From a virus: 64,000 nt of DNA. The notes under the pieces were generated by a model. The model made no database searches. It was given only the letters and a program-made list of their open reading frames with translations, and was not told where the DNA came from. Location: IMG/VR virus record IMGVR_UViG_3300018984_000002, positions 62,001 through 126,000 of that record; one strand, 5' to 3'. Positions 1 to 64,000 of the stretch are shown one piece after another. The translations under genes and the position numbers were made by a program. The number at the start of each line of letters is the position of its first letter. The stretch's first letter is position 1.

Positions 1-2004
1 CAACAAATAACTTTAATTACAGCACAAGAAAGTGCTAAACGTATTACTAACATTCAGTCTGAAATGGCTGCAAGAGTAGCCAAAGTAAAACAAGCTACAG
101 AAAAACAAATTAGCTTAGACGAATTAGCAAGACTTAAAGGTGAAAAGTCATTCAAAGATGCTAGTGATAATGCAATAAAATTACGTCAGGAAACCAATGC
201 AAAAGAACAACAACTGTTATTAGAACAAATTAACCGTACTAAGTCTGCTGGTGGAAATACAGACGAATTACAAAAACAGTTAATTGATAAACAAATAGAG
301 TATCAAAAAATACTTACTGAAAAAATACAAAAAGAAGTAGAACGCCGTAAACAGATACTTAGTAATAGTGTTAATGAACAAGTATTAGAACAAACTAAAT
401 TACTTAATAGTTTGGACGCTCAGAGTAAGAGTTTGGAGTCCGAAAATAAGCTACAAGATAGTCGTAAATCCCTACTAGAAGCCCAAAACCAGTACCAAGT
501 AGCTATGCTGCAGAACCAGCTTAAGACTACTAATGACGTGGTAGTAAGAGCTGATATAGAAAAACAAATTGCAGAACGTAATTTTAAAAATCTACAAGAC
601 CAACAAAGTAGTGAATTAGCTTCCTTACAAGTACAAGAACAACAAAACAAACTTGCGGCTGAACGCGAACAGATTCAATTACGTTTAAGTAAGCTACAAA
701 ATCAGTTAAGTCAAGATCAACTTAAATTAGACATTGAAACAGCTACTCGTACTCGCAGTAAAAGCGAAGAAGAAATAGTTGCTATGAACAATCAGTTAGC
801 TACGCTGGCTGAACAAGGTAATGTATTAGAACAACAACAAGGTTTATTAGAAAAAAATAGTCAACAACAACAAGAAATTACAAAAAATAATCGACTACAA
901 CTAGAATACAAACAACGTAGTGCTAGAGAGTCTGCAAGTATTGATTTAGAGTTGGCTAAAAATAAACAACAATTAGCTGTGTTTGAGAAGATGGCTCAGA
1001 CAGCTAAGATACGTGCAGATATTACTCAAACTGTTGCAGACATAGAACTTAAATCTGCAACTGCTATTGGTAAATTAAATGAAAATAGAACTAAACTATT
1101 AAACCAACAAAAAGAAATTATAGATGATTCTCTTAGTGCTAGTCAAAATAGTTACCAAATAGCTGCCGATCTTACTACTGACGAAAAAGAAAAAGCGCAA
1201 ATCCAAAAAGAAGCATTAATGGTACGCGCAGCCACTCTTGACAAACAACAAAGTATTGAAAAAGAGTTACTTGAGATACAGTTACAACAAAATAAACTAG
1301 CCCAAGAACGTCAAAAGATAGAAGCAGATATTGCTGTTATTCGTAAAAGTGCAGAACTACAAGCTGTTATCGCAGAAGACAAACGTATTCAAGCAGATAA
1401 AACTAAATCTAAAGAAGAAAAAGAAGCTAGTAGTGCAACAGTAGCGGCAAAACAAGTTGACGTGGCAGCAGCAAATTATGAACGAGACATCTTAACTAAA
1501 CAACAAGAACTGACCAAAAAAGACGAAGAAATACAAAGACGTAAATTAAGTAATAAACAATTTCAAGAAACTCAAGGACTACAAGTTGAGTTAGCTAAAT
1601 CTACTGAAGATAAAAACGACGATATTGTAGTACGTAATAATGCATTAGCTAATGCACGTAGTAACGCCAGTTTGGTGTCAGATACTCCTGTTAAAGTAGC
1701 GAACACAGAGTTACCTAAATTTGCCGATTATATAAAGCAATTAAATATAAGCTTACCTAAATTAAGTGATTTAACTCAACAATCTGTTAAGGAGGTAAGT
1801 AACAATACTAGTAGTGTCCGAAATAATAATAGTACTAGTAATGTAAATAACAATAGTGCAGTTAAACAAGGGGATATAAAAGTTGATGCCCCAATTACTA
1901 TTAATATTGAAAAAGCTAAAGATAACGATATTGCAGTAGAAACAGGTAGTGAAGTTTACAATGTACTGTATGATGTATTCCGTAAAGTGGAACAAAGAGT
2001 ATAA
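1..2004 (+). CDS. Tail tape-measure-like coiled-coil protein (5' end outside window)
   Basis: The frame is open from base 1, so this is the C-terminal part of a longer protein (at least 667 residues). It is almost entirely charged, glutamine-rich heptad-like sequence predicted to be long coiled coil, with an Asn/Ser-rich stretch near the end (SVRNNNSTSNVNNN). Length, composition and position just before baseplate/tail-tip genes on the same strand fit a tape-measure protein, which sets tail length and is threaded through the tail tube. No transmembrane or peptidase segment is seen in the visible part. Its stop overlaps the next start (TAATG). The role is inferred from composition and context, not from a recognised domain. 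Confidence 0.6.
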   Translation, partial: QQITLITAQESAKRITNIQSEMAARVAKVKQATEKQISLDELARLKGEKSFKDASDNAIKLRQETNAKEQQLLLEQINRTKSAGGNTDELQKQLIDKQIEYQKILTEKIQKEVERRKQILSNSVNEQVLEQTKLLNSLDAQSKSLESENKLQDSRKSLLEAQNQYQVAMLQNQLKTTNDVVVRADIEKQIAERNFKNLQDQQSSELASLQVQEQQNKLAAEREQIQLRLSKLQNQLSQDQLKLDIETATRTRSKSEEEIVAMNNQLATLAEQGNVLEQQQGLLEKNSQQQQEITKNNRLQLEYKQRSARESASIDLELAKNKQQLAVFEKMAQTAKIRADITQTVADIELKSATAIGKLNENRTKLLNQQKEIIDDSLSASQNSYQIAADLTTDEKEKAQIQKEALMVRAATLDKQQSIEKELLEIQLQQNKLAQERQKIEADIAVIRKSAELQAVIAEDKRIQADKTKSKEEKEASSATVAAKQVDVAAANYERDILTKQQELTKKDEEIQRRKLSNKQFQETQGLQVELAKSTEDKNDDIVVRNNALANARSNASLVSDTPVKVANTELPKFADYIKQLNISLPKLSDLTQQSVKEVSNNTSSVRNNNSTSNVNNNSAVKQGDIKVDAPITINIEKAKDNDIAVETGSEVYNVLYDVFRKVEQRV

Positions 2005-2513
2005 TGTTAACTTCTCTACTTGAATGTGGTGATCCGCGTGTTAGATATATACAAATTAAAATCCCAGATATTGATGCTTTAACTACACTTAATCTCCGAG
2101 AAGATATTGTTTATTTTGATGGTACTAATTACTGGTTGACTTTGTTTATTGATGAAAATGATTATGATCCTATACAAACAGGTGAAGGAACCGAACTTAA
2201 ACAAACAGCTAATGGTTGGTTTATTAGCCGCCAATTAATGCCTAAAGGTTTTAATGCAAAGTTTACTTACACTGAAACAAATATACGTATAGCTATTATG
2301 CGTATTGCTAGATACCACGCAATAAATAATACTATAACTACTATTATTGATACTGTTTCTCCAGAAGAAAAAGACTTTGAGTTAGGTTATACCATTAGAC
2401 AAGGAATAATTAAATCTCCGATCACATACAAAGGAGCTAGTCATCCGGGTTCTACGTACAGTGCTAATGGTTTTACTTTTACTTTTATGGAGAAAGCAAA
2501 CTATTATGTTTAA
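2004..2513 (+). CDS. Putative tail/baseplate protein
   Basis: 169 residues, translationally coupled to the tape-measure gene by a one-base stop/start overlap. I do not recognise a family. The sequence is soluble and beta-rich, with no membrane segment. Its place directly after the tape measure and before a very large tail protein suggests a distal-tail or tail-tip component, which is inference from synteny only. Confidence 0.5.
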   Translation: MLTSLLECGDPRVRYIQIKIPDIDALTTLNLREDIVYFDGTNYWLTLFIDENDYDPIQTGEGTELKQTANGWFISRQLMPKGFNAKFTYTETNIRIAIMRIARYHAINNTITTIIDTVSPEEKDFELGYTIRQGIIKSPITYKGASHPGSTYSANGFTFTFMEKANYYV

Positions 2514-5196
2514 TATTACATATGGTGGAGCAACAAGTACTCAACTAGTTAATACTGCGGTATCTGCTCCAATAGTTCAATTAAATAATACAAATAATAT
2601 TCCTATAGCAGTTACAGATAGTACTACTGGTTTAAATCAGATCATTACTAGTAATATAATTAATACTCCTGTTTTACTTCCCGATAGTAGTTACAGTATT
2701 CCATTATCTACTACCAAGTTTGTAACTAGTATTGTGGTGGGAAATATTACTTATAGTCCTAGTACAGACAAGAATTTAAAAACACCAAATACTTTTTATT
2801 ACGACAACTTTAACGGTTTATTATTATTTAATACTACAAACAACATATCTAGCTTAAATAGTATTGTAGTTAATACCGTAGATACTCTATTATTTTCGGA
2901 CAATATAAATGTCCCAGATTTTGTTACTAAGTACAACTTATTTGGCACTATAAATATTAGTCGTAGTTTTCAACAACATCCTAGTATAAGTTTTACTATT
3001 CTTTGTTATAAAGATGAAGTTCAGTTTGTAAGACAATTATTTAATAGTTACGATACTAAATATATATTTTATGGAATGCCATTTAGATGCAGTACCAGAA
3101 ATAGTACTATTAAACCTGTATCTAAAAACCCTCATGGAGAATACCAAATAACGTTTAGCTTTAGTGGTTGGTATCAAGAGTTATTAGATAAACAAGTATT
3201 TATTAAACAAGGTGGAGGCAATACTCCTACCACTGCTCCATTTAGTGATGCAGCTTGCAAGCTAGACGCGCCTAAAACAAGTACTCAAGGTACAACTTCT
3301 GCTACCAATCCTAGCAATGCAACTATATCTTTATCTCAGATAGCTAGTAAAGCTGGATTTAATTATTACGGATATAACTTTAGTTATGAATACCCAAAAA
3401 GTAGTCCGCCAGATAGTACTGTAACTTTTACTGCTGCTTACTCTGATAGAGCAATTACTAAAGGTTTATATTTGTGTTACTCAAACGAGATGGGAGTAAC
3501 AACTATGGACTGGAAAGGAGTACCTTACTACACAAACAGTGATGTAAATATAATCACAGATACTTTATCTGAAAGTAAAAATATTAAACCTGTAGAATAC
3601 AACACTGTAGAATTAACACTTGATACTCAAAATGATAGTGGTGATTTAGATCAAGAAGACACCAAAGGTAATCAAGCACCTAAATTTGAATACAAGCCAC
3701 CTCAAACAAGAACCGAAATAACAGGCGATCCAAATGCTAGTACTCCACCTAATAACGATAAATATATAAAAACATTAGACTTATGTTTTGACAAAAGTGG
3801 TACTAAAAAAAATGAAATTCATACTACTTATCAAGGTAGTACTGTTATCAGTCAAACTATAAATATATATGGTTATAAGTATCTAGCACAAGATATTTAC
3901 AGCGCAGGTACTAGAACGTTGTTGGGAGGTGCTGGTAACTATTGGCAACTGGTAGAAACTACCACCACTACTTATCTTATAGATAAAACCACTGGGTACA
4001 TAACAGGCAACGATGTAACAGGATGGAAATACGGTCGCTTTAAACAAGAAACAGATGCTTTAGAAACTGTAACTATAACTGAAAGTGATCTTAAGCAACC
4101 TTATTTGTGGGTAAAAATACCAATTATAGGAGCAACTAGATACTACCTACGGCAATTTCGAGATTATTACAAAGATGCCCAAAAAGTATACCCTTATATT
4201 TTCTACGAGGAATGTAATCCATTAACAGGTAAAATGGAACGCCGTGCTAAGTTTGATCCTAGCTGGATTGAACCTATGTTTGTGTCTGAAGAGATGACAG
4301 AACTTAATGCATTCCGTACTATGCCTAATCCAGAAAACAAAGAAGTAGTTGCTGGTGAACCATTTTTACCTATTCTCACTGTTGGTGAACAAAAAGCAAT
4401 TAGAACAAAAACTAAAATATACCGTTCTAAAAACACTACTACGGACACAGATGTAGGAGATGTACTTATTGGAGATGTATTAAATGTGTTACCTGAAGAT
4501 AAATATACACAATATACAAGTACGTTTACCGCTCAAGATAGTGGATTTAATAACTCATTTGAAGAAACTTCTGATAGTGATAGTAGTGGTAAACCGTCTC
4601 AAGCTAATTTTATGCCATTACCTTATACTCGCAAAGAAGACGGTGATGATACTTTAGATGAGCAAAAAAAAGATCCTACAAAGCCAAGTACACCAACATA
4701 CCAGTATATATTAACTACTCCACCACACAACCCTTATAATCCAATACAGAATAGTGTTTCGTTTAATACTAAAAATCTTGCAGATGCATTGTTAGCTGCT
4801 AAGACACAATTAGAAATCAACGATATGCAACAAAATATTCAAATAAGTATCGAGACTTTTTTTAATCCGTATATAGTAGAAGGTTCTCGTTATTATATTA
4901 CTTACGCTAATGAAACTTATCCTATGCGGGTTATTACTAATAGTTCTGTTGTATCGATACAAGGTATAGACGAAACAGGTACTACTAAGCTTTCAGGTAA
5001 AACAACTTTAACATTAGGCATAGACAGCCAGTTAGGTAATACTGTTAAATTAACTAAGATACCTAAACCTGGCGATCCAAGTACAGGTAATCCTAAAGAT
5101 AATCCTAGATATTTAGAGTTTCAATATATCTGGAAAAAAGGTTTTCAATTAGGTACTATGATAGATAGTCGTACACGTAGTCGAGCTAATTTCTAA
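2506..5196 (+). CDS. Large tail-tip/baseplate protein
   Basis: The ATG at 2506 (MFNITYGG) overlaps the preceding stop by eight bases and is preferred over an in-frame upstream ATG at 2461 that would read through the previous gene. The product is 896 residues. The first ~200 residues are Thr/Asn-rich beta sequence. The middle contains a compact section with aromatic residues (residues ~160-240) that resembles the tail-hub region of siphovirus tail-tip proteins, but I cannot assign a family. The C-terminal part carries acidic, Ser/Asp-rich linkers. Neighbours make it a structural tail protein. Confidence 0.55.
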   Translation: MFNITYGGATSTQLVNTAVSAPIVQLNNTNNIPIAVTDSTTGLNQIITSNIINTPVLLPDSSYSIPLSTTKFVTSIVVGNITYSPSTDKNLKTPNTFYYDNFNGLLLFNTTNNISSLNSIVVNTVDTLLFSDNINVPDFVTKYNLFGTINISRSFQQHPSISFTILCYKDEVQFVRQLFNSYDTKYIFYGMPFRCSTRNSTIKPVSKNPHGEYQITFSFSGWYQELLDKQVFIKQGGGNTPTTAPFSDAACKLDAPKTSTQGTTSATNPSNATISLSQIASKAGFNYYGYNFSYEYPKSSPPDSTVTFTAAYSDRAITKGLYLCYSNEMGVTTMDWKGVPYYTNSDVNIITDTLSESKNIKPVEYNTVELTLDTQNDSGDLDQEDTKGNQAPKFEYKPPQTRTEITGDPNASTPPNNDKYIKTLDLCFDKSGTKKNEIHTTYQGSTVISQTINIYGYKYLAQDIYSAGTRTLLGGAGNYWQLVETTTTTYLIDKTTGYITGNDVTGWKYGRFKQETDALETVTITESDLKQPYLWVKIPIIGATRYYLRQFRDYYKDAQKVYPYIFYEECNPLTGKMERRAKFDPSWIEPMFVSEEMTELNAFRTMPNPENKEVVAGEPFLPILTVGEQKAIRTKTKIYRSKNTTTDTDVGDVLIGDVLNVLPEDKYTQYTSTFTAQDSGFNNSFEETSDSDSSGKPSQANFMPLPYTRKEDGDDTLDEQKKDPTKPSTPTYQYILTTPPHNPYNPIQNSVSFNTKNLADALLAAKTQLEINDMQQNIQISIETFFNPYIVEGSRYYITYANETYPMRVITNSSVVSIQGIDETGTTKLSGKTTLTLGIDSQLGNTVKLTKIPKPGDPSTGNPKDNPRYLEFQYIWKKGFQLGTMIDSRTRSRANF

Positions 5197-5366
5197 TGAT
5201 GCAAGTTAACAAAGAACAAGTAATTAATGTATTAATTGACTTAATTAAAAGTAACGAGCTACAGTTTGTAGATAATAATCTTGTGTTAGGTAATGGTACA
5301 AAAATACCTTTTCCAACTACTTCACCTAGTACTGTTACTCGTTTAAATAAAATTACTAATAGATAG
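5196..5366 (+). CDS. Small protein, truncated paralogue of the 9165-10388 N-terminus
   Basis: 56 residues, starting at ATGATG overlapping the stop of the preceding gene by one base and ending five bases before the fibre gene. Its N-terminus (VNKEQVINVL) and C-terminus (TRLNKITNR) match, in the same order, the N-terminal part of the inverted gene at 9165-10388 (INKEQLIQEL and TRINKITNR). It therefore looks like a compact copy of that module ending exactly at the shared motif. Function unknown. Confidence 0.55.
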   Translation: MMQVNKEQVINVLIDLIKSNELQFVDNNLVLGNGTKIPFPTTSPSTVTRLNKITNR

Positions 5367-5370
5367 TATT

Positions 5371-8160
5371 ATGGCTTTAACTTTTGCTAGTGGAAGAGAA
5401 ACTTTAAGTAGTGATAGCTGGACGGTGAATAGTACTACTGGCGGTAATGTACCTACTGGTACTTATTATTTATCTTTACAAGCTAGAAACAGAATAGGAT
5501 TTAACCTACCTCTATACACAAGTATTACTGTTGAAAATAATAGCAAGATTGTAATTACAATCAACCCAGAAGCAAGACTATTATCTGAAGATTGGCATTA
5601 CTATGTAGTGGGATGTTCAACTACTAATACACCTAGCTCTTATATTCAAATAGCTAAAATACCAGGAATTAATCCTGATGATCAATTTACATTATTAACA
5701 TTACCAATTGTCACGGAGATTAGTTACTTATACATTAACCCTGTTAGTGCACTGCCTACTACTAATTTAGTTAACGGAACAACTATTGCTTATACTACTA
5801 AAAATTTAGTGTATGAGTATGACAGTTATGACACCTCTACATTAATAGACAATGAATTAGTATTATTAGGTGCTAATAATAAGCGATGGAAAGTAAAAGG
5901 TAATTTAAGTAATTACATTACCAATACAACAGGACTATTAGGTTGTAATCAAGACTTAAGAGAAATAACAGATACTACGGGTATAATAATACCTAAATAT
6001 AATCCCAATACTCCTGTAGCCACATTAAGTCCGCCGATTAGGTATGTATTAACACCTAGTGTTCAAACTACTATTTCCAAGGGAACCAGAATAGGAATAA
6101 CTATTAGATTAAGTGGACTAGATAAAAGTAGCTTATTTTCGGACAAACTAGTATTTGTACCAGAAGGCTTTGTAGATTTAGGCACTGGAGAGCTACAAAC
6201 TACTCTCAATGATTTAACAACTCCAATGAGTACTATTGGTACTAATATCAATTATCAGTATGGTAAAAACAATTTATATATAGAAGAAGACTTACCTACT
6301 ACTCAAGGATTTCAATTTAAACTACAATTACGTTTTACAGCTGCACAATACGCAAGTTTAATTCCAGAAGGAGCCAGTATTAGCTTTAACATGGATTTTA
6401 CAGACAGTGCAGGTGTATACCAAGAGTTAGGACAAGCTATAGGAAATATAGTATTCTCAGATGGAGAATTAGGTAGAGTATATCCTGGTGTAGGCTTAAA
6501 CGTCTATGTAGGTAGCCGTAGTGGATTAATTAAGAATTTCTCTTTTCCGTTAGTAAATGGAAATACAATAACTAACTTATCCCCAAATACAGATAATCAA
6601 CAAATAGTTATCAATCAAAGTGGTAATAGTTTTGTAGGATTTCCAAATATACCTAGTGATTCTTCTTTAAGAGCTTTGGTTGGTACTGTTAGTGGAGTTA
6701 CTAATCCTAGTACAGAATCTGAGGTTACTACATTAACAGCTAATCAGGGTTTAATAATAACAGTAAACCATCCAGTTCTTAACGATAAAGGGATAGTAAG
6801 AAGTAATTATCCTGATGTAATAGCTAATAGTGATAAAGGAAGTTTTAATCCTAATGAAATAGTATTTTATGTCCGAAATACAAGTACTAATGTAATCAAA
6901 GAGTTTACAGGTAATTCAGTAGTAGTAGATAATACTCAAGATTTTACGTTACTGGATTGGACTAACGCCACTACTATTGCAGAGATTCCAACGCAAACAG
7001 ATTTAGCATTTAGTTTATACGAGCCAAATGATACCTTTACAATTACTAAAACAGTAGGGGCTAATTTTCCTGCGGGTAGTTACGTCATTAGTTATTGTTA
7101 TTCTTATAACGGCAATCAAGTAACTAAAATTACTCACAACAGTTTAGATCTTCAGGATATTACTGAGAATTATATTTATGAATTAACAGTTAAATTAGGA
7201 GAAATTTTTGACAAAGTAAAATATCTAGGTAGTCCAGTTAAAACCGTATCTGATTTACAACTAGTATCTGGATTTGATCGACTAGACTATCAACTTAGAT
7301 ATGTTGTTAGTACTAACAAAGAATATCGATACGATCCTGTAAGTACATTAACAGAAGACTTAGAAAATATTATTAAACCTAGTGATATAGATACTTTACA
7401 ATCTGGTAGATGGTTAAGTAGTAGTGGAACTAGCTGGTTTACTGGTAATACAGAACCAGATCCTAGATTAGGTAAAGTAGGGGACTTTTATTACAACAAT
7501 ATTAATTCAGAAATAAAAACAAAGACAAACAATACAACTTGGACTTTGTTATCTAGTATTCGTGGATCAACGTGGTACAACGGTCCCGGAGTTCCTACAG
7601 CAAGTTTAGGATTACTAGGAGACTATTATGCTCAAGGTGGAAATACTGGCAATGTTTACAGAAAGACTACCAACACTACTTGGACATTAAGTTTAAATAT
7701 TAAAGGAGTAAAAGGAGATACTGGAGACATTGGACCAGTAGGCTTTTTTAATAGTGATAGTAATAGCCAATTTACAACCACTAGTTTAGCCGCAAATAGC
7801 ACTGCTGTATTTACAGTTCCAGTAGGTACTGTAGTAATATTTAACTCAATTACTACTTCAGTAGCTTGTCGTGTTAGAGTATATCAAAATCTAACTTCTG
7901 CACAAGCAGATCTAACTAGAGGTATTAATATTAAAGGACAAAAAGCAGCAGGATTAGTATTAGATATAGTAACTGGATCTGGTGTTTATTCAGACGCTAG
8001 TGTTGTTACTAATCAGTTAAGTTGGTTATTTTCAGGAACTCCTACATTAGTTAATGCAGACATACCGAAAACAAATAATGCTTATATTTCTATTACAAAT
8101 ATGACTAATATAGCAACAGCAATTACAGTAGCATTTAATTTATACGTATTAAGACAATAA
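5371..8160 (+). CDS. Tail fibre / receptor-binding-type protein
   Basis: 929 residues, beta-rich and Thr/Asn/Ser-rich. Near residues 690-790 there are two related segments of the pattern W-x-G...P...LG..GD-Y-Y...K-T-x(2)-T-W-T-L, a repeat common in phage fibres. A short collagen-like Gly-X-Y run follows (GVKGDTGDIGPVG), then a C-terminal globular domain of about 130 residues. Collagen-like stalks followed by a terminal head are typical of trimeric tail fibres. It sits between tail-tip genes and a second fibre-like gene. Host-range function is inferred. Confidence 0.7.
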   Translation: MALTFASGRETLSSDSWTVNSTTGGNVPTGTYYLSLQARNRIGFNLPLYTSITVENNSKIVITINPEARLLSEDWHYYVVGCSTTNTPSSYIQIAKIPGINPDDQFTLLTLPIVTEISYLYINPVSALPTTNLVNGTTIAYTTKNLVYEYDSYDTSTLIDNELVLLGANNKRWKVKGNLSNYITNTTGLLGCNQDLREITDTTGIIIPKYNPNTPVATLSPPIRYVLTPSVQTTISKGTRIGITIRLSGLDKSSLFSDKLVFVPEGFVDLGTGELQTTLNDLTTPMSTIGTNINYQYGKNNLYIEEDLPTTQGFQFKLQLRFTAAQYASLIPEGASISFNMDFTDSAGVYQELGQAIGNIVFSDGELGRVYPGVGLNVYVGSRSGLIKNFSFPLVNGNTITNLSPNTDNQQIVINQSGNSFVGFPNIPSDSSLRALVGTVSGVTNPSTESEVTTLTANQGLIITVNHPVLNDKGIVRSNYPDVIANSDKGSFNPNEIVFYVRNTSTNVIKEFTGNSVVVDNTQDFTLLDWTNATTIAEIPTQTDLAFSLYEPNDTFTITKTVGANFPAGSYVISYCYSYNGNQVTKITHNSLDLQDITENYIYELTVKLGEIFDKVKYLGSPVKTVSDLQLVSGFDRLDYQLRYVVSTNKEYRYDPVSTLTEDLENIIKPSDIDTLQSGRWLSSSGTSWFTGNTEPDPRLGKVGDFYYNNINSEIKTKTNNTTWTLLSSIRGSTWYNGPGVPTASLGLLGDYYAQGGNTGNVYRKTTNTTWTLSLNIKGVKGDTGDIGPVGFFNSDSNSQFTTTSLAANSTAVFTVPVGTVVIFNSITTSVACRVRVYQNLTSAQADLTRGINIKGQKAAGLVLDIVTGSGVYSDASVVTNQLSWLFSGTPTLVNADIPKTNNAYISITNMTNIATAITVAFNLYVLRQ

Positions 8161-8162
8161 CT

Positions 8163-9011
8163 ATGACACTAGCAACTATTGGCTCTACCTTAACAGTTAG
8201 TACAGTTCCTTTAACAGTAGCCTCTGTTATTGGTGCAATTAAAACAGCTATGTCAGCTGCAACAGTACCTACAGTAGCTGCGCCATACACAGTTACGACT
8301 ACAATGTTTGATGATATGAGTGCGTCAGGGTATGTTATTTATCAAGTTATCACAGACTCTACTAAGCTCAAAGGTGTTGCTTATCTCAGAATAAATGTAA
8401 CAGCTACCGCAAGTGCAATTACTTTAACTCATTCTTTAAGTGATACTTGGAATGCTACTACTCACACAGTAGTGGCTGGTCAATCCCCCGCAGGAACTAA
8501 CGGTACATTTAGTAGTACTTTTAATATAAATAATCCAATTAACTTTACACCTATAAAACACCCAGAAGCACAACTAGTACTAGTAGATCAAGGCGGTACA
8601 ACTCCATTTGCGTATGTAGGATGGATGCGTCCATTCTTTAAACCTATTGAGTGGGACGAAAGTGCTTGCCCTTATTTATTTATTCCCGCAAACGAATTCT
8701 TAATTACATACCACGGAGTACATTACAATCTCTTTCCTTTTACTGGAGCAAATGGAGTTAGTATGGTTCCTCATGTGCAATATCAAAAAGTAAATAAAAT
8801 TAGCGGTTTACCACCTATCAAAACTGGACCATTAGAGTTATTAGTTCTAACAGCAAATGAAGGTGGTTGTGGTAGTTTTAGTTCAGATCTTGCTATTGGG
8901 GGTTGTGCTAATATTCCACGTATAATTAACACTGTAACTACAGCTACAGGTACTTATACTATTCTGAGTAGTTATGGTGTCGCAGCATCTTTATTAATAC
9001 AAACAGCGTAA
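8163..9011 (+). CDS. Putative tail fibre-associated structural protein
   Basis: 282 residues, starting two bases after the fibre gene. The first 40 residues are Ala/Thr/Val-rich, followed by a beta-rich domain containing a central HxxHP-free aromatic patch (FAYVGWMRPFFKPIEW). I do not recognise a family. No signal peptide is convincing. The tight coupling to the fibre gene suggests a fibre tip, adhesin or assembly partner. Confidence 0.5.
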   Translation: MTLATIGSTLTVSTVPLTVASVIGAIKTAMSAATVPTVAAPYTVTTTMFDDMSASGYVIYQVITDSTKLKGVAYLRINVTATASAITLTHSLSDTWNATTHTVVAGQSPAGTNGTFSSTFNINNPINFTPIKHPEAQLVLVDQGGTTPFAYVGWMRPFFKPIEWDESACPYLFIPANEFLITYHGVHYNLFPFTGANGVSMVPHVQYQKVNKISGLPPIKTGPLELLVLTANEGGCGSFSSDLAIGGCANIPRIINTVTTATGTYTILSSYGVAASLLIQTA

Positions 9012-9015
9012 TATT

Positions 9016-9168
9016 ATGGCAGACTATCAAGCTACTACTGCAAAAAACGAAACTTTAAGTACTAAAGGTAACTATAAAACATTTGCGGGTGGACAAGCTA
9101 TTGGAGGTTCTAATACTGGAAACAGTACCCCTACTGCCACTCAAACTATAGGACAATTGTTTCCTTAA
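9016..9168 (+). CDS. Small hypothetical protein of the tail module
   Basis: 50 residues (MADYQATTAK...), Gly/Thr/Asn-rich and probably disordered. It begins four bases after the previous stop. Its TAA stop shares the palindromic TTAA with the stop of the minus-strand gene 9165-10388, so two convergent genes end on overlapping codons. Function unknown. Confidence 0.5.
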   Translation: MADYQATTAKNETLSTKGNYKTFAGGQAIGGSNTGNSTPTATQTIGQLFP

Positions 9169-10388
9169 ACTTGAAAAGGTGTAGACTTATTTATTGCGTG
9201 TACATAAGAACTTGTCGATAATAACTCTCCATTGGTGTCTGGTATTACATTTCTAGCATCAGAAAATGGTAAGAAAATATTTCCTTGTTCGTTAGTAGGA
9301 AGAGGAAATAGTACACGGGGATTTCCAGTTGTAACTTTAACTGTAGGGGCTAGTCCTGTGTAACTAGCGGGATTTATAACTAAACTACTTCTGTCCATTC
9401 CTCCGATTTGAAGATTTAGGTAACTTGAATAAATATCGTTTGAATCATGATGCCATACTCCCGACAAATCTAAATAAGATCCTTGTGGAACTAACCAAAA
9501 AGAGTCTATTCTATTTAGTTTTCCATCAAGAGTAACATACCCAAAAGCTTTTGTCTGTCCATATAAAACAGATCCAAGACTACTTTTTACGGTAATTAAT
9601 CGCCAAATCAAAATAAAATTAGGATTATAGTTTTCGGAATCTCTAGCTAAGGCTGGTATTGGAGTGTTAAATAGGTAACTTAAATCTACACTGGGAAAAT
9701 TAAAAAATCTATGAATAGTAACTGGAGTAAACATCGTAACTATGTTTTTCGATGTTTTTTTTAGCTTAGTTGATCTGGGTAAATCTAAATATCTTAAAAA
9801 TCTAAGACCAGATGTAACACGTTCATCAATGTATTCCAAATACGTGGAAGTAGCTTTGTTAAAAGACACTATACTGCTACTATGACTTATTAAATACTCT
9901 TTAAATTCTGCCAACAAATAGTCTACTTTAAACTTACTAGTTCCTACTTTTCCACTATTTATCTTAGGATAAAGCAAATCTTTTAGCTTAGTAATAATAG
10001 TATTTTTATTTAATACATAAGATCCTCTATCAATAACTATTTCTTTAGTATCTAATGTCCCTGCTAAATCTAAAAGTTCTAGATAATAGTCGTATTTCGA
10101 TAGTATCACTTCATTATCCTTGTAATGTCTATTAGTTATTTTATTTATTCTAGTTTCTTTTTTTACAATTTCTGTGTAAGCATACCACTGATTATTTGCA
10201 TAAAACAAATTAACATTACCAGGACTTTCAACATTTAAGCTAATTGCATATTCAGTTGTATTACCTATTTTTATTGGGATACGGGCATTAATACCACCTT
10301 GACTTGCGTATCCGGTTAGTATTGTATTATTGCGTTGACTAAATATTCTAGTCAATTCTTGTATTAACTGTTCTTTATTTATATCCAT
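9165..10388 (-). CDS. Inverted structural-module gene, function unknown
   Basis: 407 residues on the minus strand, between plus-strand structural genes. Its ATG (complement of 10386-10388) overlaps the portal ATG in a CATG palindrome, and its stop overlaps the neighbouring stop in TTAA, so the gene fills the gap without a spare base. The N-terminus (INKEQLIQEL, TRINKITNR) is shared with the 56-residue product at 5196-5366. The C-terminal half is beta-rich with Trp/Tyr/Gly, compatible with a fibre, adhesin or minor structural protein. No family recognised. Confidence 0.6.
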   Translation of the reverse strand: MDINKEQLIQELTRIFSQRNNTILTGYASQGGINARIPIKIGNTTEYAISLNVESPGNVNLFYANNQWYAYTEIVKKETRINKITNRHYKDNEVILSKYDYYLELLDLAGTLDTKEIVIDRGSYVLNKNTIITKLKDLLYPKINSGKVGTSKFKVDYLLAEFKEYLISHSSSIVSFNKATSTYLEYIDERVTSGLRFLRYLDLPRSTKLKKTSKNIVTMFTPVTIHRFFNFPSVDLSYLFNTPIPALARDSENYNPNFILIWRLITVKSSLGSVLYGQTKAFGYVTLDGKLNRIDSFWLVPQGSYLDLSGVWHHDSNDIYSSYLNLQIGGMDRSSLVINPASYTGLAPTVKVTTGNPRVLFPLPTNEQGNIFLPFSDARNVIPDTNGELLSTSSYVHAINKSTPFQV

Positions 10389-11736
10389 GACAGATTATAT
10401 TGCTGGTGCTATTAGTTCTCAAATTGCTTTACTTACTACTACTGTATTAAATGATTTTACTAATCCGCACAAATATACTATCCAAATGCTTATTGATGCA
10501 ATGGAAAGTGACCCTGTGGCTTATGCTTGTTGCCAGTTAAAAGGTTTACGTGCTAGTCAAAGTATTGGTTTATTTGAACACACAAATAAAGATATTCAAA
10601 AATGGATACGTGGAAATATTGAAAGCATGGAAGGTACACTAGCAGATACTGTTGGTACTGCTAGTAAAGCAATGGCACTTGGTTTTAGTTGCTTAGAACA
10701 TATATTTACTGAAGTAGATCAAAACCATTTTGGAGAAATTAGATTGCGAGGTTTCCATGTATTAGACCCACGCAAAGTAACATTTCAGTTAATGGATGGA
10801 AAAATACAATATGTTAAATACATTGATGCTGGAATAACTAAATACATACCTTATTGGAAAGTAATTCATACTAATAACACTACAGTACTTAACTTTGCAG
10901 AAAGAGCATTGTATGGTAGTCCTGAAATGTTACGTGCATATCCATACATCAAACTAAAACAACTAATATTTGCCGAGATGGGTATTAGCGCAAAGTCACT
11001 AGCTACTGGTATTTTAGTAGGATACACCGACAGTAATAATCGTGTCGAACTTTATGGTAGTAATGGTCAACCTATTTCAGATGGACGTGGAGGTCATGTT
11101 ACTGTTAGTGCTGCTGAAAATCTTAGTCGTCAGTTAAGTACTTTGGAAAACCATTCCAGAATAGTCACAGACAAACAAAACCAAATTACGGCTTTAAGTG
11201 TGCCTGCTGGAGAAAACTTTTGGAACCTTGCACTACAAAATATCAATACTCAGATAATGAGATGCTTTTTAGTACCATCACTTATCTTTGATGAAGGTAG
11301 TGGTAGTCTTGGTGTTAATGGTCTTAGTTACACTCACCTTAGTATTCTTGATTCCAGCATCGAAGCAGTGGTTGGTCGTATCCGTGATAATTTAGTTGAA
11401 AAAATAGTCAGACCTCTTCTTATACTTAATTTCGGACCTCAAGAAGAGTATGGCGAATTCAAGGTAGAAGCAAGACAAGACCCACAAACTCAGAACTTAG
11501 TCACCAACACATTGATGCAAGCAATGAGTATGGGTCTTATCAGTCAAGGAGACAATGATGCTATGAACCTGTTACGGTCAGGTGTAGGATTAGCTCCTGT
11601 GACCCTAGAAGAGCAACAGTTTCAAGCACAGCTACAAGCACAGCTACAAGCTCTTAACACGCCTCCCGATCCAAATGCACAGCCAATGGAAGCGTTACCA
11701 CCTGGAGAAGAAGCAGAAGAACCTAGTTATCCATAG
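10387..11736 (+). CDS. Portal protein (DUF935/Mu gp29-like)
   Basis: 449 residues. The pattern resembles the DUF935 portal family: an N-terminal segment with MESDPVAYACCQLK, a middle that assigns geometry of the dodecameric ring (GFSCLEHIFTEVD, VLDPRKVTFQL, IPYWKVIH), and a C-terminal helical region with the AEMGISAKSLATG and SYTHLSILDSSIE segments. The portal forms the capsid vertex through which DNA is packaged and to which the tail attaches. The tail end is Gln/Pro/Glu-rich. Its start overlaps that of the inverted gene to its left. No terminase or protease lies in the window. The family assignment is from memory of the pattern. Confidence 0.75.
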   Translation: MTDYIAGAISSQIALLTTTVLNDFTNPHKYTIQMLIDAMESDPVAYACCQLKGLRASQSIGLFEHTNKDIQKWIRGNIESMEGTLADTVGTASKAMALGFSCLEHIFTEVDQNHFGEIRLRGFHVLDPRKVTFQLMDGKIQYVKYIDAGITKYIPYWKVIHTNNTTVLNFAERALYGSPEMLRAYPYIKLKQLIFAEMGISAKSLATGILVGYTDSNNRVELYGSNGQPISDGRGGHVTVSAAENLSRQLSTLENHSRIVTDKQNQITALSVPAGENFWNLALQNINTQIMRCFLVPSLIFDEGSGSLGVNGLSYTHLSILDSSIEAVVGRIRDNLVEKIVRPLLILNFGPQEEYGEFKVEARQDPQTQNLVTNTLMQAMSMGLISQGDNDAMNLLRSGVGLAPVTLEEQQFQAQLQAQLQALNTPPDPNAQPMEALPPGEEAEEPSYP

Positions 11737-11754
11737 AGTCCGAAAATATAAGTA

Positions 11755-12483
11755 CTAATCCAGTCCTAACACACTTTTAGCTGCTTCTTTTAAATATCTT
11801 AATTCCAATAAAAGTTGTCCATTTCTTTTCTGTGTAGGATTTTCCCCTTTCCCAATACGTTGAAAAGTAGTTGCACGTTTAGATATTGTTCTTAAATGTC
11901 TTTTTTCAATACCTTTAATATTTATAAATTCCCCCGATGTCAATAACTCATTATCGTCATCTTTCAAAATACCAGCGCACCCAGGATGTTCTTGACTAGC
12001 TTGATTATATTCATCAACTATTTCTTCGGCATCCGTTAAACGTCCTTGCAAATAACGAACTGTTTCTTGTTGTTCAAGCTGCATTTGATCTAAACGATTC
12101 GTAATAGTCACCATATATTGCTGAATCAAGGCAGCGTCAGTATTAGGTTTAATTTGGTTAATAGAGTATTCTCCTGTTTTGCGGATACTCGGAATAACTT
12201 CATCTGTAATCCAGCGAGTAAATCTTTTCGCTTCATCCTTTCGAGAAGTAAAAATAAGGGAATACAAACCGGATTCGTTTATAGTTAGCATCTCTTGCTC
12301 TCCTGAAGGGGTACGAACAATATTCTTACCCTTCTGATAATCCTCTAAACGGCTAACTGCCTTAGATGTATCTGATAAATCTAATACTTGACAAATATCT
12401 GCTGCAACCCATCTAGGATTATCTGGCGTACCTAAGACACGAATCTCAAAACCTTCAAAATTTAGTTCAGCTAAAAAAGACAT
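11755..12483 (-). CDS. BRO-family antirepressor-like protein
   Basis: 242 residues from the ATG at 12483 (MSFLAELNF); an upstream TTG is less likely. Residues ~5-115 show the Bro-N pattern: FEIRVLGTPDNPRWVAADIC, LDLSDTSKAVSRL, a loop with GEQEMLTINESGLY, then FTRWITDEVIPSIRKTGEY. Bro-N domains bind DNA and in phages occur in antirepressors and other regulators. A coiled coil follows (~120-165), then a C-terminal domain sharing HPGCA(G/D)(I/V)LK and a downstream basic segment with the product of 54714-55430. It lies just after the strand switch and is preceded by a terminator, so it probably has its own promoter. Confidence 0.8.
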   Translation of the reverse strand: MSFLAELNFEGFEIRVLGTPDNPRWVAADICQVLDLSDTSKAVSRLEDYQKGKNIVRTPSGEQEMLTINESGLYSLIFTSRKDEAKRFTRWITDEVIPSIRKTGEYSINQIKPNTDAALIQQYMVTITNRLDQMQLEQQETVRYLQGRLTDAEEIVDEYNQASQEHPGCAGILKDDDNELLTSGEFINIKGIEKRHLRTISKRATTFQRIGKGENPTQKRNGQLLLELRYLKEAAKSVLGLD

Positions 12484-12560
12484 AATCAATTTAATCAACA
12501 ACTTATTTCAATACTGGTCTAATAATTCAGAAACGTCCAATAGATTTTTATGTACAAAAA

Positions 12561-12591
12561 CAGAAAAACCATAGAGAATCATCTATGGTTT
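12561..12591 (-). terminator. Rho-independent terminator
   Basis: Perfect 10-bp stem AAACCATAGA / TCTATGGTTT (12566-12575 and 12582-12591) with a six-base loop. On the minus strand it is followed by a T-rich run (TTCTGTTTTTG). It would end minus-strand transcripts from 12723 upstream of the Bro gene. I see no gene in the 12592-12722 spacer. Confidence 0.7.
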
Positions 12592-12722
12592 AAAAGCTCA
12601 AAGAATAGTTATTTACAGAATTTGCGCCACGGGTTAAGGGGGTTTAGAATCTCGAAAAGCCTTGCCTAATAAAGCTAAATGGACACGAGTAGAAGTAAAT
12701 AACGACGAATAGGTTTTAAAAA

Positions 12723-12995
12723 CTAAGAATCAAAATACTTACCTCTTTCAATAAATGGTTTAATAGCTGACAATATAACCGGAATGCTATCGTCTACAGA
12801 TTCTAAAAGAATATTTAGAGAATAAGTAGAAGAAGTTTCAGGATGTTTACGTAACATAGCTACACTGCCATTCTTGTAAACTACGTGAACTAATACATCT
12901 GAATAATTCTCAATTAAAACATCTTCTGTATTTAGACCTTCTTTTTCTAAGGCTGTAAGAATCTGTTGAGCTACATTATCTGATAATTCTGACAT
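12723..12995 (-). CDS. Hypothetical protein
   Basis: 90 residues with ATG start, acidic-neutral, no membrane segment. The first ~30 residues are helical (VAQQILTALEKEGLN), followed by beta segments. No family recognised. It is the last gene of the minus-strand run that ends at the terminator near 12575. Confidence 0.45.
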   Translation of the reverse strand: MSELSDNVAQQILTALEKEGLNTEDVLIENYSDVLVHVVYKNGSVAMLRKHPETSSTYSLNILLESVDDSIPVILSAIKPFIERGKYFDS

Positions 12996-13016
12996 TGTTT
13001 TGTTTTCCTAATAAAG

Positions 13017-13421
13017 TTAGTAGTTAGAGTCCGAAATAATAGGATGTTTAATTACCTTCATATCTTTAACATCAAGTTCAATCATACTTTCCTGTATTGT
13101 TATTACTAGTTTTGGTAAACCTACTTCAACATAAAAGGTTTCTACACCTCTATCTTTATTTGTTTTCAAAGAAGAAGTAAAACCTGGAGATAATAAATCA
13201 ACTAATTCTCCATATTCCGGATTAGTATCAAATAAAGATTGTAGTATTGACCAATTTACAACTTGTCTTTTGGTTTCAGCACCGACATAATTTATAGAGT
13301 CAGCAATAATTTTACTATTGCTTTCTTTATTTAAAACTTCACCAGTCTTTGTGTTAATTAGATAAGTTTTATTGTTGGTGTCTGTAACTAAAAATAAATA
13401 ATATTCTAAATTAACAATCAT
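13017..13421 (-). CDS. Hypothetical protein
   Basis: 134 residues. Soluble, alternating beta/helix, not recognised. Its C-terminal coding end contains one copy of the dispersed GTCCGAAATAATA motif (13029-13041), read in frame as part of the last residues, so the motif has been accommodated in the gene. The start overlaps the stop of the small gene 13418-13507 (ATGA). Confidence 0.5.
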   Translation of the reverse strand: MIVNLEYYLFLVTDTNNKTYLINTKTGEVLNKESNSKIIADSINYVGAETKRQVVNWSILQSLFDTNPEYGELVDLLSPGFTSSLKTNKDRGVETFYVEVGLPKLVITIQESMIELDVKDMKVIKHPIISDSNY

Positions 13422-13507
13422 ATATCATATGTGTCTGAAATAATAGTATCACTAGGTTTTCTAGATCGGCGTCTTATTTTATGTATTTGTCCACAATTAC
13501 AGATCAT
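13418..13507 (-). CDS. Small basic CxC peptide
   Basis: 29 residues (MICNCGQIHK...), basic middle (IRRRSRK), ending in an ATGA overlap with the next gene. The overlap and good spacing to the HAD gene support translation, but the length makes it uncertain. Its end contains a one-mismatch copy of the dispersed motif. Confidence 0.35.
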   Translation of the reverse strand: MICNCGQIHKIRRRSRKPSDTIISDTYDI

Positions 13508-13510
13508 TGT

Positions 13511-14032
13511 TTATTTGTCATCCCTCCAATCCTTAGCCCACATAAAAGGGATATTAGCTGCTTTGGCGGCTAGTTTATCTTCTTCTCTGTCTCCTACCAT
13601 TAGTGATTCTTCTATTGAGTTACTAGCTTGTTTTCCTTCCCAGTTCCAAGTTAATCTATGGGCAAAATCCAACATTCCTGCTCCTGGTTTTCTGAAATTG
13701 TATCCACGAATAGTTACACAATAAGGTTCAAGAAATTCTGATTCTACAACCCAACATTCTTTCCCCTCTACATCTGGACAAAAAAGAATAGCTTCTAATC
13801 TCCAAGCTAATTCTAAAGTAAAGTACTGTTCAGCTATGCAATTCTCTAGTGTTTTATGTCCGGCAGCAACACCGCCTTGATTAGTCACTCCTATTACTGT
13901 CCAGTAATTATATTCTTTAAATTTTTCTTCTACCCCCTTAATTAATCTTTGATCTTCAGGGTTAGTTATAAAAGTATTATCACTTATAGGTTCTCGCACT
14001 GTGCCATCTAAATCTAACAACAATAGTTTCAT
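13511..14032 (-). CDS. HAD-superfamily phosphatase (HisB/PNKP 3'-phosphatase type)
   Basis: 173 residues. HAD motif I LLDLDGT (nucleophile Asp and +2 Asp), motif II in VIGVTNQGG, motif III Lys in RKPGAG and motif IV MVGDREED are all present in order. The TNQGG and RKPGAGM forms are typical of the subfamily with histidinol-phosphatase, GmhB and polynucleotide kinase 3'-phosphatase domains. Mg-dependent dephosphorylation of a small phosphoester or of DNA/RNA 3' ends is likely, with substrate unknown. No kinase domain is attached. Confidence 0.8.
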   Translation of the reverse strand: MKLLLLDLDGTVREPISDNTFITNPEDQRLIKGVEEKFKEYNYWTVIGVTNQGGVAAGHKTLENCIAEQYFTLELAWRLEAILFCPDVEGKECWVVESEFLEPYCVTIRGYNFRKPGAGMLDFAHRLTWNWEGKQASNSIEESLMVGDREEDKLAAKAANIPFMWAKDWRDDK

Positions 14033-14038
14033 GGTTGA

Positions 14039-14257
14039 TTATTCTTTACGAGGAGAGATAGGTATGTATGCCCAGTATTTAGCTTTTATTACACTAAAAT
14101 CATTAGATTCCAAATACTCATCATCAAAAGAGTTGTAGTACCCTAAATGTAAAACGATTCCAGTATCTATTAATACCTCTTTAGTTCTATCAGGTTTTAT
14201 TAAACTAGCATCTTCCCACTGCAACCACGGTTGTAAGATATTTTCTGTTCTGCACAT
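14039..14257 (-). CDS. DUF551-like small protein
   Basis: 72 residues. The pattern W...L.....D...VLIDTG(I/V)V, a GYY segment and a terminal YWAYIPISP resembles the small DUF551 phage family, in which a final W-x-P-hP-x-P segment is conserved. A second member lies at 58086-58313. Function unknown. Confidence 0.55.
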   Translation of the reverse strand: MCRTENILQPWLQWEDASLIKPDRTKEVLIDTGIVLHLGYYNSFDDEYLESNDFSVIKAKYWAYIPISPRKE

Positions 14258-14259
14258 AA

Positions 14260-14505
14260 TTACCCTATTCGTAATGCAGGTTGATTTAGTAATGTAAAAC
14301 TATTATTTCTATTTAAAATAATTCTTGCTATTTGCATTCCTTGTTCAAGTGCTTTAAATCCGTACTCATTTAAATCTTCTACATCTAAACAAGTTATTGT
14401 TTTTAAATCTTGATTTACTATTACTTTTACATAGTCTAATTTTCCTTTGTTAACAAAAGGTATATTAATTGTAACTATAGCTCCAACTGTATTAATTTCT
14501 AACAT
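14260..14505 (-). CDS. Hypothetical protein
   Basis: 81 residues, ATG start, closely spaced with both neighbours in one apparent operon. Beta-rich first half, helix after residue 50. Not recognised. Confidence 0.45.
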   Translation of the reverse strand: MLEINTVGAIVTINIPFVNKGKLDYVKVIVNQDLKTITCLDVEDLNEYGFKALEQGMQIARIILNRNNSFTLLNQPALRIG

Positions 14506-14507
14506 AA

Positions 14508-14744
14508 TTAAGTATCTACCTCATTTAAAGACTGTACTTCTTTGTCACTTCTAAAAACTAATACTTTTCCTACTTGATACACAAATTTATAACGTTTAAA
14601 CAATGGTAGACACCTTAATGGAAAAGTAATCACTAAAAACACAAACCATAAAGTAGGATTTACGGCATAGTAGTAATTACCCTCAATATCTCTTTCTTCT
14701 ACAAAGTATTTATCTGGATAATATTTAGATGGGGAACCTGTCAT
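14508..14744 (-). CDS. Small membrane protein
   Basis: 78 residues from the ATG at 14744; an upstream TTG at 14753 would overlap the previous gene. A hydrophobic segment (TLWFVFLVITFPLRCLPLF, about residues 27-45) looks like one membrane span followed by a basic stretch. Function unknown. Confidence 0.5.
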   Translation of the reverse strand: MTGSPSKYYPDKYFVEERDIEGNYYYAVNPTLWFVFLVITFPLRCLPLFKRYKFVYQVGKVLVFRSDKEVQSLNEVDT

Positions 14745-14745
14745 G

Positions 14746-15021
14746 TTAATCAAAAAATATAGGTATACTTACTTTTGGTTGAATGAAATCATCATAATAA
14801 GCTACATCTTTTTCCTCTCTAGAATCAAACTCAGTGTGTAAATAATACCACTCTACAGGAAAAACAAAATACCAGTTTGTATCTATTTTTCCTGTATACT
14901 CTTTTAGTTGCAATTTAGTTTGTTGTCGAATAGTTCTTTGGGCATTGTGAATTTTAGCCTTACGACCTTTACGATATCCATAAGCACTATGTTTGTACCA
15001 TTTAATTAAAACAACTTTCAT
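14746..15021 (-). CDS. Hypothetical basic/aromatic protein
   Basis: 91 residues; the first 45 are strongly basic (YRKGRKAKIHNAQRTIRQQ) and the remainder is acidic and aromatic. It could bind nucleic acid, but no family is recognised. The single dispersed-motif copy at 15045-15055 lies just upstream of its start. Confidence 0.45.
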   Translation of the reverse strand: MKVVLIKWYKHSAYGYRKGRKAKIHNAQRTIRQQTKLQLKEYTGKIDTNWYFVFPVEWYYLHTEFDSREEKDVAYYDDFIQPKVSIPIFFD

Positions 15022-15072
15022 TCTTCTAGGTTTCTAGATACCTTATATTTCGGACTCATCTGAAACATACAA

Positions 15073-15291
15073 CTATTCTTTAGGACTCTGTACAACTTTC
15101 CAACCCTTCTTCAAAAGAGTTTGAAAAGTCGCGTATCCACGGCTACCTTTAGGTACATCGTAGTCAGGCACTTTGTATTGAGGAAAACTAGTATAAGGTA
15201 ACCACTGACTGAGGGGATCTAAACGTAGATATAGTATCTTAGTTCCATTTGGCTCATTACTCATCCAACACATTTCTTTTTGGTTATTCAT
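15073..15291 (-). CDS. Hypothetical protein
   Basis: 72 residues, Pro/Tyr/Trp-rich and soluble. Its start overlaps the stop of the 59-residue gene upstream (15284-15463). Not recognised. Confidence 0.45.
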   Translation of the reverse strand: MNNQKEMCWMSNEPNGTKILYLRLDPLSQWLPYTSFPQYKVPDYDVPKGSRGYATFQTLLKKGWKVVQSPKE

Positions 15292-15463
15292 TGTTCTTTT
15301 TCCTTGGATTTAGATTTAGATTAGGAAACCATGATTTTATTTCACCATTCTCAGTTGTAGGTTCTGAGGGTTGATCGTCTTCGATAGGATCATAAATATC
15401 ATCGCCGTCTTCTGGCATAAAATCGTCCCAAGAGACTTTGTTGTTATCTTTAGATTCAGTCAT
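15284..15463 (-). CDS. Small acidic protein
   Basis: 59 residues (MTESKDNNKVSWDDF...), strongly acidic in the middle and basic at the end, probably disordered. It is coupled to the next gene by overlap. Its start faces the plus-strand chaperone gene across a 61-base AT-rich divergent spacer (15464-15524) that must hold the promoters of both. Confidence 0.5.
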   Translation of the reverse strand: MTESKDNNKVSWDDFMPEDGDDIYDPIEDDQPSEPTTENGEIKSWFPNLNLNPRKKNNE

Positions 15464-15524
15464 CTTAAATAAATAAGGTATAGTATATTTATTGTAGAAC
15501 TAATTATTTGTACTAAATACTGTA

Positions 15525-16109
15525 ATGAAAAAGCAAACTGAAATTGAAACTGTGGCAAGCCCTCGTTATGAACTAAAAGACGGTTATCTTACTATTACTG
15601 TTAATACATACAACAATGCGACCGAAAAACCAAAGTATGTTATCAAACGTATTAGTCGTAGCAATTTAAGTGACTTTATTAAAATGTATGAATTACTGAT
15701 TGAAGAATACTTATATCACAACTTTGAAGTAGGTTCTTTAATTGCCACTGATCGGGGATGGCAATTGTTACAAGACATCGCCAAATTAGTACCTGTAATT
15801 AAAAATGGGGATCGTGTAGCTTTAAATATTGAAGAACTAGAAGACGATTACGAGATGATAAGCTTACTATTCCTTACTGAGGATGTAACAGAGAGAGGTG
15901 TAGGCAAAGACCCAGAACCTGGATTAAAACCTAGCTTATTGTCTCGGCTTAATCACCTAGACCAGGGGGTATTAGTGGGAAAGGCTTTTCCAAACATTCA
16001 GGAGAGGAGGGCAGACGAAATACTAAGGATACAAACAGCAACAAAAGCAATACAAGTTATGAACCCAGTAGTGGAAACCACGACGCCTACAACCTTGCAG
16101 TCATCTTAG
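15525..16109 (+). CDS. Tail assembly chaperone, short form (gpG-like)
   Basis: 194 residues in the zero frame. This is the product made when ribosomes do not shift at GGGAAAG (15977-15983). In lambda and many siphoviruses two chaperones, gpG and the frameshift fusion gpGT, coat the tape measure before tail-tube polymerisation. Sequence is not diagnostic, but the slippery site plus a start-less downstream frame is. It is unusual in standing alone on the plus strand among minus-strand genes, about 13 kb after the tape-measure end. Confidence 0.65.
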   Translation: MKKQTEIETVASPRYELKDGYLTITVNTYNNATEKPKYVIKRISRSNLSDFIKMYELLIEEYLYHNFEVGSLIATDRGWQLLQDIAKLVPVIKNGDRVALNIEELEDDYEMISLLFLTEDVTERGVGKDPEPGLKPSLLSRLNHLDQGVLVGKAFPNIQERRADEILRIQTATKAIQVMNPVVETTTPTTLQSS

Positions 16110-16348
16110 AGCTACACCCAACTCAAGCCAAATGGATATGGGAAACATTTGACCATGTATTCATCCAAGACCTAATAACTGAAACAATTGATCTACGTAA
16201 GCTAGACGATACTGATAACCCAAATAAACCAAAACCAAATGAAGGATTATCAGAAGCAGAAATAGAACAAGTAAAACAGTTATACGATAGTGATGTTAAA
16301 TTACCTAATGGTAAAACATTATCTCAATTAGCTAACTTTGATTTTTAA
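15525..16348 (+). CDS. Tail assembly chaperone, -1 frameshift fusion (gpGT-like)
   Basis: A -1 shift at GGGAAAG gives 153 zero-frame residues plus 121 from the -1 frame (274 in all). The -1 frame is open from 15953 to its TAA at 16346-16348 and contains no ATG, GTG or TTG codon, so it cannot be translated independently. It encodes a credible domain (LAVILELHPTQAKWIWETFD...) ending in ...LSQLANFDF right before a terminator. This matches the arrangement of gpG/gpGT genes. The shift itself is inferred. Confidence 0.7.
15977..15983 (+). promoter_or_regulatory. Programmed -1 ribosomal frameshift site GGGAAAG
   Basis: Zero-frame codons are GTG GGA AAG, giving the heptamer G GGA AAG, the same slippery sequence used in phage lambda G/T. 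It lies inside the overlap of the two open frames (15953-16106). No downstream pseudoknot was assigned. Confidence 0.75.
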
Positions 16349-16373
16349 TCCCTAAGTTATTAGGGATTTTTTT
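16347..16373 (+). terminator. Rho-independent terminator of the chaperone gene
   Basis: Perfect 9-bp stem AATCCCTAA / TTAGGGATT with loop GTTA, followed by a run of seven T. It begins inside the stop codon of the frameshift product. The other strand has no T run after the stem, so it acts on the plus strand only. Confidence 0.85.
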
Positions 16374-16379
16374 ATTGAT

Positions 16380-16742
16380 CTAAATATTTTGTGGGTCTTG
16401 CAGTATCTTTAACCACATATCTGATTGTTCCTTGTTTAATAAGTTAACAACAGTATATTTACCAAATGTATGTATATCTGTTTTATCAAAAGGATCAGAA
16501 TCTACATTTATACTCCAAATAGAAATTAAGGCGGGTACTCTGGTAAATATTTGGTCACCTTTAGTAACTACTAAAGGAATTGTTTTTCTTAATGGAAAAA
16601 CCCTATAACCTAGTTTTAAATAATCATGTGTACTTCCATGATGTAGTAACCTAGGTAGACACTGTGTTTCTCTTAGTTCTAAATTAGAGTTATCGGATTC
16701 CCTTAATGCCAAAACATCGTTATATTCTACTTTGATACCCAT
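16380..16742 (-). CDS. Hypothetical protein
   Basis: 120 residues from the ATG at 16742 (MGIKVEYND); an in-frame TTG further upstream is less likely. It overlaps the end of the preceding gene by about 23 bases. Beta-rich, soluble, not recognised. Confidence 0.45.
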   Translation of the reverse strand: MGIKVEYNDVLALRESDNSNLELRETQCLPRLLHHGSTHDYLKLGYRVFPLRKTIPLVVTKGDQIFTRVPALISIWSINVDSDPFDKTDIHTFGKYTVVNLLNKEQSDMWLKILQDPQNI

Positions 16743-17328
16743 CTTTCTTATGCTTCTCAATATGTTGTCTTTTATTTAAAATCAATTCTATTAAATAAGA
16801 TCTCTGTAATACAGACACATCTGTATTTAAACATAAAAACATATCCGAGTCGGGAATTTCTATTCCTATGTAAATTGGAAATGGATTTAGAATAGATTTA
16901 GCAAACATAATCATAAAAGTAGAAGTGAAAGTAAACTCATTTCTACTTGTACAACTCATACCAACTACAAAGCCATGCGCTAAAAGTATTTTTGTAATAA
17001 TAGAACATAACTGATGTGCAGGGTCATTATCTGAATAACTAACATATTTAGTATACGGATTAGGTCTTGTTCTGTTCTCTTTGACTATTGCTAAATCATT
17101 TTTGCAACTAGGAAACCAACTATAAAAGCCAAAAGAATTAACACTAATACTTAATTGATATTTAGGTAGTGGAAAACTTGAAGGAATATTATTTGGATCA
17201 TCTCTGACTAAATATTCTTCTTGTTTTACATAATAAATTACATCTCTTTTATCCGGCGAGAGTGTAGTTGCTTCAAAGTAATTAATGAAATCGTATTTAC
17301 AGATATCTAATATTTGATTAATTTCCAT
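16720..17328 (-). CDS. Hypothetical protein
   Basis: 202 residues, Tyr/Phe/Asn-rich, mixed alpha/beta, with several Cys. No motif recognised. Its start lies 22 bases after the 17351-17384 hairpin, so it may be read from a new or processed transcript. Confidence 0.45.
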   Translation of the reverse strand: MEINQILDICKYDFINYFEATTLSPDKRDVIYYVKQEEYLVRDDPNNIPSSFPLPKYQLSISVNSFGFYSWFPSCKNDLAIVKENRTRPNPYTKYVSYSDNDPAHQLCSIITKILLAHGFVVGMSCTSRNEFTFTSTFMIMFAKSILNPFPIYIGIEIPDSDMFLCLNTDVSVLQRSYLIELILNKRQHIEKHKKDGYQSRI

Positions 17329-17350
17329 TTGTTTATATTACTGAATAATA

Positions 17351-17384
17351 GTCCGAAACTAAGCACCCTTATATTATTTCGGAC
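17351..17384. repeat. Dispersed-motif hairpin 1
   Basis: Inverted copies GTCCGAAA (17351-17358) and TTTCGGAC (17377-17384), located eight bases after the stop of the gene at 17392. It belongs to a family of eight intergenic hairpins and about 30 near-exact single motifs. Confidence 0.7.
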
Positions 17385-17391
17385 ATTTAAT

Positions 17392-17640
17392 TTACATTAT
17401 GCCTTTACGCTTCTTTTCTTCTTCGTGGTCTATCTGCCAGCAGGCTAAAAAGAATATAGCTTCTATCATAGGGTCTGTTGTGTAATCTTCAGGTAAATGA
17501 TCTGTACATCTGTACATGAAATTTGTTTGACTATTTCTATGTAATGTTCTAGCCCAACTATCGCAATTACATATTTCACATACTGATTCATCTTCATTAT
17601 CTTCTGGTGGAATAATTTCATACTCTAAATGTTCTTCCAT
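17392..17640 (-). CDS. Small Cys/His-rich protein
   Basis: 82 residues from the ATG at 17640 (MEEHLEYE), preceded by GGAG; an in-frame TTG 24 bases upstream is weaker. CEICNC and a later C-T-D-H give a C-x2-C-x-C...C-x2-H pattern compatible with a small zinc-binding fold. The C-terminus is charged. Role unknown. Confidence 0.5.
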   Translation of the reverse strand: MEEHLEYEIIPPEDNEDESVCEICNCDSWARTLHRNSQTNFMYRCTDHLPEDYTTDPMIEAIFFLACWQIDHEEEKKRKGIM

Positions 17641-17720
17641 TTTACTTCTGACTCCAATCTTCAACTATAAAACTACTATAGTCACTATCCTCTTCTACCG
17701 GGATATATTTAATAAAACGA

Positions 17721-20700
17721 CTAAAACACTTCTAGTATTTCATTGCAAATCACTTTAATAGTCTCTTCAGTATTATCTACATTGAATTTTCCTGTAATAG
17801 CAATTGCCTCTTTTAATAGTTCTGTATTTTGATCTAGTATTTTACTAAAAATTAAACCGTCAACAATAGTCCCCTTGTTATCTTCAAACTTGCAACACAT
17901 ATAATTTTTACCACTCTTAGATACGCGAAATTCTTTTTCTAAAATAGTACAAGCAACTGTTATATTATTTTGCTTGACTTGATTGCTAGTAGGAAAATAC
18001 TCGTATTGTGTCAAAAAACTAACAGGATTATTGCTAATGAAATATCCAATTGTTTCATACTCATAACGTAGTAAATCTATCTCGTTATACTCCTCATCAA
18101 TATTTACTTTTATATCTTCAAATAAAACCTCTAGTTTATTTTTTCGGACATCTATTGATTTTCGCTTCCGTTTAATAATCTGTAGGTTTTCTTCTTCATT
18201 AAGCAAGAGTTGTTTTAGATCTACTTGTAAAATCTGCAACTCTTTAATTGCTTTTTCTCTAGAAGCAATATGCTTTTTAAGTACTGAAATATTTTCCACT
18301 AGTTCTTTTCTATTTAAATTAATAGTATCAAAACTTCCAGAAAGTATTAATGCTTTTAAACCGCGACTGTCTATATTAGTTCTTTCACAAAAATCCACTA
18401 AATCTTTGAATTTAGTTATCTCTCTTGTGCTAATTATTGATTCAATAGTAGATTTACCCAAGCTCTTTATAGATTTAAGTCCAAAGAATATAGCATTACT
18501 TTCGGGGTCACTAGTAAAGTTATAATCAGACTTATTTATATCTGGTGGTAAAATTTTAATTCCTAATTGTCTTGCGGCATTTAAATATTTAGAAACTTTT
18601 ACATTATCATTTTGTCTAGACAATAATGCAGCCATAAATTCACATGGATAATGTGCTTTTAAATAAGCACACTGATATGCTATTAAAGAGTAAGCAGCAG
18701 AATGACTTTTATTAAAACCATAACTACCAAAAGTTTCTATTTTGTCAAAGAATCTCTCAACCTTTATTTGTGGATACGAGTTTTGTGCAGCACCATTAAC
18801 AAACTCTACTCGTTCTTGAGCCATCTTGTGTACTAACTTTTTTCCAACCACCTTACGTAGCTGGTCAGCTCTGCTAGGGTTAAAACCAGCAATAACTTGA
18901 GAAGCCTTCATAACACTTTCTTGATACACAAGAATCCCATAAGTATCGCTAAGGACTTCCTTCAATGCATCGAAGTCATACTCTACTGGCTCCCTGCCAT
19001 GCTTACGAGCAATGTAACGTGGAATCATACCAGAATCTAATGCTCCTGGTCTATAAAGTGCGTTAGCAACACTTAAGTCATCTATAGAACTAGGAGCTAG
19101 CTGACGCAGTATATCTTGCATTCCAGGACTCTCAAACTGAAATACACCCTCTGTTTTACCTGTACTAAATACTTTGTAGGTTAGAGAATCATTTAAAGGT
19201 ATTTGGTAAAGATCTAAATGATTACCAATATTTTTTAAAGAGTCCGAAATAATAGATAAATTGTTTAAGCCTAAAAAATCCATCTTTAAAAAACCAAGCT
19301 TCTCAATACTATTCATCTCGTATTGAGTACAAACTTGATTATCTTTAGTAAGCATTAATGGGCAATAGTTTTCAATATCTACATCACCAATTACAACTCC
19401 AGCTGCATGAACACCAGTACCCCTAATACATCCTTCTAATCCAATAGCTAAATCTATCCATTCCTTAAATTGTTTATCTGAAATATATTTTTGGTAAAAT
19501 TCTTTAGACGGCGATTCTGGAGAAATCATTTTACTTAATTTCTCAGGTTTCCCTCTAGTGACTGGAATCATATTACTAGCATTCAGGGAATCTGAATAAG
19601 GTATCCCAAGAGTAGTTGCAACACTACGAATTGCAGCTTTACTTGTTAGGGTGTTGTAAGTAACAATCTGACTTACCCTTTTCTTGCCATATTTTTCGGT
19701 CACATAATCAATAACTTTTTGTCTTCCATCAACATCGAAATCAACATCAATATCAGGCATTGATGCTCTTTCTGGATTAAGAAAACGCTCAAAAGATAAT
19801 CCATAATGTATTGGATCAATCTTAGTAATACCAGTAACATAAGCAACTAAACTTCCACCAACACTACCACGACCTGGACCAACTCTTACACCGTTAGATT
19901 CAGCCCACTTAATATAATCAATTACTACTAAAAAATAACTAGCAAAACCCATTTTGTTAATTATTTCTAATTCATAATTGACTCTTTCTAGATATTCTTC
20001 ATTAGGGTTATCAATAAAACGTTTATTTAAACCATCAAATGTTAATTCAGATAAATATTGTTCTGGTGTTTTATCTGATAAAGGAAACTCTGGTGATGTT
20101 GGTGGTCTGAATAATTCATAGTGTTCTACTTTATTGGCTACTTCCACTGTGTTATTAATAGCATCACTAATAACTTGTTCTGGTAATGTATTTTGAAATC
20201 TATTTTTTAGTTCAGTATTAGTACCAAAAAATAGGTCTTTGTCATAACTAAATTTCTGATTCTCTAAATCGACTAGTTTTTTGCCGTACTTAATAGCATA
20301 TAAAACATTATGCATTTTATAATGTTCTGCCGTTAAGTAATGAGTATCAGGAGTAATAATACATTTGATATTATATTTACCTGCAAAAGCAACTAAGACA
20401 TTGTTGAGTCCGAAATAAATATCTTGATTGTCGTGATACTGCAACTCAATATAATAATCATCTTGAAAAACCGTAAGATATTCTAGTAGTATCTGTTCAG
20501 CTAATTCTATTTCATCAAAGATTATCAGTTGTGGGATCAAAGAACCAATACAACCAGTTGTAACTATTAAACCTTCATGAAACTCTTTTAATTTTTGTAG
20601 TGTTATTAGTGGATAAAGTTTACCTTTATTATTTGCAGCTTTTTTATTTTCTAACTCAGACCAAGTAGTAAGTTTAGATAAATTTTGGTAGCCTACTAAA

Positions 20701-21008
20701 TTTTTAGCTAAAACAATCTGATGAAATCTATTTCCAGGCTTGTAGTCTCCTGTTAATTCAGTGGTAATTTTATCTTTTAGTATTTCGGAATATGGATGTT
20801 CCAAATACATTTCATTGCCAATAATTGGCTTAATACCAAATTTCTTACAAGCTTCATACAAATCAATACTACCCATCATTGTTCCGTGATCAGTAAGAGC
20901 AAAAGCAGATTGACCTAATGAATGTGCTTTTTCTACTAGGTCAACAACTTTCGAGCTTCCATCACTGTAATGAGAGTGAGTATGCAAACAAACGAAATTG
21001 TCTGACAT
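17721..21008 (-). CDS. dnaE: DNA polymerase III alpha subunit (family C)
   Basis: 1095 residues. The N-terminal PHP domain (about 1-270) starts with VCLHTHSHYSDGS, LTDHGTMMG and later ITPDTHYL. The polymerase core follows: GPGRGSVGGSL near 380, the two catalytic Asp in PDIDVDFD near 420, then GTGVHAAG and KSHSAAYSLIAYQ. A helix-hairpin-helix section (SIKSLGKSTIESI) is near 860 and an OB-like domain is at the end. It replicates the phage DNA and is slightly shorter than host DnaE, with no clear tau-binding tail. It heads the order polymerase-helicase ATPase-primase. One dispersed-motif copy in each orientation lies within the gene. Confidence 0.95.
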   Translation of the reverse strand: MSDNFVCLHTHSHYSDGSSKVVDLVEKAHSLGQSAFALTDHGTMMGSIDLYEACKKFGIKPIIGNEMYLEHPYSEILKDKITTELTGDYKPGNRFHQIVLAKNLVGYQNLSKLTTWSELENKKAANNKGKLYPLITLQKLKEFHEGLIVTTGCIGSLIPQLIIFDEIELAEQILLEYLTVFQDDYYIELQYHDNQDIYFGLNNVLVAFAGKYNIKCIITPDTHYLTAEHYKMHNVLYAIKYGKKLVDLENQKFSYDKDLFFGTNTELKNRFQNTLPEQVISDAINNTVEVANKVEHYELFRPPTSPEFPLSDKTPEQYLSELTFDGLNKRFIDNPNEEYLERVNYELEIINKMGFASYFLVVIDYIKWAESNGVRVGPGRGSVGGSLVAYVTGITKIDPIHYGLSFERFLNPERASMPDIDVDFDVDGRQKVIDYVTEKYGKKRVSQIVTYNTLTSKAAIRSVATTLGIPYSDSLNASNMIPVTRGKPEKLSKMISPESPSKEFYQKYISDKQFKEWIDLAIGLEGCIRGTGVHAAGVVIGDVDIENYCPLMLTKDNQVCTQYEMNSIEKLGFLKMDFLGLNNLSIISDSLKNIGNHLDLYQIPLNDSLTYKVFSTGKTEGVFQFESPGMQDILRQLAPSSIDDLSVANALYRPGALDSGMIPRYIARKHGREPVEYDFDALKEVLSDTYGILVYQESVMKASQVIAGFNPSRADQLRKVVGKKLVHKMAQERVEFVNGAAQNSYPQIKVERFFDKIETFGSYGFNKSHSAAYSLIAYQCAYLKAHYPCEFMAALLSRQNDNVKVSKYLNAARQLGIKILPPDINKSDYNFTSDPESNAIFFGLKSIKSLGKSTIESIISTREITKFKDLVDFCERTNIDSRGLKALILSGSFDTINLNRKELVENISVLKKHIASREKAIKELQILQVDLKQLLLNEEENLQIIKRKRKSIDVRKNKLEVLFEDIKVNIDEEYNEIDLLRYEYETIGYFISNNPVSFLTQYEYFPTSNQVKQNNITVACTILEKEFRVSKSGKNYMCCKFEDNKGTIVDGLIFSKILDQNTELLKEAIAITGKFNVDNTEETIKVICNEILEVF

Positions 21009-21018
21009 AATACTGCTC

Positions 21019-22719
21019 TTATACTGGTTTTAGTTGTTCTTCGATATAGTCACAAAAAGTGTTTCCACTATCATCCCTGACAGTGTACATATGTTTTCCT
21101 TCTTTTATTTGTACACTTAAAACAGTTACCACAATATCCTCAATCATTACTTGACTGTTGATCGGATATTTTGGAGGTGTAACCAATAACTGTTTTTCTA
21201 ACTTAGTTGCACTATCTAACAGTGCAAATACCCGTTTCTTTTCTTCGTCTGTCCAACCTTTAATTAACTCAATAAACTCTTCTTTTGTTTTAGTATTCTT
21301 TACTTTTTCAGCCATCTTAATATCAATCTGTTTGCGTTCTTCGGCTTTACGTACTTCTTCTTGTTCAGCTTCAAGATACGCAATTAACCAACTTTCTCCA
21401 CTTGCTGGTAAAGAATAAATAAATTTTCTGTCATGTATTCTTCTAGCTATACCTTCTGTTTCACACATATTATTAAGACGCTTAATTAGGTCTGTGCGAG
21501 GAACAGCTAGTATGTCTACTAACTCAGTCAAAGCGTACCCATATACGTCCTCATCTTCGTCAGTTGCATTTGCTTTCCAGATATTGTATTGCTCCATTAA
21601 AAGACGCATAATACTGTTTTGCAATTGCACATTTTCTGGCGATAATGTCTTTTCTTTTTCTACCTCAAATGTCCAAAAACTAGCCTCACCTTCTGTGTAT
21701 CTTAATTCAAGTTCTTCGGGAGTTCCGTCACGAGGAATAGTGAATAAATCTACTATTCCAGCTTTCTTGCTCGGATGCAATTTAAACAAACCGTCATTAG
21801 CTCTAACTAAAGCATTTGTGCCAGCAACACCTTTAATCATTCCACTTTTACTGTCTGTGGAATCCATTTTAGTACTGTGGTGCAACACTAAAACAGTTAC
21901 ATTTTTGCTGTGCGCTAAGTCTTGCCATTCGTATAATACTGTGGCTAACTCCGGGGAATATTCTGTTAATCCACTCTTACGTATACTTGCTCCTAGAGAG
22001 TCTACCACTAATACATCAGCTTGGCTATCTTCAAGTAACTTAAAAATTGTGTTTTTATCTACCACTAAATCAAGATGCTTTGCAACTACTAAACTTTCAC
22101 TGTCGAGTAATTCTTCAAAAAGAGCTGGTTCTTTTGCTTCTAGATACTGTAAACCATTATTGTAAACACGCTTGTAGGTTGAAATTACATTTTCTTCATT
22201 TTGTAAAAACAACACTTTACTTTTACTGGTTGTGCGATTAAGAAAAGGTTCACCTTGAATTAATCTAACAATAAGGTTAGTGACAAACAAACTCTTGCCT
22301 GTTTTTGGTGCGCCAACAATTAGTAAAAGAATGTTCTTTCTGATTAACCCTTGTACTAAATAATAGTCTTTGTATCCTAAAGATAATTCTCGCAGTTGAC
22401 GCAAAGTATAAGTCTCAGTCTCTTTTATTTCGGACGAATATACCTCTACTAGTTTTTGTACATCTTGTTTGTCATTAACAAAAATACGTAACCAATTAAC
22501 TAAATCGGTTTTTAAACTAGCTGCTTTAAATACATTAGTTGTGTTTCTAATTACAAGTAACTTTTGTCTAGTTACATCAACTAAATGTTGATAAAATACA
22601 TCATCTAATTCTTCTTTAGTTAATGTGTCCGGATTATCATCTATCCAAGATTCCATTAAAGCCAAGCGAATATTAGTATCTGGCTCATTACTTAGTGTAG
22701 TTAGTAGCTGACTTAACAT
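21019..22719 (-). CDS. RepA/DnaB-like replicative helicase ATPase (AAA_25)
   Basis: 566 residues. Walker A GAPKTGKS is at 136-143, a RecA-fold strand-2 segment FLQNEEN follows near 171, and Walker B with the VLVVDSLGAS segment is near 235; a basic/His segment VLVLHHSTK follows. This is the pattern of hexameric RepA-type and related helicases. The C-terminal ~200 residues include a winged-helix-like part (ALTELVDILAVPRTDLIKRL) and a coiled coil. It is placed between polymerase and primase and overlaps the primase stop by seven bases, as expected for a replisome operon. Confidence 0.8.
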   Translation of the reverse strand: MLSQLLTTLSNEPDTNIRLALMESWIDDNPDTLTKEELDDVFYQHLVDVTRQKLLVIRNTTNVFKAASLKTDLVNWLRIFVNDKQDVQKLVEVYSSEIKETETYTLRQLRELSLGYKDYYLVQGLIRKNILLLIVGAPKTGKSLFVTNLIVRLIQGEPFLNRTTSKSKVLFLQNEENVISTYKRVYNNGLQYLEAKEPALFEELLDSESLVVAKHLDLVVDKNTIFKLLEDSQADVLVVDSLGASIRKSGLTEYSPELATVLYEWQDLAHSKNVTVLVLHHSTKMDSTDSKSGMIKGVAGTNALVRANDGLFKLHPSKKAGIVDLFTIPRDGTPEELELRYTEGEASFWTFEVEKEKTLSPENVQLQNSIMRLLMEQYNIWKANATDEDEDVYGYALTELVDILAVPRTDLIKRLNNMCETEGIARRIHDRKFIYSLPASGESWLIAYLEAEQEEVRKAEERKQIDIKMAEKVKNTKTKEEFIELIKGWTDEEKKRVFALLDSATKLEKQLLVTPPKYPINSQVMIEDIVVTVLSVQIKEGKHMYTVRDDSGNTFCDYIEEQLKPV

Positions 22720-23546
22720 AACAGATGTTTTATTTCAATATTTTTATTAATCAAATCTGCAACATCCTCTTTCTCATTAGAATAAGGAAGTTTCTTTACA
22801 CTTAAAACATTACAAGAAATACCGCAAGTCCAAGCAATAGTTTGAACGAATTTCATTTTTCTAATACCTGTTTCATCATTATCAGGTATTAATAAAAGCC
22901 CTGATATTCTGCTTGATAATTTCTGAAACTGTGGTTTTAAATACTTTTCGTCCCAACCAAATCCTGGAGGAGTAACTGATAATAAACCTAAATGTTTAGT
23001 AAAGGTAATTGCACATTTTTCTCCTTCTAATAAATACAACAGTGGTTTATTGGTTTGATTCAATAAACCTACATTAAAAAGAGGAAAATCTAAACTACTA
23101 CCATACTTACGTTTACCTTCAAATATATAACTTGGAATAAACTTTTTCTTACTACCATCAAAGTAATCTATTCTTTCTACTCGATGTGTGTCCGAATAAT
23201 AGTAATGTGTTATTCTAGCTTGTTTGTTGTCTCTAGTATCGATCCATGACTTATAGTTTGGTTGATAATTAGTAAGTATTTGTGGTACTTCTGTGCCTAT
23301 AAGTTTTGTAGGACTTATATTGTATGCCTGTGGCGTTTTAGTAATAGTATTTGGAATATACACTAGTCCTAGTGCTTTTCTTATCATGTCAGAACTACAG
23401 CCTCCTGACCAGCACTTATAAGGCTTTGTAGGAAGGCTTATGTTCACCTTGATGGTTTTATTGCAACTAGGACATTGGTATATCTCTTGACTATTACCGA
23501 TTCTCTGAAGAGGTTTGCCTAGATATCGGGTAATGTCAAACGGCAT
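22713..23546 (-). CDS. DNA primase (zinc ribbon plus Toprim)
   Basis: 277 residues. An N-terminal CPSC...C...C zinc ribbon (YQCPSCNK, KCWSGGCS) recognises template. A Toprim segment follows with the conserved Glu in LLYLLEGEKCA and the acidic pair in LLLIPDNDETG. The protein is shorter than DnaG and lacks a helicase-binding domain, like phage primases that work with a separate RepA-type helicase. It is immediately upstream of that helicase in the same operon. Confidence 0.85.
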   Translation of the reverse strand: MPFDITRYLGKPLQRIGNSQEIYQCPSCNKTIKVNISLPTKPYKCWSGGCSSDMIRKALGLVYIPNTITKTPQAYNISPTKLIGTEVPQILTNYQPNYKSWIDTRDNKQARITHYYYSDTHRVERIDYFDGSKKKFIPSYIFEGKRKYGSSLDFPLFNVGLLNQTNKPLLYLLEGEKCAITFTKHLGLLSVTPPGFGWDEKYLKPQFQKLSSRISGLLLIPDNDETGIRKMKFVQTIAWTCGISCNVLSVKKLPYSNEKEDVADLINKNIEIKHLLC

Positions 23547-23597
23547 AATTACAAAAGTGTTTTGGGACTTTCTACATTCTAGTGGCTAGACCTATAG

Positions 23598-23816
23598 TTA
23601 TTTCTGGGTATTGTTACCTAATTTTTCAGCTAGTTTTTCTAGTGTGTGATTCTGTGTCCTAGACAGCGCTTCGTCAACAATCTGCTCTGCAACATTTACG
23701 ATAGACTTTGGGCGTTCTTGTAATTCGCCGTGTTGTAGATTTATATTTTTACTAAGACTAGTTAAAACGCATCCCATAAGATAACGTTTGTATTCTTCTT
23801 TATTGAGTAGATTCAT
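23598..23816 (-). CDS. Hypothetical protein
   Basis: 72 residues, mostly helical and charged. Start overlaps the preceding stop (ATGA). Not recognised. Confidence 0.45.
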   Translation of the reverse strand: MNLLNKEEYKRYLMGCVLTSLSKNINLQHGELQERPKSIVNVAEQIVDEALSRTQNHTLEKLAEKLGNNTQK

Positions 23817-24028
23817 AGTTTCTTTAATGCGTAATCAGCCAATTGTTGATGACGTTCTTTAGTTAACATACTTGACAATTCATTGAAAACCCAAACTGTC
23901 TGCAAGGAATTAAGATCTTTAATTAGATCAATAGATTTTTCGAGATCGTCCTTAAATAAATAATAAGTAATTGTTACAGCATACTCATCTAGTCCTGATA
24001 GTGTTAGTTTTCTTTTAAATATATTCAT
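23813..24028 (-). CDS. Hypothetical protein
   Basis: 71 residues, helical (DLEKSIDLIKDLNSL...), overlapping both neighbours and so clearly in one operon. Not recognised. Confidence 0.45.
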   Translation of the reverse strand: MNIFKRKLTLSGLDEYAVTITYYLFKDDLEKSIDLIKDLNSLQTVWVFNELSSMLTKERHQQLADYALKKL

Positions 24029-24587
24029 TATTTGTTCCTAACCAATTTAGTGCAACGTTTAAGTCTTCTTGATCTGCCAAATTATAAACCTTAATACCAT
24101 AAGCATTTGCTATTCTAATCGCTTGTCCTGTACCTCCTGTTTTAGAAGTTGTTTCTGTTTTAGCACCATCTGGTGTCCAGCATAAAACAAAATTAGAATA
24201 ACAATTTAAATTAAGACCAAGTATCTGAAATACATTACGGGTATGTAATTTGCGAATGTATTTTGATAAACCATTCCAGTTAGGATGATATTTGCTAGCT
24301 AGTAATTCAGCTTCTTGTAGGGAATTTAAACTATAATTACTTTCTCTGTCTAAAATAGAACCGTCTTGCCTTTGTATTCTTTGCACACATTTATCAATAT
24401 AAAATATCTGTTTTACCCCTAGTACAGAATCACAACCTCTTTCAAAAGCTGTATCAGCACCTCTAGCTCCACCACTACGTAAAACACAATCTTTGTTTGC
24501 CAGCTTTATGGCTAATTTTTCCATTACTTCACAAATAAGTAAGGGAGTTTTTCGACTCCCTATACCTGCATATATTTTGTTGTACAT
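24015..24587 (-). CDS. SLOG/DprA-like Rossmann-fold protein
   Basis: 190 residues. It shows the phage SLOG pattern: YAGIGSRKTP, LRSGGARGADTAFERGC, a conserved HPNWNGLS, LHTRNVFQILG, then FVLCWTPDGA and TGGTGQAIRIA. SLOG domains bind nucleotides or nucleotide-derived ligands; DprA members act on ssDNA. The phage family has no agreed function, and its place here next to replication genes fits a nucleotide-ligand role. Confidence 0.75.
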   Translation of the reverse strand: MYNKIYAGIGSRKTPLLICEVMEKLAIKLANKDCVLRSGGARGADTAFERGCDSVLGVKQIFYIDKCVQRIQRQDGSILDRESNYSLNSLQEAELLASKYHPNWNGLSKYIRKLHTRNVFQILGLNLNCYSNFVLCWTPDGAKTETTSKTGGTGQAIRIANAYGIKVYNLADQEDLNVALNWLGTNNEYI

Positions 24588-24812
24588 TTATTTTATTTGT
24601 ATGTATTTATTTCTAATTATTAATTCAGTTATTAAAGTAAATCCCTGACTAAGATTATAACTACAACAACGTTTTTCTAGTTTTTCCCAATCTTCTTCTT
24701 GTAAATTTTGCATTAATTTACAACCTGTTTCTGAGTCCTTATTATGCTTAATTTTATTGCTATAAAAATCAAAATTAACAATGTAATTATCGAATTCTTC
24801 AAATGGCGTCAT
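24588..24812 (-). CDS. Hypothetical protein
   Basis: 74 residues, charged, adjacent to the SLOG gene by one base. Two Cys in CCSYN near residue 48. Not recognised. Confidence 0.4.
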   Translation of the reverse strand: MTPFEEFDNYIVNFDFYSNKIKHNKDSETGCKLMQNLQEEDWEKLEKRCCSYNLSQGFTLITELIIRNKYIQIK

Positions 24813-25110
24813 GATCGTTTATCGTTACGCTAAAAAGTTTATTGTTAAAAGTAAATACATTAATATCGTAGTTGATCTTTTCTAATACTAAAAATATAGT
24901 ATCTAAACTAATACAGTTAACATCTTTATTTATAATTGCATTTACATCTAATAAACTGATACCTAATTCTTGACAAAGTGTTAAATGATTAAGATTAGTT
25001 TTATCAACATATTCCGAAATAATAGTAACCAATTCTAGTTTAAATGCATCGATTGCAGTACTACCTATAAACCTAATCTTTGACGGTGCGTTATAGTATT
25101 TAATTGCCAT
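24799..25110 (-). CDS. Hypothetical small regulator-like protein
   Basis: 103 residues. The central section (LTLCQELGISLLDVNAIINKD) has the spacing of a helix-turn-helix of the XRE type, followed by a helix. This is suggestive only. It contains an imperfect dispersed-motif copy near 25016. Overlaps both neighbours. Confidence 0.45.
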   Translation of the reverse strand: MAIKYYNAPSKIRFIGSTAIDAFKLELVTIISEYVDKTNLNHLTLCQELGISLLDVNAIINKDVNCISLDTIFLVLEKINYDINVFTFNNKLFSVTINDHDAI

Positions 25111-26089
25111 AATTATTTTGTCGGTTTAACCAAAACTCAGTTATATCTTGTTCAATATCCACTATCTCTGTGCGAACTATATAACCAGTAAAATCTGTTT
25201 TATCTTTTTTGTAACTACTAATAAAAGCTCCTAGTTCTTTACCTGTCAAACCCGTTAACCTACTTACTATCTCACCATTAAATTTAGTTTTAATAATACT
25301 TTTAGTAACTTGCTCGTGATCTAATTCATCTAATTGTTCCAGTAAATTAACTTTACTAAAATAATCTGCAACATAATACTTTACACCTTCAATTTTGGGG
25401 TTACTAATTTGTATATTATTAGTTGTTAAATAATTAATAAATTTGTTCCAATTAAGTCTTTTACGGTTTCTAGTACGGCGAATATGATTCCATTCTTCTT
25501 CATTAATAAACGCTTTGGTATCAAAATACTTACTGGTAGTGACGTATTTGAATATATCTTCTAAATCATTAAAACCATCTAGAAATTTAAAGTAACTTAA
25601 ATCTAAAAAATTAAATATAACAGGTGGTTCATCACTTAGAAATATATCTTTTTTGTAACTTCTATCATGATTGTAATAATTATAATAAAGTCCATTATGA
25701 CCATACTTACAATTAAGACGTTTAGCCAAAACACCCATTAACATACCTAAGTCGTTGTAGCTAAAGTATGTTCTAGCTATATGTAATTTGGTGGGGTCAA
25801 TGTGTATTAAGTCCACTTGAAACTCTTTGTATTCAAAGCTAACTACCTCACCGTTAGTAACTATTTGCTTACTACCTAAATCCCACTCTAAAAAGTAATT
25901 AAGATTATCATATTTAGGCTTATTAACTATTAAATCTAAATCACCAAAACTATCTTTATTTTTATAACTAGGTATTGTTAATACAGATTGATAAATAAAC
26001 CATAGCTCATGTGTAATTTCTTTTTGTAATTGAAAATATTCATCTTTACTGTATCTACGTGTAGGTACACTTAATGCATTACCGCCCAT
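25100..26089 (-). CDS. Nucleotidyltransferase-fold protein
   Basis: 329 residues. The opening MGGNALSV, then SFGDLDLIV with the two metal-binding Asp, and a third in FQVDLIHID make the polymerase-beta-like nucleotidyltransferase active site. A long helical C-terminus (about 200-329) resembles the substrate-binding part of tRNA or RNA nucleotidyltransferases in layout. Substrate unknown; related proteins occur in large phages. It could modify RNA ends or a small molecule. Confidence 0.7.
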   Translation of the reverse strand: MGGNALSVPTRRYSKDEYFQLQKEITHELWFIYQSVLTIPSYKNKDSFGDLDLIVNKPKYDNLNYFLEWDLGSKQIVTNGEVVSFEYKEFQVDLIHIDPTKLHIARTYFSYNDLGMLMGVLAKRLNCKYGHNGLYYNYYNHDRSYKKDIFLSDEPPVIFNFLDLSYFKFLDGFNDLEDIFKYVTTSKYFDTKAFINEEEWNHIRRTRNRKRLNWNKFINYLTTNNIQISNPKIEGVKYYVADYFSKVNLLEQLDELDHEQVTKSIIKTKFNGEIVSRLTGLTGKELGAFISSYKKDKTDFTGYIVRTEIVDIEQDITEFWLNRQNNYGN

Positions 26090-26113
26090 AACTATTAATT
26101 AATACGAATAAAT

Positions 26114-26503
26114 TTAAACCAAATAATAACTAACTATTGCTACTAATTTGCTGTTATCTTTAACTTGCACAACACTACAAGTAACATCTGGATGTAAGAA
26201 TAACTTAGTATAGTTGTTAAATTGTTTTTCTAAATTATATATTTGTTCTAATTTAGTTACTATTCCGTGCAACAATTCAACAATTAATTCAGTGGTAATA
26301 CTTGAGTCTATATTTGTGCCAATAGCCAACTTGATTGAACTACTTTGTGTAGGTTCATCTACATACTCAATAGATATACCTAATTTTTTCTGTAATGTAC
26401 TTACTAAATAATCTTGTACCGTAATAACAGACTCACACTTTAAATTTATTGCATCTTTTACTGTACAAGTATCTAAACTAAAACTATTTATTCCAATAAT
26501 CAT
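26114..26503 (-). CDS. Hypothetical protein
   Basis: 129 residues from the ATG at 26503 (MIIGINSF); an in-frame GTG upstream is less likely. Alternating beta strands and one long helix (about 85-105). Not recognised. A single dispersed-motif copy sits just upstream (26528-26538). Confidence 0.45.
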   Translation of the reverse strand: MIIGINSFSLDTCTVKDAINLKCESVITVQDYLVSTLQKKLGISIEYVDEPTQSSSIKLAIGTNIDSSITTELIVELLHGIVTKLEQIYNLEKQFNNYTKLFLHPDVTCSVVQVKDNSKLVAIVSYYLV

Positions 26504-26585
26504 AATATTATTTGCAACCACTTATTATTTCGGACTAATATTAAACAGACTCTTAAAATAAAATATCAGTAGCTTATCCCTCAGA

Positions 26586-26873
26586 TTATTCTTTTGTATA
26601 AAACAAAGCAAACTCTAATTCATGCATTAAGTTTATTAATTCTTCAGCCTCATTGTCTTCGTAATTACCACCATTTATTTTTATATCGGCTTCTACAACT
26701 GCCCAATGTTTTTCTAAATTATATATCACTTGTTCAAGTAATTCTAGTGAAATAGGTTCATCTCTAATAGCACAAAATCCAGCTATGTAAACTGGATCTG
26801 TATATGATTTATAGTATTTATGCAATGAAATACCTTGTTCTCGTTTTAAAGTAATTGTGTCGTATGCGTTCAT
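26586..26873 (-). CDS. Hypothetical protein
   Basis: 95 residues, helical and acidic, two bases downstream of the nuclease gene and probably co-translated. Not recognised. Confidence 0.45.
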   Translation of the reverse strand: MNAYDTITLKREQGISLHKYYKSYTDPVYIAGFCAIRDEPISLELLEQVIYNLEKHWAVVEADIKINGGNYEDNEAEELINLMHELEFALFYTKE

Positions 26874-26875
26874 AA

Positions 26876-27817
26876 TTAAAAAGGTAATTTAGTTTTACTA
26901 TCTAACAACCATACTCTTTCTGCTAAATATGGCTCTACATTCTCTTCTAATTCTTGCCAGTTAAAGGACTGCTGATTGTGGTATGCTTCTGCTATCTGTT
27001 TAAGAGTCCGAAACATAAAGTTCACCTTATCTAGATTAAGATAATATATCCAACAATCTCTAGAGGTTTCTGTTACGCCAACTAAAAAACAATCTTTAAT
27101 TAAAACATCATAATACTTGCATTGGTTAAATGCTGCTAAATACGCTGTTAGTTGTAAGTAGTAAGTAAGTAATGGGTAGTAAGTTTTACCATCGCTACTT
27201 GACCCTTTATTATATTTCGGACGATTCCAAGTTTTGTAGTCAATAATTGCAGGGACTTTCGTATTTCCTAATACTTCACCTAAATGATTCTTTAGTTTAC
27301 TAGTATCAACATAACCTATATTGTCAAAACGTCCTGCCCATCCTGTAGATTCACCATTATCTAAAACTAATTCGTATTTAACTTTAGTTTCAACTGCTAA
27401 ATACTCAGTGATCTTGATGAAAGGTAACAAGCGCTGAAAACAATAATCGTCGCTAATAACACCTTTTGTATAATAATCCTCACATAATTGATGGACTCTA
27501 GTACCCCGACTAGCAGCAGCATTAGTTACTTTTCTGCTTTCAATTAAACCTAGTTCAGTTGATAACTTGTTTATTTCTTCTTTAGATAAAACATCTAATT
27601 TTTCTTTAGATACTTCTTTAACTAACTGCTCATAACCTAATTTATTTGCCCAATTAGTTAAACCAGTTTTATCAGTATAAAAATTACATAATGTAGATAC
27701 ACTTGGAAGTTTTACTTTTGAGTTAGGTTTAGTTACCTCATAATACCTTTTATTGTTTTCGTCTTCTTTCTGTTGAATAAAACTATCATCAATATTTAAA
27801 GGTGATACGCTAGCCAT
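26876..27817 (-). CDS. PD-(D/E)XK nuclease, Cas4/RecB-like
   Basis: 313 residues. Signature elements in order: RGTRVHQLCEDYY (the G-x2-H motif), GWAGRFDNIGY (Asp), AIIDYKTWN (the D-x-K catalytic core) and YYLQLTAYLAAF (the QxxxY motif). These define the RecB/Cas4-type single-strand exonuclease fold. There are no four Cys for an Fe-S cluster. Neighbouring SSB and RecA-fold ATPase suggest recombination or end processing. Two dispersed-motif copies lie inside the gene. Confidence 0.85.
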   Translation of the reverse strand: MASVSPLNIDDSFIQQKEDENNKRYYEVTKPNSKVKLPSVSTLCNFYTDKTGLTNWANKLGYEQLVKEVSKEKLDVLSKEEINKLSTELGLIESRKVTNAAASRGTRVHQLCEDYYTKGVISDDYCFQRLLPFIKITEYLAVETKVKYELVLDNGESTGWAGRFDNIGYVDTSKLKNHLGEVLGNTKVPAIIDYKTWNRPKYNKGSSSDGKTYYPLLTYYLQLTAYLAAFNQCKYYDVLIKDCFLVGVTETSRDCWIYYLNLDKVNFMFRTLKQIAEAYHNQQSFNWQELEENVEPYLAERVWLLDSKTKLPF

Positions 27818-27884
27818 TAGATTAACTTAATAAACTAATGACTAGTATACCACCTATACTAATTGAAGATTATACTAACTTTAT

Positions 27885-28307
27885 TTAAAAGGGTATAGTA
27901 GGTTCACCTTCTGTCGCAGCAGGACTAACATTTGGAGGATTTACAGCTTGCTTTACTGTGTCCAAGAGATCATCTGTATCCTCTGAAATAGCTTGTTTAG
28001 GTACTAAACTCACAGTTAACACCTTGACGCTAATATTGACACCACCTTTGTCACTGTCCCCCCATGCAGTTGCCTTTTGTTCTTCACCACTGATGAATAC
28101 ATAGTCGCCGTCTTTAACATAAGGTAAAAACAGCTTTGTGCCTAATGCTCCCCAGCAAGCACAATCGTAGTTCATATAGTTGTTCTTACCATCCTTATTC
28201 TTCAAGCTTGTACGGACTCCTAGCTTGAAATTGACTACTTCTGTATCACCAGCTTGACCTGTACGGATATTAGAAACTTTACCAAATGCATTTAAAATTG
28301 CAGACAT
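27885..28307 (-). CDS. ssb: Single-stranded DNA-binding protein
   Basis: 140 residues. OB-fold pattern (MSAILNAFGKVSNI, VVNFKLGVRTS, MNYDCACWGALG, YVFISGEEQ) followed by a short flexible linker with Pro/Glu and a tail EGEPTIPF. The terminal proline-phenylalanine resembles the partner-binding SSB tip (DIPF). It protects ssDNA during replication/recombination. Lies between nuclease and regulator genes. Confidence 0.8.
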   Translation of the reverse strand: MSAILNAFGKVSNIRTGQAGDTEVVNFKLGVRTSLKNKDGKNNYMNYDCACWGALGTKLFLPYVKDGDYVFISGEEQKATAWGDSDKGGVNISVKVLTVSLVPKQAISEDTDDLLDTVKQAVNPPNVSPAATEGEPTIPF

Positions 28308-28328
28308 TATAATTATCCTTTTATGTGT

Positions 28329-28766
28329 TTAGTTACAGAATTTTTCTAACTGAGAAAGACGAGTTTTTAGTTCGTGAATCTCTTGTTTAAGAAGAACAAA
28401 TTCTTCATTAGCTGTTTCTTCAACTGAAGTTATACAACCTGTCTTTTCTACATAAGCGTATTGATTATAAGCTTTTTTAAATGTATCTAAAATCCGAGCC
28501 ACACAATATTCTGGTAAACGTTCTAAAGATTGAATCCATATTTTAAAACAACTTAAACTTAACTTATAGTCGTACCTTAATTTACCGTTTACGTAGTTAG
28601 GGATATTCATATAATCTTCTGGGTTAGAAAACTTACAATCAATATCTCTTGCCGCTAAATGATAATCAATAATTCCCAACCATTCACAAGCTTCTCTTAA
28701 ATTAACTGGATGACGTTTTAGACTGTTAATTAATTCTTTTGCTTTTTCAACTGTAAATTCTGTCAT
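28329..28766 (-). CDS. MSV199/antirepressor-like protein
   Basis: 145 residues. An N-terminal segment (FTVEKAKELINSLKRHPVN, ACEWLGIIDYH) then LSLSCFKIWIQSLERLPE resembles the MSV199/AntA-type N-terminal domain of phage antirepressors. The same layout occurs at 54714-55430 (EFSLDVAKQLVES, AFVWLGYSRKD, LTIECFKMWAMLSKTEQG). The C-terminus is a coiled coil. It probably binds DNA or a repressor; the C-terminal domain of the relative is missing here. Confidence 0.55.
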   Translation of the reverse strand: MTEFTVEKAKELINSLKRHPVNLREACEWLGIIDYHLAARDIDCKFSNPEDYMNIPNYVNGKLRYDYKLSLSCFKIWIQSLERLPEYCVARILDTFKKAYNQYAYVEKTGCITSVEETANEEFVLLKQEIHELKTRLSQLEKFCN

Positions 28767-29002
28767 AAGGTACGTCCCACTAAAATTAATAAAGAATGTT
28801 GTAACATTGTTAATGGAGTATTAGGAGTAAACGAAGTGTAGTTATGTATAAGTTCTAATGCATTTAAAGATTCTTCATTATCTACATATTCAAGCCAACC
28901 CTTGAAGGAGCTAATTGTCTTTTCTTTCTCTTTGGAGAAAAAGATATAATCTTGAATTAAATTTAAAGTCATATTGACATTTTTAGCGTTAAATCCTGAC
29001 AT
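28763..29002 (-). CDS. Hypothetical protein
   Basis: 79 residues, helical, overlapping the start of the next gene by four bases. Not recognised. Confidence 0.45.
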   Translation of the reverse strand: MSGFNAKNVNMTLNLIQDYIFFSKEKEKTISSFKGWLEYVDNEESLNALELIHNYTSFTPNTPLTMLQHSLLILVGRTL

Positions 29003-29032
29003 AGATTAATTTAAAAACGAACAACATTAATA

Positions 29033-29076
29033 GTCCGAAATAATAGCACAACCCTGAATCCCTTATTATTTCGGAC
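29033..29076. repeat. Dispersed-motif hairpin 2
   Basis: Perfect 13-bp inverted arms GTCCGAAATAATA (29033-29045) and TATTATTTCGGAC (29064-29076), eight bases after the stop of the gene at 29084. The minus-strand sequence after the stem is not a T run. Confidence 0.75.
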
Positions 29077-29083
29077 ATTATAT

Positions 29084-29374
29084 TTACTCTTCCGTCTTCA
29101 TAGCAAAACGAATAGTCTCAGCTACAACCAAAGCGGCAGCCATTTCTGCTTCGTCATCGTGATAGCTGTAAAGCTTTTTGATATCTTTTTCAGGTTTAAT
29201 CTTAACTACATAACGACCAGAATTTTCTATCTCTATAGATAATACTTCCTCATCATCAAAGGTTACATTTACACAATCAAAAAATACTTGACATTGTAAA
29301 TCAACATAATCAAATGTTGATTTTTGCCAATACTTTTTAATGATAGAAACTAGATGTTTCAATTTATCTTCCAT
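29084..29374 (-). CDS. Hypothetical acidic protein
   Basis: 96 residues, acidic, mixed alpha/beta with a helix AEMAAALVVAETIRFAM near the end. Not recognised. It sits ten bases after the intein-containing ATPase gene. Confidence 0.45.
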   Translation of the reverse strand: MEDKLKHLVSIIKKYWQKSTFDYVDLQCQVFFDCVNVTFDDEEVLSIEIENSGRYVVKIKPEKDIKKLYSYHDDEAEMAAALVVAETIRFAMKTEE

Positions 29375-29384
29375 GTTTTATATC

Positions 29385-31409
29385 CTACTGTGGAACAGAC
29401 TCTAATTCGGCAACTACTTTAGATAACTTTGTGTAGTATGATCTTAATTCAGTTAAATCAGCTTCAGGGTTTAAGGGTTCTGGGTATGGTTCTAACTTAA
29501 TGTTCTCGTATTTAGTAGATAATTCTCCAATAACTGCACGGGCTTTATCTTTTTGTTTTTGTTCAGGGTCTTCTCCTTGATCTAAGCGAAACAATAAAGT
29601 ATTTACAAACTCTTCTGGATTCCATTTAATAGTACCTTCAACATCTCCTTCGATACTTGCGTTGTATCTTGCAAACTCTTTAAAGCGAGGTGGTTTAGAT
29701 ACACGTAATACTTGTGAGTCTGTTCCATCTTTATTTGTTACAAGACTAGTTTCAATAGCAATATCAAATTCGTATTCAATACCATCTTTGAATACGGGTG
29801 CTAAACCTACTTTCAGTGCTTTTGTTTTAGTCTTTTGTGTTTTCCAGTCTAGATACTCTTCTTGAATAGTTTCACTCTTACAACGAAATGTGCAAATAAC
29901 GTGACAAGATTTAGATGAAGAAATAGTCTCAATAGCTTTATTTACTTTAGGAGTAACAATGTTCCAAGCTTGTTGGTTTTTAGCTTGGTTGCCGCCAGTA
30001 AGTTTATTTATTTCATCTAATGCACCATTTGTTCCTGCCCAAAATTTAGATGTTGTATCAATAATAATTACGCCATCTTTTCCTACATGATTTTCAGCAG
30101 ATTTAAATGCATCTACTAAAGTATCCATACTATAATCCCCATCAAGGATTAAAGTATCAAAATCAAATCCAATACCATCTTCACCCTTTGCGTAGATACT
30201 AGAAGTACCATTTTCTGTGTCAATGACAACTATAGGTTTACCACGAGATAGTAGTGTGGCTATCTGCAAGGACGAGTAGCTGTTATGAGTAACGATATAA
30301 TTATCAGTTACATACATCTGAGAAGGATGGTCTATAGTAATACACTGTGCTTCAGATTGACCTATATATTCTATTTTTCGGATTTGGCGATAAGGTTTGT
30401 ACTTTGTTTTAGGAGTATAATTTGCTAACTTGCGTGAAACAGTAAAAGGGATTATTGCTGGGGGTAACTTTAGAAATAAACGATAATTCTTTTGTCCTTC
30501 TTTTTTCTGCCCCTTATAAGTATAGGAAGGAATACGATCCGAAAGAGCTACTAACCCTCCTAATGATTCTACTAATTCCTTGACATTATAGGCTAATTTC
30601 TCAGAGGAAGTAGTATATTCTAACGTGTGTCCTCCGGTATATCCATCAGTATCAAGTAAACCTTGAAGTACAGCAATTCGAGAATTTTTGTCTGCTGATA
30701 AATATTCAGGAGGAATAAATTTACCAATAGATAAATGTCCCATTAATCCGTATCGCCTTAAAGTACTCGTGACTGGATTCTCGCCACTTTGAGCTTTTCG
30801 ACGTATAAACCACGTAATGGGATTTAATTTATCCTGACGTAATTCAGTAGTGTCTGGAAGTAATTTTCTTACTTTATCTATAATTTCAGTATCTGGAGTA
30901 CAAATACCGATACAGTTTTGAGAGATATTTCCGTCTCCTAAAATGACTCCCAATAAGTAAGGGTCTAGCTTTAAAGAGATAGGATTAAATTGGATATCAG
31001 GATTTACCAGAGGAATATAATGATTAGGTCTTGTTTCTCGTAAATACAAAGTATCCTTAATTTCTAAGAGTGTTTTTACTGTTCCTGGTTTTTTAGTAGC
31101 TCGATCTAAAACTGTCTGGGTAAACCATAAATGATCCTCAGTACAGTCAGTGAAGCTACCGTCATTACAGTAAACTCGGTATATATCCTTGTTTCCTTGA
31201 GGATGAATCTGTAGAATTTCTGACACAGAACCATCTACAGAAATAATTTCATCCCCTTCTTCTAAGTCTCCCATGGCAACCCAGCCAGAAGGGGTTAAGA
31301 CTTTGCTGTATAAAGGTTGGGCTTTACCACTTCCGCTAAGACCATATAAACAAATACGCGCTTTTAACTTACGCCGTGTAGCTACTTCAAATTCAAACTT
31401 TTTCGCCAT
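29385..31409 (-). CDS. RecA-fold ATPase (Sak4/AAA_24-like) interrupted by an intein
   Basis: 674 residues before splicing. N-extein residues 1-29 end in GLSGSGK; the intein is 30-376; the C-extein begins SYSSLQIA. Joining them rebuilds Walker A GLSGSGKS. The C-extein holds VVIDTENG, Walker B VIIIDTTSKFW and a CTFRCKSE segment, typical of the small RecA-like ATPases (Sak4 type) that pair with single-strand annealing or replication functions. Mature length is 327 residues. Its start lies in an operon with 31393-31677 (overlap 17 bases). Confidence 0.85.
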   Translation of the reverse strand: MAKKFEFEVATRRKLKARICLYGLSGSGKAQPLYSKVLTPSGWVAMGDLEEGDEIISVDGSVSEILQIHPQGNKDIYRVYCNDGSFTDCTEDHLWFTQTVLDRATKKPGTVKTLLEIKDTLYLRETRPNHYIPLVNPDIQFNPISLKLDPYLLGVILGDGNISQNCIGICTPDTEIIDKVRKLLPDTTELRQDKLNPITWFIRRKAQSGENPVTSTLRRYGLMGHLSIGKFIPPEYLSADKNSRIAVLQGLLDTDGYTGGHTLEYTTSSEKLAYNVKELVESLGGLVALSDRIPSYTYKGQKKEGQKNYRLFLKLPPAIIPFTVSRKLANYTPKTKYKPYRQIRKIEYIGQSEAQCITIDHPSQMYVTDNYIVTHNSYSSLQIATLLSRGKPIVVIDTENGTSSIYAKGEDGIGFDFDTLILDGDYSMDTLVDAFKSAENHVGKDGVIIIDTTSKFWAGTNGALDEINKLTGGNQAKNQQAWNIVTPKVNKAIETISSSKSCHVICTFRCKSETIQEEYLDWKTQKTKTKALKVGLAPVFKDGIEYEFDIAIETSLVTNKDGTDSQVLRVSKPPRFKEFARYNASIEGDVEGTIKWNPEEFVNTLLFRLDQGEDPEQKQKDKARAVIGELSTKYENIKLEPYPEPLNPEADLTELRSYYTKLSKVVAELESVPQ
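30282..31322 (-). mobile_element. Intein with LAGLIDADG homing endonuclease
   Basis: 347 residues. Block A starts with Ala (AQPLYSKVLTPSGWV), an Ala1 intein rather than Cys1/Ser1. Block B is CTEDHLW. Endonuclease blocks are LLGVILGDG and VLQGLLDTDGY, and the C-terminal splice blocks end ...CITIDHPSQMYVT...YIVTHN with Ser as the first extein residue. All elements needed for splicing and homing look intact. Insertion at Walker A is a very conserved site, so the intein blocks ATP binding until excised. Confidence 0.9.
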
Positions 31410-31677
31410 TTTCTTTAATGTATTGTTCTTTGTTTACTAATGCACAAGCATTTATTAACTGCACATTGTTTTCTCGCCATGCAGGATTATTAGAGTTGGT
31501 ATTGGGAATCAGTGTACCATCTTCATAAAATCTAATTTTAGGTACTTGAAACAACTTAACTCGCTCAAATTTTACATACTCAATAGTATATATACGAGTT
31601 TGTCCATTAACTTCTCGTAGACGACCATTTTCGACTACAACACACTGGTCATACTTCTTCATATCATTCTCGGTCAT
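31393..31677 (-). CDS. Hypothetical protein
   Basis: 94 residues, ATG start, overlapping both neighbours (14 and 17 bases). Beta-rich N-terminus, no motif. It is translated just before the intein-containing ATPase. Confidence 0.45.
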   Translation of the reverse strand: MTENDMKKYDQCVVVENGRLREVNGQTRIYTIEYVKFERVKLFQVPKIRFYEDGTLIPNTNSNNPAWRENNVQLINACALVNKEQYIKENGEKV

Positions 31678-32122
31678 TTAACATCTTAAAAATAGCTGGT
31701 AGACTGAAATACCCTGGTAGATCAATATTCAGATATTCACCTAGTTTCATATTAAAATACTTGTCCATATTCATAGCTAGTGCGACAACAGATTGTGGAC
31801 TCATACCCCAGATGATTGTATGTTGAGGGATTCCATGTAGTAACTCTTCTCTGAGTCCTCCACAATGCTCACGAATGCAGTCTAGCTCATTGGTAAACAC
31901 ATCTCGATACATCCAACGTTTAGCAGAAATATGTTGCGCCTTAAGGTTTGTGTGATTGCAGATAAGCCCTGTTCGAGTATAAAGCTTGTCGTTGTACTCA
32001 ATGAAAAACTCCCACTGCTCTGTGATGTCGTAAACGTAGCATAACATATCCAATGCTAATGTGGAGTCCGAAATATAAGGGTTTATCTGGGGTTTTAATG
32101 TTTCTAAATCAAATCTAGACAT
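31664..32122 (-). CDS. Hypothetical protein
   Basis: 152 residues, predominantly helical with several Trp and Cys. Not recognised. One dispersed-motif copy (32067-32078) lies inside the gene near its 5' end. Confidence 0.45.
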   Translation of the reverse strand: MSRFDLETLKPQINPYISDSTLALDMLCYVYDITEQWEFFIEYNDKLYTRTGLICNHTNLKAQHISAKRWMYRDVFTNELDCIREHCGGLREELLHGIPQHTIIWGMSPQSVVALAMNMDKYFNMKLGEYLNIDLPGYFSLPAIFKMLNDRE

Positions 32123-32150
32123 AATGGTTTATTTTGGTTTATAAGTATGT

Positions 32151-32176
32151 ACAAAAAAGACCCCCGAAGGAGCCTT
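32151..32176 (-). terminator. Rho-independent terminator with UUCG loop
   Basis: On the minus strand a stem AGGCTCC / GGGGTCT (with G-U pairs) closed by a TTCG tetraloop is followed by six T. It ends transcripts of the 32207-33808 region before gene 31664-32122. Confidence 0.75.
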
Positions 32177-32206
32177 TGAATTAAGGAGGAAAAGTGATAC
32201 TTAATA

Positions 32207-32338
32207 CTACTGTTTGTCTGTTGACTTTAGAAAAAGGTCAGTAACATCCTTTATAAATTCATTATCAAAATTAGTCCAAATAAATATAGTTGAGTATAGA
32301 ACAAGCTCTAAAAGAACAGCTAAATAATACTCTTCCAT
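32207..32338 (-). CDS. Small membrane peptide
   Basis: 43 residues (MEEYYLAVLLELVLYSTIFI...), with a hydrophobic span at about 5-22 and an acidic/Lys tail. It begins seven bases after the PcfJ-like gene and is followed by a terminator. Single-span phage peptides of this size are common; function unknown. Confidence 0.45.
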   Translation of the reverse strand: MEEYYLAVLLELVLYSTIFIWTNFDNEFIKDVTDLFLKSTDKQ

Positions 32339-32344
32339 TTACGT

Positions 32345-33808
32345 TTAAACCACATCATCAAACATAATGATTCCAATATCTTTCTTTGCAGACTTGGGTC
32401 TAGGCAAATTATTTTTAAGCCATGTTACCAAAGCCTCTAAATCATTTTGGATATTAGGAGAAAAGGAATCTAAAGTGTTGTTGTATTTACTTCTAGCCTG
32501 TCCAATGCTCCATTCTCTAGTACTGAAATCAAACCTAATATCAACAGTGTATCTAAAGTTTTCTTGTCTTATTGAAAATATTCTGTGGTTTTCTCTAACA
32601 TCATACCCGCCAACACAATGATGCTGATACTCTCCTTCTTCAATAAGTACTTGTCTAGTAAACAACTCTACTATTTCCCATTTGCTACCTAAACCAAAAG
32701 GTAAAGTATCTTTAGGTATTTCAATAGGCTCTACTAACCATTTACTGTTTTCTAGTTTCTTTAATTGAATAGATTTAATAAAACTTTCTTTGTTGTAACT
32801 ATCCTGATTCTCTAAAAGTCCTATAATCCATAATCCGTGTTTTTTGATTAGGTTATTTATTTCTATATAAAGACTAATTTGTTGATTTAAAGTCAAACCA
32901 TTAAACAAATGAATCAAATCGTGTTCAGCTAAAAGTTTGTTTAAACCTGGTAATTTATCCTTCCAACTAGTGTTTAGATCTTTTAGATAATCTCTTGTTG
33001 TTAAAGAAAAAGTAATTAGTTCAGGATATTTTAGGATCTCTAATCTTAGTTCTCTTAAGGATTTTTTAACTCCTTTTCCATATAAGAATTTAAAAAATAT
33101 AGGGTATTTATCTACAATTGAAAATCTAACTCCATTGAAATACCCTAAAATATAGTCAGGTAATAAACCTTCCTGTAAAGTATTTGGATAATACTTAAAT
33201 TCAAATGAATCAGTGCAAAAAAACTCTGTATAATCTAGATTTAAATATTTCAGTGTAGATTCTTTAAGTGCAGATTTAAAGTTTTGATTTGTAGAAGTTA
33301 AATCATTATAGATTTTAAATAACTGTTCTTTATTTAAAAATAAGTATCCTTCCCACATCTTATGGGTCAACAATAAATCACACAATACTAAATCTGGCAG
33401 ATATATATTATTAAACTGTAATTGCTTAGTTTCTACTAACTCTATAAAACAATCTGGAATATTTATATTGAGTTTATTGTCTACATAAGATACTGTTAAA
33501 CAATTAAAGTTAGTAGTCCGGAAATAAGTAGCGCCATGCACATAGTCAATATCTACCCATACATAAGTATTTTTTCTAGTAACTTTGGCTAATGTTTCTT
33601 CGTGGGCTGAAACAGTACTATGAAAATTAATTAATGGTAATGGTTTGTTAGTGTTAAACAACTTATTAAAAACAATAGTAGCTAAGTAGTCGCCGTACAT
33701 TACGACTTTTTGAGATTGTAGTAGTTCTTTTATCTCAGAATTATTACACATCAATTCTTCGATATGGTTCTGTAATAATTCCTTTATTTCATTGATACTA
33801 ATAGTCAT
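32345..33808 (-). CDS. PcfJ-like domain protein
   Basis: 487 residues. Near the C-terminus LIEEGEYQHHCVGGYDV followed by IFSIRQ..., then a section with GQARSKYNNTLDS, matches the PcfJ pattern (H-C-V-x-x-Y then F-S-h-R and a Q/N-containing segment). The N-terminal 350 residues are unassigned. PcfJ-like proteins occur on conjugative plasmids and phages; biochemical role uncertain. Confidence 0.65.
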   Translation of the reverse strand: MTISINEIKELLQNHIEELMCNNSEIKELLQSQKVVMYGDYLATIVFNKLFNTNKPLPLINFHSTVSAHEETLAKVTRKNTYVWVDIDYVHGATYFRTTNFNCLTVSYVDNKLNINIPDCFIELVETKQLQFNNIYLPDLVLCDLLLTHKMWEGYLFLNKEQLFKIYNDLTSTNQNFKSALKESTLKYLNLDYTEFFCTDSFEFKYYPNTLQEGLLPDYILGYFNGVRFSIVDKYPIFFKFLYGKGVKKSLRELRLEILKYPELITFSLTTRDYLKDLNTSWKDKLPGLNKLLAEHDLIHLFNGLTLNQQISLYIEINNLIKKHGLWIIGLLENQDSYNKESFIKSIQLKKLENSKWLVEPIEIPKDTLPFGLGSKWEIVELFTRQVLIEEGEYQHHCVGGYDVRENHRIFSIRQENFRYTVDIRFDFSTREWSIGQARSKYNNTLDSFSPNIQNDLEALVTWLKNNLPRPKSAKKDIGIIMFDDVV

Positions 33809-33810
33809 AT

Positions 33811-33855
33811 TTTTAAATAAATAAAAGCTCTTAGTGAATCACCAACTAAGAGCTT
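33811..33855 (-). terminator. Rho-independent terminator
   Basis: Perfect 10-bp stem AAGCTCTTAG / CTAAGAGCTT (33825-33834, 33846-33855) followed on the minus strand by TTTATTTATTT. It lies between 33915-34235 and the PcfJ-like gene, which must therefore have its own promoter or depend on read-through. Confidence 0.7.
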
Positions 33856-33914
33856 ATTCTTGTACACCTATACTCGATTTATTTTAACGTCCAGATCCTC
33901 GGTTTTTCATAGTC

Positions 33915-34235
33915 TTAAGCTACTATCCAATTATCGTCTTCCATTATTACTACACTCTCAGCACCATCATACTCGTCGATTCTAAACTTAGTACCCTGAG
34001 GTATCCATTTAATTTCTAGTTCTCTAACATTACTGCCTATATAGACACCTTTGTTTGGGAATAATTCTTCTATTAATTCTTCTGTAATTTCGTCATATCT
34101 GTTATTTTCAATTAATTCTACAAGTTCAGGATGAAAAATCATTTCTTTAACACTGTTGCTCCAACTATACCAACCACTACCATATCCTGGGGAGTATAGT
34201 ACAGCTACTTTACCATCACGAATTACTTTATCCAT
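33915..34235 (-). CDS. Conserved phage hypothetical protein
   Basis: 106 residues. RDGKVAVLYSPGYGSGWYSW at the N-terminus and the segment IPQGTKFRIDEYDGAES near the end form a pattern I associate with a small protein in many phages; no function is known. Operon with coiled-coil and Nudix genes. Confidence 0.55.
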   Translation of the reverse strand: MDKVIRDGKVAVLYSPGYGSGWYSWSNSVKEMIFHPELVELIENNRYDEITEELIEELFPNKGVYIGSNVRELEIKWIPQGTKFRIDEYDGAESVVIMEDDNWIVA

Positions 34236-34237
34236 AA

Positions 34238-34444
34238 TTACAAATTAGTCTCCTGAATCGCTTGTGTAATAGTTTCGTCGCGCAATTGTTTATGTGCTGA
34301 GTGTAGTCTGTATTTTAGTTGATCTGCCAATACTTTAGCTTTTTGTAAGTCTGCGTTATAGTTAAAGTTTAAGCAGTTAAGTTCATTATTTAACTCAGCA
34401 ATTTTATCAAGTAGTTCAGATACTTTGTTAGATAAATCACTCAT
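34238..34444 (-). CDS. Small coiled-coil protein
   Basis: 68 residues, almost wholly heptad-like helix (VSELLDKIAELNNELNCLN...). It overlaps the Nudix gene stop by four bases. Possibly a small adaptor; not recognised. Confidence 0.45.
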   Translation of the reverse strand: MSDLSNKVSELLDKIAELNNELNCLNFNYNADLQKAKVLADQLKYRLHSAHKQLRDETITQAIQETNL

Positions 34445-34968
34445 GTTAATACTTCTTTAAGTTGGTAATAACCTAATTGACAAGCTACATACTCACAATC
34501 TTTTAAGTATTCTAACGGCTTCCATTCGTTGTGACTAATACTTTCAAAATAACTACCATCTTGAGTGGCTGTTTCAGGTTCTAAACCTGTTACATCTGCC
34601 CAAAACATAATACACATTTCATTTGTTTGAGTACCAACTACATAACTTGTTAATTCTTTAATATCTTTTTTATCTATCTTATATCCAGATTCCTCAAGTG
34701 TTTCTCTTATAGCACAATCTATATAACTCTCTTCTGGTTCCATTCCCCCAGTAATAGGACAAGGGTATAGCTGCATATCCTGAGAGTTATCTATACATAA
34801 AGGTTGAAATCTTACTAAAACTTCCCAAGCAAGTGAGTTATTATTTCGGACTAGAAACACAGCTACTGAATCTGTTCCTTTACGTTCTAAATAATCAAAA
34901 CCCTTTGGAGTACGTTTAACTTTAATCCAAGGAGTTTCAAAAATTATAATTTCATTTGTGTCATGCAT
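34441..34968 (-). CDS. Nudix hydrolase
   Basis: 175 residues. Complete Nudix box: G-x5-E-x7-R-E-x2-E-E-x-G in GGMEPEES...RETLEESGY (about residues 88-112). These enzymes hydrolyse nucleoside diphosphate derivatives with Mg. In phages they clean up mutagenic or capped nucleotides; substrate here is unknown. A dispersed-motif copy lies inside the gene (34847-34855). Confidence 0.85.
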   Translation of the reverse strand: MHDTNEIIIFETPWIKVKRTPKGFDYLERKGTDSVAVFLVRNNNSLAWEVLVRFQPLCIDNSQDMQLYPCPITGGMEPEESYIDCAIRETLEESGYKIDKKDIKELTSYVVGTQTNEMCIMFWADVTGLEPETATQDGSYFESISHNEWKPLEYLKDCEYVACQLGYYQLKEVLT

Positions 34969-34970
34969 AA

Positions 34971-35375
34971 TTAATCTACTTTCTCAAATCTATAATAGTT
35001 AGATTTAAACTCACCAATATAAGGACTACTAAGTGTTTCCATAAAATTATCTAAAGGTATAACCCAACCTGCTTGTTTTCTATTAAACTCCGAAAGATCT
35101 AAACCTAAATACCACATCAACCAACCTTCATCTTTATGATAAATTATTTCGTAATATTTACTAGATTCTGTATCCTTAACAACAAAACTAAAGTGTTGCC
35201 CTAACTCATTAATAACCTCTATCCAATTACCATAAATAATAAATTTCTTACGCTCACTAAGATACTCTGTATACGAGAGTTTACCTATTCCAATAATATT
35301 AGCAATATAGTCTTTGCCATCTTTTAACTTGTAATACCGCCATCTTTCTCCTGGCTGAGGTATTGGTCTAGTCAT
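34971..35375 (-). CDS. Hypothetical protein
   Basis: 134 residues, Trp/Tyr-rich with the opening PIPQPGERWRYYKL, two bases upstream of the Nudix start. Beta-rich, SH3-like in spacing but not assigned. Confidence 0.45.
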   Translation of the reverse strand: MTRPIPQPGERWRYYKLKDGKDYIANIIGIGKLSYTEYLSERKKFIIYGNWIEVINELGQHFSFVVKDTESSKYYEIIYHKDEGWLMWYLGLDLSEFNRKQAGWVIPLDNFMETLSSPYIGEFKSNYYRFEKVD

Positions 35376-35380
35376 TAAAT

Positions 35381-35644
35381 TTAACTTCCTTTCATCTTAG
35401 GTTCTTCTGTATGCATAGGATGCCAACCATATAATTCATCCATTGCCTCTTTTTGATACTCGACAAAATCAATTAAAGCATCTAACGGATTATCAAAACC
35501 TTCACCTTCTGTTTCATCTTCACTATCCATGCATCTAAATGCCCAATAGTATATACCTTCTTTTTCGTGAATTACTAGTTCTTCTGTATTGCTATTTATG
35601 TAGTCAAATAAATAATCATTTAACTCTTTTGTAAAAATATCCAA
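35381..35644 (-). CDS. Hypothetical acidic protein (TTG start)
   Basis: 87 residues starting at TTG (35644), two bases from the preceding stop. No ATG gives comparable length, and the upstream sequence GAGGGAG could serve as the ribosome site. Very acidic centre (DSEDETEGEG). Not recognised. Confidence 0.45.
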   Translation of the reverse strand: MDIFTKELNDYLFDYINSNTEELVIHEKEGIYYWAFRCMDSEDETEGEGFDNPLDALIDFVEYQKEAMDELYGWHPMHTEEPKMKGS

Positions 35645-35645
35645 A

Positions 35646-35810
35646 TTAAAATAAACTCCCTCTAGATATTCTTTTTAGAAATTCGTGCTTCCAACCATCA
35701 CGGTATCTACTTTGAATATATTTTGCTTGTTTCATTTCTTCTTCATTTAGCCAATATCTTTGATAATCTATAACAACTAAATACTTTTCATTTGTCCAAC
35801 CTTTAGGCAT
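35646..35810 (-). CDS. Hypothetical basic/aromatic peptide
   Basis: 54 residues (MPKGWTNEKYLVV...), coupled by a one-base overlap to the ClpS gene stop. Helical and rich in Tyr, Trp, Lys. Not recognised; the coupling suggests joint expression with ClpS. Confidence 0.5.
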   Translation of the reverse strand: MPKGWTNEKYLVVIDYQRYWLNEEEMKQAKYIQSRYRDGWKHEFLKRISRGSLF

Positions 35811-36112
35811 TAATTTAATTTCTCAATACTTATAGTTAACCCATATCCTTCTAATTGTTCTTTGTAGTGTTTAGCTGCTAATTCAGTGGTGATAACGACA
35901 CTAGCTCTACCATTTTGATGTGCTTCTAACATTATTTCTTTACATTTTGTTTCACTGTATCCCATTACTTCACTTAATGCATCTAAAACTATACCAGCAT
36001 AAACATTATCATCGTTGTGTAAAATAACATTCCAATTACGATCTAAATTAACTGTAGGAATAGTGAAACTATTAGGTATAGTAGTAGGATTGTCTGGAAT
36101 AGCTACTGGCAT
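35810..36112 (-). CDS. clpS: ClpS-like Clp protease adaptor
   Basis: 100 residues. After an N-terminal extension, NWNVILHNDDNVYAG gives the strand and the conserved N-D-D that bind an N-terminal degron. AHQNGRASVV carries the conserved His before the last strands, and the end LTISIEK fits the family. ClpS delivers N-end-rule substrates to ClpA/ClpC. A phage copy could redirect host proteolysis, for example to regulators or to the phycobilisome path together with NblA, which is inference. Confidence 0.85.
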   Translation of the reverse strand: MPVAIPDNPTTIPNSFTIPTVNLDRNWNVILHNDDNVYAGIVLDALSEVMGYSETKCKEIMLEAHQNGRASVVITTELAAKHYKEQLEGYGLTISIEKLN

Positions 36113-36155
36113 GATTTTAATCCTTTTATATTATTTATTGAGAGAAAATATAGGG

Positions 36156-36779
36156 TTAGTTATCTATTTTTAATTCTTTAGCTATTGAATCAGCACACCC
36201 TTTACACATTAAAATTACTCCATAGAAAGTACTCAAATTTAATGGAGCTAAATAATGAGTGAGTCTACTCATAGCATTACTTAAATGTTGAAAGTCTATT
36301 TCTAAATATTTTTCACATTCAGGAAAATTGCTTTCCCAAAGATGCACTAGTAACTCAAGTTTATTAGTTAATTCTCTATGATTTCTGATACTAATATTGT
36401 TACTTAACTCATAACACTCATTTAATACTTCATAGAATCTTCTGAAATAATTTAAAGCTATTCTGTCAGGAACAGGATTATTTGTATTACTTTCTTTATT
36501 AAAGATTTTTAAACACCAACGAACATGACCTTCTAGTGCTTCCTGGTAAGTAGAATATCTTTCCATTTCTTCGTCATACTTTCCTCCAAATACCATTGTT
36601 TCAAATAGTATTGGTGCGCCTGTATCTGCAAAATTATGATTCAATCCTAAAAATACTGTTGATACTAATACACCGTCTCTTTCTGTTTGTAGGATTACTC
36701 GATGATGATCTTTACTAGTTGCCCAAGTAGTAAGGTCTACAGCTTTAGGTGTTATACCGTCAAGAATATAATGAGTCAT
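36156..36779 (-). CDS. Conserved phage hypothetical protein
   Basis: 207 residues. N-terminal segment VFLGLNHNFADTGAPILFET and YSTYQEALEGHVRW resemble a short domain found in many phage proteins; the helical remainder is unassigned. Overlaps the previous stop by four bases. Confidence 0.5.
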   Translation of the reverse strand: MTHYILDGITPKAVDLTTWATSKDHHRVILQTERDGVLVSTVFLGLNHNFADTGAPILFETMVFGGKYDEEMERYSTYQEALEGHVRWCLKIFNKESNTNNPVPDRIALNYFRRFYEVLNECYELSNNISIRNHRELTNKLELLVHLWESNFPECEKYLEIDFQHLSNAMSRLTHYLAPLNLSTFYGVILMCKGCADSIAKELKIDN

Positions 36780-37009
36780 TTTGTTTTATTTAATGTAATA
36801 GGTTCAATACTTACATCTGAAGTAGGCTTAGAAGTATGAGTCCGAAATAATAGTTGTATGTATGTGTCTGATCTTGTTTCATCTAGTGTCCCTTTTATTA
36901 CGGTAACGCCACCTACAGGTATCCACCCCTTATATTTCGGACTATTTAATTCGGTTTGCAAATCTAACAAAGAATATTCAATTACGTACTTATATTTATC
37001 TTCACTCAT
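36776..37009 (-). CDS. Hypothetical protein
   Basis: 77 residues; contains an inverted pair of dispersed-motif copies about 90 bases apart (36840-36852 and 36931-36939), so coding sequence carries the repeat. A segment KGWIPVGGVTV resembles short phage DUF1737-like proteins, without firm assignment. Confidence 0.45.
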   Translation of the reverse strand: MSEDKYKYVIEYSLLDLQTELNSPKYKGWIPVGGVTVIKGTLDETRSDTYIQLLFRTHTSKPTSDVSIEPITLNKTK

Positions 37010-37238
37010 TAGTTTTAAACTCTAAAACAATATTAAAATTGTGCAACTTAAAACAAACTTTTGGATGCCTGCATACTACTTGATTTATTTTAAATTCATA
37101 CTTCACTAAAAGATTAGCTCTGTAGTAATCTGTTTTATTGTTTTTAATTAAATTAATATAAATAGTATTTTTAATAATATGTGTATCTAAAATTAGATAG
37201 TATTTACTGAGTTTAGTAACTACTAAATCATGTGTCAT
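37002..37238 (-). CDS. Hypothetical protein
   Basis: 78 residues, basic, beta-rich, overlapping its neighbour by eight bases. Not recognised. Confidence 0.4.
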   Translation of the reverse strand: MTHDLVVTKLSKYYLILDTHIIKNTIYINLIKNNKTDYYRANLLVKYEFKINQVVCRHPKVCFKLHNFNIVLEFKTNE

Positions 37239-37244
37239 TTTATT

Positions 37245-37472
37245 TTATACAAAATCTATAAAGTCAAGTTTAGTAACTAAACCTTTTTCACTATCCACAC
37301 TTATTTTTCCTTGTGCTACTAACTGTGTTAAAACTCTGCATATTACTACTTTTCTATGATCTTTTGGCAATATATTATAGAACTCGAATTTTTCTATTTC
37401 TTCAAAAGATATGGTAGATCCTACTGGTATATTCGGCGATACCAACCACCCCATGATTTCTTGTATATGCAT
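37245..37472 (-). CDS. Putative small winged-helix-like protein
   Basis: 75 residues. HIQEIMGWLV, GSTISFEEIEKF, VICRVLTQLVAQGKISV, GLVTKLDF has the helix-helix-wing order of a small DNA-binding domain. Suggestive only. Confidence 0.45.
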   Translation of the reverse strand: MHIQEIMGWLVSPNIPVGSTISFEEIEKFEFYNILPKDHRKVVICRVLTQLVAQGKISVDSEKGLVTKLDFIDFV

Positions 37473-37473
37473 T

Positions 37474-37842
37474 TCAAGATTTATCTGTTGTTGGTAATTT
37501 ATTATTCCAAGTATCTTGTGTAGTATCAGCCATTGGTTTTAAGTAACCCCCTGCATCTATTTTTAATGAGTCTATAGCAAATAATTTAAAATTATTACCT
37601 AAATTAAAACATATATCACGAAATGATTTTGGGTACGCCGTTACAAATATTTGTCTACGATCACCTAACAATCTAAATTCTTCATCGTTAGTAGTCAACA
37701 AAACAATGCCATTGATTTCTCCAATGGCTCTTATTTTAATTGCTTTATTGTTTATGCAAAGATCTTGTTTACGATAAAATGCATTTTCTATGTGCTGATT
37801 TCCTATTACTTCTCCTAATTTATTAACCAACAATACCAACAT
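37474..37842 (-). CDS. Hypothetical protein
   Basis: 122 residues, beta-rich, overlapping the ruvC stop by 20 bases. Not recognised; co-expression with the resolvase is likely. Confidence 0.45.
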   Translation of the reverse strand: MLVLLVNKLGEVIGNQHIENAFYRKQDLCINNKAIKIRAIGEINGIVLLTTNDEEFRLLGDRRQIFVTAYPKSFRDICFNLGNNFKLFAIDSLKIDAGGYLKPMADTTQDTWNNKLPTTDKS

Positions 37843-38290
37843 CTTTTAGGTAACTAATAAACATAGCGATACTATCACTTTCATGATCAGCATCAAATGA
37901 GATATTGGGAAAATATTTTAATACACCTAATTTTACTGAATTTTTATCTGCTTTACCATTCCCAGTTACTTTTTGTTTTATCTCACTAGGCTTGTACGTA
38001 ACCACAACTGATATATTATTTATGGCAGTTAACAACAGTAAAATGGCAATTCCTTGTTGTACTTTATTTCCTGTTTCATGTCCTACTTTGTATACAGGTT
38101 TTTCGTATACCAGAGTTGTGATATTATAAGTATTAATTAAAGATTGTATCTTATTATATATTTGTTGCAATTGTCCTGGAAAGTTTGAACCAGTTGTAAC
38201 AATTGTCCCACTTACAACAACTGATTTAGTGTTTAAGTCCCCTACACAATAACCTATATTTCGGTATCCAGGATCAATTGCTAATAACAT
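37823..38290 (-). CDS. ruvC: Holliday-junction resolvase, RuvC-like
   Basis: 155 residues. LLAIDPGYRNIGY gives the first catalytic Asp; LVYEKP carries the Glu; VTGNGKADK and DADHESDSIAM give the last acidic pair. This is the RNase-H-fold RuvC family, which cuts four-way junctions symmetrically. In the phage it would resolve replication/recombination branches before packaging. Confidence 0.85.
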   Translation of the reverse strand: MLLAIDPGYRNIGYCVGDLNTKSVVVSGTIVTTGSNFPGQLQQIYNKIQSLINTYNITTLVYEKPVYKVGHETGNKVQQGIAILLLLTAINNISVVVTYKPSEIKQKVTGNGKADKNSVKLGVLKYFPNISFDADHESDSIAMFISYLKDVGIVG

Positions 38291-38315
38291 ACATAAAGCA
38301 TTAAATTAATACATA

Positions 38316-38558
38316 CTATCCTATGCTATCTAATGTCTTAAAAATAGAAAGTCCAAACCCAAATACAGAAAACTCAAATAGCCATTTATCTTGTTTTATT
38401 TCAATATTTAGTACAGTCGGGAAATATAAGTGTAAAAAAGAATAATCTGTTTCGCCGTCTCCTAAACTTGCATCTAAACTAGGTAAAACTAAACTAAAAC
38501 AAATAAAAGTTTTAGTAGCTATAAAGCTAAGTACTAAAAAAGTAAATATATTAGACAT
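38316..38558 (-). CDS. Small membrane protein
   Basis: 80 residues from the ATG at 38558 (MSNIFTFL), which overlaps the previous stop by eight bases; a TTG further upstream is unlikely. N-terminal hydrophobic helix (IFTFLVLSFIATKTFICFSLVL) is a signal anchor. The rest is aromatic. Function unknown. Confidence 0.5.
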   Translation of the reverse strand: MSNIFTFLVLSFIATKTFICFSLVLPSLDASLGDGETDYSFLHLYFPTVLNIEIKQDKWLFEFSVFGFGLSIFKTLDSIG

Positions 38559-38847
38559 CTTGATTAAGTATATACCTAAGTAATTCAACAACCACTATAA
38601 TGCTAGTTTCTTTTAAGTCTGTTGTATGAAAACAATATTTCCAGTAATCCGTTTTTGTTTTTAACCAAACAGAATGAGCTATAGACAAATTAATTTTTGC
38701 TAAGGGTTTCCCTAGATAGCTAACCTCTAAGTCTTCTGTGGATATCTTGTTTGGTTGAAACTTAAAAGAAAAATTAGCAGTATCTTGATTTAACTTTTCC
38801 AGATACTGCTTTATGTTACCTACTAATTTATTGTAATCAGACTGCAT
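38551..38847 (-). CDS. Hypothetical protein
   Basis: 98 residues, helix then beta strands, not recognised. Coupled to the small membrane protein downstream. Confidence 0.45.
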   Translation of the reverse strand: MQSDYNKLVGNIKQYLEKLNQDTANFSFKFQPNKISTEDLEVSYLGKPLAKINLSIAHSVWLKTKTDYWKYCFHTTDLKETSIIVVVELLRYILNQDV

Positions 38848-38875
38848 TTATTTTTCAAATACTCGCTATCTTATT

Positions 38876-39031
38876 TTAGCCATCTTTTTTATTCCATTGT
38901 TGAATCGTTTCGTTTGATCTATTGGTATCTTCTTTTGCCCTATCATCATTTTGTTTTTGAAGTTCTTGTTTATCTACTTCTGTGTCGTATTCAGGGCGAG
39001 AATTGTCGTTTTGATTTTCTGTATTTGGCAT
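38876..39031 (-). CDS. Small charged protein
   Basis: 51 residues (MPNTENQNDN...), almost entirely polar (Asp/Glu/Lys/Gln), predicted disordered. In an otherwise empty stretch between two genes with proper spacing. Function unknown. Confidence 0.45.
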   Translation of the reverse strand: MPNTENQNDNSRPEYDTEVDKQELQKQNDDRAKEDTNRSNETIQQWNKKDG

Positions 39032-39072
39032 TCTAGTAAACCGCTATACTAAATGCTTTTATTTTAGTATAC

Positions 39073-39336
39073 TTACATTTCAATTAAGTACTTCTTTAAT
39101 ACCTTATATTCGGACTCTGGTATTACTTCTACATTATCGAGTCTAACTGTACGAGAATCTTCCTCAAAAATATAACCATCCCCAAAAGGATTTTCTTCAC
39201 CTGTACCGAGAAGGTTTGATGCTATTTGGTTTGCTATTTTCCATTCGTCTAATTCATCATCAATAGTTTTAACACATAACTTACTGTACTCCGTCTCACA
39301 GTCAATAATAGTTAAGTCAATAAATAAATATTTCAT
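39073..39336 (-). CDS. Hypothetical protein, paralogue of 39333-39602
   Basis: 87 residues. MKYLFI.., AN.IAS..LG, FGDGYIFEED, R..NV..I.ESEY.VL match the adjacent upstream gene, so the pair arose by tandem duplication. Function unknown. A short motif copy with one base missing (TATATTCGGACT) lies in it. Confidence 0.5.
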   Translation of the reverse strand: MKYLFIDLTIIDCETEYSKLCVKTIDDELDEWKIANQIASNLLGTGEENPFGDGYIFEEDSRTVRLDNVEVIPESEYKVLKKYLIEM

Positions 39337-39602
39337 ATATTAAAAAAGCGAGACAATACAGTATATTCAGACTCAGCTATATTTCGGATATAACCTACAT
39401 TTGTTAGTCTATAGTCATCCTCAAAAGCAAAATGTCCAAATAACTTAGTGCTTTTTTCATCTTTATCTTTAGATAAATAAGTACTAGCTATCTCATTGGC
39501 TTTTGTTTGTATATCTTCATTTTCATTTAATGAGACAGCAGACCAATCGCTATACTCAAATTTACCATCGTAGATAACTATCTGAACTAAATAGTATTTC
39601 AT
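39333..39602 (-). CDS. Hypothetical protein, paralogue of 39073-39336
   Basis: 89 residues from the ATG at 39602 (MKYYLVQI), matching the start of its paralogue; an in-frame TTG at 39617 is rejected. It overlaps the paralogue start by four bases. Function unknown. Confidence 0.5.
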   Translation of the reverse strand: MKYYLVQIVIYDGKFEYSDWSAVSLNENEDIQTKANEIASTYLSKDKDEKSTKLFGHFAFEDDYRLTNVGYIRNIAESEYTVLSRFFNI

Positions 39603-39617
39603 ATTTGCTTTTACCAA

Positions 39618-39650
39618 AGAAAAGAAATCCCCTGGTTAGTCCAAGGGATT
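39618..39650 (-). terminator. Rho-independent terminator
   Basis: On the minus strand AATCCCTTGG / CCAGGGGATT (one G-U pair, loop ACTAA) followed by TCTTTTCTTT. It ends the 39695-43 kb run before the duplicated gene pair. Confidence 0.7.
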
Positions 39651-39694
39651 CCTAATTTACTATGTCACTTTAGTAGATGTCTAGGTGACCGGGA

Positions 39695-40303
39695 TTATGC
39701 ATCCATAACAGGCAAATCAAGAGGAGCAGTATTATCTAGTACTCCTTCTCCACTAATTCCAGGTGTTGCCGGAACTACTACCTCTGACCCAACAGGTTCA
39801 CCTAATACAGGGGTAGAAGGCTCCACTGATGGTGCTACAGGCTCAGAAGGTACTACAGGGACGACTGGAGTAGTAGGCTCAGTAGGCTCGACTACAGCAG
39901 GAGCAGCATCTTCAGGAGTAGGAACAGCGGGTTCAGTTACTGGCGGTACTACAGGTGCTTCAGGAGCAGCTTTAGGTAGCAGATCTTCTAATTGTGCTTG
40001 TAGTGCGTCCAGACGTGCAATGTCCTGGTCTGTGACGGCTTCAGCTTGAAGGTCTGTAATCTGCTTCTGCAAACTCTCTACTTGAGCTTTAGCATCGGCA
40101 TCTTCTTGTACTTCTGCTTCAGCCACTTTGTTAACCATGTTCTCTAACAAAGTGAGAGTATTACGTAGATCTTTAGGCATTTGAGTTATGTTTCCTTTGA
40201 GGTTTATGTGTTTGATTATAGTATGCAACCTGGATGTGTACTGGTCTTCCTCTGCTTTTAACAATTTAGCTAGAGACATCAAGAACTCGTACATCTCCGT
40301 CAC
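39695..40303 (-). CDS. Coiled-coil and proline/glutamate-rich protein
   Basis: 202 residues from GTG at 40303, overlapping the preceding TAG by one base; an ATG three codons later is possible. Residues ~1-110 are helical coiled coil and ~110-190 are a long Pro/Val/Glu/Thr-rich linker (PVVPVVPSEPVAPSV). Such tails are flexible spacers. Structural or scaffold-type role is possible, not shown. Confidence 0.5.
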   Translation of the reverse strand: MTEMYEFLMSLAKLLKAEEDQYTSRLHTIIKHINLKGNITQMPKDLRNTLTLLENMVNKVAEAEVQEDADAKAQVESLQKQITDLQAEAVTDQDIARLDALQAQLEDLLPKAAPEAPVVPPVTEPAVPTPEDAAPAVVEPTEPTTPVVPVVPSEPVAPSVEPSTPVLGEPVGSEVVVPATPGISGEGVLDNTAPLDLPVMDA

Positions 40304-40959
40304 TATCCCATCTGATTTAATTGTGCTTCGATAATAGTAGCATAATCTTGGTTATCCCAGTACTCTTCCTCTGGACTAAATTTAATTGCAGTACATAGTT
40401 TCTTTTCTACAGAACGACAAAGATTAAACATATAATCTCCTAGCATATTGTATGCAGAACCAGTCTTTTGAGACTGAACTGAATAATCTTCAGGATTAAA
40501 AGTATCGTAATGATGAATAATATCCCAACAAAAATGTTCTATATTTCTGATATCAATACACAAGTTGTACAATTCACAACTTGGAATTGTATGAAAAACT
40601 ACAAATTCTTGTGCATTTTTGAATTGACTATTTAAAACAATTCTACGTTGATTAAATTCAGCAACCAAAGAGTCCGAAATAATATACTTATTGTTTTGTA
40701 GTTTACACCACAAGTTAGCCCCTAAATCGTTAATGCCAGGATTTCGTAATTCTTTGAGAAGTCTTAAATCCTCTTTTTCTAAAAGGTCAAAACTGTTATA
40801 CCGCAATACCCACAATGTAATATTATTAATTGTTTTTTGAAGATAGTTGTAGATATAACAAATACGGTGACTTTTAGGTAAACGTTGTCCACTAATCAAC
40901 TCAGTATAACCACTATCACCGTTAGTAGTTCTGGTATCTCCGTTAATACGATTAGACAT
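40303..40959 (-). CDS. Hypothetical protein
   Basis: 218 residues, helical, Cys- and Tyr-containing, not recognised. It lies between the NblA-like gene and the Pro-rich protein. A dispersed-motif copy occurs inside (40671-40683). Confidence 0.45.
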   Translation of the reverse strand: MSNRINGDTRTTNGDSGYTELISGQRLPKSHRICYIYNYLQKTINNITLWVLRYNSFDLLEKEDLRLLKELRNPGINDLGANLWCKLQNNKYIISDSLVAEFNQRRIVLNSQFKNAQEFVVFHTIPSCELYNLCIDIRNIEHFCWDIIHHYDTFNPEDYSVQSQKTGSAYNMLGDYMFNLCRSVEKKLCTAIKFSPEEEYWDNQDYATIIEAQLNQMG

Positions 40960-40971
40960 AGCATTGTATCT

Positions 40972-41208
40972 TTAATACAGTAAAAATGATTGTCCACCTA
41001 ACACTCTTTCTTTCATTAAGTCTTCTAGCATTAATTGCCTAGAAATACTTGCAAGAAGTAATACTTTTATAAAATATATCCTTTGTGTTTCGGACATATT
41101 GTGAATAGCATTGTTGTATAAATTATAAAAACTAAATTGATCTTCTAGATTCCAATTATTGATGGTTGCTATTTCTTCGGCGCTTAATTTAGTAATATCG
41201 GGTTCCAT
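40972..41208 (-). CDS. nblA: NblA-like phycobilisome degradation protein
   Basis: 78 residues. Residues ~20-70 (NLEDQFSFYNLYNNAIHNMS, then an R-x5-8 helix ending LEDLMKERV) align without gaps to the NblA family: L-E-x-Q-F-S, N-M-S, a Gln, Phe and Leu spacing, Arg, Met and a Lys near the end. NblA is a small helical protein that binds phycobiliproteins and hands them to Clp protease. Cyanophage copies are known. It is the best host clue in the window: without it the cyanobacterial assignment would rest on weaker signs. Confidence 0.7.
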   Translation of the reverse strand: MEPDITKLSAEEIATINNWNLEDQFSFYNLYNNAIHNMSETQRIYFIKVLLLASISRQLMLEDLMKERVLGGQSFLLY

Positions 41209-41210
41209 AT

Positions 41211-41645
41211 TTAACGACCATTTCCACGAATATTTGTTTCTGGACTTCTAATCATTTTTAAATATTGCAATGGTTGTACAGTATCCTTTAGTTTTACCCA
41301 TTCACCTTTTTCGTTGTAACCATATGTTTCTCGGCGTTCTGTCATAGGAATATTATTTTGATAACGAGTACTTACAACTGTTTTATTTTCTACAGGTAAA
41401 TTTCCTTCTACAACTATTTTGTCACTTAATTCAATATAAGAACTACGATGCTCTATGTCATGTGTCCATTCAGGAGCTAATTTGTAGTAGCTTTCTAAAT
41501 CATTTCCTACATAGTCATATGCAAATTCTTCAAAGGTATGCCAAGCTAAATTACCAGAATGTGTTTCAAATTTGTCTGCACAAGTATCCCACCAAGCAAA
41601 ACGATAAGGTATGTCTTGATTCGTTAAATTAATAAAGCGTTTCAT
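41211..41645 (-). CDS. Hypothetical protein
   Basis: 144 residues, Tyr/Trp-rich, two bases before the NblA-like start, so likely co-translated. N-terminal MKRFINLTNQDIPYRFAWWD with a conserved-looking WHTFEEFAYDY. Not recognised. Confidence 0.45.
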   Translation of the reverse strand: MKRFINLTNQDIPYRFAWWDTCADKFETHSGNLAWHTFEEFAYDYVGNDLESYYKLAPEWTHDIEHRSSYIELSDKIVVEGNLPVENKTVVSTRYQNNIPMTERRETYGYNEKGEWVKLKDTVQPLQYLKMIRSPETNIRGNGR

Positions 41646-41672
41646 AATTAAAACCTTGTTAGTTTTAAAAAG

Positions 41673-41709
41673 AGTCCGAAATATAAATAGTACACTTATA
41701 TTTCGGACT
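41673..41709. repeat. Dispersed-motif hairpin 3
   Basis: Perfect 14-bp arms AGTCCGAAATATAA (41673-41686) and TTATATTTCGGACT (41696-41709). On the minus strand the stem is followed by CTTTTT, so this copy could also terminate transcription. It begins 13 bases after the stop of 41722-42291. Confidence 0.75.
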
Positions 41710-41721
41710 ATTACTAATAAA

Positions 41722-42291
41722 TTAATCTTTAGTAATTTTACTCAATCCATACGGCGTAATCATATAAAGCTTTGTACGTTTAAAACTATCAGGAGTACAA
41801 ACCATTCCTATAGCTACTAAATCTTGTAAAGACTTAAAAAACATACGATAAGCTAAAGAATTAGACATAGTTTCTTTGACTGTTTTACTAAAGGTATACT
41901 GTTCTTCCTTTGTAAAATAAGACTTGCTTACCAACTCCGTAAAGATTTCTCCAGCAGTAGCCGAGTCTTTATCTTTTTTGATAATATCAGCTAAATACAT
42001 TAAAATTCCAATCTTAATATCCTTTGGTGGGTCATTTGTTTTGTCTTGCTGAATACTATCAGCTTTTTCAATAACCTTAATCATATCCTGCAATTCTTGA
42101 GGAACAAAAGAAATACGAACACTACCTTGTGTAATATCAACAAAATAGTTTAGTAAATCAGTTGCTTCGTCGATGGTTTCAGCTTCTTGGAGTAATAGTA
42201 AAATAGCTTCTTTGGTTTTATCGGCAATAAAGGAATAAACTCCTAAAGACTGTAACTTTTGTGTTAGCTTACTTTCTGGTGAATTAGACAT
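41722..42291 (-). CDS. Hypothetical protein, possibly winged-helix at C-terminus
   Basis: 189 residues, helical. The C-terminal part (FFKSLQDLVAIGMVCTPDS, KLYMITPYGLSKI) has the helix-wing layout of small transcription or replication initiator domains; not firm. Upstream of the hairpin. Confidence 0.45.
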   Translation of the reverse strand: MSNSPESKLTQKLQSLGVYSFIADKTKEAILLLLQEAETIDEATDLLNYFVDITQGSVRISFVPQELQDMIKVIEKADSIQQDKTNDPPKDIKIGILMYLADIIKKDKDSATAGEIFTELVSKSYFTKEEQYTFSKTVKETMSNSLAYRMFFKSLQDLVAIGMVCTPDSFKRTKLYMITPYGLSKITKD

Positions 42292-42314
42292 GATTTTTAA
42301 TTAAATAAATAAGG

Positions 42315-43310
42315 TTAATATCCGCCCACAAGGGTAAGTGGAAATCTTAGAGTTTCTTCAGGATAGTAATCTAAAACCTTAAAATCACTATACTCAAAGT
42401 CTGTAAGGTATTTTTGTCCACGGTCTTCTATTTGTAATTTAGGGAATGGTTTAAGACCATTGTTTTGACGTGCTATTTGTTCTTTGGCGACTTCAATTTG
42501 GTCACTATAAATATGTACATCTGTTGCCTGGAATAATAGTGTACCAGGTTTAAATCCAGTACATTTAGCATACATATGTAATAACAAACTATTTTGTGAA
42601 ACATTAAAAGGGCAACCTAATAACAAATCCCACGATCTGACCCCGACACGTAAATTAAGATAGCCATTATTCACTATTAGTTGATGTTCATAAACACAGG
42701 GAGCTATTACTACAGTTTCCTGCCCTGTTTGTTCAGACATTCCGTATATTCTTTCTGGGTTCCAACAACTAACTACAAAGCTTTTACGATCAGGTGTTTT
42801 CTGTATAGTATTAATAGCCCATTTTGTTTGGTCGATAATCTCTGTATACAAAGAAGAGGAACCCCAACTAGTAAAATCTGTATAAGGAATAGGAATAGTG
42901 TAATTAGGCTTACTTAATACAGTAGCTACAAAATCCTCAAAACTATAATCACTGGGAGTGTACTTATATTTTTTTAGGAAATACTTGTAAGCAAAGCCAT
43001 TCCAGATAGGAACTTTTTGTTGATGTAATTCTGCTACATTACCATTTCCTTTTAAAAACCATAGCATCTCTTTAAATGCCCCTGGATAATACACACTTTT
43101 ACTGGTATAAATAGGAATTACATTATCCCGGCAATCAAATTCTAAGGTTGCACCAAATACACTTAGAATATATTTATCATCTTTAGGTACCTCAGAATAC
43201 ACATTTTTATCAATAGTTCCTAACTTATCTGTAGGACTAAAGATACTTTTTTTGCTGCCTGTTTCTAATACTCTTTTTAGTAATTCTAAATACTGAATTT
43301 CTTCTAACAT
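42315..43310 (-). CDS. thyA: Thymidylate synthase (ThyA type)
   Basis: 331 residues from the ATG at 43310 (MLEEIQY); the longer reading from 43373 runs through the repeat and is rejected. Catalytic Cys in APCVYEHQL, phosphate-binding Arg in VGVRSWDLLLGCPFN with Asn (dUMP-type, not the Asp of dCMP hydroxymethylases), and H-x-Y in ATDVHIYSDQ are present. It converts dUMP to dTMP using methylene-tetrahydrofolate, which DHFR at 47957-48433 regenerates. Confidence 0.9.
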   Translation of the reverse strand: MLEEIQYLELLKRVLETGSKKSIFSPTDKLGTIDKNVYSEVPKDDKYILSVFGATLEFDCRDNVIPIYTSKSVYYPGAFKEMLWFLKGNGNVAELHQQKVPIWNGFAYKYFLKKYKYTPSDYSFEDFVATVLSKPNYTIPIPYTDFTSWGSSSLYTEIIDQTKWAINTIQKTPDRKSFVVSCWNPERIYGMSEQTGQETVVIAPCVYEHQLIVNNGYLNLRVGVRSWDLLLGCPFNVSQNSLLLHMYAKCTGFKPGTLLFQATDVHIYSDQIEVAKEQIARQNNGLKPFPKLQIEDRGQKYLTDFEYSDFKVLDYYPEETLRFPLTLVGGY

Positions 43311-43341
43311 AATATACCTTTGGATAAATAAACAATAAAGA

Positions 43342-43387
43342 AGTCCGAAATATAAGTACAGAAAGCGGCGCACTATTATTTCGGACT
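43342..43387. repeat. Dispersed-motif hairpin 4
   Basis: Inverted arms AGTCCGAAATA (43342-43352) and TATTTCGGACT (43377-43387), separated by 24 bases including a GC-rich part (GCGGCGC). Lies 18 bases after the stop of 43405-44142, between it and thyA. Confidence 0.7.
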
Positions 43388-43404
43388 ATTACTTGGTAAA
43401 ACTA

Positions 43405-44142
43405 TTAACCTACCAAAAATACTCCGGATGATAAAATAGGAGCTATAAAACGAATATCATTCCAAATTAGTTTATCTGTACCGTAATATTCTTTCCAATG
43501 TTTTTGATAGAAAGTAAACATATCTTCTAACAAGTTTATGTCTAATTCTTCTAAACCTAATTTGTTTAAAATATATCTCAATTTAGGTTCAGTACAAAGA
43601 GCTTCTTCTTCAGTATCTACTACACTTTCTATCTCTAATACTTTCCCGTAACCTGCATTAGTATCTAAACATATTTCATGTTTAAAGTCTTTAAATTCAT
43701 CACCAACATAGTTATAAATTTGACGGTTACGACTCCATTTACTAGCATAAATTAAACCGCTATCTAGCAGTAGATTATCTAGATCAACTAGATCCATGTC
43801 AAGGTTAATTTGAATCTCTTTACGGGAAATACCATTTTGATGATTGGTATCTGTTAGTGAATATTTAACAATTAAATATGTATTTTCTTTATAATCTTGT
43901 TCCTCTGTCCAACGTGTACGTATAGCTACATCATTTGTTTTGAAAGCTTCTAATAATTCTGTGTAAGCCTTGTGTAATAAATGACCTTTTAAGTTATCAA
44001 ATAATTCTGTTACCCAGTGAATACTATTTACTTTGAAATAATGGTTTAGTTGTTTCTCTGTATTAGTTAGTTTGTAACCATTGTCGAATAAAGTTTGAAC
44101 ATCTAACTTATTAGCTAAGGCTTTTAGTTCTACTTCTATCAT
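43405..44142 (-). CDS. CYTH-fold triphosphate tunnel protein
   Basis: 245 residues. MIEVELKAL holds the ExExK signature, followed by IRTRW, YLIVKYS, KEIQI, a Lys/Arg pair in SKWSRNRQIYN and ...LEIES (ExE). This order is that of CYTH/TTM enzymes (triphosphatases, adenylate cyclase class IV). Likely hydrolyses a triphosphate; substrate unknown. Found with nucleotide genes. Confidence 0.75.
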   Translation of the reverse strand: MIEVELKALANKLDVQTLFDNGYKLTNTEKQLNHYFKVNSIHWVTELFDNLKGHLLHKAYTELLEAFKTNDVAIRTRWTEEQDYKENTYLIVKYSLTDTNHQNGISRKEIQINLDMDLVDLDNLLLDSGLIYASKWSRNRQIYNYVGDEFKDFKHEICLDTNAGYGKVLEIESVVDTEEEALCTEPKLRYILNKLGLEELDINLLEDMFTFYQKHWKEYYGTDKLIWNDIRFIAPILSSGVFLVG

Positions 44143-44178
44143 TTTGTTTTAGTGTTGTTAAGTGAAAGTAAAAGAGAA

Positions 44179-44220
44179 AATAGTCCTAGATACAAGAAAG
44201 CCTTATATTTTCGGACTATT
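44179..44220. repeat. Dispersed-motif hairpin 5 (decayed)
   Basis: Right arm TATATTTTCGGACTATT is intact, left arm is reduced to AATAGTCC. It lies 17 bases after the ribonucleotide reductase stop. One arm is degraded while the position is conserved. Confidence 0.55.
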
Positions 44221-44236
44221 GTGTTGTCTGTTATTG

Positions 44237-45349
44237 TCAGCGAACAGGACAAGATCCTTGACAATCTGCTTCTAAATCATGAAGTTCTTCATTTACTTCG
44301 TATTGTTGTAATAAAGTTAATAGTTGAGCTTCGTTAAGAGTAGGAATACTCTTTTTTATTTCATCATACTCTTCTTTGGTGCAAGCTTCATTTGGCATTT
44401 GAGGGTGAGAACATTCTGGAGAATTAGGATCAAATCTTTTTAGTAAAGCTAAACCAATAACATAATCCCAATTATCGTACAACCATTTAGTAACATCTTC
44501 CCATTCATGATCTGCAACTGTAATGGTGTTACTAGTATTATGTCCATCCTTTGTATAGTTATTCTGAATAAGCTTATAACGCTCAAGTTGAACTAAAGCA
44601 GATTCATCTATTGCGCGAATAGGTGTTGCTCCTTTTACACCAAACTTAAACACCCAAGTAGTACATTCTTCTGAGAAAAGAAGTTCCTCATTAGACATAT
44701 TAAGCCTTTTGTTTCGGACATCCGTGTATTCCTTGTAGCTCATAAGATTGTTGTACAGACTACCTAGATCAGTGTAATAAGCTTCTTCAGATAAGTCTGG
44801 ATAATAATCACTACCTTGACTATTTTCTGGAGTAGGAATCATACCAGCTTCGTACAAAGCAGTAGCCAAAGGGTCAGACTTACTAAATCGAATTCGGCAT
44901 ATTTGATAAGGTGCATACCCACGACTAATTCCAGCTGATACTCCTGGTAGCTTACTGAGTGTTCCATTAGGTTTAACTAAAGTAACTCTTGCGGAACGAG
45001 GAATACCTAAGTGCTTGTGGTATATGTCTGCTGCTTCTCGAATTGTCTTTGATAAAGCTTGATAAAAAAGTCTTGTCTCAAACTCATTCCAACCAAGTAA
45101 ATCTAAAGCGTCTACAACACCTGTAATGTCTACTCCTAATAGCCTGTCTCGTTTTTGAACTTTATCCCATTCAGGATGCCACTGGTCAGCTAAAGTTTGA
45201 CGGCTACCTACTCGTGTTACCAAGTAAGCTGTTTGACTTAGTTTGAGATAGTCAACTAAATATTTACCTGTGTTCTCATCTTTAAAGATATGTTCCATTA
45301 AATTAATGGAAGTTAAATTGCAACTTTGTTTATCGTCTAATGCAGCTTC
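44237..45349 (-). CDS. nrdJ: Class II ribonucleotide reductase, exon 3
   Basis: Begins GAAGCTGCA... directly after the predicted intron 2 end (ωG at 45350), coding EAALDDKQSCNLTSINL and running to ...CQGSCPVR. CNL supplies the redox Cys 11 residues after the active-site Cys, and the terminal C-x3-C is the shuttle pair. Together with 46724-47957 and the five-base exon 46521-46525 the coding length is 2352 bases (783 residues), in one frame. The first in-frame ATG of this piece (45298) is internal to the mature protein. Confidence 0.8.
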   Translation of the reverse strand, partial: EAALDDKQSCNLTSINLMEHIFKDENTGKYLVDYLKLSQTAYLVTRVGSRQTLADQWHPEWDKVQKRDRLLGVDITGVVDALDLLGWNEFETRLFYQALSKTIREAADIYHKHLGIPRSARVTLVKPNGTLSKLPGVSAGISRGYAPYQICRIRFSKSDPLATALYEAGMIPTPENSQGSDYYPDLSEEAYYTDLGSLYNNLMSYKEYTDVRNKRLNMSNEELLFSEECTTWVFKFGVKGATPIRAIDESALVQLERYKLIQNNYTKDGHNTSNTITVADHEWEDVTKWLYDNWDYVIGLALLKRFDPNSPECSHPQMPNEACTKEEYDEIKKSIPTLNEAQLLTLLQQYEVNEELHDLEADCQGSCPVR

Positions 45350-46520
45350 CGATTTGTTATCCTAAAGGTTTTTTATCCTTTAGTTCTGTAGATTTCTATT
45401 TTCTACAGTCCCGCATATATTTTCTATATGGCTTTTTAAATAGAGAACTAAATCTTTTCTAGACAAAGAAGTTATACCTAGAGCTAAACAAATAGATCTT
45501 GTATCCTTAATTCCTGTAGTTGTTTCTACATAATCAAGAAGAGGATTTAAAATAAGTCTAAGCTTATTAAGCTTTATCTTTGACCCAAATAAATCTTTAT
45601 TCTCTTCTGCCCAATTTAGAACTAAAGTTGTTAAAGATTGGGCATGATTAGTTCTATTAATGATTAGCTGATTTCTAGCTGCTTGTATAGTAATTCTATT
45701 TCCACAATCTAAAGAACAAAACTTCTTTTTGAAAGCTTGTGTCTCTGTTATATGTAACTCTAAATTACAAGCAGGACAGTACCAGGAAACTCTTGGCGAT
45801 TTAATTCTTCCTTTTAAAAATGTACGATCTTGGTTTTTAATTGCAGTCATGTATTTTTTGCGTACTTCAGGTCTTTTCCAAGCCTCTTTAATACCTATAC
45901 TCATTTTATCTAAAGTACTTTTAGATACTTTAGCACCATATCTAGGATTCTTTTTTCCAGATACATCTGTGTGATTAGTTGCCACTGATTTCCAGTAGAT
46001 TTTTAAATCATGAACAGGTAAATAAATAGATTTAAGTAGATTTTCTATATCTTTACTTGTCAAAATATCAATGTTGATATTTAGCTCTTTCTTAAATTTA
46101 TTTATTCTTTCAGTATCTCTTATTAAAAAGAAATCCCCTTTTATTTCAGTATAGGTTTTATCAGCTAACTTGAAATCTGGTTTGTAAGCTTCTCCAGAAT
46201 TTAAATACAAAGTCTCAGCTTCATACTCCCAAGGTGTTTTGAGGGCATCTAGATAAAATGCGTACAAAAATTCAAGAGTAGACCTTAAATACACGTCTTT
46301 ATACTTTCCTGCATAACCAGATACATTTACATTTCTAGTCATATAGCTGCCCACTCGTGGTAGTTTATATTCTAGATTATAAACAATAATGTAATCTAGG
46401 TTCACCTACTATGCTGTACGGTGTCAAAAGATTTTTAGTTCTTTTGCTTACCTCGGTATTTCCATTTCAGGATTCACCGATTTTGGGCAGTTTTTAACGT
46501 GAGGCAAATTAAGCAAAGAT
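45350..46520 (-). other. Group I intron 2 of ribonucleotide reductase (endonuclease-bearing)
   Basis: Starts after U of the five-base exon and ends with G. Its 5' end has a sequence GCCTCACG that can pair with the joined exon (P1, seven of eight pairs with U-G at the splice site, spanning the exon 1-microexon junction). A P4-like CGGT/ACCG pair (AATCGGTG ... ATACCGAGG) follows, then the endonuclease ORF, and a stem CTAAAGG/CCTTTAG near the 3' end. R and S elements were not clearly placed, so core assignment is incomplete. Confidence 0.65.
45380..46405 (-). CDS. Intron-encoded homing endonuclease, PD-(D/E)XK with NUMOD3
   Basis: 341 residues from GTG at 46405 or 320 from ATG at 46342 (MTRNVNVSG). 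TLEFLYAFYL (Glu), YKPDF and YTEIKGDF give the E...PD...ExK nuclease core near residues 45-90. Two NUMOD3-like DNA-contact segments (NPRYGAKVSKSTLDKMS and KEAWKRPEVRKKY) follow, then a four-Cys zinc finger (CPAC ... CSLDCG). Contained wholly in intron 2; it would cut intronless alleles for homing. Confidence 0.7.
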   Translation of the reverse strand: MNLDYIIVYNLEYKLPRVGSYMTRNVNVSGYAGKYKDVYLRSTLEFLYAFYLDALKTPWEYEAETLYLNSGEAYKPDFKLADKTYTEIKGDFFLIRDTERINKFKKELNINIDILTSKDIENLLKSIYLPVHDLKIYWKSVATNHTDVSGKKNPRYGAKVSKSTLDKMSIGIKEAWKRPEVRKKYMTAIKNQDRTFLKGRIKSPRVSWYCPACNLELHITETQAFKKKFCSLDCGNRITIQAARNQLIINRTNHAQSLTTLVLNWAEENKDLFGSKIKLNKLRLILNPLLDYVETTTGIKDTRSICLALGITSLSRKDLVLYLKSHIENICGTVENRNLQN

Positions 46521-46525
46521 ACCAC
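46521..46525 (-). other. nrdJ: Five-base micro-exon GTGGT between two group I introns
   Basis: Needed to rebuild codons T-GT GGT between AATCCGT (exon 1) and GAAGCT (exon 3), giving NPCGEAAL. Preceded by ωG (46526) and ending in U. Its UGGU can pair with ACCA in the internal guide of intron 1 (P10). Predicted only, but every splice rule and the frame are met. Confidence 0.7.
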
Positions 46526-46723
46526 CATCTATGTTAACTACAGTTTCATTTGTTATAGCTGTAGATCGGACTATACCACCATCTTAAATAAGATGCCCAT
46601 TGGTAGTCTCTAGCGGCTTCTAGATAATCTAGCTATCCGTCGGGATTGTCTACTTCTAGATGTTCCCCGATATTCTGGGTTTTCATAGTTAATCACTTAA
46701 CTATGCCGCCTGGTTGATTATTG
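46526..46723 (-). other. Group I intron 1 of ribonucleotide reductase (no ORF, 198 nt)
   Basis: P1: exon CCGU with intron GCGG, U-G at the cut. P4: TCGGGG with TCCCGA (near 46665 and 46640). P7 elements AGAGACTAC (R, about 46602) and GGTATAGTCC (S, about 46570). P8 hairpin CATCTTA/TAAGATG and P9 hairpin CTACAG/CTGTAG follow; the intron ends with G at 46526. Compact, of the type seen in cyanobacteria and phages. Confidence 0.8.
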
Positions 46724-47957
46724 ACGGATTACATCCCTTTACAGGACTATTAGCTAGTTTCTGTGAATTACCTATAATCCAGAAACCAGGATCACCTATC
46801 TGTTTTATCTGCTCAATATCTTGAGATAATTTTTCATAACTTGGACGTTCATAGTACAGCATTGAGTTATTACTAAGTACTCGTGTCGCAGAATAAATAG
46901 ACTTGTTTGGGTCAGTAAACAAATTTACTTTCGCGTCTACCAACTCTTTATTTTCTGGAGAAAATAAACCAATCATAGCCGTTCGGCGTGTGCCACCTGA
47001 GACTACTCCTTCTCCAATACAATTGGCTATATCTAGGCAACAAATAGGAGTTAGCTTATAATTGTTAATGGTTAAAAAGCTTGCAATTTTATTAAACATT
47101 TTTTGCAAAGCTTGATGACCACTTGCACGTCCACCAAACGTTTTAATACGAGTTCCGGCAGGTCTTACATTATCGTAAATAAAAGTAATATGTTTGCTCT
47201 GACTAAATGTAAGAATGCTTAAGTATAAACGCAGAGCATTACACCAGCCTTCTTTACTATCCCCAACATAAATATCAAAAGTATTTCCAGAATCAATTGT
47301 CGCAATAAAATCTTTGTCATTAAGAATTAAGTCTTCTTTTGTGTATGTTCTCAATGACATTTCATCAATTTCATTGTACCAAGATACAATCAATTCAGTA
47401 TTAGATTTTGATTCATCTTTTCCAAGATAATTATAATCATCGTGTTTAATAGTTGCTGGGTACAGCTTGGGCAAATTAGCAACTGTTGTATCTTCTATAT
47501 TAAATCCAGTACCAGCACCTAATAGTAGCCAATAAAAGATTTCACTAAAAGAACTAATACTATCAATTAGTCTTAATGTGCAATTCCAGTTAGCACTAGA
47601 ATCATATTTAGTTATTGCAGTATTCGCAATCCAATAACTACGTCCAGCAGCAAAACCACGTAAATTAAATAAGCAATCAAACAGTAATTTAGCTTCTTCT
47701 TTTTTACTATCTAAACTACTAACAGTATCTAAGCTTAAACTATATTCCACAACACGCAAACAAGTTTCTGCAAACTTTTCACGGCGATTTAGTTCTGGAA
47801 TAAAACGACTATATGTGCGTAGATAAACTACTACTCCAAGTTCACCAAATGGTGGTTCAATTTCTAAGTAAGGTTGATAAAAATCCCAGTCAATATATTG
47901 GGGTTGTTGTAAATTAAAAAATGTTTTACAACTTTCTAATGATAATAGTGGTGTCAT
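46724..47957 (-). CDS. nrdJ: Class II (B12-dependent) ribonucleotide reductase, exon 1
   Basis: 411 codons plus one base. Without splicing the frame reads on 21 bases to a stop at 46701 (418 residues). Segments RGFAAGRSYWI, LLGAGTGFNIED, VRPAGTRIKTFGGRASG, GGTRRTAMIGLFSP and GDPGFWIIGN match the adenosylcobalamin-dependent triphosphate reductase pattern. It ends at AATCCGT, the start of the NPC triad. No NrdB subunit is nearby, consistent with class II, which needs cobalamin instead of an iron radical subunit. Overlaps the DHFR stop. Confidence 0.85.
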
Positions 47958-48433
47958 TATTTCTTTACGTAAGTTTCAAAACGATAATCTTTTGAAGCAA
48001 ATCTAGCTGATAGTAAACCATACCTATCTGTAGGTATTTCTGGAAAATAACTATCTCCTTCTGGACTTTGATGCACTCTTGTTATAAGTAACTTATCTGC
48101 TAAATTAATGGTCTGCTTATATATTTCTGCTCCTCCAATTATATATAGGTCTTTCTTGGAATATCGTCCTACAGCAATGGGCATAGGTAGATCTGGACAG
48201 ACCACAACATTATCTATACCATGCCCTAATAGAGATTTGCTTATCACAAAATTAGCTCTATTCGGTAAAGGCTTACTACCTAATGACTCAAATGTTCTAC
48301 GTCCCATTAATACTATATTTTCGGACGTGAGTTCCTTGAATCGTTTTAAATCTTCAGGTATATGCCAAGGCAGTTTACCATTATTACCTATTACTCCATT
48401 CTCAGCTACAGCAGCAATGATTATTATTTTCAC
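47957..48433 (-). CDS. folA: Dihydrofolate reductase
   Basis: 158 residues. IIIIAAVAENGVIGNNGKLPW, MGRRTFESLG, FVISKS, LYIIGGAEIYKQ and a C-terminal FETYVKK match DHFR. It regenerates tetrahydrofolate consumed by ThyA. It sits directly before the reductase gene (one-base overlap), and ThyA lies downstream, forming a nucleotide-synthesis group. Confidence 0.95.
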   Translation of the reverse strand: MKIIIIAAVAENGVIGNNGKLPWHIPEDLKRFKELTSENIVLMGRRTFESLGSKPLPNRANFVISKSLLGHGIDNVVVCPDLPMPIAVGRYSKKDLYIIGGAEIYKQTINLADKLLITRVHQSPEGDSYFPEIPTDRYGLLSARFASKDYRFETYVKK

Positions 48434-48435
48434 CG

Positions 48436-48648
48436 TTATTCTTCTTCAGAGTAATTTCGACGTTGGTCTATTTCTTTAACAGTAGTATCTATGAAATCTA
48501 GGTTTGCGTCACTTTCACTTGGGAAGCTCTCCACACTAACTCTACCTAGATAATCCCACGAATAGCTACCATCTTCGTTTTGTTCAACCTTATAGTCACT
48601 ATCTTTATCTTCTGAGTAAGTCATTTTAAGCACCCTGATAACTTGCAT
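48436..48648 (-). CDS. Hypothetical acidic protein
   Basis: 70 residues from ATG at 48648, or 62 from ATG at 48624 (MTYSEDKD), which has no stronger ribosome site. Acidic, probably disordered. Directly precedes folA. Not recognised. Confidence 0.45.
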   Translation of the reverse strand: MQVIRVLKMTYSEDKDSDYKVEQNEDGSYSWDYLGRVSVESFPSESDANLDFIDTTVKEIDQRRNYSEEE

Positions 48649-48699
48649 ATTATAAGGATAACTGAAATCAGTGTTATCTATTTCTAAATGAATAGATAC

Positions 48700-48891
48700 T
48701 TAATCGCGACTTATTTCTATCCAACGCATATTACATTGAAGCTCTGATTTACCTGACTGGATACACATATCAATATATTCTTGTTTTGCGTTTCTTTCTG
48801 CGTGAGCTACAAATATTAGAAAACAAAGAAAAGCTAAGGCGGCTATATACAATGCACCCCATTCTATTAAATGCTCTTTTAAATTATTCAT
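48700..48891 (-). CDS. Small membrane protein, paralogue of 48884-49132
   Basis: 63 residues. One hydrophobic helix (GALYIAALAFLCFLIFVAHA) then a conserved tail with two Cys: EY-x3-C-x3-GKS-x3-C-x-MR-x2-EIS. The same tail occurs in the adjacent gene, so a tandem duplication. Function unknown; the two Cys may form a disulfide. Confidence 0.55.
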   Translation of the reverse strand: MNNLKEHLIEWGALYIAALAFLCFLIFVAHAERNAKQEYIDMCIQSGKSELQCNMRWIEISRD

Positions 48892-49132
48892 AACTGTTAC
48901 AACGACTTATTTCAAAATAACGCATTTCACAATAGGATTGTGTTTTACCTGTATTGGCACATAGCTGTAGATATTCAGCTTTACTATCTTTCACGTTATA
49001 TCCTAGTGCAATACCCAAAACTATAAGCCAGATTATTGCCACCAAAACAAAAACATCAATTAAGAAATATTCTTTTAGATGTAAACGCAAAGTATCCCAA
49101 AGATATTCTAAATGATCTTTTAGTTTTTCCAT
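48884..49132 (-). CDS. Small membrane protein, paralogue of 48700-48891
   Basis: 82 residues, longer N-terminus, hydrophobic helix FVLVAIIWLIVLGIALGY, then EYLQLCANTGKTQSYCEMRY. Overlaps its paralogue by eight bases. Function unknown. Confidence 0.55.
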   Translation of the reverse strand: MEKLKDHLEYLWDTLRLHLKEYFLIDVFVLVAIIWLIVLGIALGYNVKDSKAEYLQLCANTGKTQSYCEMRYFEISRCNSYE

Positions 49133-49135
49133 CGT

Positions 49136-49315
49136 CTAATCCTTTAATTTAAAGCCAGTAATTGTTCTATCTATTTCACCATTTTCTAGTAACTCATGTA
49201 CTACTTCTTCATAATTATTGTCATAACCTTGTTGTACAGCTTTTTCATACAATTCAGGTTTACTAACTTCGCCTTCAGATAGTGTGTCTAAGATATAATC
49301 TCTTGGGTCATTCAT
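49136..49315 (-). CDS. Small acidic protein
   Basis: 59 residues (MNDPRDYILDTLSEG...), helical, acidic. Three bases before the next start. Not recognised. Confidence 0.45.
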   Translation of the reverse strand: MNDPRDYILDTLSEGEVSKPELYEKAVQQGYDNNYEEVVHELLENGEIDRTITGFKLKD

Positions 49316-49348
49316 AGTTGATTAAGTAAAATAAAACAACAGTAATAA

Positions 49349-49386
49349 GAGTCCGAAATAAATAGTCACCTTTATATTTCGGACTC
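49349..49386. repeat. Dispersed-motif hairpin 6
   Basis: 12-bp arms GAGTCCGAAATA (49349-49360) and TATTTCGGACTC (49375-49386), 12 bases after the stop of 49398-49649. Confidence 0.75.
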
Positions 49387-49397
49387 ATAACTCTTAC

Positions 49398-49649
49398 TTA
49401 AAACGGTTGTTCGTCGTAGTCTACTAAATCTACGGTTTTGATGTAGGGCAGATATACCTTTCTTTTACGATAGTATTTCCAGTCTATTTCTTCATTAGCT
49501 ACAAATACGCTTACCCAAATAGCTGAATTTACTTGAATCAAAAGAGAATTAGTTCCTAGTAAATTTGTCCAACAAGTTAGCTGCCCAGAAAGATTACTTC
49601 CTGCTCCAGACCAAACTTCTGTAAATCCAATTGGTGGAATATTATCCAT
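49398..49649 (-). CDS. Hypothetical protein
   Basis: 83 residues, Trp-rich, beta. Overlaps the next gene by eight bases. Not recognised. Confidence 0.45.
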   Translation of the reverse strand: MDNIPPIGFTEVWSGAGSNLSGQLTCWTNLLGTNSLLIQVNSAIWVSVFVANEEIDWKYYRKRKVYLPYIKTVDLVDYDEQPF

Positions 49650-50001
49650 TATTAATCTTCTTTGATAAAACTAAGCCAAGCTCACCAGTCCAAGGAAAAT
49701 CAGGTGCTGCTTTATATCTAAAAACATACCATTGATAATCTTTCTGGTAAATCTGAAATAGAATGTTAAAGTGTTGCAGCAATGCGTTTAACCTAGATTT
49801 AGTTGTTACAGTTCTATGATTAGCATCTTTTAGAATAATAAAATCATCATAAGCGATTATTGCAATTAAATTATTAAACAACCTGACTTCTATTAGTTTG
49901 TTATCTAACTGTAGTACTTTAGTGTTATTTTTCTGCCATGCTTTACCTGTAATGTAAACACTTTTAATTGCATTACACATTTCAGATTCTATTTTTCTCA
50001 T
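49642..50001 (-). CDS. Conserved phage hypothetical protein
   Basis: 119 residues. NNTKVLQLDNKLIEVRLFNN and TTKSRLNALLQHF resemble a short phage family known from many genomes. It overlaps the upstream gene by four bases (ATGA). Function unknown. Confidence 0.5.
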   Translation of the reverse strand: MRKIESEMCNAIKSVYITGKAWQKNNTKVLQLDNKLIEVRLFNNLIAIIAYDDFIILKDANHRTVTTKSRLNALLQHFNILFQIYQKDYQWYVFRYKAAPDFPWTGELGLVLSKKINNG

Positions 50002-50312
50002 AGTAACACCAGTTTTACGGCGTCTTTATTAGTTGTTAAATGTAAGTCTTTAACTGCAATATCATCTGGTTCTAATTCAAAACAATCTAAAGCTACAACA
50101 AACAACATATTAGACAGACAACAATTGTCTTTATTTACATGAAAATTTAATTCGTGTGTTAGAAACGTAGTTACAGTAATACCGCAAATATATTCATTCC
50201 ACCACTGATAATACAGTTCTTTAGGAACGATAATTAATATATTTGAATAAGATTGTTTAATTTCATTAGCTGTTTCTGTAATCTTTTTTAATACTGATTC
50301 TGTATCTATCAT
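49998..50312 (-). CDS. Hypothetical protein
   Basis: 104 residues, mixed fold, Cys-containing (DNCCLSNMLF). Just after the hairpin that follows the ubiquitin-like cassette; not recognised. Confidence 0.4.
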   Translation of the reverse strand: MIDTESVLKKITETANEIKQSYSNILIIVPKELYYQWWNEYICGITVTTFLTHELNFHVNKDNCCLSNMLFVVALDCFELEPDDIAVKDLHLTTNKDAVKLVLL

Positions 50313-50322
50313 ATTGATTTAA

Positions 50323-50350
50323 GCCCACCTTAGTTTTAATTAAGGTGGGC
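50323..50350 (-). terminator. Hairpin, probable weak terminator after the cassette
   Basis: Perfect 10-bp stem GCCCACCTTA / TAAGGTGGGC, 15 bases after the stop of 50366-50962. The following minus-strand bases (TTAAATCAA) are only moderately T-rich, so termination may be partial. Confidence 0.5.
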
Positions 50351-50365
50351 AATAAAGTTTATTAA

Positions 50366-50962
50366 CTACATTGGTGGAAATGTCGGAGCAATAGGAGTCC
50401 CACGATGAACAATAATAGGTTCGTCTTCTTCACCGTCTAAGCCATTACCAAATTCATCTATGTCTGTGTCTTCGAGTTCTTCTTCTTCTTCGTCGGTATC
50501 CAAATCTGGCACACGTACTATATTGTTAGCAAGCTCATTTTGCACAGCCATTAGTAGTGGGTCATCATCTCCAACTGTAGCTACAGGTTCATCAATAATA
50601 CCTTGTAGTTCATTTGCAACTTGTTGCAGATTATCGTTACCTTTTGTTTTCTTTTGAGGAATCCATTTAGATTCCAAAATTGCACTAAATCGTCGCAACA
50701 ATTCTACTGGTTCTGCTTTAAATTCTTGCAGTTGTACTACCATGTCTGCATTAGATTCAACACCCAAAACATACAGAATGCTAATTGCTAGTTGCAAACG
50801 CTCTTTTGTTCCTTGTTCTGCAACAGAAGTAACGTAATTAATTAATGAACGTTTTGCTGGTAGTTTTACGGTGTCTTTTCTTACATACTGAGATGCCAGT
50901 TCACGAGCTTTCTCTTCAGATTGACCAGACTGAATTAGTAGGTTGTATAGGTTAAGATCCAT
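50366..50962 (-). CDS. Acidic protein at the end of the ubiquitin-like cassette
   Basis: 198 residues from the ATG at 50962; an in-frame TTG two codons earlier exists. First 110 residues helical; then a very acidic stretch (DTDEEEEELEDTDIDEFG, about 150-170) and a Pro-rich end. Co-transcribed 30 bases after the E1-like gene. Not recognised: a substrate, adaptor or scaffold in the same system are all possible. Confidence 0.5.
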   Translation of the reverse strand: MDLNLYNLLIQSGQSEEKARELASQYVRKDTVKLPAKRSLINYVTSVAEQGTKERLQLAISILYVLGVESNADMVVQLQEFKAEPVELLRRFSAILESKWIPQKKTKGNDNLQQVANELQGIIDEPVATVGDDDPLLMAVQNELANNIVRVPDLDTDEEEEELEDTDIDEFGNGLDGEEDEPIIVHRGTPIAPTFPPM

Positions 50963-50992
50963 GTTCAATTTCCTTGTTGGTTTATTTAATAA

Positions 50993-52156
50993 CTAGAAAG
51001 GAGCAACAGCATTTAATTTTGTTCTTAATGCTTCTCTTTCAGTTGAATCTAAGGTCAAATCATTATAGTACTTATTTAGTAACTCTGTTGGAGAAGCTAA
51101 TTGTACTTCTGTGGTGGGATTAGGTAAATCAGGTACTAAAGCGGGTGAGCTACTTGGTGGATTAATTTTTTCTTCTTCTTTTTTCTCAGCTATATGATGA
51201 GCAAGTAGCCCTTTACTTTGAGTTCTGTTTACATATTCTTTAGATATGTTTTCTAAGTAACTCTTCATCAACTTTTCTGGATCTACTAAAGTAGGCGAAT
51301 CACTTGGCGGATTGATTTCTTTTTCCTCAGTTGTTTCTTCCTTTTTCTCAGCTAGTTTTTGCTCTAATATCTGTTGTCTTACCTCTACTAAATCAATAAG
51401 TTGACCCACAGGTTGCATTTGTCTAGTAGTCAAATCAAACTTTGTAAGCGGCTGAAATTTAAGCTGCTTAAACAAACTAACAAACTCATTAAACATCAGT
51501 GTAGCTACTTGCTGATTCGCCATCACAGTCTGTGGCTCTGTCTGTTGCCGTTCTTGACAACTCGTTACACTAGGGTCTGCATTACGCACGTTTTCAAACA
51601 AAATACGAGGGTCTTGTCCTAATAATACTACAGTATCATCTATGGTTGTCTTGATGCAAGTTGTCACTTGCCCTGTATATTCTGTGTTGCCACCATCAAT
51701 AACAATAAAGTCTCCCTTATATTTCGGACCTTCATTTACGTATTTCCTTTCTTTAGCATCAAAAACACCCACAAGTTCTGACCAAATAGCATTCCTTGCC
51801 CTTGCCGAATCTACACACACAAACACTAGTATCTTTGCTTGCTGCTCTGACATTACTCCAATGTCTAATGGAAGGCTATCTACATCCAATTTAACGGGCA
51901 ATGCTTCGACATACCCAAAACCGCTGGTGGCAATAAACTTACGTTTGATTACTTCAACCTTGGGTTTACCAGCTTCAAGCCGATCAAAGTCTTGACGTTC
52001 AGCATTTCTATCCTCAATGATATCATCATCAGCTAGAATTACACGCCGGGGATTAAAATGTGAAAATGGTATATACTTTGCTAATAACTGACACAATTGA
52101 CTACCAGTTCCACCTACTCCTACCACGTAGACGCTATACTCACTTAGTCTTAACAT
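50993..52156 (-). CDS. E1/ThiF-like ubiquitin-activating enzyme (PRTRC ThiF type)
   Basis: 387 residues. Nucleotide loop VVGVGGTGSQ (11-20), acidic strand end ILADDDIIEDRNAERQ with conserved Asp and N-x2-R-Q (40-55), VCVDSARARNAI (114-124), and Cys200 in TSCQERQQTEPQT, the likely catalytic Cys. This is the E1 fold that adenylates the C-terminus of a ubiquitin-like protein. The C-terminal tail (~265-375) has two copies of AEKKEE...INPPS-x-SP-x-LV. One base after the E2-like gene, so co-translated. Confidence 0.8.
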   Translation of the reverse strand: MLRLSEYSVYVVGVGGTGSQLCQLLAKYIPFSHFNPRRVILADDDIIEDRNAERQDFDRLEAGKPKVEVIKRKFIATSGFGYVEALPVKLDVDSLPLDIGVMSEQQAKILVFVCVDSARARNAIWSELVGVFDAKERKYVNEGPKYKGDFIVIDGGNTEYTGQVTTCIKTTIDDTVVLLGQDPRILFENVRNADPSVTSCQERQQTEPQTVMANQQVATLMFNEFVSLFKQLKFQPLTKFDLTTRQMQPVGQLIDLVEVRQQILEQKLAEKKEETTEEKEINPPSDSPTLVDPEKLMKSYLENISKEYVNRTQSKGLLAHHIAEKKEEEKINPPSSSPALVPDLPNPTTEVQLASPTELLNKYYNDLTLDSTEREALRTKLNAVAPF

Positions 52157-52157
52157 A

Positions 52158-52901
52158 TTAATCTCCTACTCGTTTTAGACTGTAACCATCGAAGTGCATT
52201 GTATTTTCTTCGTCTGTATACCTTTGTGGATCTCCATAAGGTATAGTTTCAAACTCGCCAGGTTGAAAATGTTTGGGGCTATCTGTATCTAAAATCCACC
52301 TCAACTTTGTTTCATTATCGTTTCCAGAAGGGTCATAATCCCAGTATTGTTCTCTGGGTGACCAGTTTTCTACTAAATATCTTAAATCTTCTCCTGAAAA
52401 ATTATAGTCATCGTTGCGTACACAGTTAAAAAAATGACTATGTATATCAACTAAAAAAGTATGATCGTCTCTACTACCTGAATATTCCCCTATGCAGAAG
52501 CTACCATCGGTGTCTACATTTCCTATGTACATAGGTAGCAAGCGAGTATTTAAATCAAACTCACCATTCGCTTCTGGATGAATACAATAAAAATAAGGTA
52601 CATTACGCTTTAAAACCATTACGTAAGGTGGTACTCGTCTAGCTATATACTCTATTTTGTTTTCTGGTTTATACCCAAATCTACAATCATAATTCTGTAT
52701 TACCTTTGTACCACCTTTGCAGATATTCGACGTGTGATATTTACATTGTCTGCAATGTGTGTAGTAACTTTTTTGAGATGTTATAGTTTCGTCAGACAAT
52801 ATTTTTAATACAACATCTACTTCGTCGCACAACATTGCAACCGTTTGAAGTTCTCCGTACAATAAACCTTTTGCGTTGTTTGGAGTTCTAAATCTAGTCA
52901 T
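52158..52901 (-). CDS. E2-like (PRTRC protein B-like) protein, copy 2
   Basis: 247 residues. C-x2-C-x8-C near residue 50 (CRQCKYHTSNIC) is shared with the neighbour. The core segment PYFYCIHPEAN, LLPMYIGNVDTDGSFCIG, then FFNCVRNDDYNF resembles PRTRC protein B, whose N-V-x2-D-G-x-x-C segment corresponds to an E2-like fold. Cys in that segment could be the thioester site. Paralogue of 52905-53669, three bases apart. Confidence 0.6.
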   Translation of the reverse strand: MTRFRTPNNAKGLLYGELQTVAMLCDEVDVVLKILSDETITSQKSYYTHCRQCKYHTSNICKGGTKVIQNYDCRFGYKPENKIEYIARRVPPYVMVLKRNVPYFYCIHPEANGEFDLNTRLLPMYIGNVDTDGSFCIGEYSGSRDDHTFLVDIHSHFFNCVRNDDYNFSGEDLRYLVENWSPREQYWDYDPSGNDNETKLRWILDTDSPKHFQPGEFETIPYGDPQRYTDEENTMHFDGYSLKRVGD

Positions 52902-52904
52902 TAT

Positions 52905-53669
52905 TTAGTCTCCCATTCTTTTCAATAAAAATCTGTGAAATACAATTAAATCAGGGTTATCCAAATCTGTGTTGAAACTGTTGTTAAATAACGCAGATTC
53001 GTAAGTTCCTGGTTCAAAAGTTCGCCAATTACTATTCGAGTTTATTCTCATTACTCTTTTGAAAGAGTTTAAACCAGGAATTCTTTTAAAATTTCCATTA
53101 TTAGCTTGAAACTCAGGCAACCACTGTTTAACTAGTTCTGAAATTTTTAGATAACTATAGTTATAATCATTATTACGTGTACAATTCAAAAAATGAAGAT
53201 AATGTTTTTCTAAGAAGAGACACTCATTACTTAAATCTTCTAAGCCAGATCCAGTACAAAAACTTCCATCAGTATACACATTACCCATCATAATTGGAAG
53301 TAGATTTGTGTTTAGAGATAAAGAATCTAAGTTTTGCCCTGGAGCAAAGCAATAAAAATAAGGTTCATACAATCCTTTTAAAACCATTAAATGCTGCGGT
53401 AGAGTCTTAGGTACATATTCAGTTTCTTTCAATCGTTTTGTTGACTTAAAACATCCTTCCGATAATTTCCTTAATCCACCAACACAAGTTTCTGTTATAT
53501 ACTTTTCACAAGGTCTACAAAGAGAATAAAAATCTTTCTGGCTAATATCATATTCTCCAGTATTTACTTTAAATACCACATCTACTGGGTTACACCACAT
53601 TGCTAAGTAGCGATTTTCTGCGTTATATAATAACTGTTTGCAATGTTTAGGAGTTTTAAATATTGCCAT
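52905..53669 (-). CDS. E2-like (PRTRC protein B-like) protein, copy 1
   Basis: 254 residues from the ATG at 53669 (MAIFKTPKHCK), which matches the paralogue start (MTRFRTPNNAK); overlaps the JAMM stop. Same order of features: CRPCEKYITETC, LKGLYEPYFYCFAPG, LLPIMMGNVYTDGSFC, FLNCTRNNDYNY. Divergence between copies is large, so duplication is old and both are probably needed. E2 function is inferred from the cassette. Confidence 0.6.
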   Translation of the reverse strand: MAIFKTPKHCKQLLYNAENRYLAMWCNPVDVVFKVNTGEYDISQKDFYSLCRPCEKYITETCVGGLRKLSEGCFKSTKRLKETEYVPKTLPQHLMVLKGLYEPYFYCFAPGQNLDSLSLNTNLLPIMMGNVYTDGSFCTGSGLEDLSNECLFLEKHYLHFLNCTRNNDYNYSYLKISELVKQWLPEFQANNGNFKRIPGLNSFKRVMRINSNSNWRTFEPGTYESALFNNSFNTDLDNPDLIVFHRFLLKRMGD

Positions 53670-54618
53670 TGTAGTCAAAGTTAAATTTATTTAAATTAGC
53701 AATAGTTTCTTCGATATCTTTTTGACTGTATTTAGTAAGTAAAGCTTCGACTATCTCATCTAAAGAATAGGTTGTAATCACTTCACTTAAATACATCTGA
53801 CCTATTAGGTTAGTAGAATCCCACAGATATTGTGAATTATTTACAGTCTTAGGTACATAGCCCACTTGACCTTGTAATAAGTTGTAATTTTTATATTTAG
53901 GTACAACAGGCACAAAACGGCTTACTAAGTCATGCACCTTTGGAGAATAACTGGCGTTGTAAACTAGTATTTCTTCACCATCTGAAATACCCTCAACAAT
54001 TTCACTAACAGGTATATCTAATCTTTTGTTTCGAGTTCTTAAACCATCATTTACAACTACATTAGTTCGTAGTGTAAATACAGCTTTTTTGTCTTTACTA
54101 CTACGCCAACAAGAAAATATACCATAGCCACAAGGTACATCCAATTCACCTGTACCTGGACGATTTGGAAATCCATTGTCATCAATCCCACTTGGACCTG
54201 GTATATCGAATGGATGTACATGAAACTGCCAGAGGGTTAGCCAATTAATATCCGGCAAACTAACATCTTCTCCAGTCTCTAGATCACGAGCAATTTTATA
54301 TTCAAATGTATCAACACTAGCCCCCGCAATAGTTTGAGTAGGAACAAATACTTTATGTGACTTCGTGTTGGGATTATAGACTACTCTTGCGTGTACTTCT
54401 AAATTTTTACTAGCATAATCATAAAAAAACTTAGATAGTTTCTTGAATAAATAATCTGGAATTTTAGGGATACTAGGGCTTGGCTCAAAATGTTCTAATG
54501 CACTTTCGTCTAAGCTATTTGGTTCAGGTGTAGGGTCAAGCGCTAAGTAATGCCCATATGGTTTGATTTCTTTAAAACAAATACGCAGCCCATTTGATAG
54601 TCTTATTGTGTTAGACAT
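53656..54618 (-). CDS. JAMM/JAB metallopeptidase (deubiquitinase-like)
   Basis: 320 residues. WQFHVHPFDIPGPSGIDD contains the JAMM zinc motif HxHx7SxxD (His133, His135, Ser143, Asp146). Glu74 in NLEVHARVV is placed as the general acid. Such enzymes cut isopeptide bonds or process ubiquitin-like tails; PRTRC protein A is of this type. Residues before 55 and after 190 are unassigned. It overlaps the first E2-like gene by 14 bases. Confidence 0.8.
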   Translation of the reverse strand: MSNTIRLSNGLRICFKEIKPYGHYLALDPTPEPNSLDESALEHFEPSPSIPKIPDYLFKKLSKFFYDYASKNLEVHARVVYNPNTKSHKVFVPTQTIAGASVDTFEYKIARDLETGEDVSLPDINWLTLWQFHVHPFDIPGPSGIDDNGFPNRPGTGELDVPCGYGIFSCWRSSKDKKAVFTLRTNVVVNDGLRTRNKRLDIPVSEIVEGISDGEEILVYNASYSPKVHDLVSRFVPVVPKYKNYNLLQGQVGYVPKTVNNSQYLWDSTNLIGQMYLSEVITTYSLDEIVEALLTKYSQKDIEETIANLNKFNFDYNGNI

Positions 54619-54654
54619 AGTATTTAAAATATAAGTTGATTAGACATGAGTAAT

Positions 54655-54700
54655 AGTCCGAAATAATAAGGTTTAGTGGTTTCCCTATTTATTTCGGACT
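54655..54700. repeat. Dispersed-motif hairpin 7
   Basis: 12-bp arms AGTCCGAAATAA (54655-54666) and TTATTTCGGACT (54689-54700) with a 22-base loop, 14 bases after the stop of 54714-55430. It splits the cassette into an upstream Ubl part and a downstream enzymatic part. Confidence 0.75.
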
Positions 54701-54713
54701 TTTTATTGTTGGT

Positions 54714-55430
54714 TTAAATTAATCCCAATATAAAAGCCAAAGCTTCATCTAAATAGATGATGTCACTACCAACATAAATAGTTTGATTTTTACTGTTCTT
54801 TGTGGGTTCAGACTGTTTACCCATTCTGTAGTATTGTGCAGCTTTCTTTCTTAATGCATCTAAATGAGTATTATCTAGTTTCTTTAAACGTAAGTATTGT
54901 TCTGCTGTAACTACTAAATCGTCTGCGTAATTATTTTTATTTTCTTCTTTTAAAACATCAGCACAACCCGGATGTATAATACCTGCTAATTCTAGCTGTT
55001 GTTTCTCTTCTTGTAATTGATTTAATTTCTCGTGATCTACAGCCAAAACATTTAATTGTTGTTGCATCTGTTGCATTAATTCTAAAAATGTATCTGGAAT
55101 ATTAGTTACTTGTTTAGCTACTTTTTCACATTCAAGGAAATACAATCTAACTTTATTCCCTTGTTCTGTTTTACTTAACATTGCCCACATTTTAAAACAC
55201 TCTATTGTTAGAGATATTTTTTCTATGTTGGTTGAACCTATTTCTCGCTCCACAGTATTGTGGACTGAACTAAAATCCACACCTTCAATAAAACCAGAAT
55301 TTAAAAATGCACGTTTAGCACTATCTTTCCTGGAATAACCTAACCAAACAAAAGCGGCATCAAAATCAACTGGAAATTGTTCGTCAGATTCTACTAACTG
55401 TTTTGCAACATCTAAACTAAATTCAGTCAT
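54714..55430 (-). CDS. MSV199/antirepressor-like regulator
   Basis: 238 residues. MTEFSLDVAKQLVESDEQ, FVWLGYSRKDSAKRAFL, LTIECFKMWAMLSKTEQG form an N-terminal MSV199/AntA-like DNA- or protein-binding domain, as at 28329-28766. A coiled coil follows, then HPGCADVLKEENK and LDALRKKAAQYYRMG shared with the Bro protein (11755-12483). Probably a regulator located inside the cassette region. Confidence 0.6.
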   Translation of the reverse strand: MTEFSLDVAKQLVESDEQFPVDFDAAFVWLGYSRKDSAKRAFLNSGFIEGVDFSSVHNTVEREIGSTNIEKISLTIECFKMWAMLSKTEQGNKVRLYFLECEKVAKQVTNIPDTFLELMQQMQQQLNVLAVDHEKLNQLQEEKQQLELAGIIHPGCADVLKEENKNNYADDLVVTAEQYLRLKKLDNTHLDALRKKAAQYYRMGKQSEPTKNSKNQTIYVGSDIIYLDEALAFILGLI

Positions 55431-55431
55431 A

Positions 55432-55788
55432 TTATTTCGGACTCCGTACTCGTTTTATATTTAATGTTTTACCAAAATTTGTATGTGCTACAACCACATA
55501 TTCTTGTACATTATTTGCATTCATATGAGAAGCATCAATTCCTGCAAGAAAAGGATATTGGTTTAATAAAGACTGTCTGCATTTTTCAACAGAATCTCCT
55601 TTAACTAAATCAATAGTATGTATGTCTCTATCTAGCATATATGCCATCATCCTTTTCATTTCATTTAGACCATCTTGAAATGCTTTTCCAGTAATTAAAG
55701 TCAGAATAGCTTCTATTGAGAATTCCATAACTAAGCTTTTATCCACTACTACTTTTTCATTAATTTTCCCAAACCGTAAAATTAACAT
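55432..55788 (-). CDS. Hypothetical protein
   Basis: 118 residues. It overlaps the next gene stop by 29 bases and precedes the regulator by one base. A repeat copy (TATTATTTCGGACT) covers its last codons. Helical and Met-rich centre (MKRMMAYMLDRD). Not recognised, but in the cassette operon. Confidence 0.45.
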   Translation of the reverse strand: MLILRFGKINEKVVVDKSLVMEFSIEAILTLITGKAFQDGLNEMKRMMAYMLDRDIHTIDLVKGDSVEKCRQSLLNQYPFLAGIDASHMNANNVQEYVVVAHTNFGKTLNIKRVRSPK

Positions 55789-55999
55789 CTTCTATTTGTT
55801 TAGAAGCTATTAGCTCTAAATCGTCTTGCAGTTGTTCTGTTTCAACATTATCAAAGTCTTTATCTAACTTGATACTAGAAAATTGGTTTATTAATTTAGC
55901 TGCCGCTGGTTCTATGTATTTCTTATCGCAGTATTTTTTGAATTCTTCTTCTGTAACATAATATGTTTTATGTATTAAAACTTTAATTACTTTAACCAT
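55760..55999 (-). CDS. Hypothetical protein
   Basis: 79 residues (MVKVIKVLIHKTYYVTEEEF...), beta strand then helices, acidic. Similar layout to the next gene (VxxxLxKxxxVTxEEFxxY), perhaps a distant duplicate. Function unknown. Confidence 0.45.
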   Translation of the reverse strand: MVKVIKVLIHKTYYVTEEEFKKYCDKKYIEPAAAKLINQFSSIKLDKDFDNVETEQLQDDLELIASKQIEDVNFTVWEN

Positions 56000-56001
56000 A
56001 A

Positions 56002-56232
56002 TTAACTATGTACGATTAAGTTTATTTCTTCCTTTTGTTTGTCTACCAAGGAAGTTAGTTCATCTAATAGGCTAGAATTTATAACATCTCTAGCATCCTC
56101 AGCTAAAAAGAAATCAGAGCTATAAACTCTGGTAGCTACATCCCCATATCCATTTGTTTTTAAATAAACTAAAAATTCTTCGTATGTTAAAACAATCTTT
56201 TTAGTTAATGTAACTTCTATCATGTGTGCCAT
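56002..56232 (-). CDS. Hypothetical protein
   Basis: 76 residues from ATG 56232 (or 56223, MIEVTL). IEVTLTKKIVLTYEEFLVYL parallels KVLIHKTYYVTEEEFKKYC of its neighbour and both end in EE(I/V)N-x-(I/T)V. Two bases apart. Function unknown. Confidence 0.45.
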   Translation of the reverse strand: MAHMIEVTLTKKIVLTYEEFLVYLKTNGYGDVATRVYSSDFFLAEDARDVINSSLLDELTSLVDKQKEEINLIVHS

Positions 56233-56245
56233 TTCAATTCCTAAA

Positions 56246-56285
56246 TTAAAAAAGAAAACAGAGTAGAGCCTAAACCCTACTCTGT
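56246..56285 (-). terminator. Rho-independent terminator
   Basis: Stem ACAGAGTAG / CTACTCTGT (56258-56266, 56277-56285) followed on the minus strand by TTTTCTTTTTT. It lies after the second Ubl gene, so the Ubl genes can be transcribed separately from the enzymes. Confidence 0.75.
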
Positions 56286-56315
56286 ATTAACTAACCTAGA
56301 CAATAAAAAAATATC

Positions 56316-56699
56316 TTAGCCAGCAGTACCACTGGATTGTTGCAAAGAATATTCACTGTCTTCGTCTACAGTTTCTTCTGCAACTTCAGTATAAGCACTA
56401 GCATTGTTTGTTTTAGTATCCAGAATCGTCAATTCATTTACATTAACAGTCAAGCCTAAAAGCTTAACTGCTTGTGCAACAATTTCACGCACACTAGTAC
56501 CTTTCTTGGTTTTGATTTCTTGTGAATTAAAATTAACACTAACTTTGACAGTAATGTCACCATCCGATTCCGAGACTTGAGATACTTGTGCAGTTACGCT
56601 TTCAGTATTTTCAGTAGGCAAAGAAATAGAATCACTGTTATTACTAACGTTAGTAGAAGCAAACTTAGAAAAGAAATTAGAGAAGATATTGTTAGACAT
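56316..56699 (-). CDS. Ubiquitin-like protein, copy 2
   Basis: 127 residues from the ATG at 56699 (MSNNIFSNFF), matching the paralogue; an ATG at 56753 lies in a hairpin and is rejected. Shared N-terminal segment FSNFFSKFASTNVSNNSD, linker, then a beta-grasp-like domain ITVKVSVNF, KKGTSVREIVAQAVKLLGLTV, NELTILDTKT, ending ...SLQQSSGTAG. The terminal Gly fits a Ubl processed or activated at its C-terminus, though there is no Gly-Gly. Two other copies of this pattern are absent. Confidence 0.6.
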   Translation of the reverse strand: MSNNIFSNFFSKFASTNVSNNSDSISLPTENTESVTAQVSQVSESDGDITVKVSVNFNSQEIKTKKGTSVREIVAQAVKLLGLTVNVNELTILDTKTNNASAYTEVAEETVDEDSEYSLQQSSGTAG

Positions 56700-56734
56700 T
56701 TGAGTTTTCCTAGAATAAAGTAAAAGTAAAAGTG

Positions 56735-56771
56735 AAAAAGAAAGCATAGCCAAGTAAAATCTCAGCTATGC
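56735..56771 (-). terminator. Rho-independent terminator between Ubl genes
   Basis: Stem GCATAGC / GCTATGC (56744-56750 and 56765-56771) followed on the minus strand by TTTCTTTTTC. It separates the two Ubl genes, so each may be regulated separately or by read-through. Confidence 0.65.
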
Positions 56772-56800
56772 AAAGCTAACCTAATTGAACTCAACCTACC

Positions 56801-57184
56801 TTAACCTGCTGTACCACTAGATTGTTGTAGTGACAACTCTGTATCTGCATTTACAGGGGATTCTGCAACTTCGGAATATGCATTTGCCACATTTGTTTTA
56901 GTGTCCAATAGAGTAAGTTCGTTAATACTTACAGTCAAACCCAGCAGCTTCAAACCCTGAGCTACAATATCGCGGATTGGTGTACCTCGCTTAACTGTGA
57001 TTGGAGTCGAGTTAAAATTAACGCTTACTACAACTGTGATTTCATCAGAGTCCGATGTACTAGGAGTTTCAGTTACTTGAGCTGTAATAGATTCTGTGTT
57101 TTCTGTAGGTAAAACAACATCGCTATTGTTACTAACGTTAGTAGAGGCAAATTTGGAGAAGAAGTTGGAGAATACGTTAGACAT
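56801..57184 (-). CDS. Ubiquitin-like protein, copy 1
   Basis: 127 residues. MSN(V)FSNFFSKFASTNVSNNSD, then VVVSVNFNSTPITVKRGTP, RDIVAQGLKLLGLTV, NELTLLDTKTN and the same terminal SLQQSSGTAG as copy 2. Closely related duplicates in tandem. The N-terminal extension is conserved, so it is probably functional. Fold assignment is inferred from strand/helix spacing and from the neighbouring E1, E2 and JAMM genes, not from a matched profile. Confidence 0.6.
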   Translation of the reverse strand: MSNVFSNFFSKFASTNVSNNSDVVLPTENTESITAQVTETPSTSDSDEITVVVSVNFNSTPITVKRGTPIRDIVAQGLKLLGLTVSINELTLLDTKTNVANAYSEVAESPVNADTELSLQQSSGTAG

Positions 57185-57251
57185 GATTAATTTCCTTGAT
57201 TGGTAAACAAACTAAACACACAGAGCATCGAATGGAAACACACACACCAAC

Positions 57252-57596
57252 TTAAGCTGCTTGCGCTAGATACAAGTCCCATAACTCGTCTTTAGATAAT
57301 AACCCTGGTTTACGGTGTAGTATAGGTGCAATGAAGTCCGAAAATAATAGGGATTCTTGCTTTGCCCCATTTATTTCGGTCACTCTTACATCTTCGTCTG
57401 GACTACCTACACATAGCGAGAAATACCCCAATCCTGTAATGACATACACAGCTTTTGGATTACGGCGAACAAACAGGTACAGTGATTCATTGTCTAATCC
57501 ATTGCAGACGCGATACAACCATTCAATAGTGACAGGATTTTGGGCAACTTCTAACCGGAGGGAGTTACCATTGTGCAATAATTCAATAGCTTGCAT
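57252..57596 (-). CDS. Hypothetical protein upstream of Ubl genes
   Basis: 114 residues, beta-rich first half, not recognised. A dispersed-motif pair (57337-57349 and 57372-57378) lies inside the gene. Likely leads the Ubl operon. Confidence 0.45.
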   Translation of the reverse strand: MQAIELLHNGNSLRLEVAQNPVTIEWLYRVCNGLDNESLYLFVRRNPKAVYVITGLGYFSLCVGSPDEDVRVTEINGAKQESLLFSDFIAPILHRKPGLLSKDELWDLYLAQAA

Positions 57597-57639
57597 GATT
57601 TTATTCCTTGTATCTTGATTATTGTACTAAACTATCTGA

Positions 57640-57777
57640 TTACTCTGCACACCCATAGTCAATTAAGACTTGTTCTACCGATCCATGCACCCTAACTAAC
57701 TCATCTGCATTGACACCATAAAGCGAGGAGATGCTAAATAGAGCTACAAGATGAGTAGCAATGTTGTATGTCTGCAT
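57640..57777 (-). CDS. Small hypothetical protein
   Basis: 45 residues (MQTYNIATHLVALFSISS...), a short hydrophobic first half and a Cys near the end (DYGCAE). ATG preceded by purine-rich AGGAGATTTCC, a strong ribosome site. Function unknown. Confidence 0.5.
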   Translation of the reverse strand: MQTYNIATHLVALFSISSLYGVNADELVRVHGSVEQVLIDYGCAE

Positions 57778-57827
57778 TGGAAATCTCCTAGGTTAGCTTA
57801 CTTTGATCTTGAAATTAATAGTTAAAA

Positions 57828-58085
57828 CTAGTTAAATCTACTGTCATGAGTTCCGCACAATATAATATAACGAAAATCTAACTCAATTCCATTAGATTTG
57901 AAAACCTTTACTCCAATTGGATTAAATTTATTTACCAAGTACTTATGTAAAAGCACAATAGGATCTTGGTGAATAAGTGGATAAGTTGCTCTTGTATCCT
58001 TTTTGTTTTCAATTAATTTTCTCCTCTCAGAACACATATCCCAAAGTTCTTGTTGTCCTGCATCTATGTCATTAAGTAAACTCAT
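57828..58085 (-). CDS. Hypothetical protein
   Basis: 85 residues, basic, directly abutting the DUF551-like gene. Not recognised. Confidence 0.45.
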   Translation of the reverse strand: MSLLNDIDAGQQELWDMCSERRKLIENKKDTRATYPLIHQDPIVLLHKYLVNKFNPIGVKVFKSNGIELDFRYIILCGTHDSRFN

Positions 58086-58313
58086 CTACTTTTCTCCAGG
58101 TAGAGGTAATATGTCAGTCCAATAATCAGGCTCAAGATAAGCTTGCAATCCGGTAGGTCTATTTACATACCAAATAATGGTAGGTTCCCTGGATAAATAT
58201 GAGTCTACATTGCGCCAATACCCTGTATAAAAACGGTCAGGCTTTTTATATCCTATTAACACTACTTTGTTTTCAGTAGGATAACGATCTTCTAACTTTT
58301 GCCAGTCATGCAT
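58086..58313 (-). CDS. DUF551-like small protein
   Basis: 75 residues. W...L.D.YPTENKVVLIGY, TGYW and YWTDILPLPGEK fit the DUF551 pattern also seen at 14039-14257. A repeat copy (58322-58335) lies just upstream of its start. Function unknown. Confidence 0.6.
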   Translation of the reverse strand: MHDWQKLEDRYPTENKVVLIGYKKPDRFYTGYWRNVDSYLSREPTIIWYVNRPTGLQAYLEPDYWTDILPLPGEK

Positions 58314-58360
58314 TGCTTAAGAGTCCGAAATAATAGGGTTTGTTTGGATCTTCACTGTTT

Positions 58361-58570
58361 TTAAGTTAATTCTTCTACTTGAATAGTTAAATAATCATTT
58401 AAAAATTCCTTAACTTCTCTGTCTATTAATTCCTGCTTTTGTTGTTTATTTAAATTATGAATACTTTCTTCATTGACATCTACTATTCTTACGTACTCTT
58501 TATTTGGAATGTAGCCCTTAGTTTTTTTGGTAACCATAGTGTGCATAGTAATCTTAATCGCTAGTTTCAC
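58361..58570 (-). CDS. Hypothetical protein (GTG start)
   Basis: 69 residues from GTG at 58570, preceded by AAGGA seven bases upstream inside the previous gene end. Helical, basic first half, acidic second. Not recognised. Confidence 0.5.
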   Translation of the reverse strand: MKLAIKITMHTMVTKKTKGYIPNKEYVRIVDVNEESIHNLNKQQKQELIDREVKEFLNDYLTIQVEELT

Positions 58571-58572
58571 TG

Positions 58573-58716
58573 TTATTCCTTGTTACTTTTCTTTCTAAAC
58601 AAATACTCTAATTCAGTACGTTTAATGTTGTAATAAAGCTTTCTTAATTCAATACCAGCCTTAAAATTAAGAGTGAAAAGTAAACTAAAAACTATTGAAT
58701 AAAACAGTATATCCAT
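58573..58716 (-). CDS. Small membrane peptide
   Basis: 47 residues (MDILFYSIVFSLLFTLNF...). Hydrophobic first 18 residues then a basic helix. Its stop overlaps the ribosome site of the next gene. Membrane-anchored; function unknown. Confidence 0.5.
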   Translation of the reverse strand: MDILFYSIVFSLLFTLNFKAGIELRKLYYNIKRTELEYLFRKKSNKE

Positions 58717-58718
58717 AT

Positions 58719-59003
58719 TTAACTCTCTAAATACTTACTAATCATTTCTTTAGCTTCATCAGTAAATTCTTCTACAAGACACCTAAAACAACTATGACAT
58801 TGTTTTGTACAATCTCCGTCATGTCTGCCGTCTTTCCAATACGAAGATATTTCTATCTCTCTAAGCATATTATTAAAACCTAAAACTGCTTCGTCAAAAG
58901 AATCGTAAAAATCTGTATCAAAAGCATAGAAATTTAACATAGCAATTAAATAAAGTCGCTTATCTGCTTTTAATTCATTTTCAACTAAACGTATATTTGA
59001 CAT
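58719..59003 (-). CDS. Conserved phage-type Cys/His protein
   Basis: 94 residues from the ATG at 59003 (MSNIRLVE); the reading from 59063 begins inside a terminator hairpin. DGRHDGDCTKQCHSCFRC carries four Cys and His residues in a likely zinc-binding knot. Not assigned to a family. Confidence 0.5.
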   Translation of the reverse strand: MSNIRLVENELKADKRLYLIAMLNFYAFDTDFYDSFDEAVLGFNNMLREIEISSYWKDGRHDGDCTKQCHSCFRCLVEEFTDEAKEMISKYLES

Positions 59004-59031
59004 AGTTGTTATTTGTGTAAGTATACAAAAC

Positions 59032-59065
59032 AAATGCCCCTTAATTAAATAACTAAAGGGCATTT
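59032..59065 (-). terminator. Rho-independent terminator
   Basis: Stem AAATGCCC / GGGCATTT (59032-59039, 59058-59065), extended by A-T pairs, and followed on the minus strand by GTTTTG. It closes the UvdE transcript and the structured segment next to it. Confidence 0.6.
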
Positions 59066-59068
59066 ATC

Positions 59069-59222
59069 TTAGTGACTGTAATCCAGTATTTCTACTGCCG
59101 TACTGCCTCCCTGTCCGGTTAAGATTCTACTCTGCTACTTCTTTGCAGACATCCAAGGTTCGCGACAATACTAGTCTCCCTTGTAGATGGGCGAGTCAGT
59201 CCATTCCGTAGTTAGTCACTAA
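59069..59222 (-). ncRNA. Candidate structured RNA downstream of uvdE
   Basis: No ORF. Closed by a 9-bp inverted repeat TTAGTGACT / AGTCACTAA at both ends (59214-59222 and 59069-59077). Inside, on the minus strand, are a TCTGC/GCAGA hairpin and a CAGTA-GAAA-TACTG hairpin (GNRA-type loop), and it is GC-richer than its surroundings. It follows the UvdE stop by two bases and ends at a terminator. Not a tRNA, tmRNA or an obvious group I core. Class unknown. Confidence 0.45.
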
Positions 59223-59224
59223 TA

Positions 59225-60115
59225 CTATTCTACATCATTCTGTAGGAGTGCCTGTAATCTAAACACAGACTTTTCCTTAAGCTTACTTTCTACCTCCAGC
59301 CAAGGCGCTTCCAACATACAAGGAGGATATTTCTCTATATAATCGCTATGTTTTCGGTCTAATATATCTTTCTCCCCATTACTAATATGTGTCGTAATCC
59401 ATTCCGGAGTAGTCCAAGTCTGTTTGGCTAAATCAAATTCTTCTTTGATTATGCGATGAGTGTATGACCCACATCTATTACTAACCAAACTATGGTGAAA
59501 GTCAAATAATACAGGAACTCCTGTTTGTTCACTAACCTTACAAAGTTCCTTAGTAGAATAACAATACTCATCATTTTCTAGGGTTAGTCTACTTTTAATG
59601 TTGTCAGATAAATTGTTAATAGTTTCAATTAGTGTTTTACTATTACCTCGTTTACCTCCGTGAATATTTAGTAGATTAAAATGTGATTGGCTTAAACCTA
59701 TTAAATCAAAGATATGTGCATGATGTTCTAGTTCATTAATACTATTGTTAATTACATCACTACTATCACTACTTAAAACAACAAACTGGTCAGGATGCAT
59801 TACAACTCTTACTTTGCTTTGTTTGATATTTTCTTCTAACACTTTCAAAGTAGAGACAACATTACTTAAAGCAGAAATACCAGCTTCTGTTTCATAAAAA
59901 GGAAACAAATGACTAGTTACTCTGTACATAGGTATACTATTATTAAAACAATATTTGATTGCTTTAATAAACATATCTACATTGTCAGAATAAATACTAT
60001 TTAATTTCTCTAATTGTTGCTCTAAAGACAAACTAAGAAATCGTGTCTTAGTAATAGTTTTGTAACTAACAGTTTTGTCACTCGTAAGACAACACAAACC
60101 AAGTTTAGGTAGCAT
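59225..60115 (-). CDS. uvdE: UV-damage endonuclease (UvdE/UVDE type)
   Basis: 296 residues, TIM-barrel metal enzyme. YRVTSHLFPFYE, RVVMHPDQFVVLSS, LEHHA, NIHGG, LTLENDE and VPVLFDFHH carry the His, Glu and Asp that bind metals. It nicks DNA 5' to UV photoproducts, an alternative to photolyase or uvrABC. Useful to a phage of a light-exposed host. It precedes the structured segment. Confidence 0.9.
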   Translation of the reverse strand: MLPKLGLCCLTSDKTVSYKTITKTRFLSLSLEQQLEKLNSIYSDNVDMFIKAIKYCFNNSIPMYRVTSHLFPFYETEAGISALSNVVSTLKVLEENIKQSKVRVVMHPDQFVVLSSDSSDVINNSINELEHHAHIFDLIGLSQSHFNLLNIHGGKRGNSKTLIETINNLSDNIKSRLTLENDEYCYSTKELCKVSEQTGVPVLFDFHHSLVSNRCGSYTHRIIKEEFDLAKQTWTTPEWITTHISNGEKDILDRKHSDYIEKYPPCMLEAPWLEVESKLKEKSVFRLQALLQNDVE

Positions 60116-60135
60116 AAATTATTTATCTTCTTTCT

Positions 60136-60327
60136 CTAGTCTTTGTAATTCAGAAAAAGAACTTTAACAAAAGATATTGTATGTTCTGCTAATACATTTT
60201 CTTGACCACAACTACTTGCTCCACATACTGCATTTAAAATAGATGCTTCATTGTTGTAACCTAACTCTAGGGCTTTGTCGGCTAGGTTACTAATTTCTTC
60301 AATAAATTGTAATTTTTCAGGAGTCAT
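60136..60327 (-). CDS. Hypothetical protein
   Basis: 63 residues, Ala/Cys-rich, helical. Directly upstream of uvdE. Not recognised. Confidence 0.45.
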   Translation of the reverse strand: MTPEKLQFIEEISNLADKALELGYNNEASILNAVCGASSCGQENVLAEHTISFVKVLFLNYKD

Positions 60328-60339
60328 TATTTTAATACC

Positions 60340-60386
60340 TTAAATAGAAAACACTTAGCCAACTAAACAAATAATCAGCTAAGTGT
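60340..60386 (-). terminator. Rho-independent terminator
   Basis: Stem ACACTTAGC / GCTAAGTGT (60351-60359, 60378-60386) followed on the minus strand by TTTTCTATTT. It ends the small-gene run 60404-60839. Confidence 0.7.
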
Positions 60387-60403
60387 GTATGCAGCGAAAA
60401 CTA

Positions 60404-60508
60404 TTACTCAGACTTAGACTGTGGATCTTTTTCTTTTGGTTGCTCTTTTACTTGTTTGATGTTAGCGGTCTTAACTATATCTACAAACAAGTCATTTAGA
60501 TTACTCAT
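60404..60508 (-). CDS. Small charged peptide
   Basis: 34 residues (MSNLNDLFVDIVKTAN...), basic/acidic tail KEQPKEKD. Short, but well spaced before a terminator. Low certainty. Confidence 0.35.
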   Translation of the reverse strand: MSNLNDLFVDIVKTANIKQVKEQPKEKDPQSKSE

Positions 60509-60597
60509 TTTCTACACTCAGTAATAATGGAACTGTAGATGCTCCTACTATATGCATAACAGAAATAGTATGAGTGTAGTTAAACTTTACTCAATCT

Positions 60598-60735
60598 TCA
60601 TTCTTTTTCCTCGTCTTTAACAAGCCGTATTTTACGACGAATAGACTTCTTAGTGGAATTAGGTATAGTCTCATCTAATAGTTGAGCTTCTAGTTTACCT
60701 AATTGTAAATCAGTCTTTGATATTGTTGCATTCAT
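60598..60735 (-). CDS. Small basic protein
   Basis: 45 residues, helix plus very basic end (KKSIRRKIRLVKDEEKE). Start overlaps the previous stop by four bases (ATGA), which supports translation. Possibly nucleic-acid binding; not recognised. Confidence 0.45.
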   Translation of the reverse strand: MNATISKTDLQLGKLEAQLLDETIPNSTKKSIRRKIRLVKDEEKE

Positions 60736-60839
60736 TGACTATCTTGTTTGCGTTTAAACAGTTTAGTTCTTTCTACTAAGGTATCCCACCAGATATGCAC
60801 TAAAAGATAAAGCTTAATCATTGTCTTTCGTTTAGACAT
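60732..60839 (-). CDS. Small basic peptide
   Basis: 35 residues (MSKRKTMIKLYLLVHIWW...), hydrophobic middle and basic ends, overlapping the next gene by ATGA. Lies just after hairpin 8. Function unknown. Confidence 0.4.
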   Translation of the reverse strand: MSKRKTMIKLYLLVHIWWDTLVERTKLFKRKQDSQ

Positions 60840-60862
60840 TTGACTCCTAAATACAATAGGGA

Positions 60863-60906
60863 GTCCGAAATAATAAGATACTCTTGTGTTGTCTATTATT
60901 TCGGAC
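60863..60906. repeat. Dispersed-motif hairpin 8
   Basis: Perfect 13-bp arms GTCCGAAATAATA (60863-60875) and TATTATTTCGGAC (60894-60906), 13 bases after the stop of 60919-61293. Confidence 0.75.
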
Positions 60907-60918
60907 ATTCAACTTACT

Positions 60919-61293
60919 CTACTGCAACTCAGCTAGTTGTTTCTTAATATCCTCTACACTTAGCTGTTGTAGTTGTTCTGTTTCTTTTTGATTCAGTAAT
61001 GCAATTAGTTGTTGCTTTTTAACTAACTTTTCTTGTGCAAGTTTGCGTTCATCGCGTTCTTGAATCTTAGTCTCAATAATTAGCCGTACTACATCAAACT
61101 TTAATTGCAAACTAAAGTCAGTATTTTTGTTGTCAATAAAACTAATCTCGCGGTCTTGCAGTTGTTTGTTTAATTGAACAGCAATATCGTTCAAAGAAAC
61201 TAAATCCATATTCCACAAATCTTCGGTATTTAAAATACCTTTGTCTGTAGAAAAACGTAACTTATTCTTAGTAGCTTGTGCAAATAATTCCAT
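60919..61293 (-). CDS. Coiled-coil protein
   Basis: 124 residues. From ~40 to the end it is charged heptad sequence (KIQERDERKLAQEKLVKKQQ). N-terminal NKLRFSTDKGILNTEDLW is more ordered. Fifteen bases before the DUF2135-like gene's 3' exon ends. Not recognised. Confidence 0.5.
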   Translation of the reverse strand: MELFAQATKNKLRFSTDKGILNTEDLWNMDLVSLNDIAVQLNKQLQDREISFIDNKNTDFSLQLKFDVVRLIIETKIQERDERKLAQEKLVKKQQLIALLNQKETEQLQQLSVEDIKKQLAELQ

Positions 61294-61308
61294 ATTAGTT
61301 TTCCTGTA

Positions 61309-61932
61309 TTAGATGGTTACTTTGTAGACTTTATTACTATTAACTTTGACAACAAAATCATTCCTCATTGTAGAAGAAAATCCCAAACCACTTAGTTGAT
61401 TATCTGTGTAATCAATATTCAGTTTACTACCAAGTAACTCAAACACTTTACTGTGCTTGGATAAATCATTGTTTAAAAACTCATTAAAGATACCTCTTGT
61501 AGGTTCATTATTTTTAGCTTCTTCTAAATACAAGATAAAGTGTTTATTACCTGCACTGTTATTGCCCCAGTAGTTAGGAGAAAACATTATTGCTTTTACG
61601 GGGTAAAATTTATTAGTATTTAAACTCCATACTGTTTGAGTAGTTAATTTAGATTGTTTCTTGGTGTTTAAAGTAATAACTCCACTTTTAACTGTAAATG
61701 AGGCTACTTCTACATACTGCTTGTAACGTGGACTGTTACATTCAAAATCATAAATCTGCCCATCAAATTCTACTTCTACTTTAAATGTTTTATCTTGAGT
61801 TTCGCGGTCTGTGAAATTATGGACTTTAATGTAGTATTGTCCATCCACAAGATTACAGTTGTAGGGATAGATAATATTTTCTACAGGTGTGCGAGTAAGA
61901 TTAGTGACATTCCCTTTTTGTTTAATAGATGT
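61309..61932 (-). CDS. DUF2135-like conserved phage protein, 3' exon
   Basis: In-frame from ACATCT after ωG at 61933, giving TSIKQKGNVTNLTRTPVENI then YIKVHNFTDRETQ..., which is the second half of the family domain (T-R-x-P-V-E-N-I, then Y-x-h-x-V-H-N-F). The first ATG/GTG-type start within it (GTG 61848) would truncate the domain, so the exon view is preferred. Function unknown. Confidence 0.65.
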   Translation of the reverse strand, partial: TSIKQKGNVTNLTRTPVENIIYPYNCNLVDGQYYIKVHNFTDRETQDKTFKVEVEFDGQIYDFECNSPRYKQYVEVASFTVKSGVITLNTKKQSKLTTQTVWSLNTNKFYPVKAIMFSPNYWGNNSAGNKHFILYLEEAKNNEPTRGIFNEFLNNDLSKHSKVFELLGSKLNIDYTDNQLSGLGFSSTMRNDFVVKVNSNKVYKVTI

Positions 61933-63010
61933 CGTTAGTATCTATTGACTTAAATAAGTCCTCATACTTTCGTATGAGAGCAGACTATATCTTCATCTCT
62001 GCATAAACAGAGAGTCGCCCACTTCCATCTACTTAGATGTACTCCCTCGCGGGATAGTCGTTGAACCTTCCTCATATCTTACAACTTAGAGGCTTGGCTG
62101 CTGATTTAGGAATCTTCATCTCTTTTACTTTACGGTAGGAATTAACTACCCCATTAAGTATGTTTCCATCTTAATTTAGTGTATGAAGCTCTAACCTAGT
62201 TCCAGTCAATTCAGGCGATAACCACTATATATCGCTATATAGCTGCACAATTGAGTTATTTGATATTACAAGCATCAAAAGCCTCTTTTTTTCTCTTTAG
62301 ATACAGTTCAGCGTCTCTATACATCCAATCTCCAAACTTTAAACATTGCAATCTACCACAGTAAGCCAAAGTATTTATATTATTATCTCTTTCAGGAAAT
62401 CTAGGAATCATTTTGTTTTTATTGAACCCTAACTCAGTTACAAGTAATTCCTGTAAAGATAATAAAAAATCATTTGTACCTACTAAAGAAAAGTATTTTT
62501 TCTTTGATTTACTGATATGACCATCCCCATCAAAATAACCTCTTACAAAATGACTAAGTAAAGATTTATTTACTTGATCGTTTGTTGGAAATTTAAGTGT
62601 GAATGTCTTTTTGTCAGTACACCCCAATTCGCTTAATCTTGTAGATATTTTTCTGCTACAAATAGTTAAGCGATATTGTCGAGAAAGATTACTGTTGTGA
62701 TAGGTTACAAGTTGAAGCGGTTTGCTTGGTTGAATTAAAGCGCTTAATTGAACCAGTATATCCGTATCCCTCTCCTGTAAATTAATAGAAATAGCCCCTC
62801 TTTTAGTATTGTTATATCCATCGGCATACAGTATACCTAAGAAATAAGCTTTATCAGGGGTATCTATAATATCGAAATAAGTTTGGTCAAGAGGGTATTT
62901 TCGGCAAACGGTTTTACCTGTATTCAAAGAATTCATAGTATCTACATAAATATGTACATACTATTATATTGGCTTTGCCTATAATTTCATTTAACTTACT
63001 TTATGTCTAT
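61933..63010 (-). other. Group I intron (td-like) in the DUF2135-like gene
   Basis: Conserved elements: Q-like AATCAGCAGCCAAGC near 62092-62106, R GGTTCAACGACTATCCC near 62050-62067, S AAGATATAGTCTGC at 61980-61993 and a P9 hairpin CTCATAC-GAAA-GTATGAG. R and S resemble the T4 td intron. The 3' end is G at 61933. The 5' site is not fixed: GAT then ATA (63011) gives U at the end and a P1 of six of seven pairs with GTTAAAT; a cut after 63002 gives a better domain match but no U. It carries its endonuclease before the core. Confidence 0.75.
62256..62936 (-). CDS. LAGLIDADG homing endonuclease (intron-encoded)
   Basis: 226 residues. Two LAGLIDADG-type helices: KAYFLGILYADGY (near 35) and FVRGYFDGDGH (near 135), each followed by the expected basic DNA-binding beta region. 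Single-chain two-motif enzyme, inside the intron and translated from ATG 62936. It would cut intron-free alleles. Confidence 0.85.
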   Translation of the reverse strand: MNSLNTGKTVCRKYPLDQTYFDIIDTPDKAYFLGILYADGYNNTKRGAISINLQERDTDILVQLSALIQPSKPLQLVTYHNSNLSRQYRLTICSRKISTRLSELGCTDKKTFTLKFPTNDQVNKSLLSHFVRGYFDGDGHISKSKKKYFSLVGTNDFLLSLQELLVTELGFNKNKMIPRFPERDNNINTLAYCGRLQCLKFGDWMYRDAELYLKRKKEAFDACNIK

Positions 63011-64000
63011 ATCTAATTCACCTTTAGTTGTACGACTATACTTGTTTCCATAATAAATATTGGTATCTGTTTCTTGTAGATGAAGATCGAGATCGTCGTA
63101 ATTATACCATTCAAGGCTTATACGTAATTTACCATCTACTTTTCCACCTGCTTGTTTTACTTTATCTTTAAGACTATCTGTTAAACCTTTGCTATAACAC
63201 CAACTAAAGTGATTATTCCACTTAAACAAATGTTTAGCTTCAGGGTTTTGACTGGTAAGTAGACTAACTAAGTTGGACTGATGTTTGTTTTCAAATAATA
63301 CTTCTACTGATTTAGAACCAGGCAGTATCTTTGAAATAAAATCATCTAATTTAACTTCAACTGCCGACTTAAAACTATTAGGATTAACAACTAAATCACT
63401 TTGCAACTTAGAAAAGATATCTGCGTTAATACTATTACGATTAACATAAATAACATCATTAACATTGATATCGTCTAAGGTAGCAAAGCGTCTGTACAGG
63501 GAGTCTAACAGCCCTAAGTCTGCAATGGTGCGTTGTGCATCTTCTAGCATCTTAGCTGACACAATAGGCTGTGGACGCTTGTAGTTTGTAGGTGCAACCA
63601 CCCTTTCAAACTTTCTCACTGCAACATCTAAATCTAAACCATTGCTAAGATCTATCAACAAAGTACCTATACTTGTATTTCGGACTCTTGTAATTGCATT
63701 AGATTTAGTGGCTTGAATCCAGCAGAAGTTATCTTGTTGATTAACTGGAAGAGACAAATAGACGTTTTGTTCATTAACAAAGGCTTCTAACAACCCTTTA
63801 AATTCAGATCCCCGATACAGATTGTTTTCACTAATTAAATCTAAAACAGTTGTTGTTGCTTCAATTGTTAGTTCATCCAAGCTACGCTTAAATACATTTT
63901 TATTGTCACGATATTCACTCTTTTTACCTTCTATATTTTCTTTGCGGGTTTTAAAGTTTAATGGTAGCTCATAAAACAAATGCTCCCATTTAAGACTTGG
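63011..64000 (-). CDS. DUF2135-like conserved phage protein, 5' exon (start outside window)
   Basis: The frame is open to the right edge (PSLKWEHL at 64000 reads on), so the start lies beyond. Middle part helical; the end ...KWNNHFSWCYSKGL, then RISLEWYNYDDLDLHLQE.NIYYGNK...GELD resembles the family of DUF2135/YfaP-like beta domains (DLDLHV-type). Function unknown. A dispersed-motif copy lies near 63678. Confidence 0.65.

Follow-up and report, generated by a model that had tools for sequence, protein, structure and literature searches.

Ubiquitin-type tagging of proteins has been described above all in eukaryotes and in bacterial defence against viruses. The locus described here raises the question whether a tailed phage carries a gene set of its own for such tagging, to which bacterial enzymes this set is related and what it could modify. 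The window (the whole stretch of 64,000 nucleotides that was analysed) belongs to a 127 kb contig of a tailed phage, in which terminase, capsid and portal were detected. In 2006 the bacterial PRTRC ('6d') systems were reportedly predicted to act as ubiquitin-like pathways; we know of no function assigned to them. We consider it likely that the locus is a phage-encoded module for conjugation and deconjugation of ubiquitin-like (Ubl) proteins, which derives from the PRTRC enzymes or has a common ancestor with them.

Cassette layout in the window phage and its sibling

The cassette spans positions 50366-57184 on the minus strand in the order Ubl-Ubl, JAMM, E2-E2, ThiF/E1 and acidic protein. Its features and the gene upstream of it are as follows.

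57252..57596, minus strand: 114-aa protein encoded upstream of Ubl1; the sibling phage has a counterpart (36%), likewise upstream
56801..57184, minus strand: Ubl1, 127 aa, with a flexible N-terminus, a predicted beta-grasp-like domain (about 48-121) and the C-terminal SSGTAG
56744..56771, minus strand: terminator-like hairpin and T-run after Ubl1 (sibling equivalent, L094 8455-8487)
56316..56699, minus strand: Ubl2, 127 aa, C-terminal SSGTAG, 74% identical to Ubl1
56258..56285, minus strand: terminator-like hairpin and T-run after Ubl2 (sibling equivalent, L094 8948-8974)
53656..54618, minus strand: predicted JAMM peptidase, PRTRC_A-related, with Glu74, H133xH135, S143 and D146
52905..53669, minus strand: E2-like protein 1 (E2-1), predicted catalytic Cys in GNVYTDGSFCTG, Cys-rich insert C-x2-C-x7-C...C
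52158..52901, minus strand: E2-like protein 2 (E2-2), candidate catalytic Cys136 in GNVDTDGSFCIG, Cys-rich insert C50, C53, C61, C73
50993..52156, minus strand: putative E1/ThiF enzyme
50366..50962, minus strand: acidic cassette protein, adjoining E1 in the sibling phage too

All the open reading frames claimed in the earlier note are present at these positions, and the spacings that it gave (-14, +3, +1 and +30) are correct given internal ATG starts (E2-1 from 53669, the acidic protein from 50962). Its tandem Ubl pair with Gly ends also stood, except that the start of Ubl2 had to be corrected to the ATG at 56699, which makes this protein 127 aa long, as Ubl1 is. The terminators that it placed after each Ubl gene were found as hairpins with T-runs (56771-56744 and 56285-56258), the stems of which are the longest detected in the region. 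A sigma-70 promoter scan of the same region gave matches at chance level only.

A JAMM pattern scan of IMG/VR recovered a sibling phage of 111 kb with a capsid 79% identical, whose cassette is syntenic (Ubl-Ubl-JAMM-E2-E1-acidic) and retains the reactive residues. Identity between the two phages is 55-58% for E1 and JAMM (58-60% in further comparisons of JAMM) and 25-37% for E2 and Ubl; the acidic proteins, equal in position, share 28% over the whole alignment and 36% in the BLAST segment. According to this comparison, the four genes (56232-54714) that split the window cassette between Ubl2 and JAMM are extra: the Ubl genes lie 1.7 kb from the enzyme genes in the window phage and adjoin them in the sibling. 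The E2 duplication noticed earlier is real in the window phage, which has two paralogues, but it is not shared by the sibling with its single E2; relative to this sibling, the second E2 is peculiar to the window phage.

Reactive residues and relatives of the cassette proteins

The putative E1 contains GVGGTG, D43, D45, R54, K66, D116 and the candidate catalytic Cys200, and keeps 25 of the 25 columns invariant in PRTRC homologues, one of them the Cys that follows the GN-GQ block; the GxGGxG motif and Cys200 singled out previously both lie in columns conserved among these homologues. Among all NCBIfam models, PRTRC_ThiF (E 4e-14) fits this protein best, with 52.5 bits, below the curated cut-off of 144.75; a search of seven phage records returned no protein that reaches this cut-off. 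With a local profile, built without the window sequence, this gene scored 5.5e-34 across the whole phage and the runner-up ORF 0.26. The C-tail (about 265-387) is unique and repeat-bearing, and in the E1 tree the window enzyme stands on a long branch, is not placeable and is not specifically close to other phage E1s. Judged from its sequence, it is a clear relative of the bacterial PRTRC ('6d') ThiF.

The same applies to the predicted peptidase, a clear relative of the PRTRC ('6d') A enzyme. Its catalytic set E/HxH/S/D is complete, and the HxHx7SxxD motif reported before is aligned with columns conserved in PRTRC homologues. Pfam and NCBIfam models did not detect the window JAMM; the A profile gave 3.2e-9 for it and 1e-13 for the sibling protein, and the HHalign probability was 96% with two sequences.

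As to the E2-like proteins, E2-2 ranked first among all ORFs of the phage against the B profile (E 0.0044), and E2-1 had a best-domain score of just 0.066. The sibling E2 gave 4e-4 with the local profile and 3.7e-4 with Pfam Prok-E2_D (20.7 of 25 bits, below the cut-off), the E2 HHalign probability was 46%, and the window proteins scored under the curated cut-offs. The N-V-x2-D-G-x2-C segment is nevertheless present, as claimed, and matches columns conserved in PRTRC homologues; in the E2 alignment, the predicted catalytic Cys and the G two residues beyond it are invariant. The predicted fold has a strand meander, the Cys and then a helix, and about 20 of the 43 Foldseek hits are E2 enzymes, with Rad6 first, for a model whose input alignment already presupposed the homology. 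The E2 fold is supported by these data, though more weakly than the E1 and JAMM assignments.

Between Ubl1 and Ubl2, 75% of synonymous and 19% of nonsynonymous sites are different. Between the phages, Ubl identity is merely 31-38%, with 21 invariant columns in the four-Ubl alignment; yet the SGTAG tail, terminal Gly included, is invariant in all four Ubls (chance 8e-5, assuming random columns), which indicates that the cassette is a maintained unit. Structure prediction, proposed in the earlier note for both protein classes, returned for the Ubl a beta-grasp-like topology (strand-strand-helix-strand-strand-strand, mean pLDDT 57), alongside the E2-like fold described above; the top structural matches were SUMO, UFM1, RBD, FERM and a bacterial Ubl, none in the PDB being under E 0.1. 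The beta-grasp assignment, too, is supported but weaker. The window Ubls matched neither the PRTRC_C and Prok_Ub models nor the local profile, and profile comparison recovered no relationship to PRTRC_C; with these families they agree in the G-x-x-G tail and predicted fold class only. In a reverse search with the four-Ubl profile, PRTRC_A N-termini and the poly-Ubl of Bacillus phage KLEB27-3 came out on top (E about 0.02) and column shuffles did not, but we give this little weight due to the doubtful register and the mutual relatedness of the hits.

The single E2 and Ubl scores are weak, as would be expected if these were unrelated small phage proteins lying by chance beside a ThiF-like enzyme and a JAMM. 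We regard such a coincidence as extremely improbable: gene order and motifs, conservation in the sibling, the SGTAG tail, the fold searches and the rankings across the whole of two phages concur, each enzyme profile having ranked the expected gene first among all ORFs of the phage, above chance. Operons for sulfur-carrier chemistry (ThiS/MoaD/CysO-like) also combine a ThiF-type E1, a small Gly-ended protein and a JAMM (PMC1779556). That the cassette serves this chemistry instead of protein conjugation is very unlikely, since the set also contains E2-like proteins, in two copies and with a conserved Cys, its E1 is nearest to PRTRC_ThiF rather than ThiF/MoeB and has no rhodanese domain, the tail is GTAG and not GG, and no biosynthetic partner was recognised among the genes examined.

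Comparison with bacterial systems and with other phages

The Bil (ISG15-like) anti-phage operon consists of Ubl, E2, JAMM-type peptidase and E1, the same four-part set as here; however, it is made up of bacterial defence genes, whereas it is PRTRC models that give the window enzymes their best scores. CBASS has a fused E1-E2 protein and lacks a Ubl of its own; the window E1 and E2, unlike Cap2, are separate ORFs. PADLOC E1-E2 models gave weak partial matches (3.6e-5, E1 part only), none of the Ubl, E2 and JAMM proteins of the cassette was matched by PADLOC, and CD-NTase models had no match among ten proteins scanned. The likeness to CBASS Cap2/Cap3 lies in E1-E2 transfer chemistry and JAMM removal (PMC10097602).

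With PRTRC systems (operon type 6d, Iyer et al., 2006) the window set shares related E1 and JAMM enzymes and probably related E2-like proteins, all of which retain the invariant residues, as well as a small Ubl with a terminal Gly and G-x-x-G tail, and unfused genes. It differs in that all scores are below the curated equivalog cut-offs, in the order (Ubl-Ubl-A-B-B-ThiF against C-F-B-A-ThiF, in full ParB-E-C-F-B-A-ThiF), and in its two Ubls, two E2s, Cys-rich E2 insert and phage location. ParB_N was found neither in the window phage nor in the sibling (a positive control matched), and the PRTRC_E and PRTRC_F models gave no match in a search that had no matching positive control. By its predicted gene content, the cassette is not a strict PRTRC member. 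The relation to PRTRC suggested earlier stands, with qualifications. E1 and JAMM relate to ThiF and A, and E2 probably to B. In HMM searches of the kind proposed for this, PRTRC_ThiF matched E1 and the E2 matches were weak, but the JAMM escapes Pfam/NCBIfam and the Ubls miss PRTRC_C; ParB/E/F were not found and the order differs. The broader reading as a phage-borne Ubl conjugation/deconjugation cassette is supported at the sequence level, the set and its reactive residues being conserved in the sibling.

At least seven further phage lineages have PRTRC-like sets, among them Bacillus phage KLEB27-3, Vibrio phage D69, Salmonella phage Arash, Burkholderia phage BgVeeders33, Acinetobacter phage ME3 and the IMG/VR records L013-L018. 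They share with the window E1 and JAMM and mostly also an E2-like gene and a Gly-ending Ubl; they differ in that the Ubl is mainly of the PRTRC_C type and the E2 single. Two carry tandem poly-Ubl genes, unlike the window (four units in KLEB27-3, three in D69). IMG/VR pattern scans with E1, E2-2, the two-Ubl and the two-E2 alignments gave no match, and isolated phages searched by tblastn with Ubl2, E2-2 and JAMM gave none either. The window phage has core genes in common (24-42% identity) with the Pseudanabaena phages Pam2 and PA-SR01, in which the E1 and a convincing cassette are missing. The 'WYL' and 'flavodoxin' matches of the family scans were sub-threshold noise. In the open-access literature we found no description of such phage cassettes.

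On balance, we lean towards the view that several tailed-phage lineages run their own ubiquitin-type modification in infection, with single, tandem or poly-Ubl, E1, E2 and a deconjugase, to which the window lineage would add, as a conserved part of its genome, a duplicated E2 of a Cys-rich type that may bind zinc and a Ubl family that known models do not cover. Should such tagging take place, phages would use ubiquitin-like conjugation as a tool, just as it is used in defence against them. Some of the phages are cultured (KLEB27-3, Arash, BgVeeders33, ME3), which makes the role of bacterial E1-E2-Ubl-JAMM sets testable by phage genetics and infection proteomics.

Possible chemistry and targets

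The gene set, the E1 and JAMM homologies, the intact reactive residues and the sibling conservation we take as established from the sequences. In the conjugation module that we favour, the E1 would bind ATP and adenylate the free C-terminal Gly127 of either Ubl; processing would be unneeded, as the Ubls end in a mature Gly. The activated Ubl would be loaded onto Cys200 of the E1, pass to the E2-like Cys (Cys136 in E2-2) and be attached by the E2-like protein to a lysine or other nucleophile of the target, while the JAMM metallopeptidase would cut the Ubl-target bond and recycle the Ubl. A terminator-like hairpin for each Ubl gene would fit separate, probably higher, expression of a consumed modifier. 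As for the targets, we would place DNA replication or repair machinery first, host takeover or counter-defence second and virion parts last.

Modification of replication or repair proteins, like PCNA ubiquitylation/SUMOylation, is compatible with the module outlined above; gene neighbourhoods hint at it, and we rate it as less likely than not. In Oscillospiraceae elements, DnaN (the sliding clamp) is often encoded directly after the PRTRC E1, 26 loci having a clamp gene in the vicinity, and in the majority of 31 loci Rad52 is encoded close to the E2 gene, although these counts are not independent because the loci are related elements. In a Rossellomorea plasmid, Rad52-DnaN is upstream of the cassette, and in both sibling phages the UvdE repair endonuclease is encoded about 2 kb upstream. 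However, no recognisable DnaN or Rad52 is present in the window phage, and gene proximity is a lead only.

A counter-defence role is possible but, in our opinion, rather doubtful: the JAMM would strip host Ubl (of Bil or CBASS type) from phage proteins, and the phage E1/E2/Ubl would compete with or re-route the host pathway. Bacteria do use Ubl conjugation against phages (PMC10097602), it has been suggested that the JAMM expansions of Borg elements counteract this kind of tagging (PMC12660748), and E2 and Ubl diverge much faster than E1 and JAMM, as in an arms race. On the other hand, a counter-defence peptidase would need no full Ubl, E2 and E1 set with a conserved Ubl tail, the PRTRC relatives are on plasmids with no defence link known, and no host system that the set would act on is known.

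Packaging of the Ubl or of the enzymes into the virion, or attachment of the Ubl to head or tail proteins, is unlikely. Peptides of Arash Gp246, Gp247, Gp248, Gp249 and Gp251, which by GenBank numbering include E1, JAMM and E2, were detected in purified particles (PMC10585845); yet the proteome numbering disagrees in part with GenBank, and carry-over is likely, since this proteome of 116 proteins includes metabolic enzymes (PMC10585845). The Arash and Vibrio D69 cassettes have tail-spike genes in their vicinity, and the L017 cassette is next to the terminase, whereas the window cassette sits in the replication and nucleotide-metabolism half of the genome, far from the structural genes.

Setting of the cassette in two related phages

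The full virus record comprises 127110 bases (IMG/VR), of which the window covers positions 62001-126000. A terminase large subunit, a major head protein, a portal and a possible head maturation protease were identified in it, and the virus is therefore a tailed phage. The nearest capsid relatives are those of the freshwater Pseudanabaena phages Pam2 and PA-SR01 (31% identity), which are matched by 17 ORFs of our phage at 24-42% identity. About eight late-region proteins (record positions 15871-40000, L001-L002 of this record) share an N-terminal motif, approximately ...FARKKGSKDKxKRK, which was not seen in Pam2/PA-SR01 and is possibly a packaging or processing signal. An AAA_24 ATPase at window positions 29385-31409 seems to be interrupted by an intein-like insert bearing a LAGLIDADG domain. 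The minus-strand half holds the cassette alongside DNA replication and nucleotide genes:

50366-57184, minus strand: cassette, transcribed in the order Ubl1, Ubl2, four other genes, JAMM, E2-1, E2-2, E1, acidic protein
Same half: DHFR-like, thymidylate synthase, B12-dependent ribonucleotide reductase and UvdE genes

A ribonucleotide reductase gene looks split in the window phage, as neighbouring ORFs 44237-45298 and 46701-47957 each match parts of this enzyme, and both match one single ORF in the sibling phage, IMGVR_UViG_3300041964_000014 (111188 bases). The two phages share broad synteny, with 79% identity in the capsid protein and 68% in the terminase. The sibling cassette runs Ubl-Ubl-JAMM-E2-E1-acidic without intervening genes. 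This shows that the acidic protein is part of the unit, that the four genes between Ubl2 and JAMM in the window are additional to it, that only the window phage has a duplicated E2, and that a long tail on the E1 is dispensable. Between the phages, E1 and JAMM are 55-58% identical, whereas identity is 25-37% for the E2, Ubl and acidic proteins; the transfer enzyme, the modifier and the acidic protein are thus the fastest evolving. A strong hairpin with a T-run was found 3' of each Ubl gene in both phages, in agreement with the separate terminators described in the earlier note; this arrangement may fit separate expression of the modifiers.

Identity of the cassette proteins

The top curated model for the E1 is PRTRC_ThiF (4e-14), and a local profile of 76 PRTRC ThiF proteins, with the window left out, gave 5.5e-34, the next-best phage ORF scoring 0.26. 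The GxGGxG motif and the candidate catalytic Cys200, by which this enzyme had been recognized, do not vary among phage and plasmid relatives, nor do D43, D45, N51, K66, D116, R121 or the GN-GQ block; the sibling E1 retains Cys200. In the E1 tree, phage members are scattered over several places and the window branch is too long for placement. The JAMM protein was not detected by Pfam or NCBIfam models; its proposed HxHx7SxxD protease identity is supported by the local PRTRC_A profile (3.2e-9) and by invariant H133, H135, S143, D146 and R184, with an upstream Glu that aligns. All of these residues are retained in the sibling JAMM (58-60% identity).

The two proposed E2-like paralogues are 39% identical to each other. 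E2-2 ranks first among all phage ORFs with the local PRTRC_B profile (0.0044), but E2-1 scores far lower (best domain 0.066). The single E2 of the sibling reaches 4e-4 with this profile and 3.7e-4 with Pfam Prok-E2_D (20.7 bits, below the cut-off of 25). Full invariance across 20 aligned sequences is confined to the first Met, N128, C136 and G138. The AlphaFold model of E2-2 (mean pLDDT 52, core 68-76) has strands 84-90, 93-98, 101-107 and 120-123, followed by the Cys and helix 148-160, and this predicted element order is that of an E2 core. E2 enzymes make up about 20 of the 43 Foldseek matches, with Rad6 at the top, although no match has an E-value below 0.5. Since the alignment fed to AlphaFold presupposed the homology, the model is support, not proof. 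A four-Cys insert (C50, C53, C61, C73), invariant across the three E2s of the lineage, may bind zinc.

As to the tandem Gly-ended Ubls, their shared tail and predicted fold favour the earlier reading, while PRTRC_C and Prok_Ub profiles gave no match to Ubl1 or Ubl2 (the latter starting at ATG 56699 and 127 aa long). The Ubls are 31-38% identical between the phages, with 21 invariant columns in the four-sequence alignment; the final five residues, SGTAG, are invariant in all four (chance 8e-5, assuming random placement of invariant columns), and this comparative conservation is the strongest argument for Ubl identity. A G-x-x-G C-terminus occurs in 3 of 180 phage ORFs, two of them being Ubl1 and Ubl2, and PRTRC Ubls known so far mostly end likewise (GTKG, GVKG, GNKG, GEKG). 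Ubl1 and Ubl2 differ at 75% of their synonymous sites and at 19% of their nonsynonymous ones, so the pair has been under purifying selection. An AlphaFold model from a two-sequence input (mean pLDDT 57, core about 60-78) has the order strand-strand-helix-strand-strand-strand; its top Foldseek PDB matches (E 0.1-0.5) are SUMO, kindlin/FERM, RBD, UFM1 and the bacterial Ubl of a Ubl-deubiquitinase complex.

Relation to PRTRC systems and possible targets

The nearest system is type 6d of Iyer et al. (PMC1779556), for which such an E1-E2-JAMM relay was predicted. With scores below the curated cut-offs, a different gene order, partner genes missing and a divergent Ubl sequence, the cassette is not a PRTRC member, yet on the evidence it would work like one. 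Judging from the protein families, the E1 would perform adenylation and thioester formation, the E2 transfer, and the JAMM protein removal. The main text of a jumbo-phage survey (PMC7824862) describes no such cassette, and no paper joining PRTRC with ubiquitin-like was found in the open-access literature.

Three leads to the target are available, none of them decisive. Many Oscillospiraceae loci, and one plasmid of the Bacillus group, have DnaN and Rad52 genes close to their PRTRC genes; in many of these Oscillospiraceae elements (e.g. L007:1679-2761 and L007:7144-8004, on one such locus) the gene for a DnaN-like sliding clamp overlaps the ThiF end and a Rad52 gene lies 3' of the E2 gene, which suggests that PRTRC is linked with DNA replication or repair. 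Virion proteomics of Salmonella phage Arash includes cassette-numbered proteins, among 116 that include metabolic enzymes (PMC10585845). For Borg elements, JAMM proteins were proposed to act against tagging by the host (PMC12660748).

PRTRC-like sets are also present in Bacillus phage KLEB27-3, the unverified fecal phage scaffold MT835919, IMG/VR contigs L013-L018, Arash, Vibrio phage D69, Burkholderia phage BgVeeders33 and Acinetobacter phage ME3. In KLEB27-3, the poly-Ubl gp199 (L006:3691-4440) consists of four tandem Prok_Ub/PRTRC_C units, each GVKG-ended before the next Met, and adjoins PRTRC B, A and ThiF relatives. The D69 tri-Ubl (L088:3421-4212; 263 aa) has three tandem units, each with a TGTKG end; after it come E2, JAMM and a gene for E1 that seems to be split in the annotation. 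The Arash Ubl ORF (L087:107-307; 66 aa, RTGTKG end) is unannotated and lies in a frame other than that of annotated gp251c, for which GenBank seems to have picked the wrong frame. Bacterial contigs harbor poly-Ubl proteins too: in Anaerolineae (L069:4857-5654, L071:4779-5633) they have 2-3 PRTRC_C-like Ubl domains, with genes for PRTRC B, A and ThiF nearby. RVT_1 reverse transcriptase genes occur near phage PRTRC-like cassettes on two viral contigs (L013:11379-12413, L014:5731-6834).
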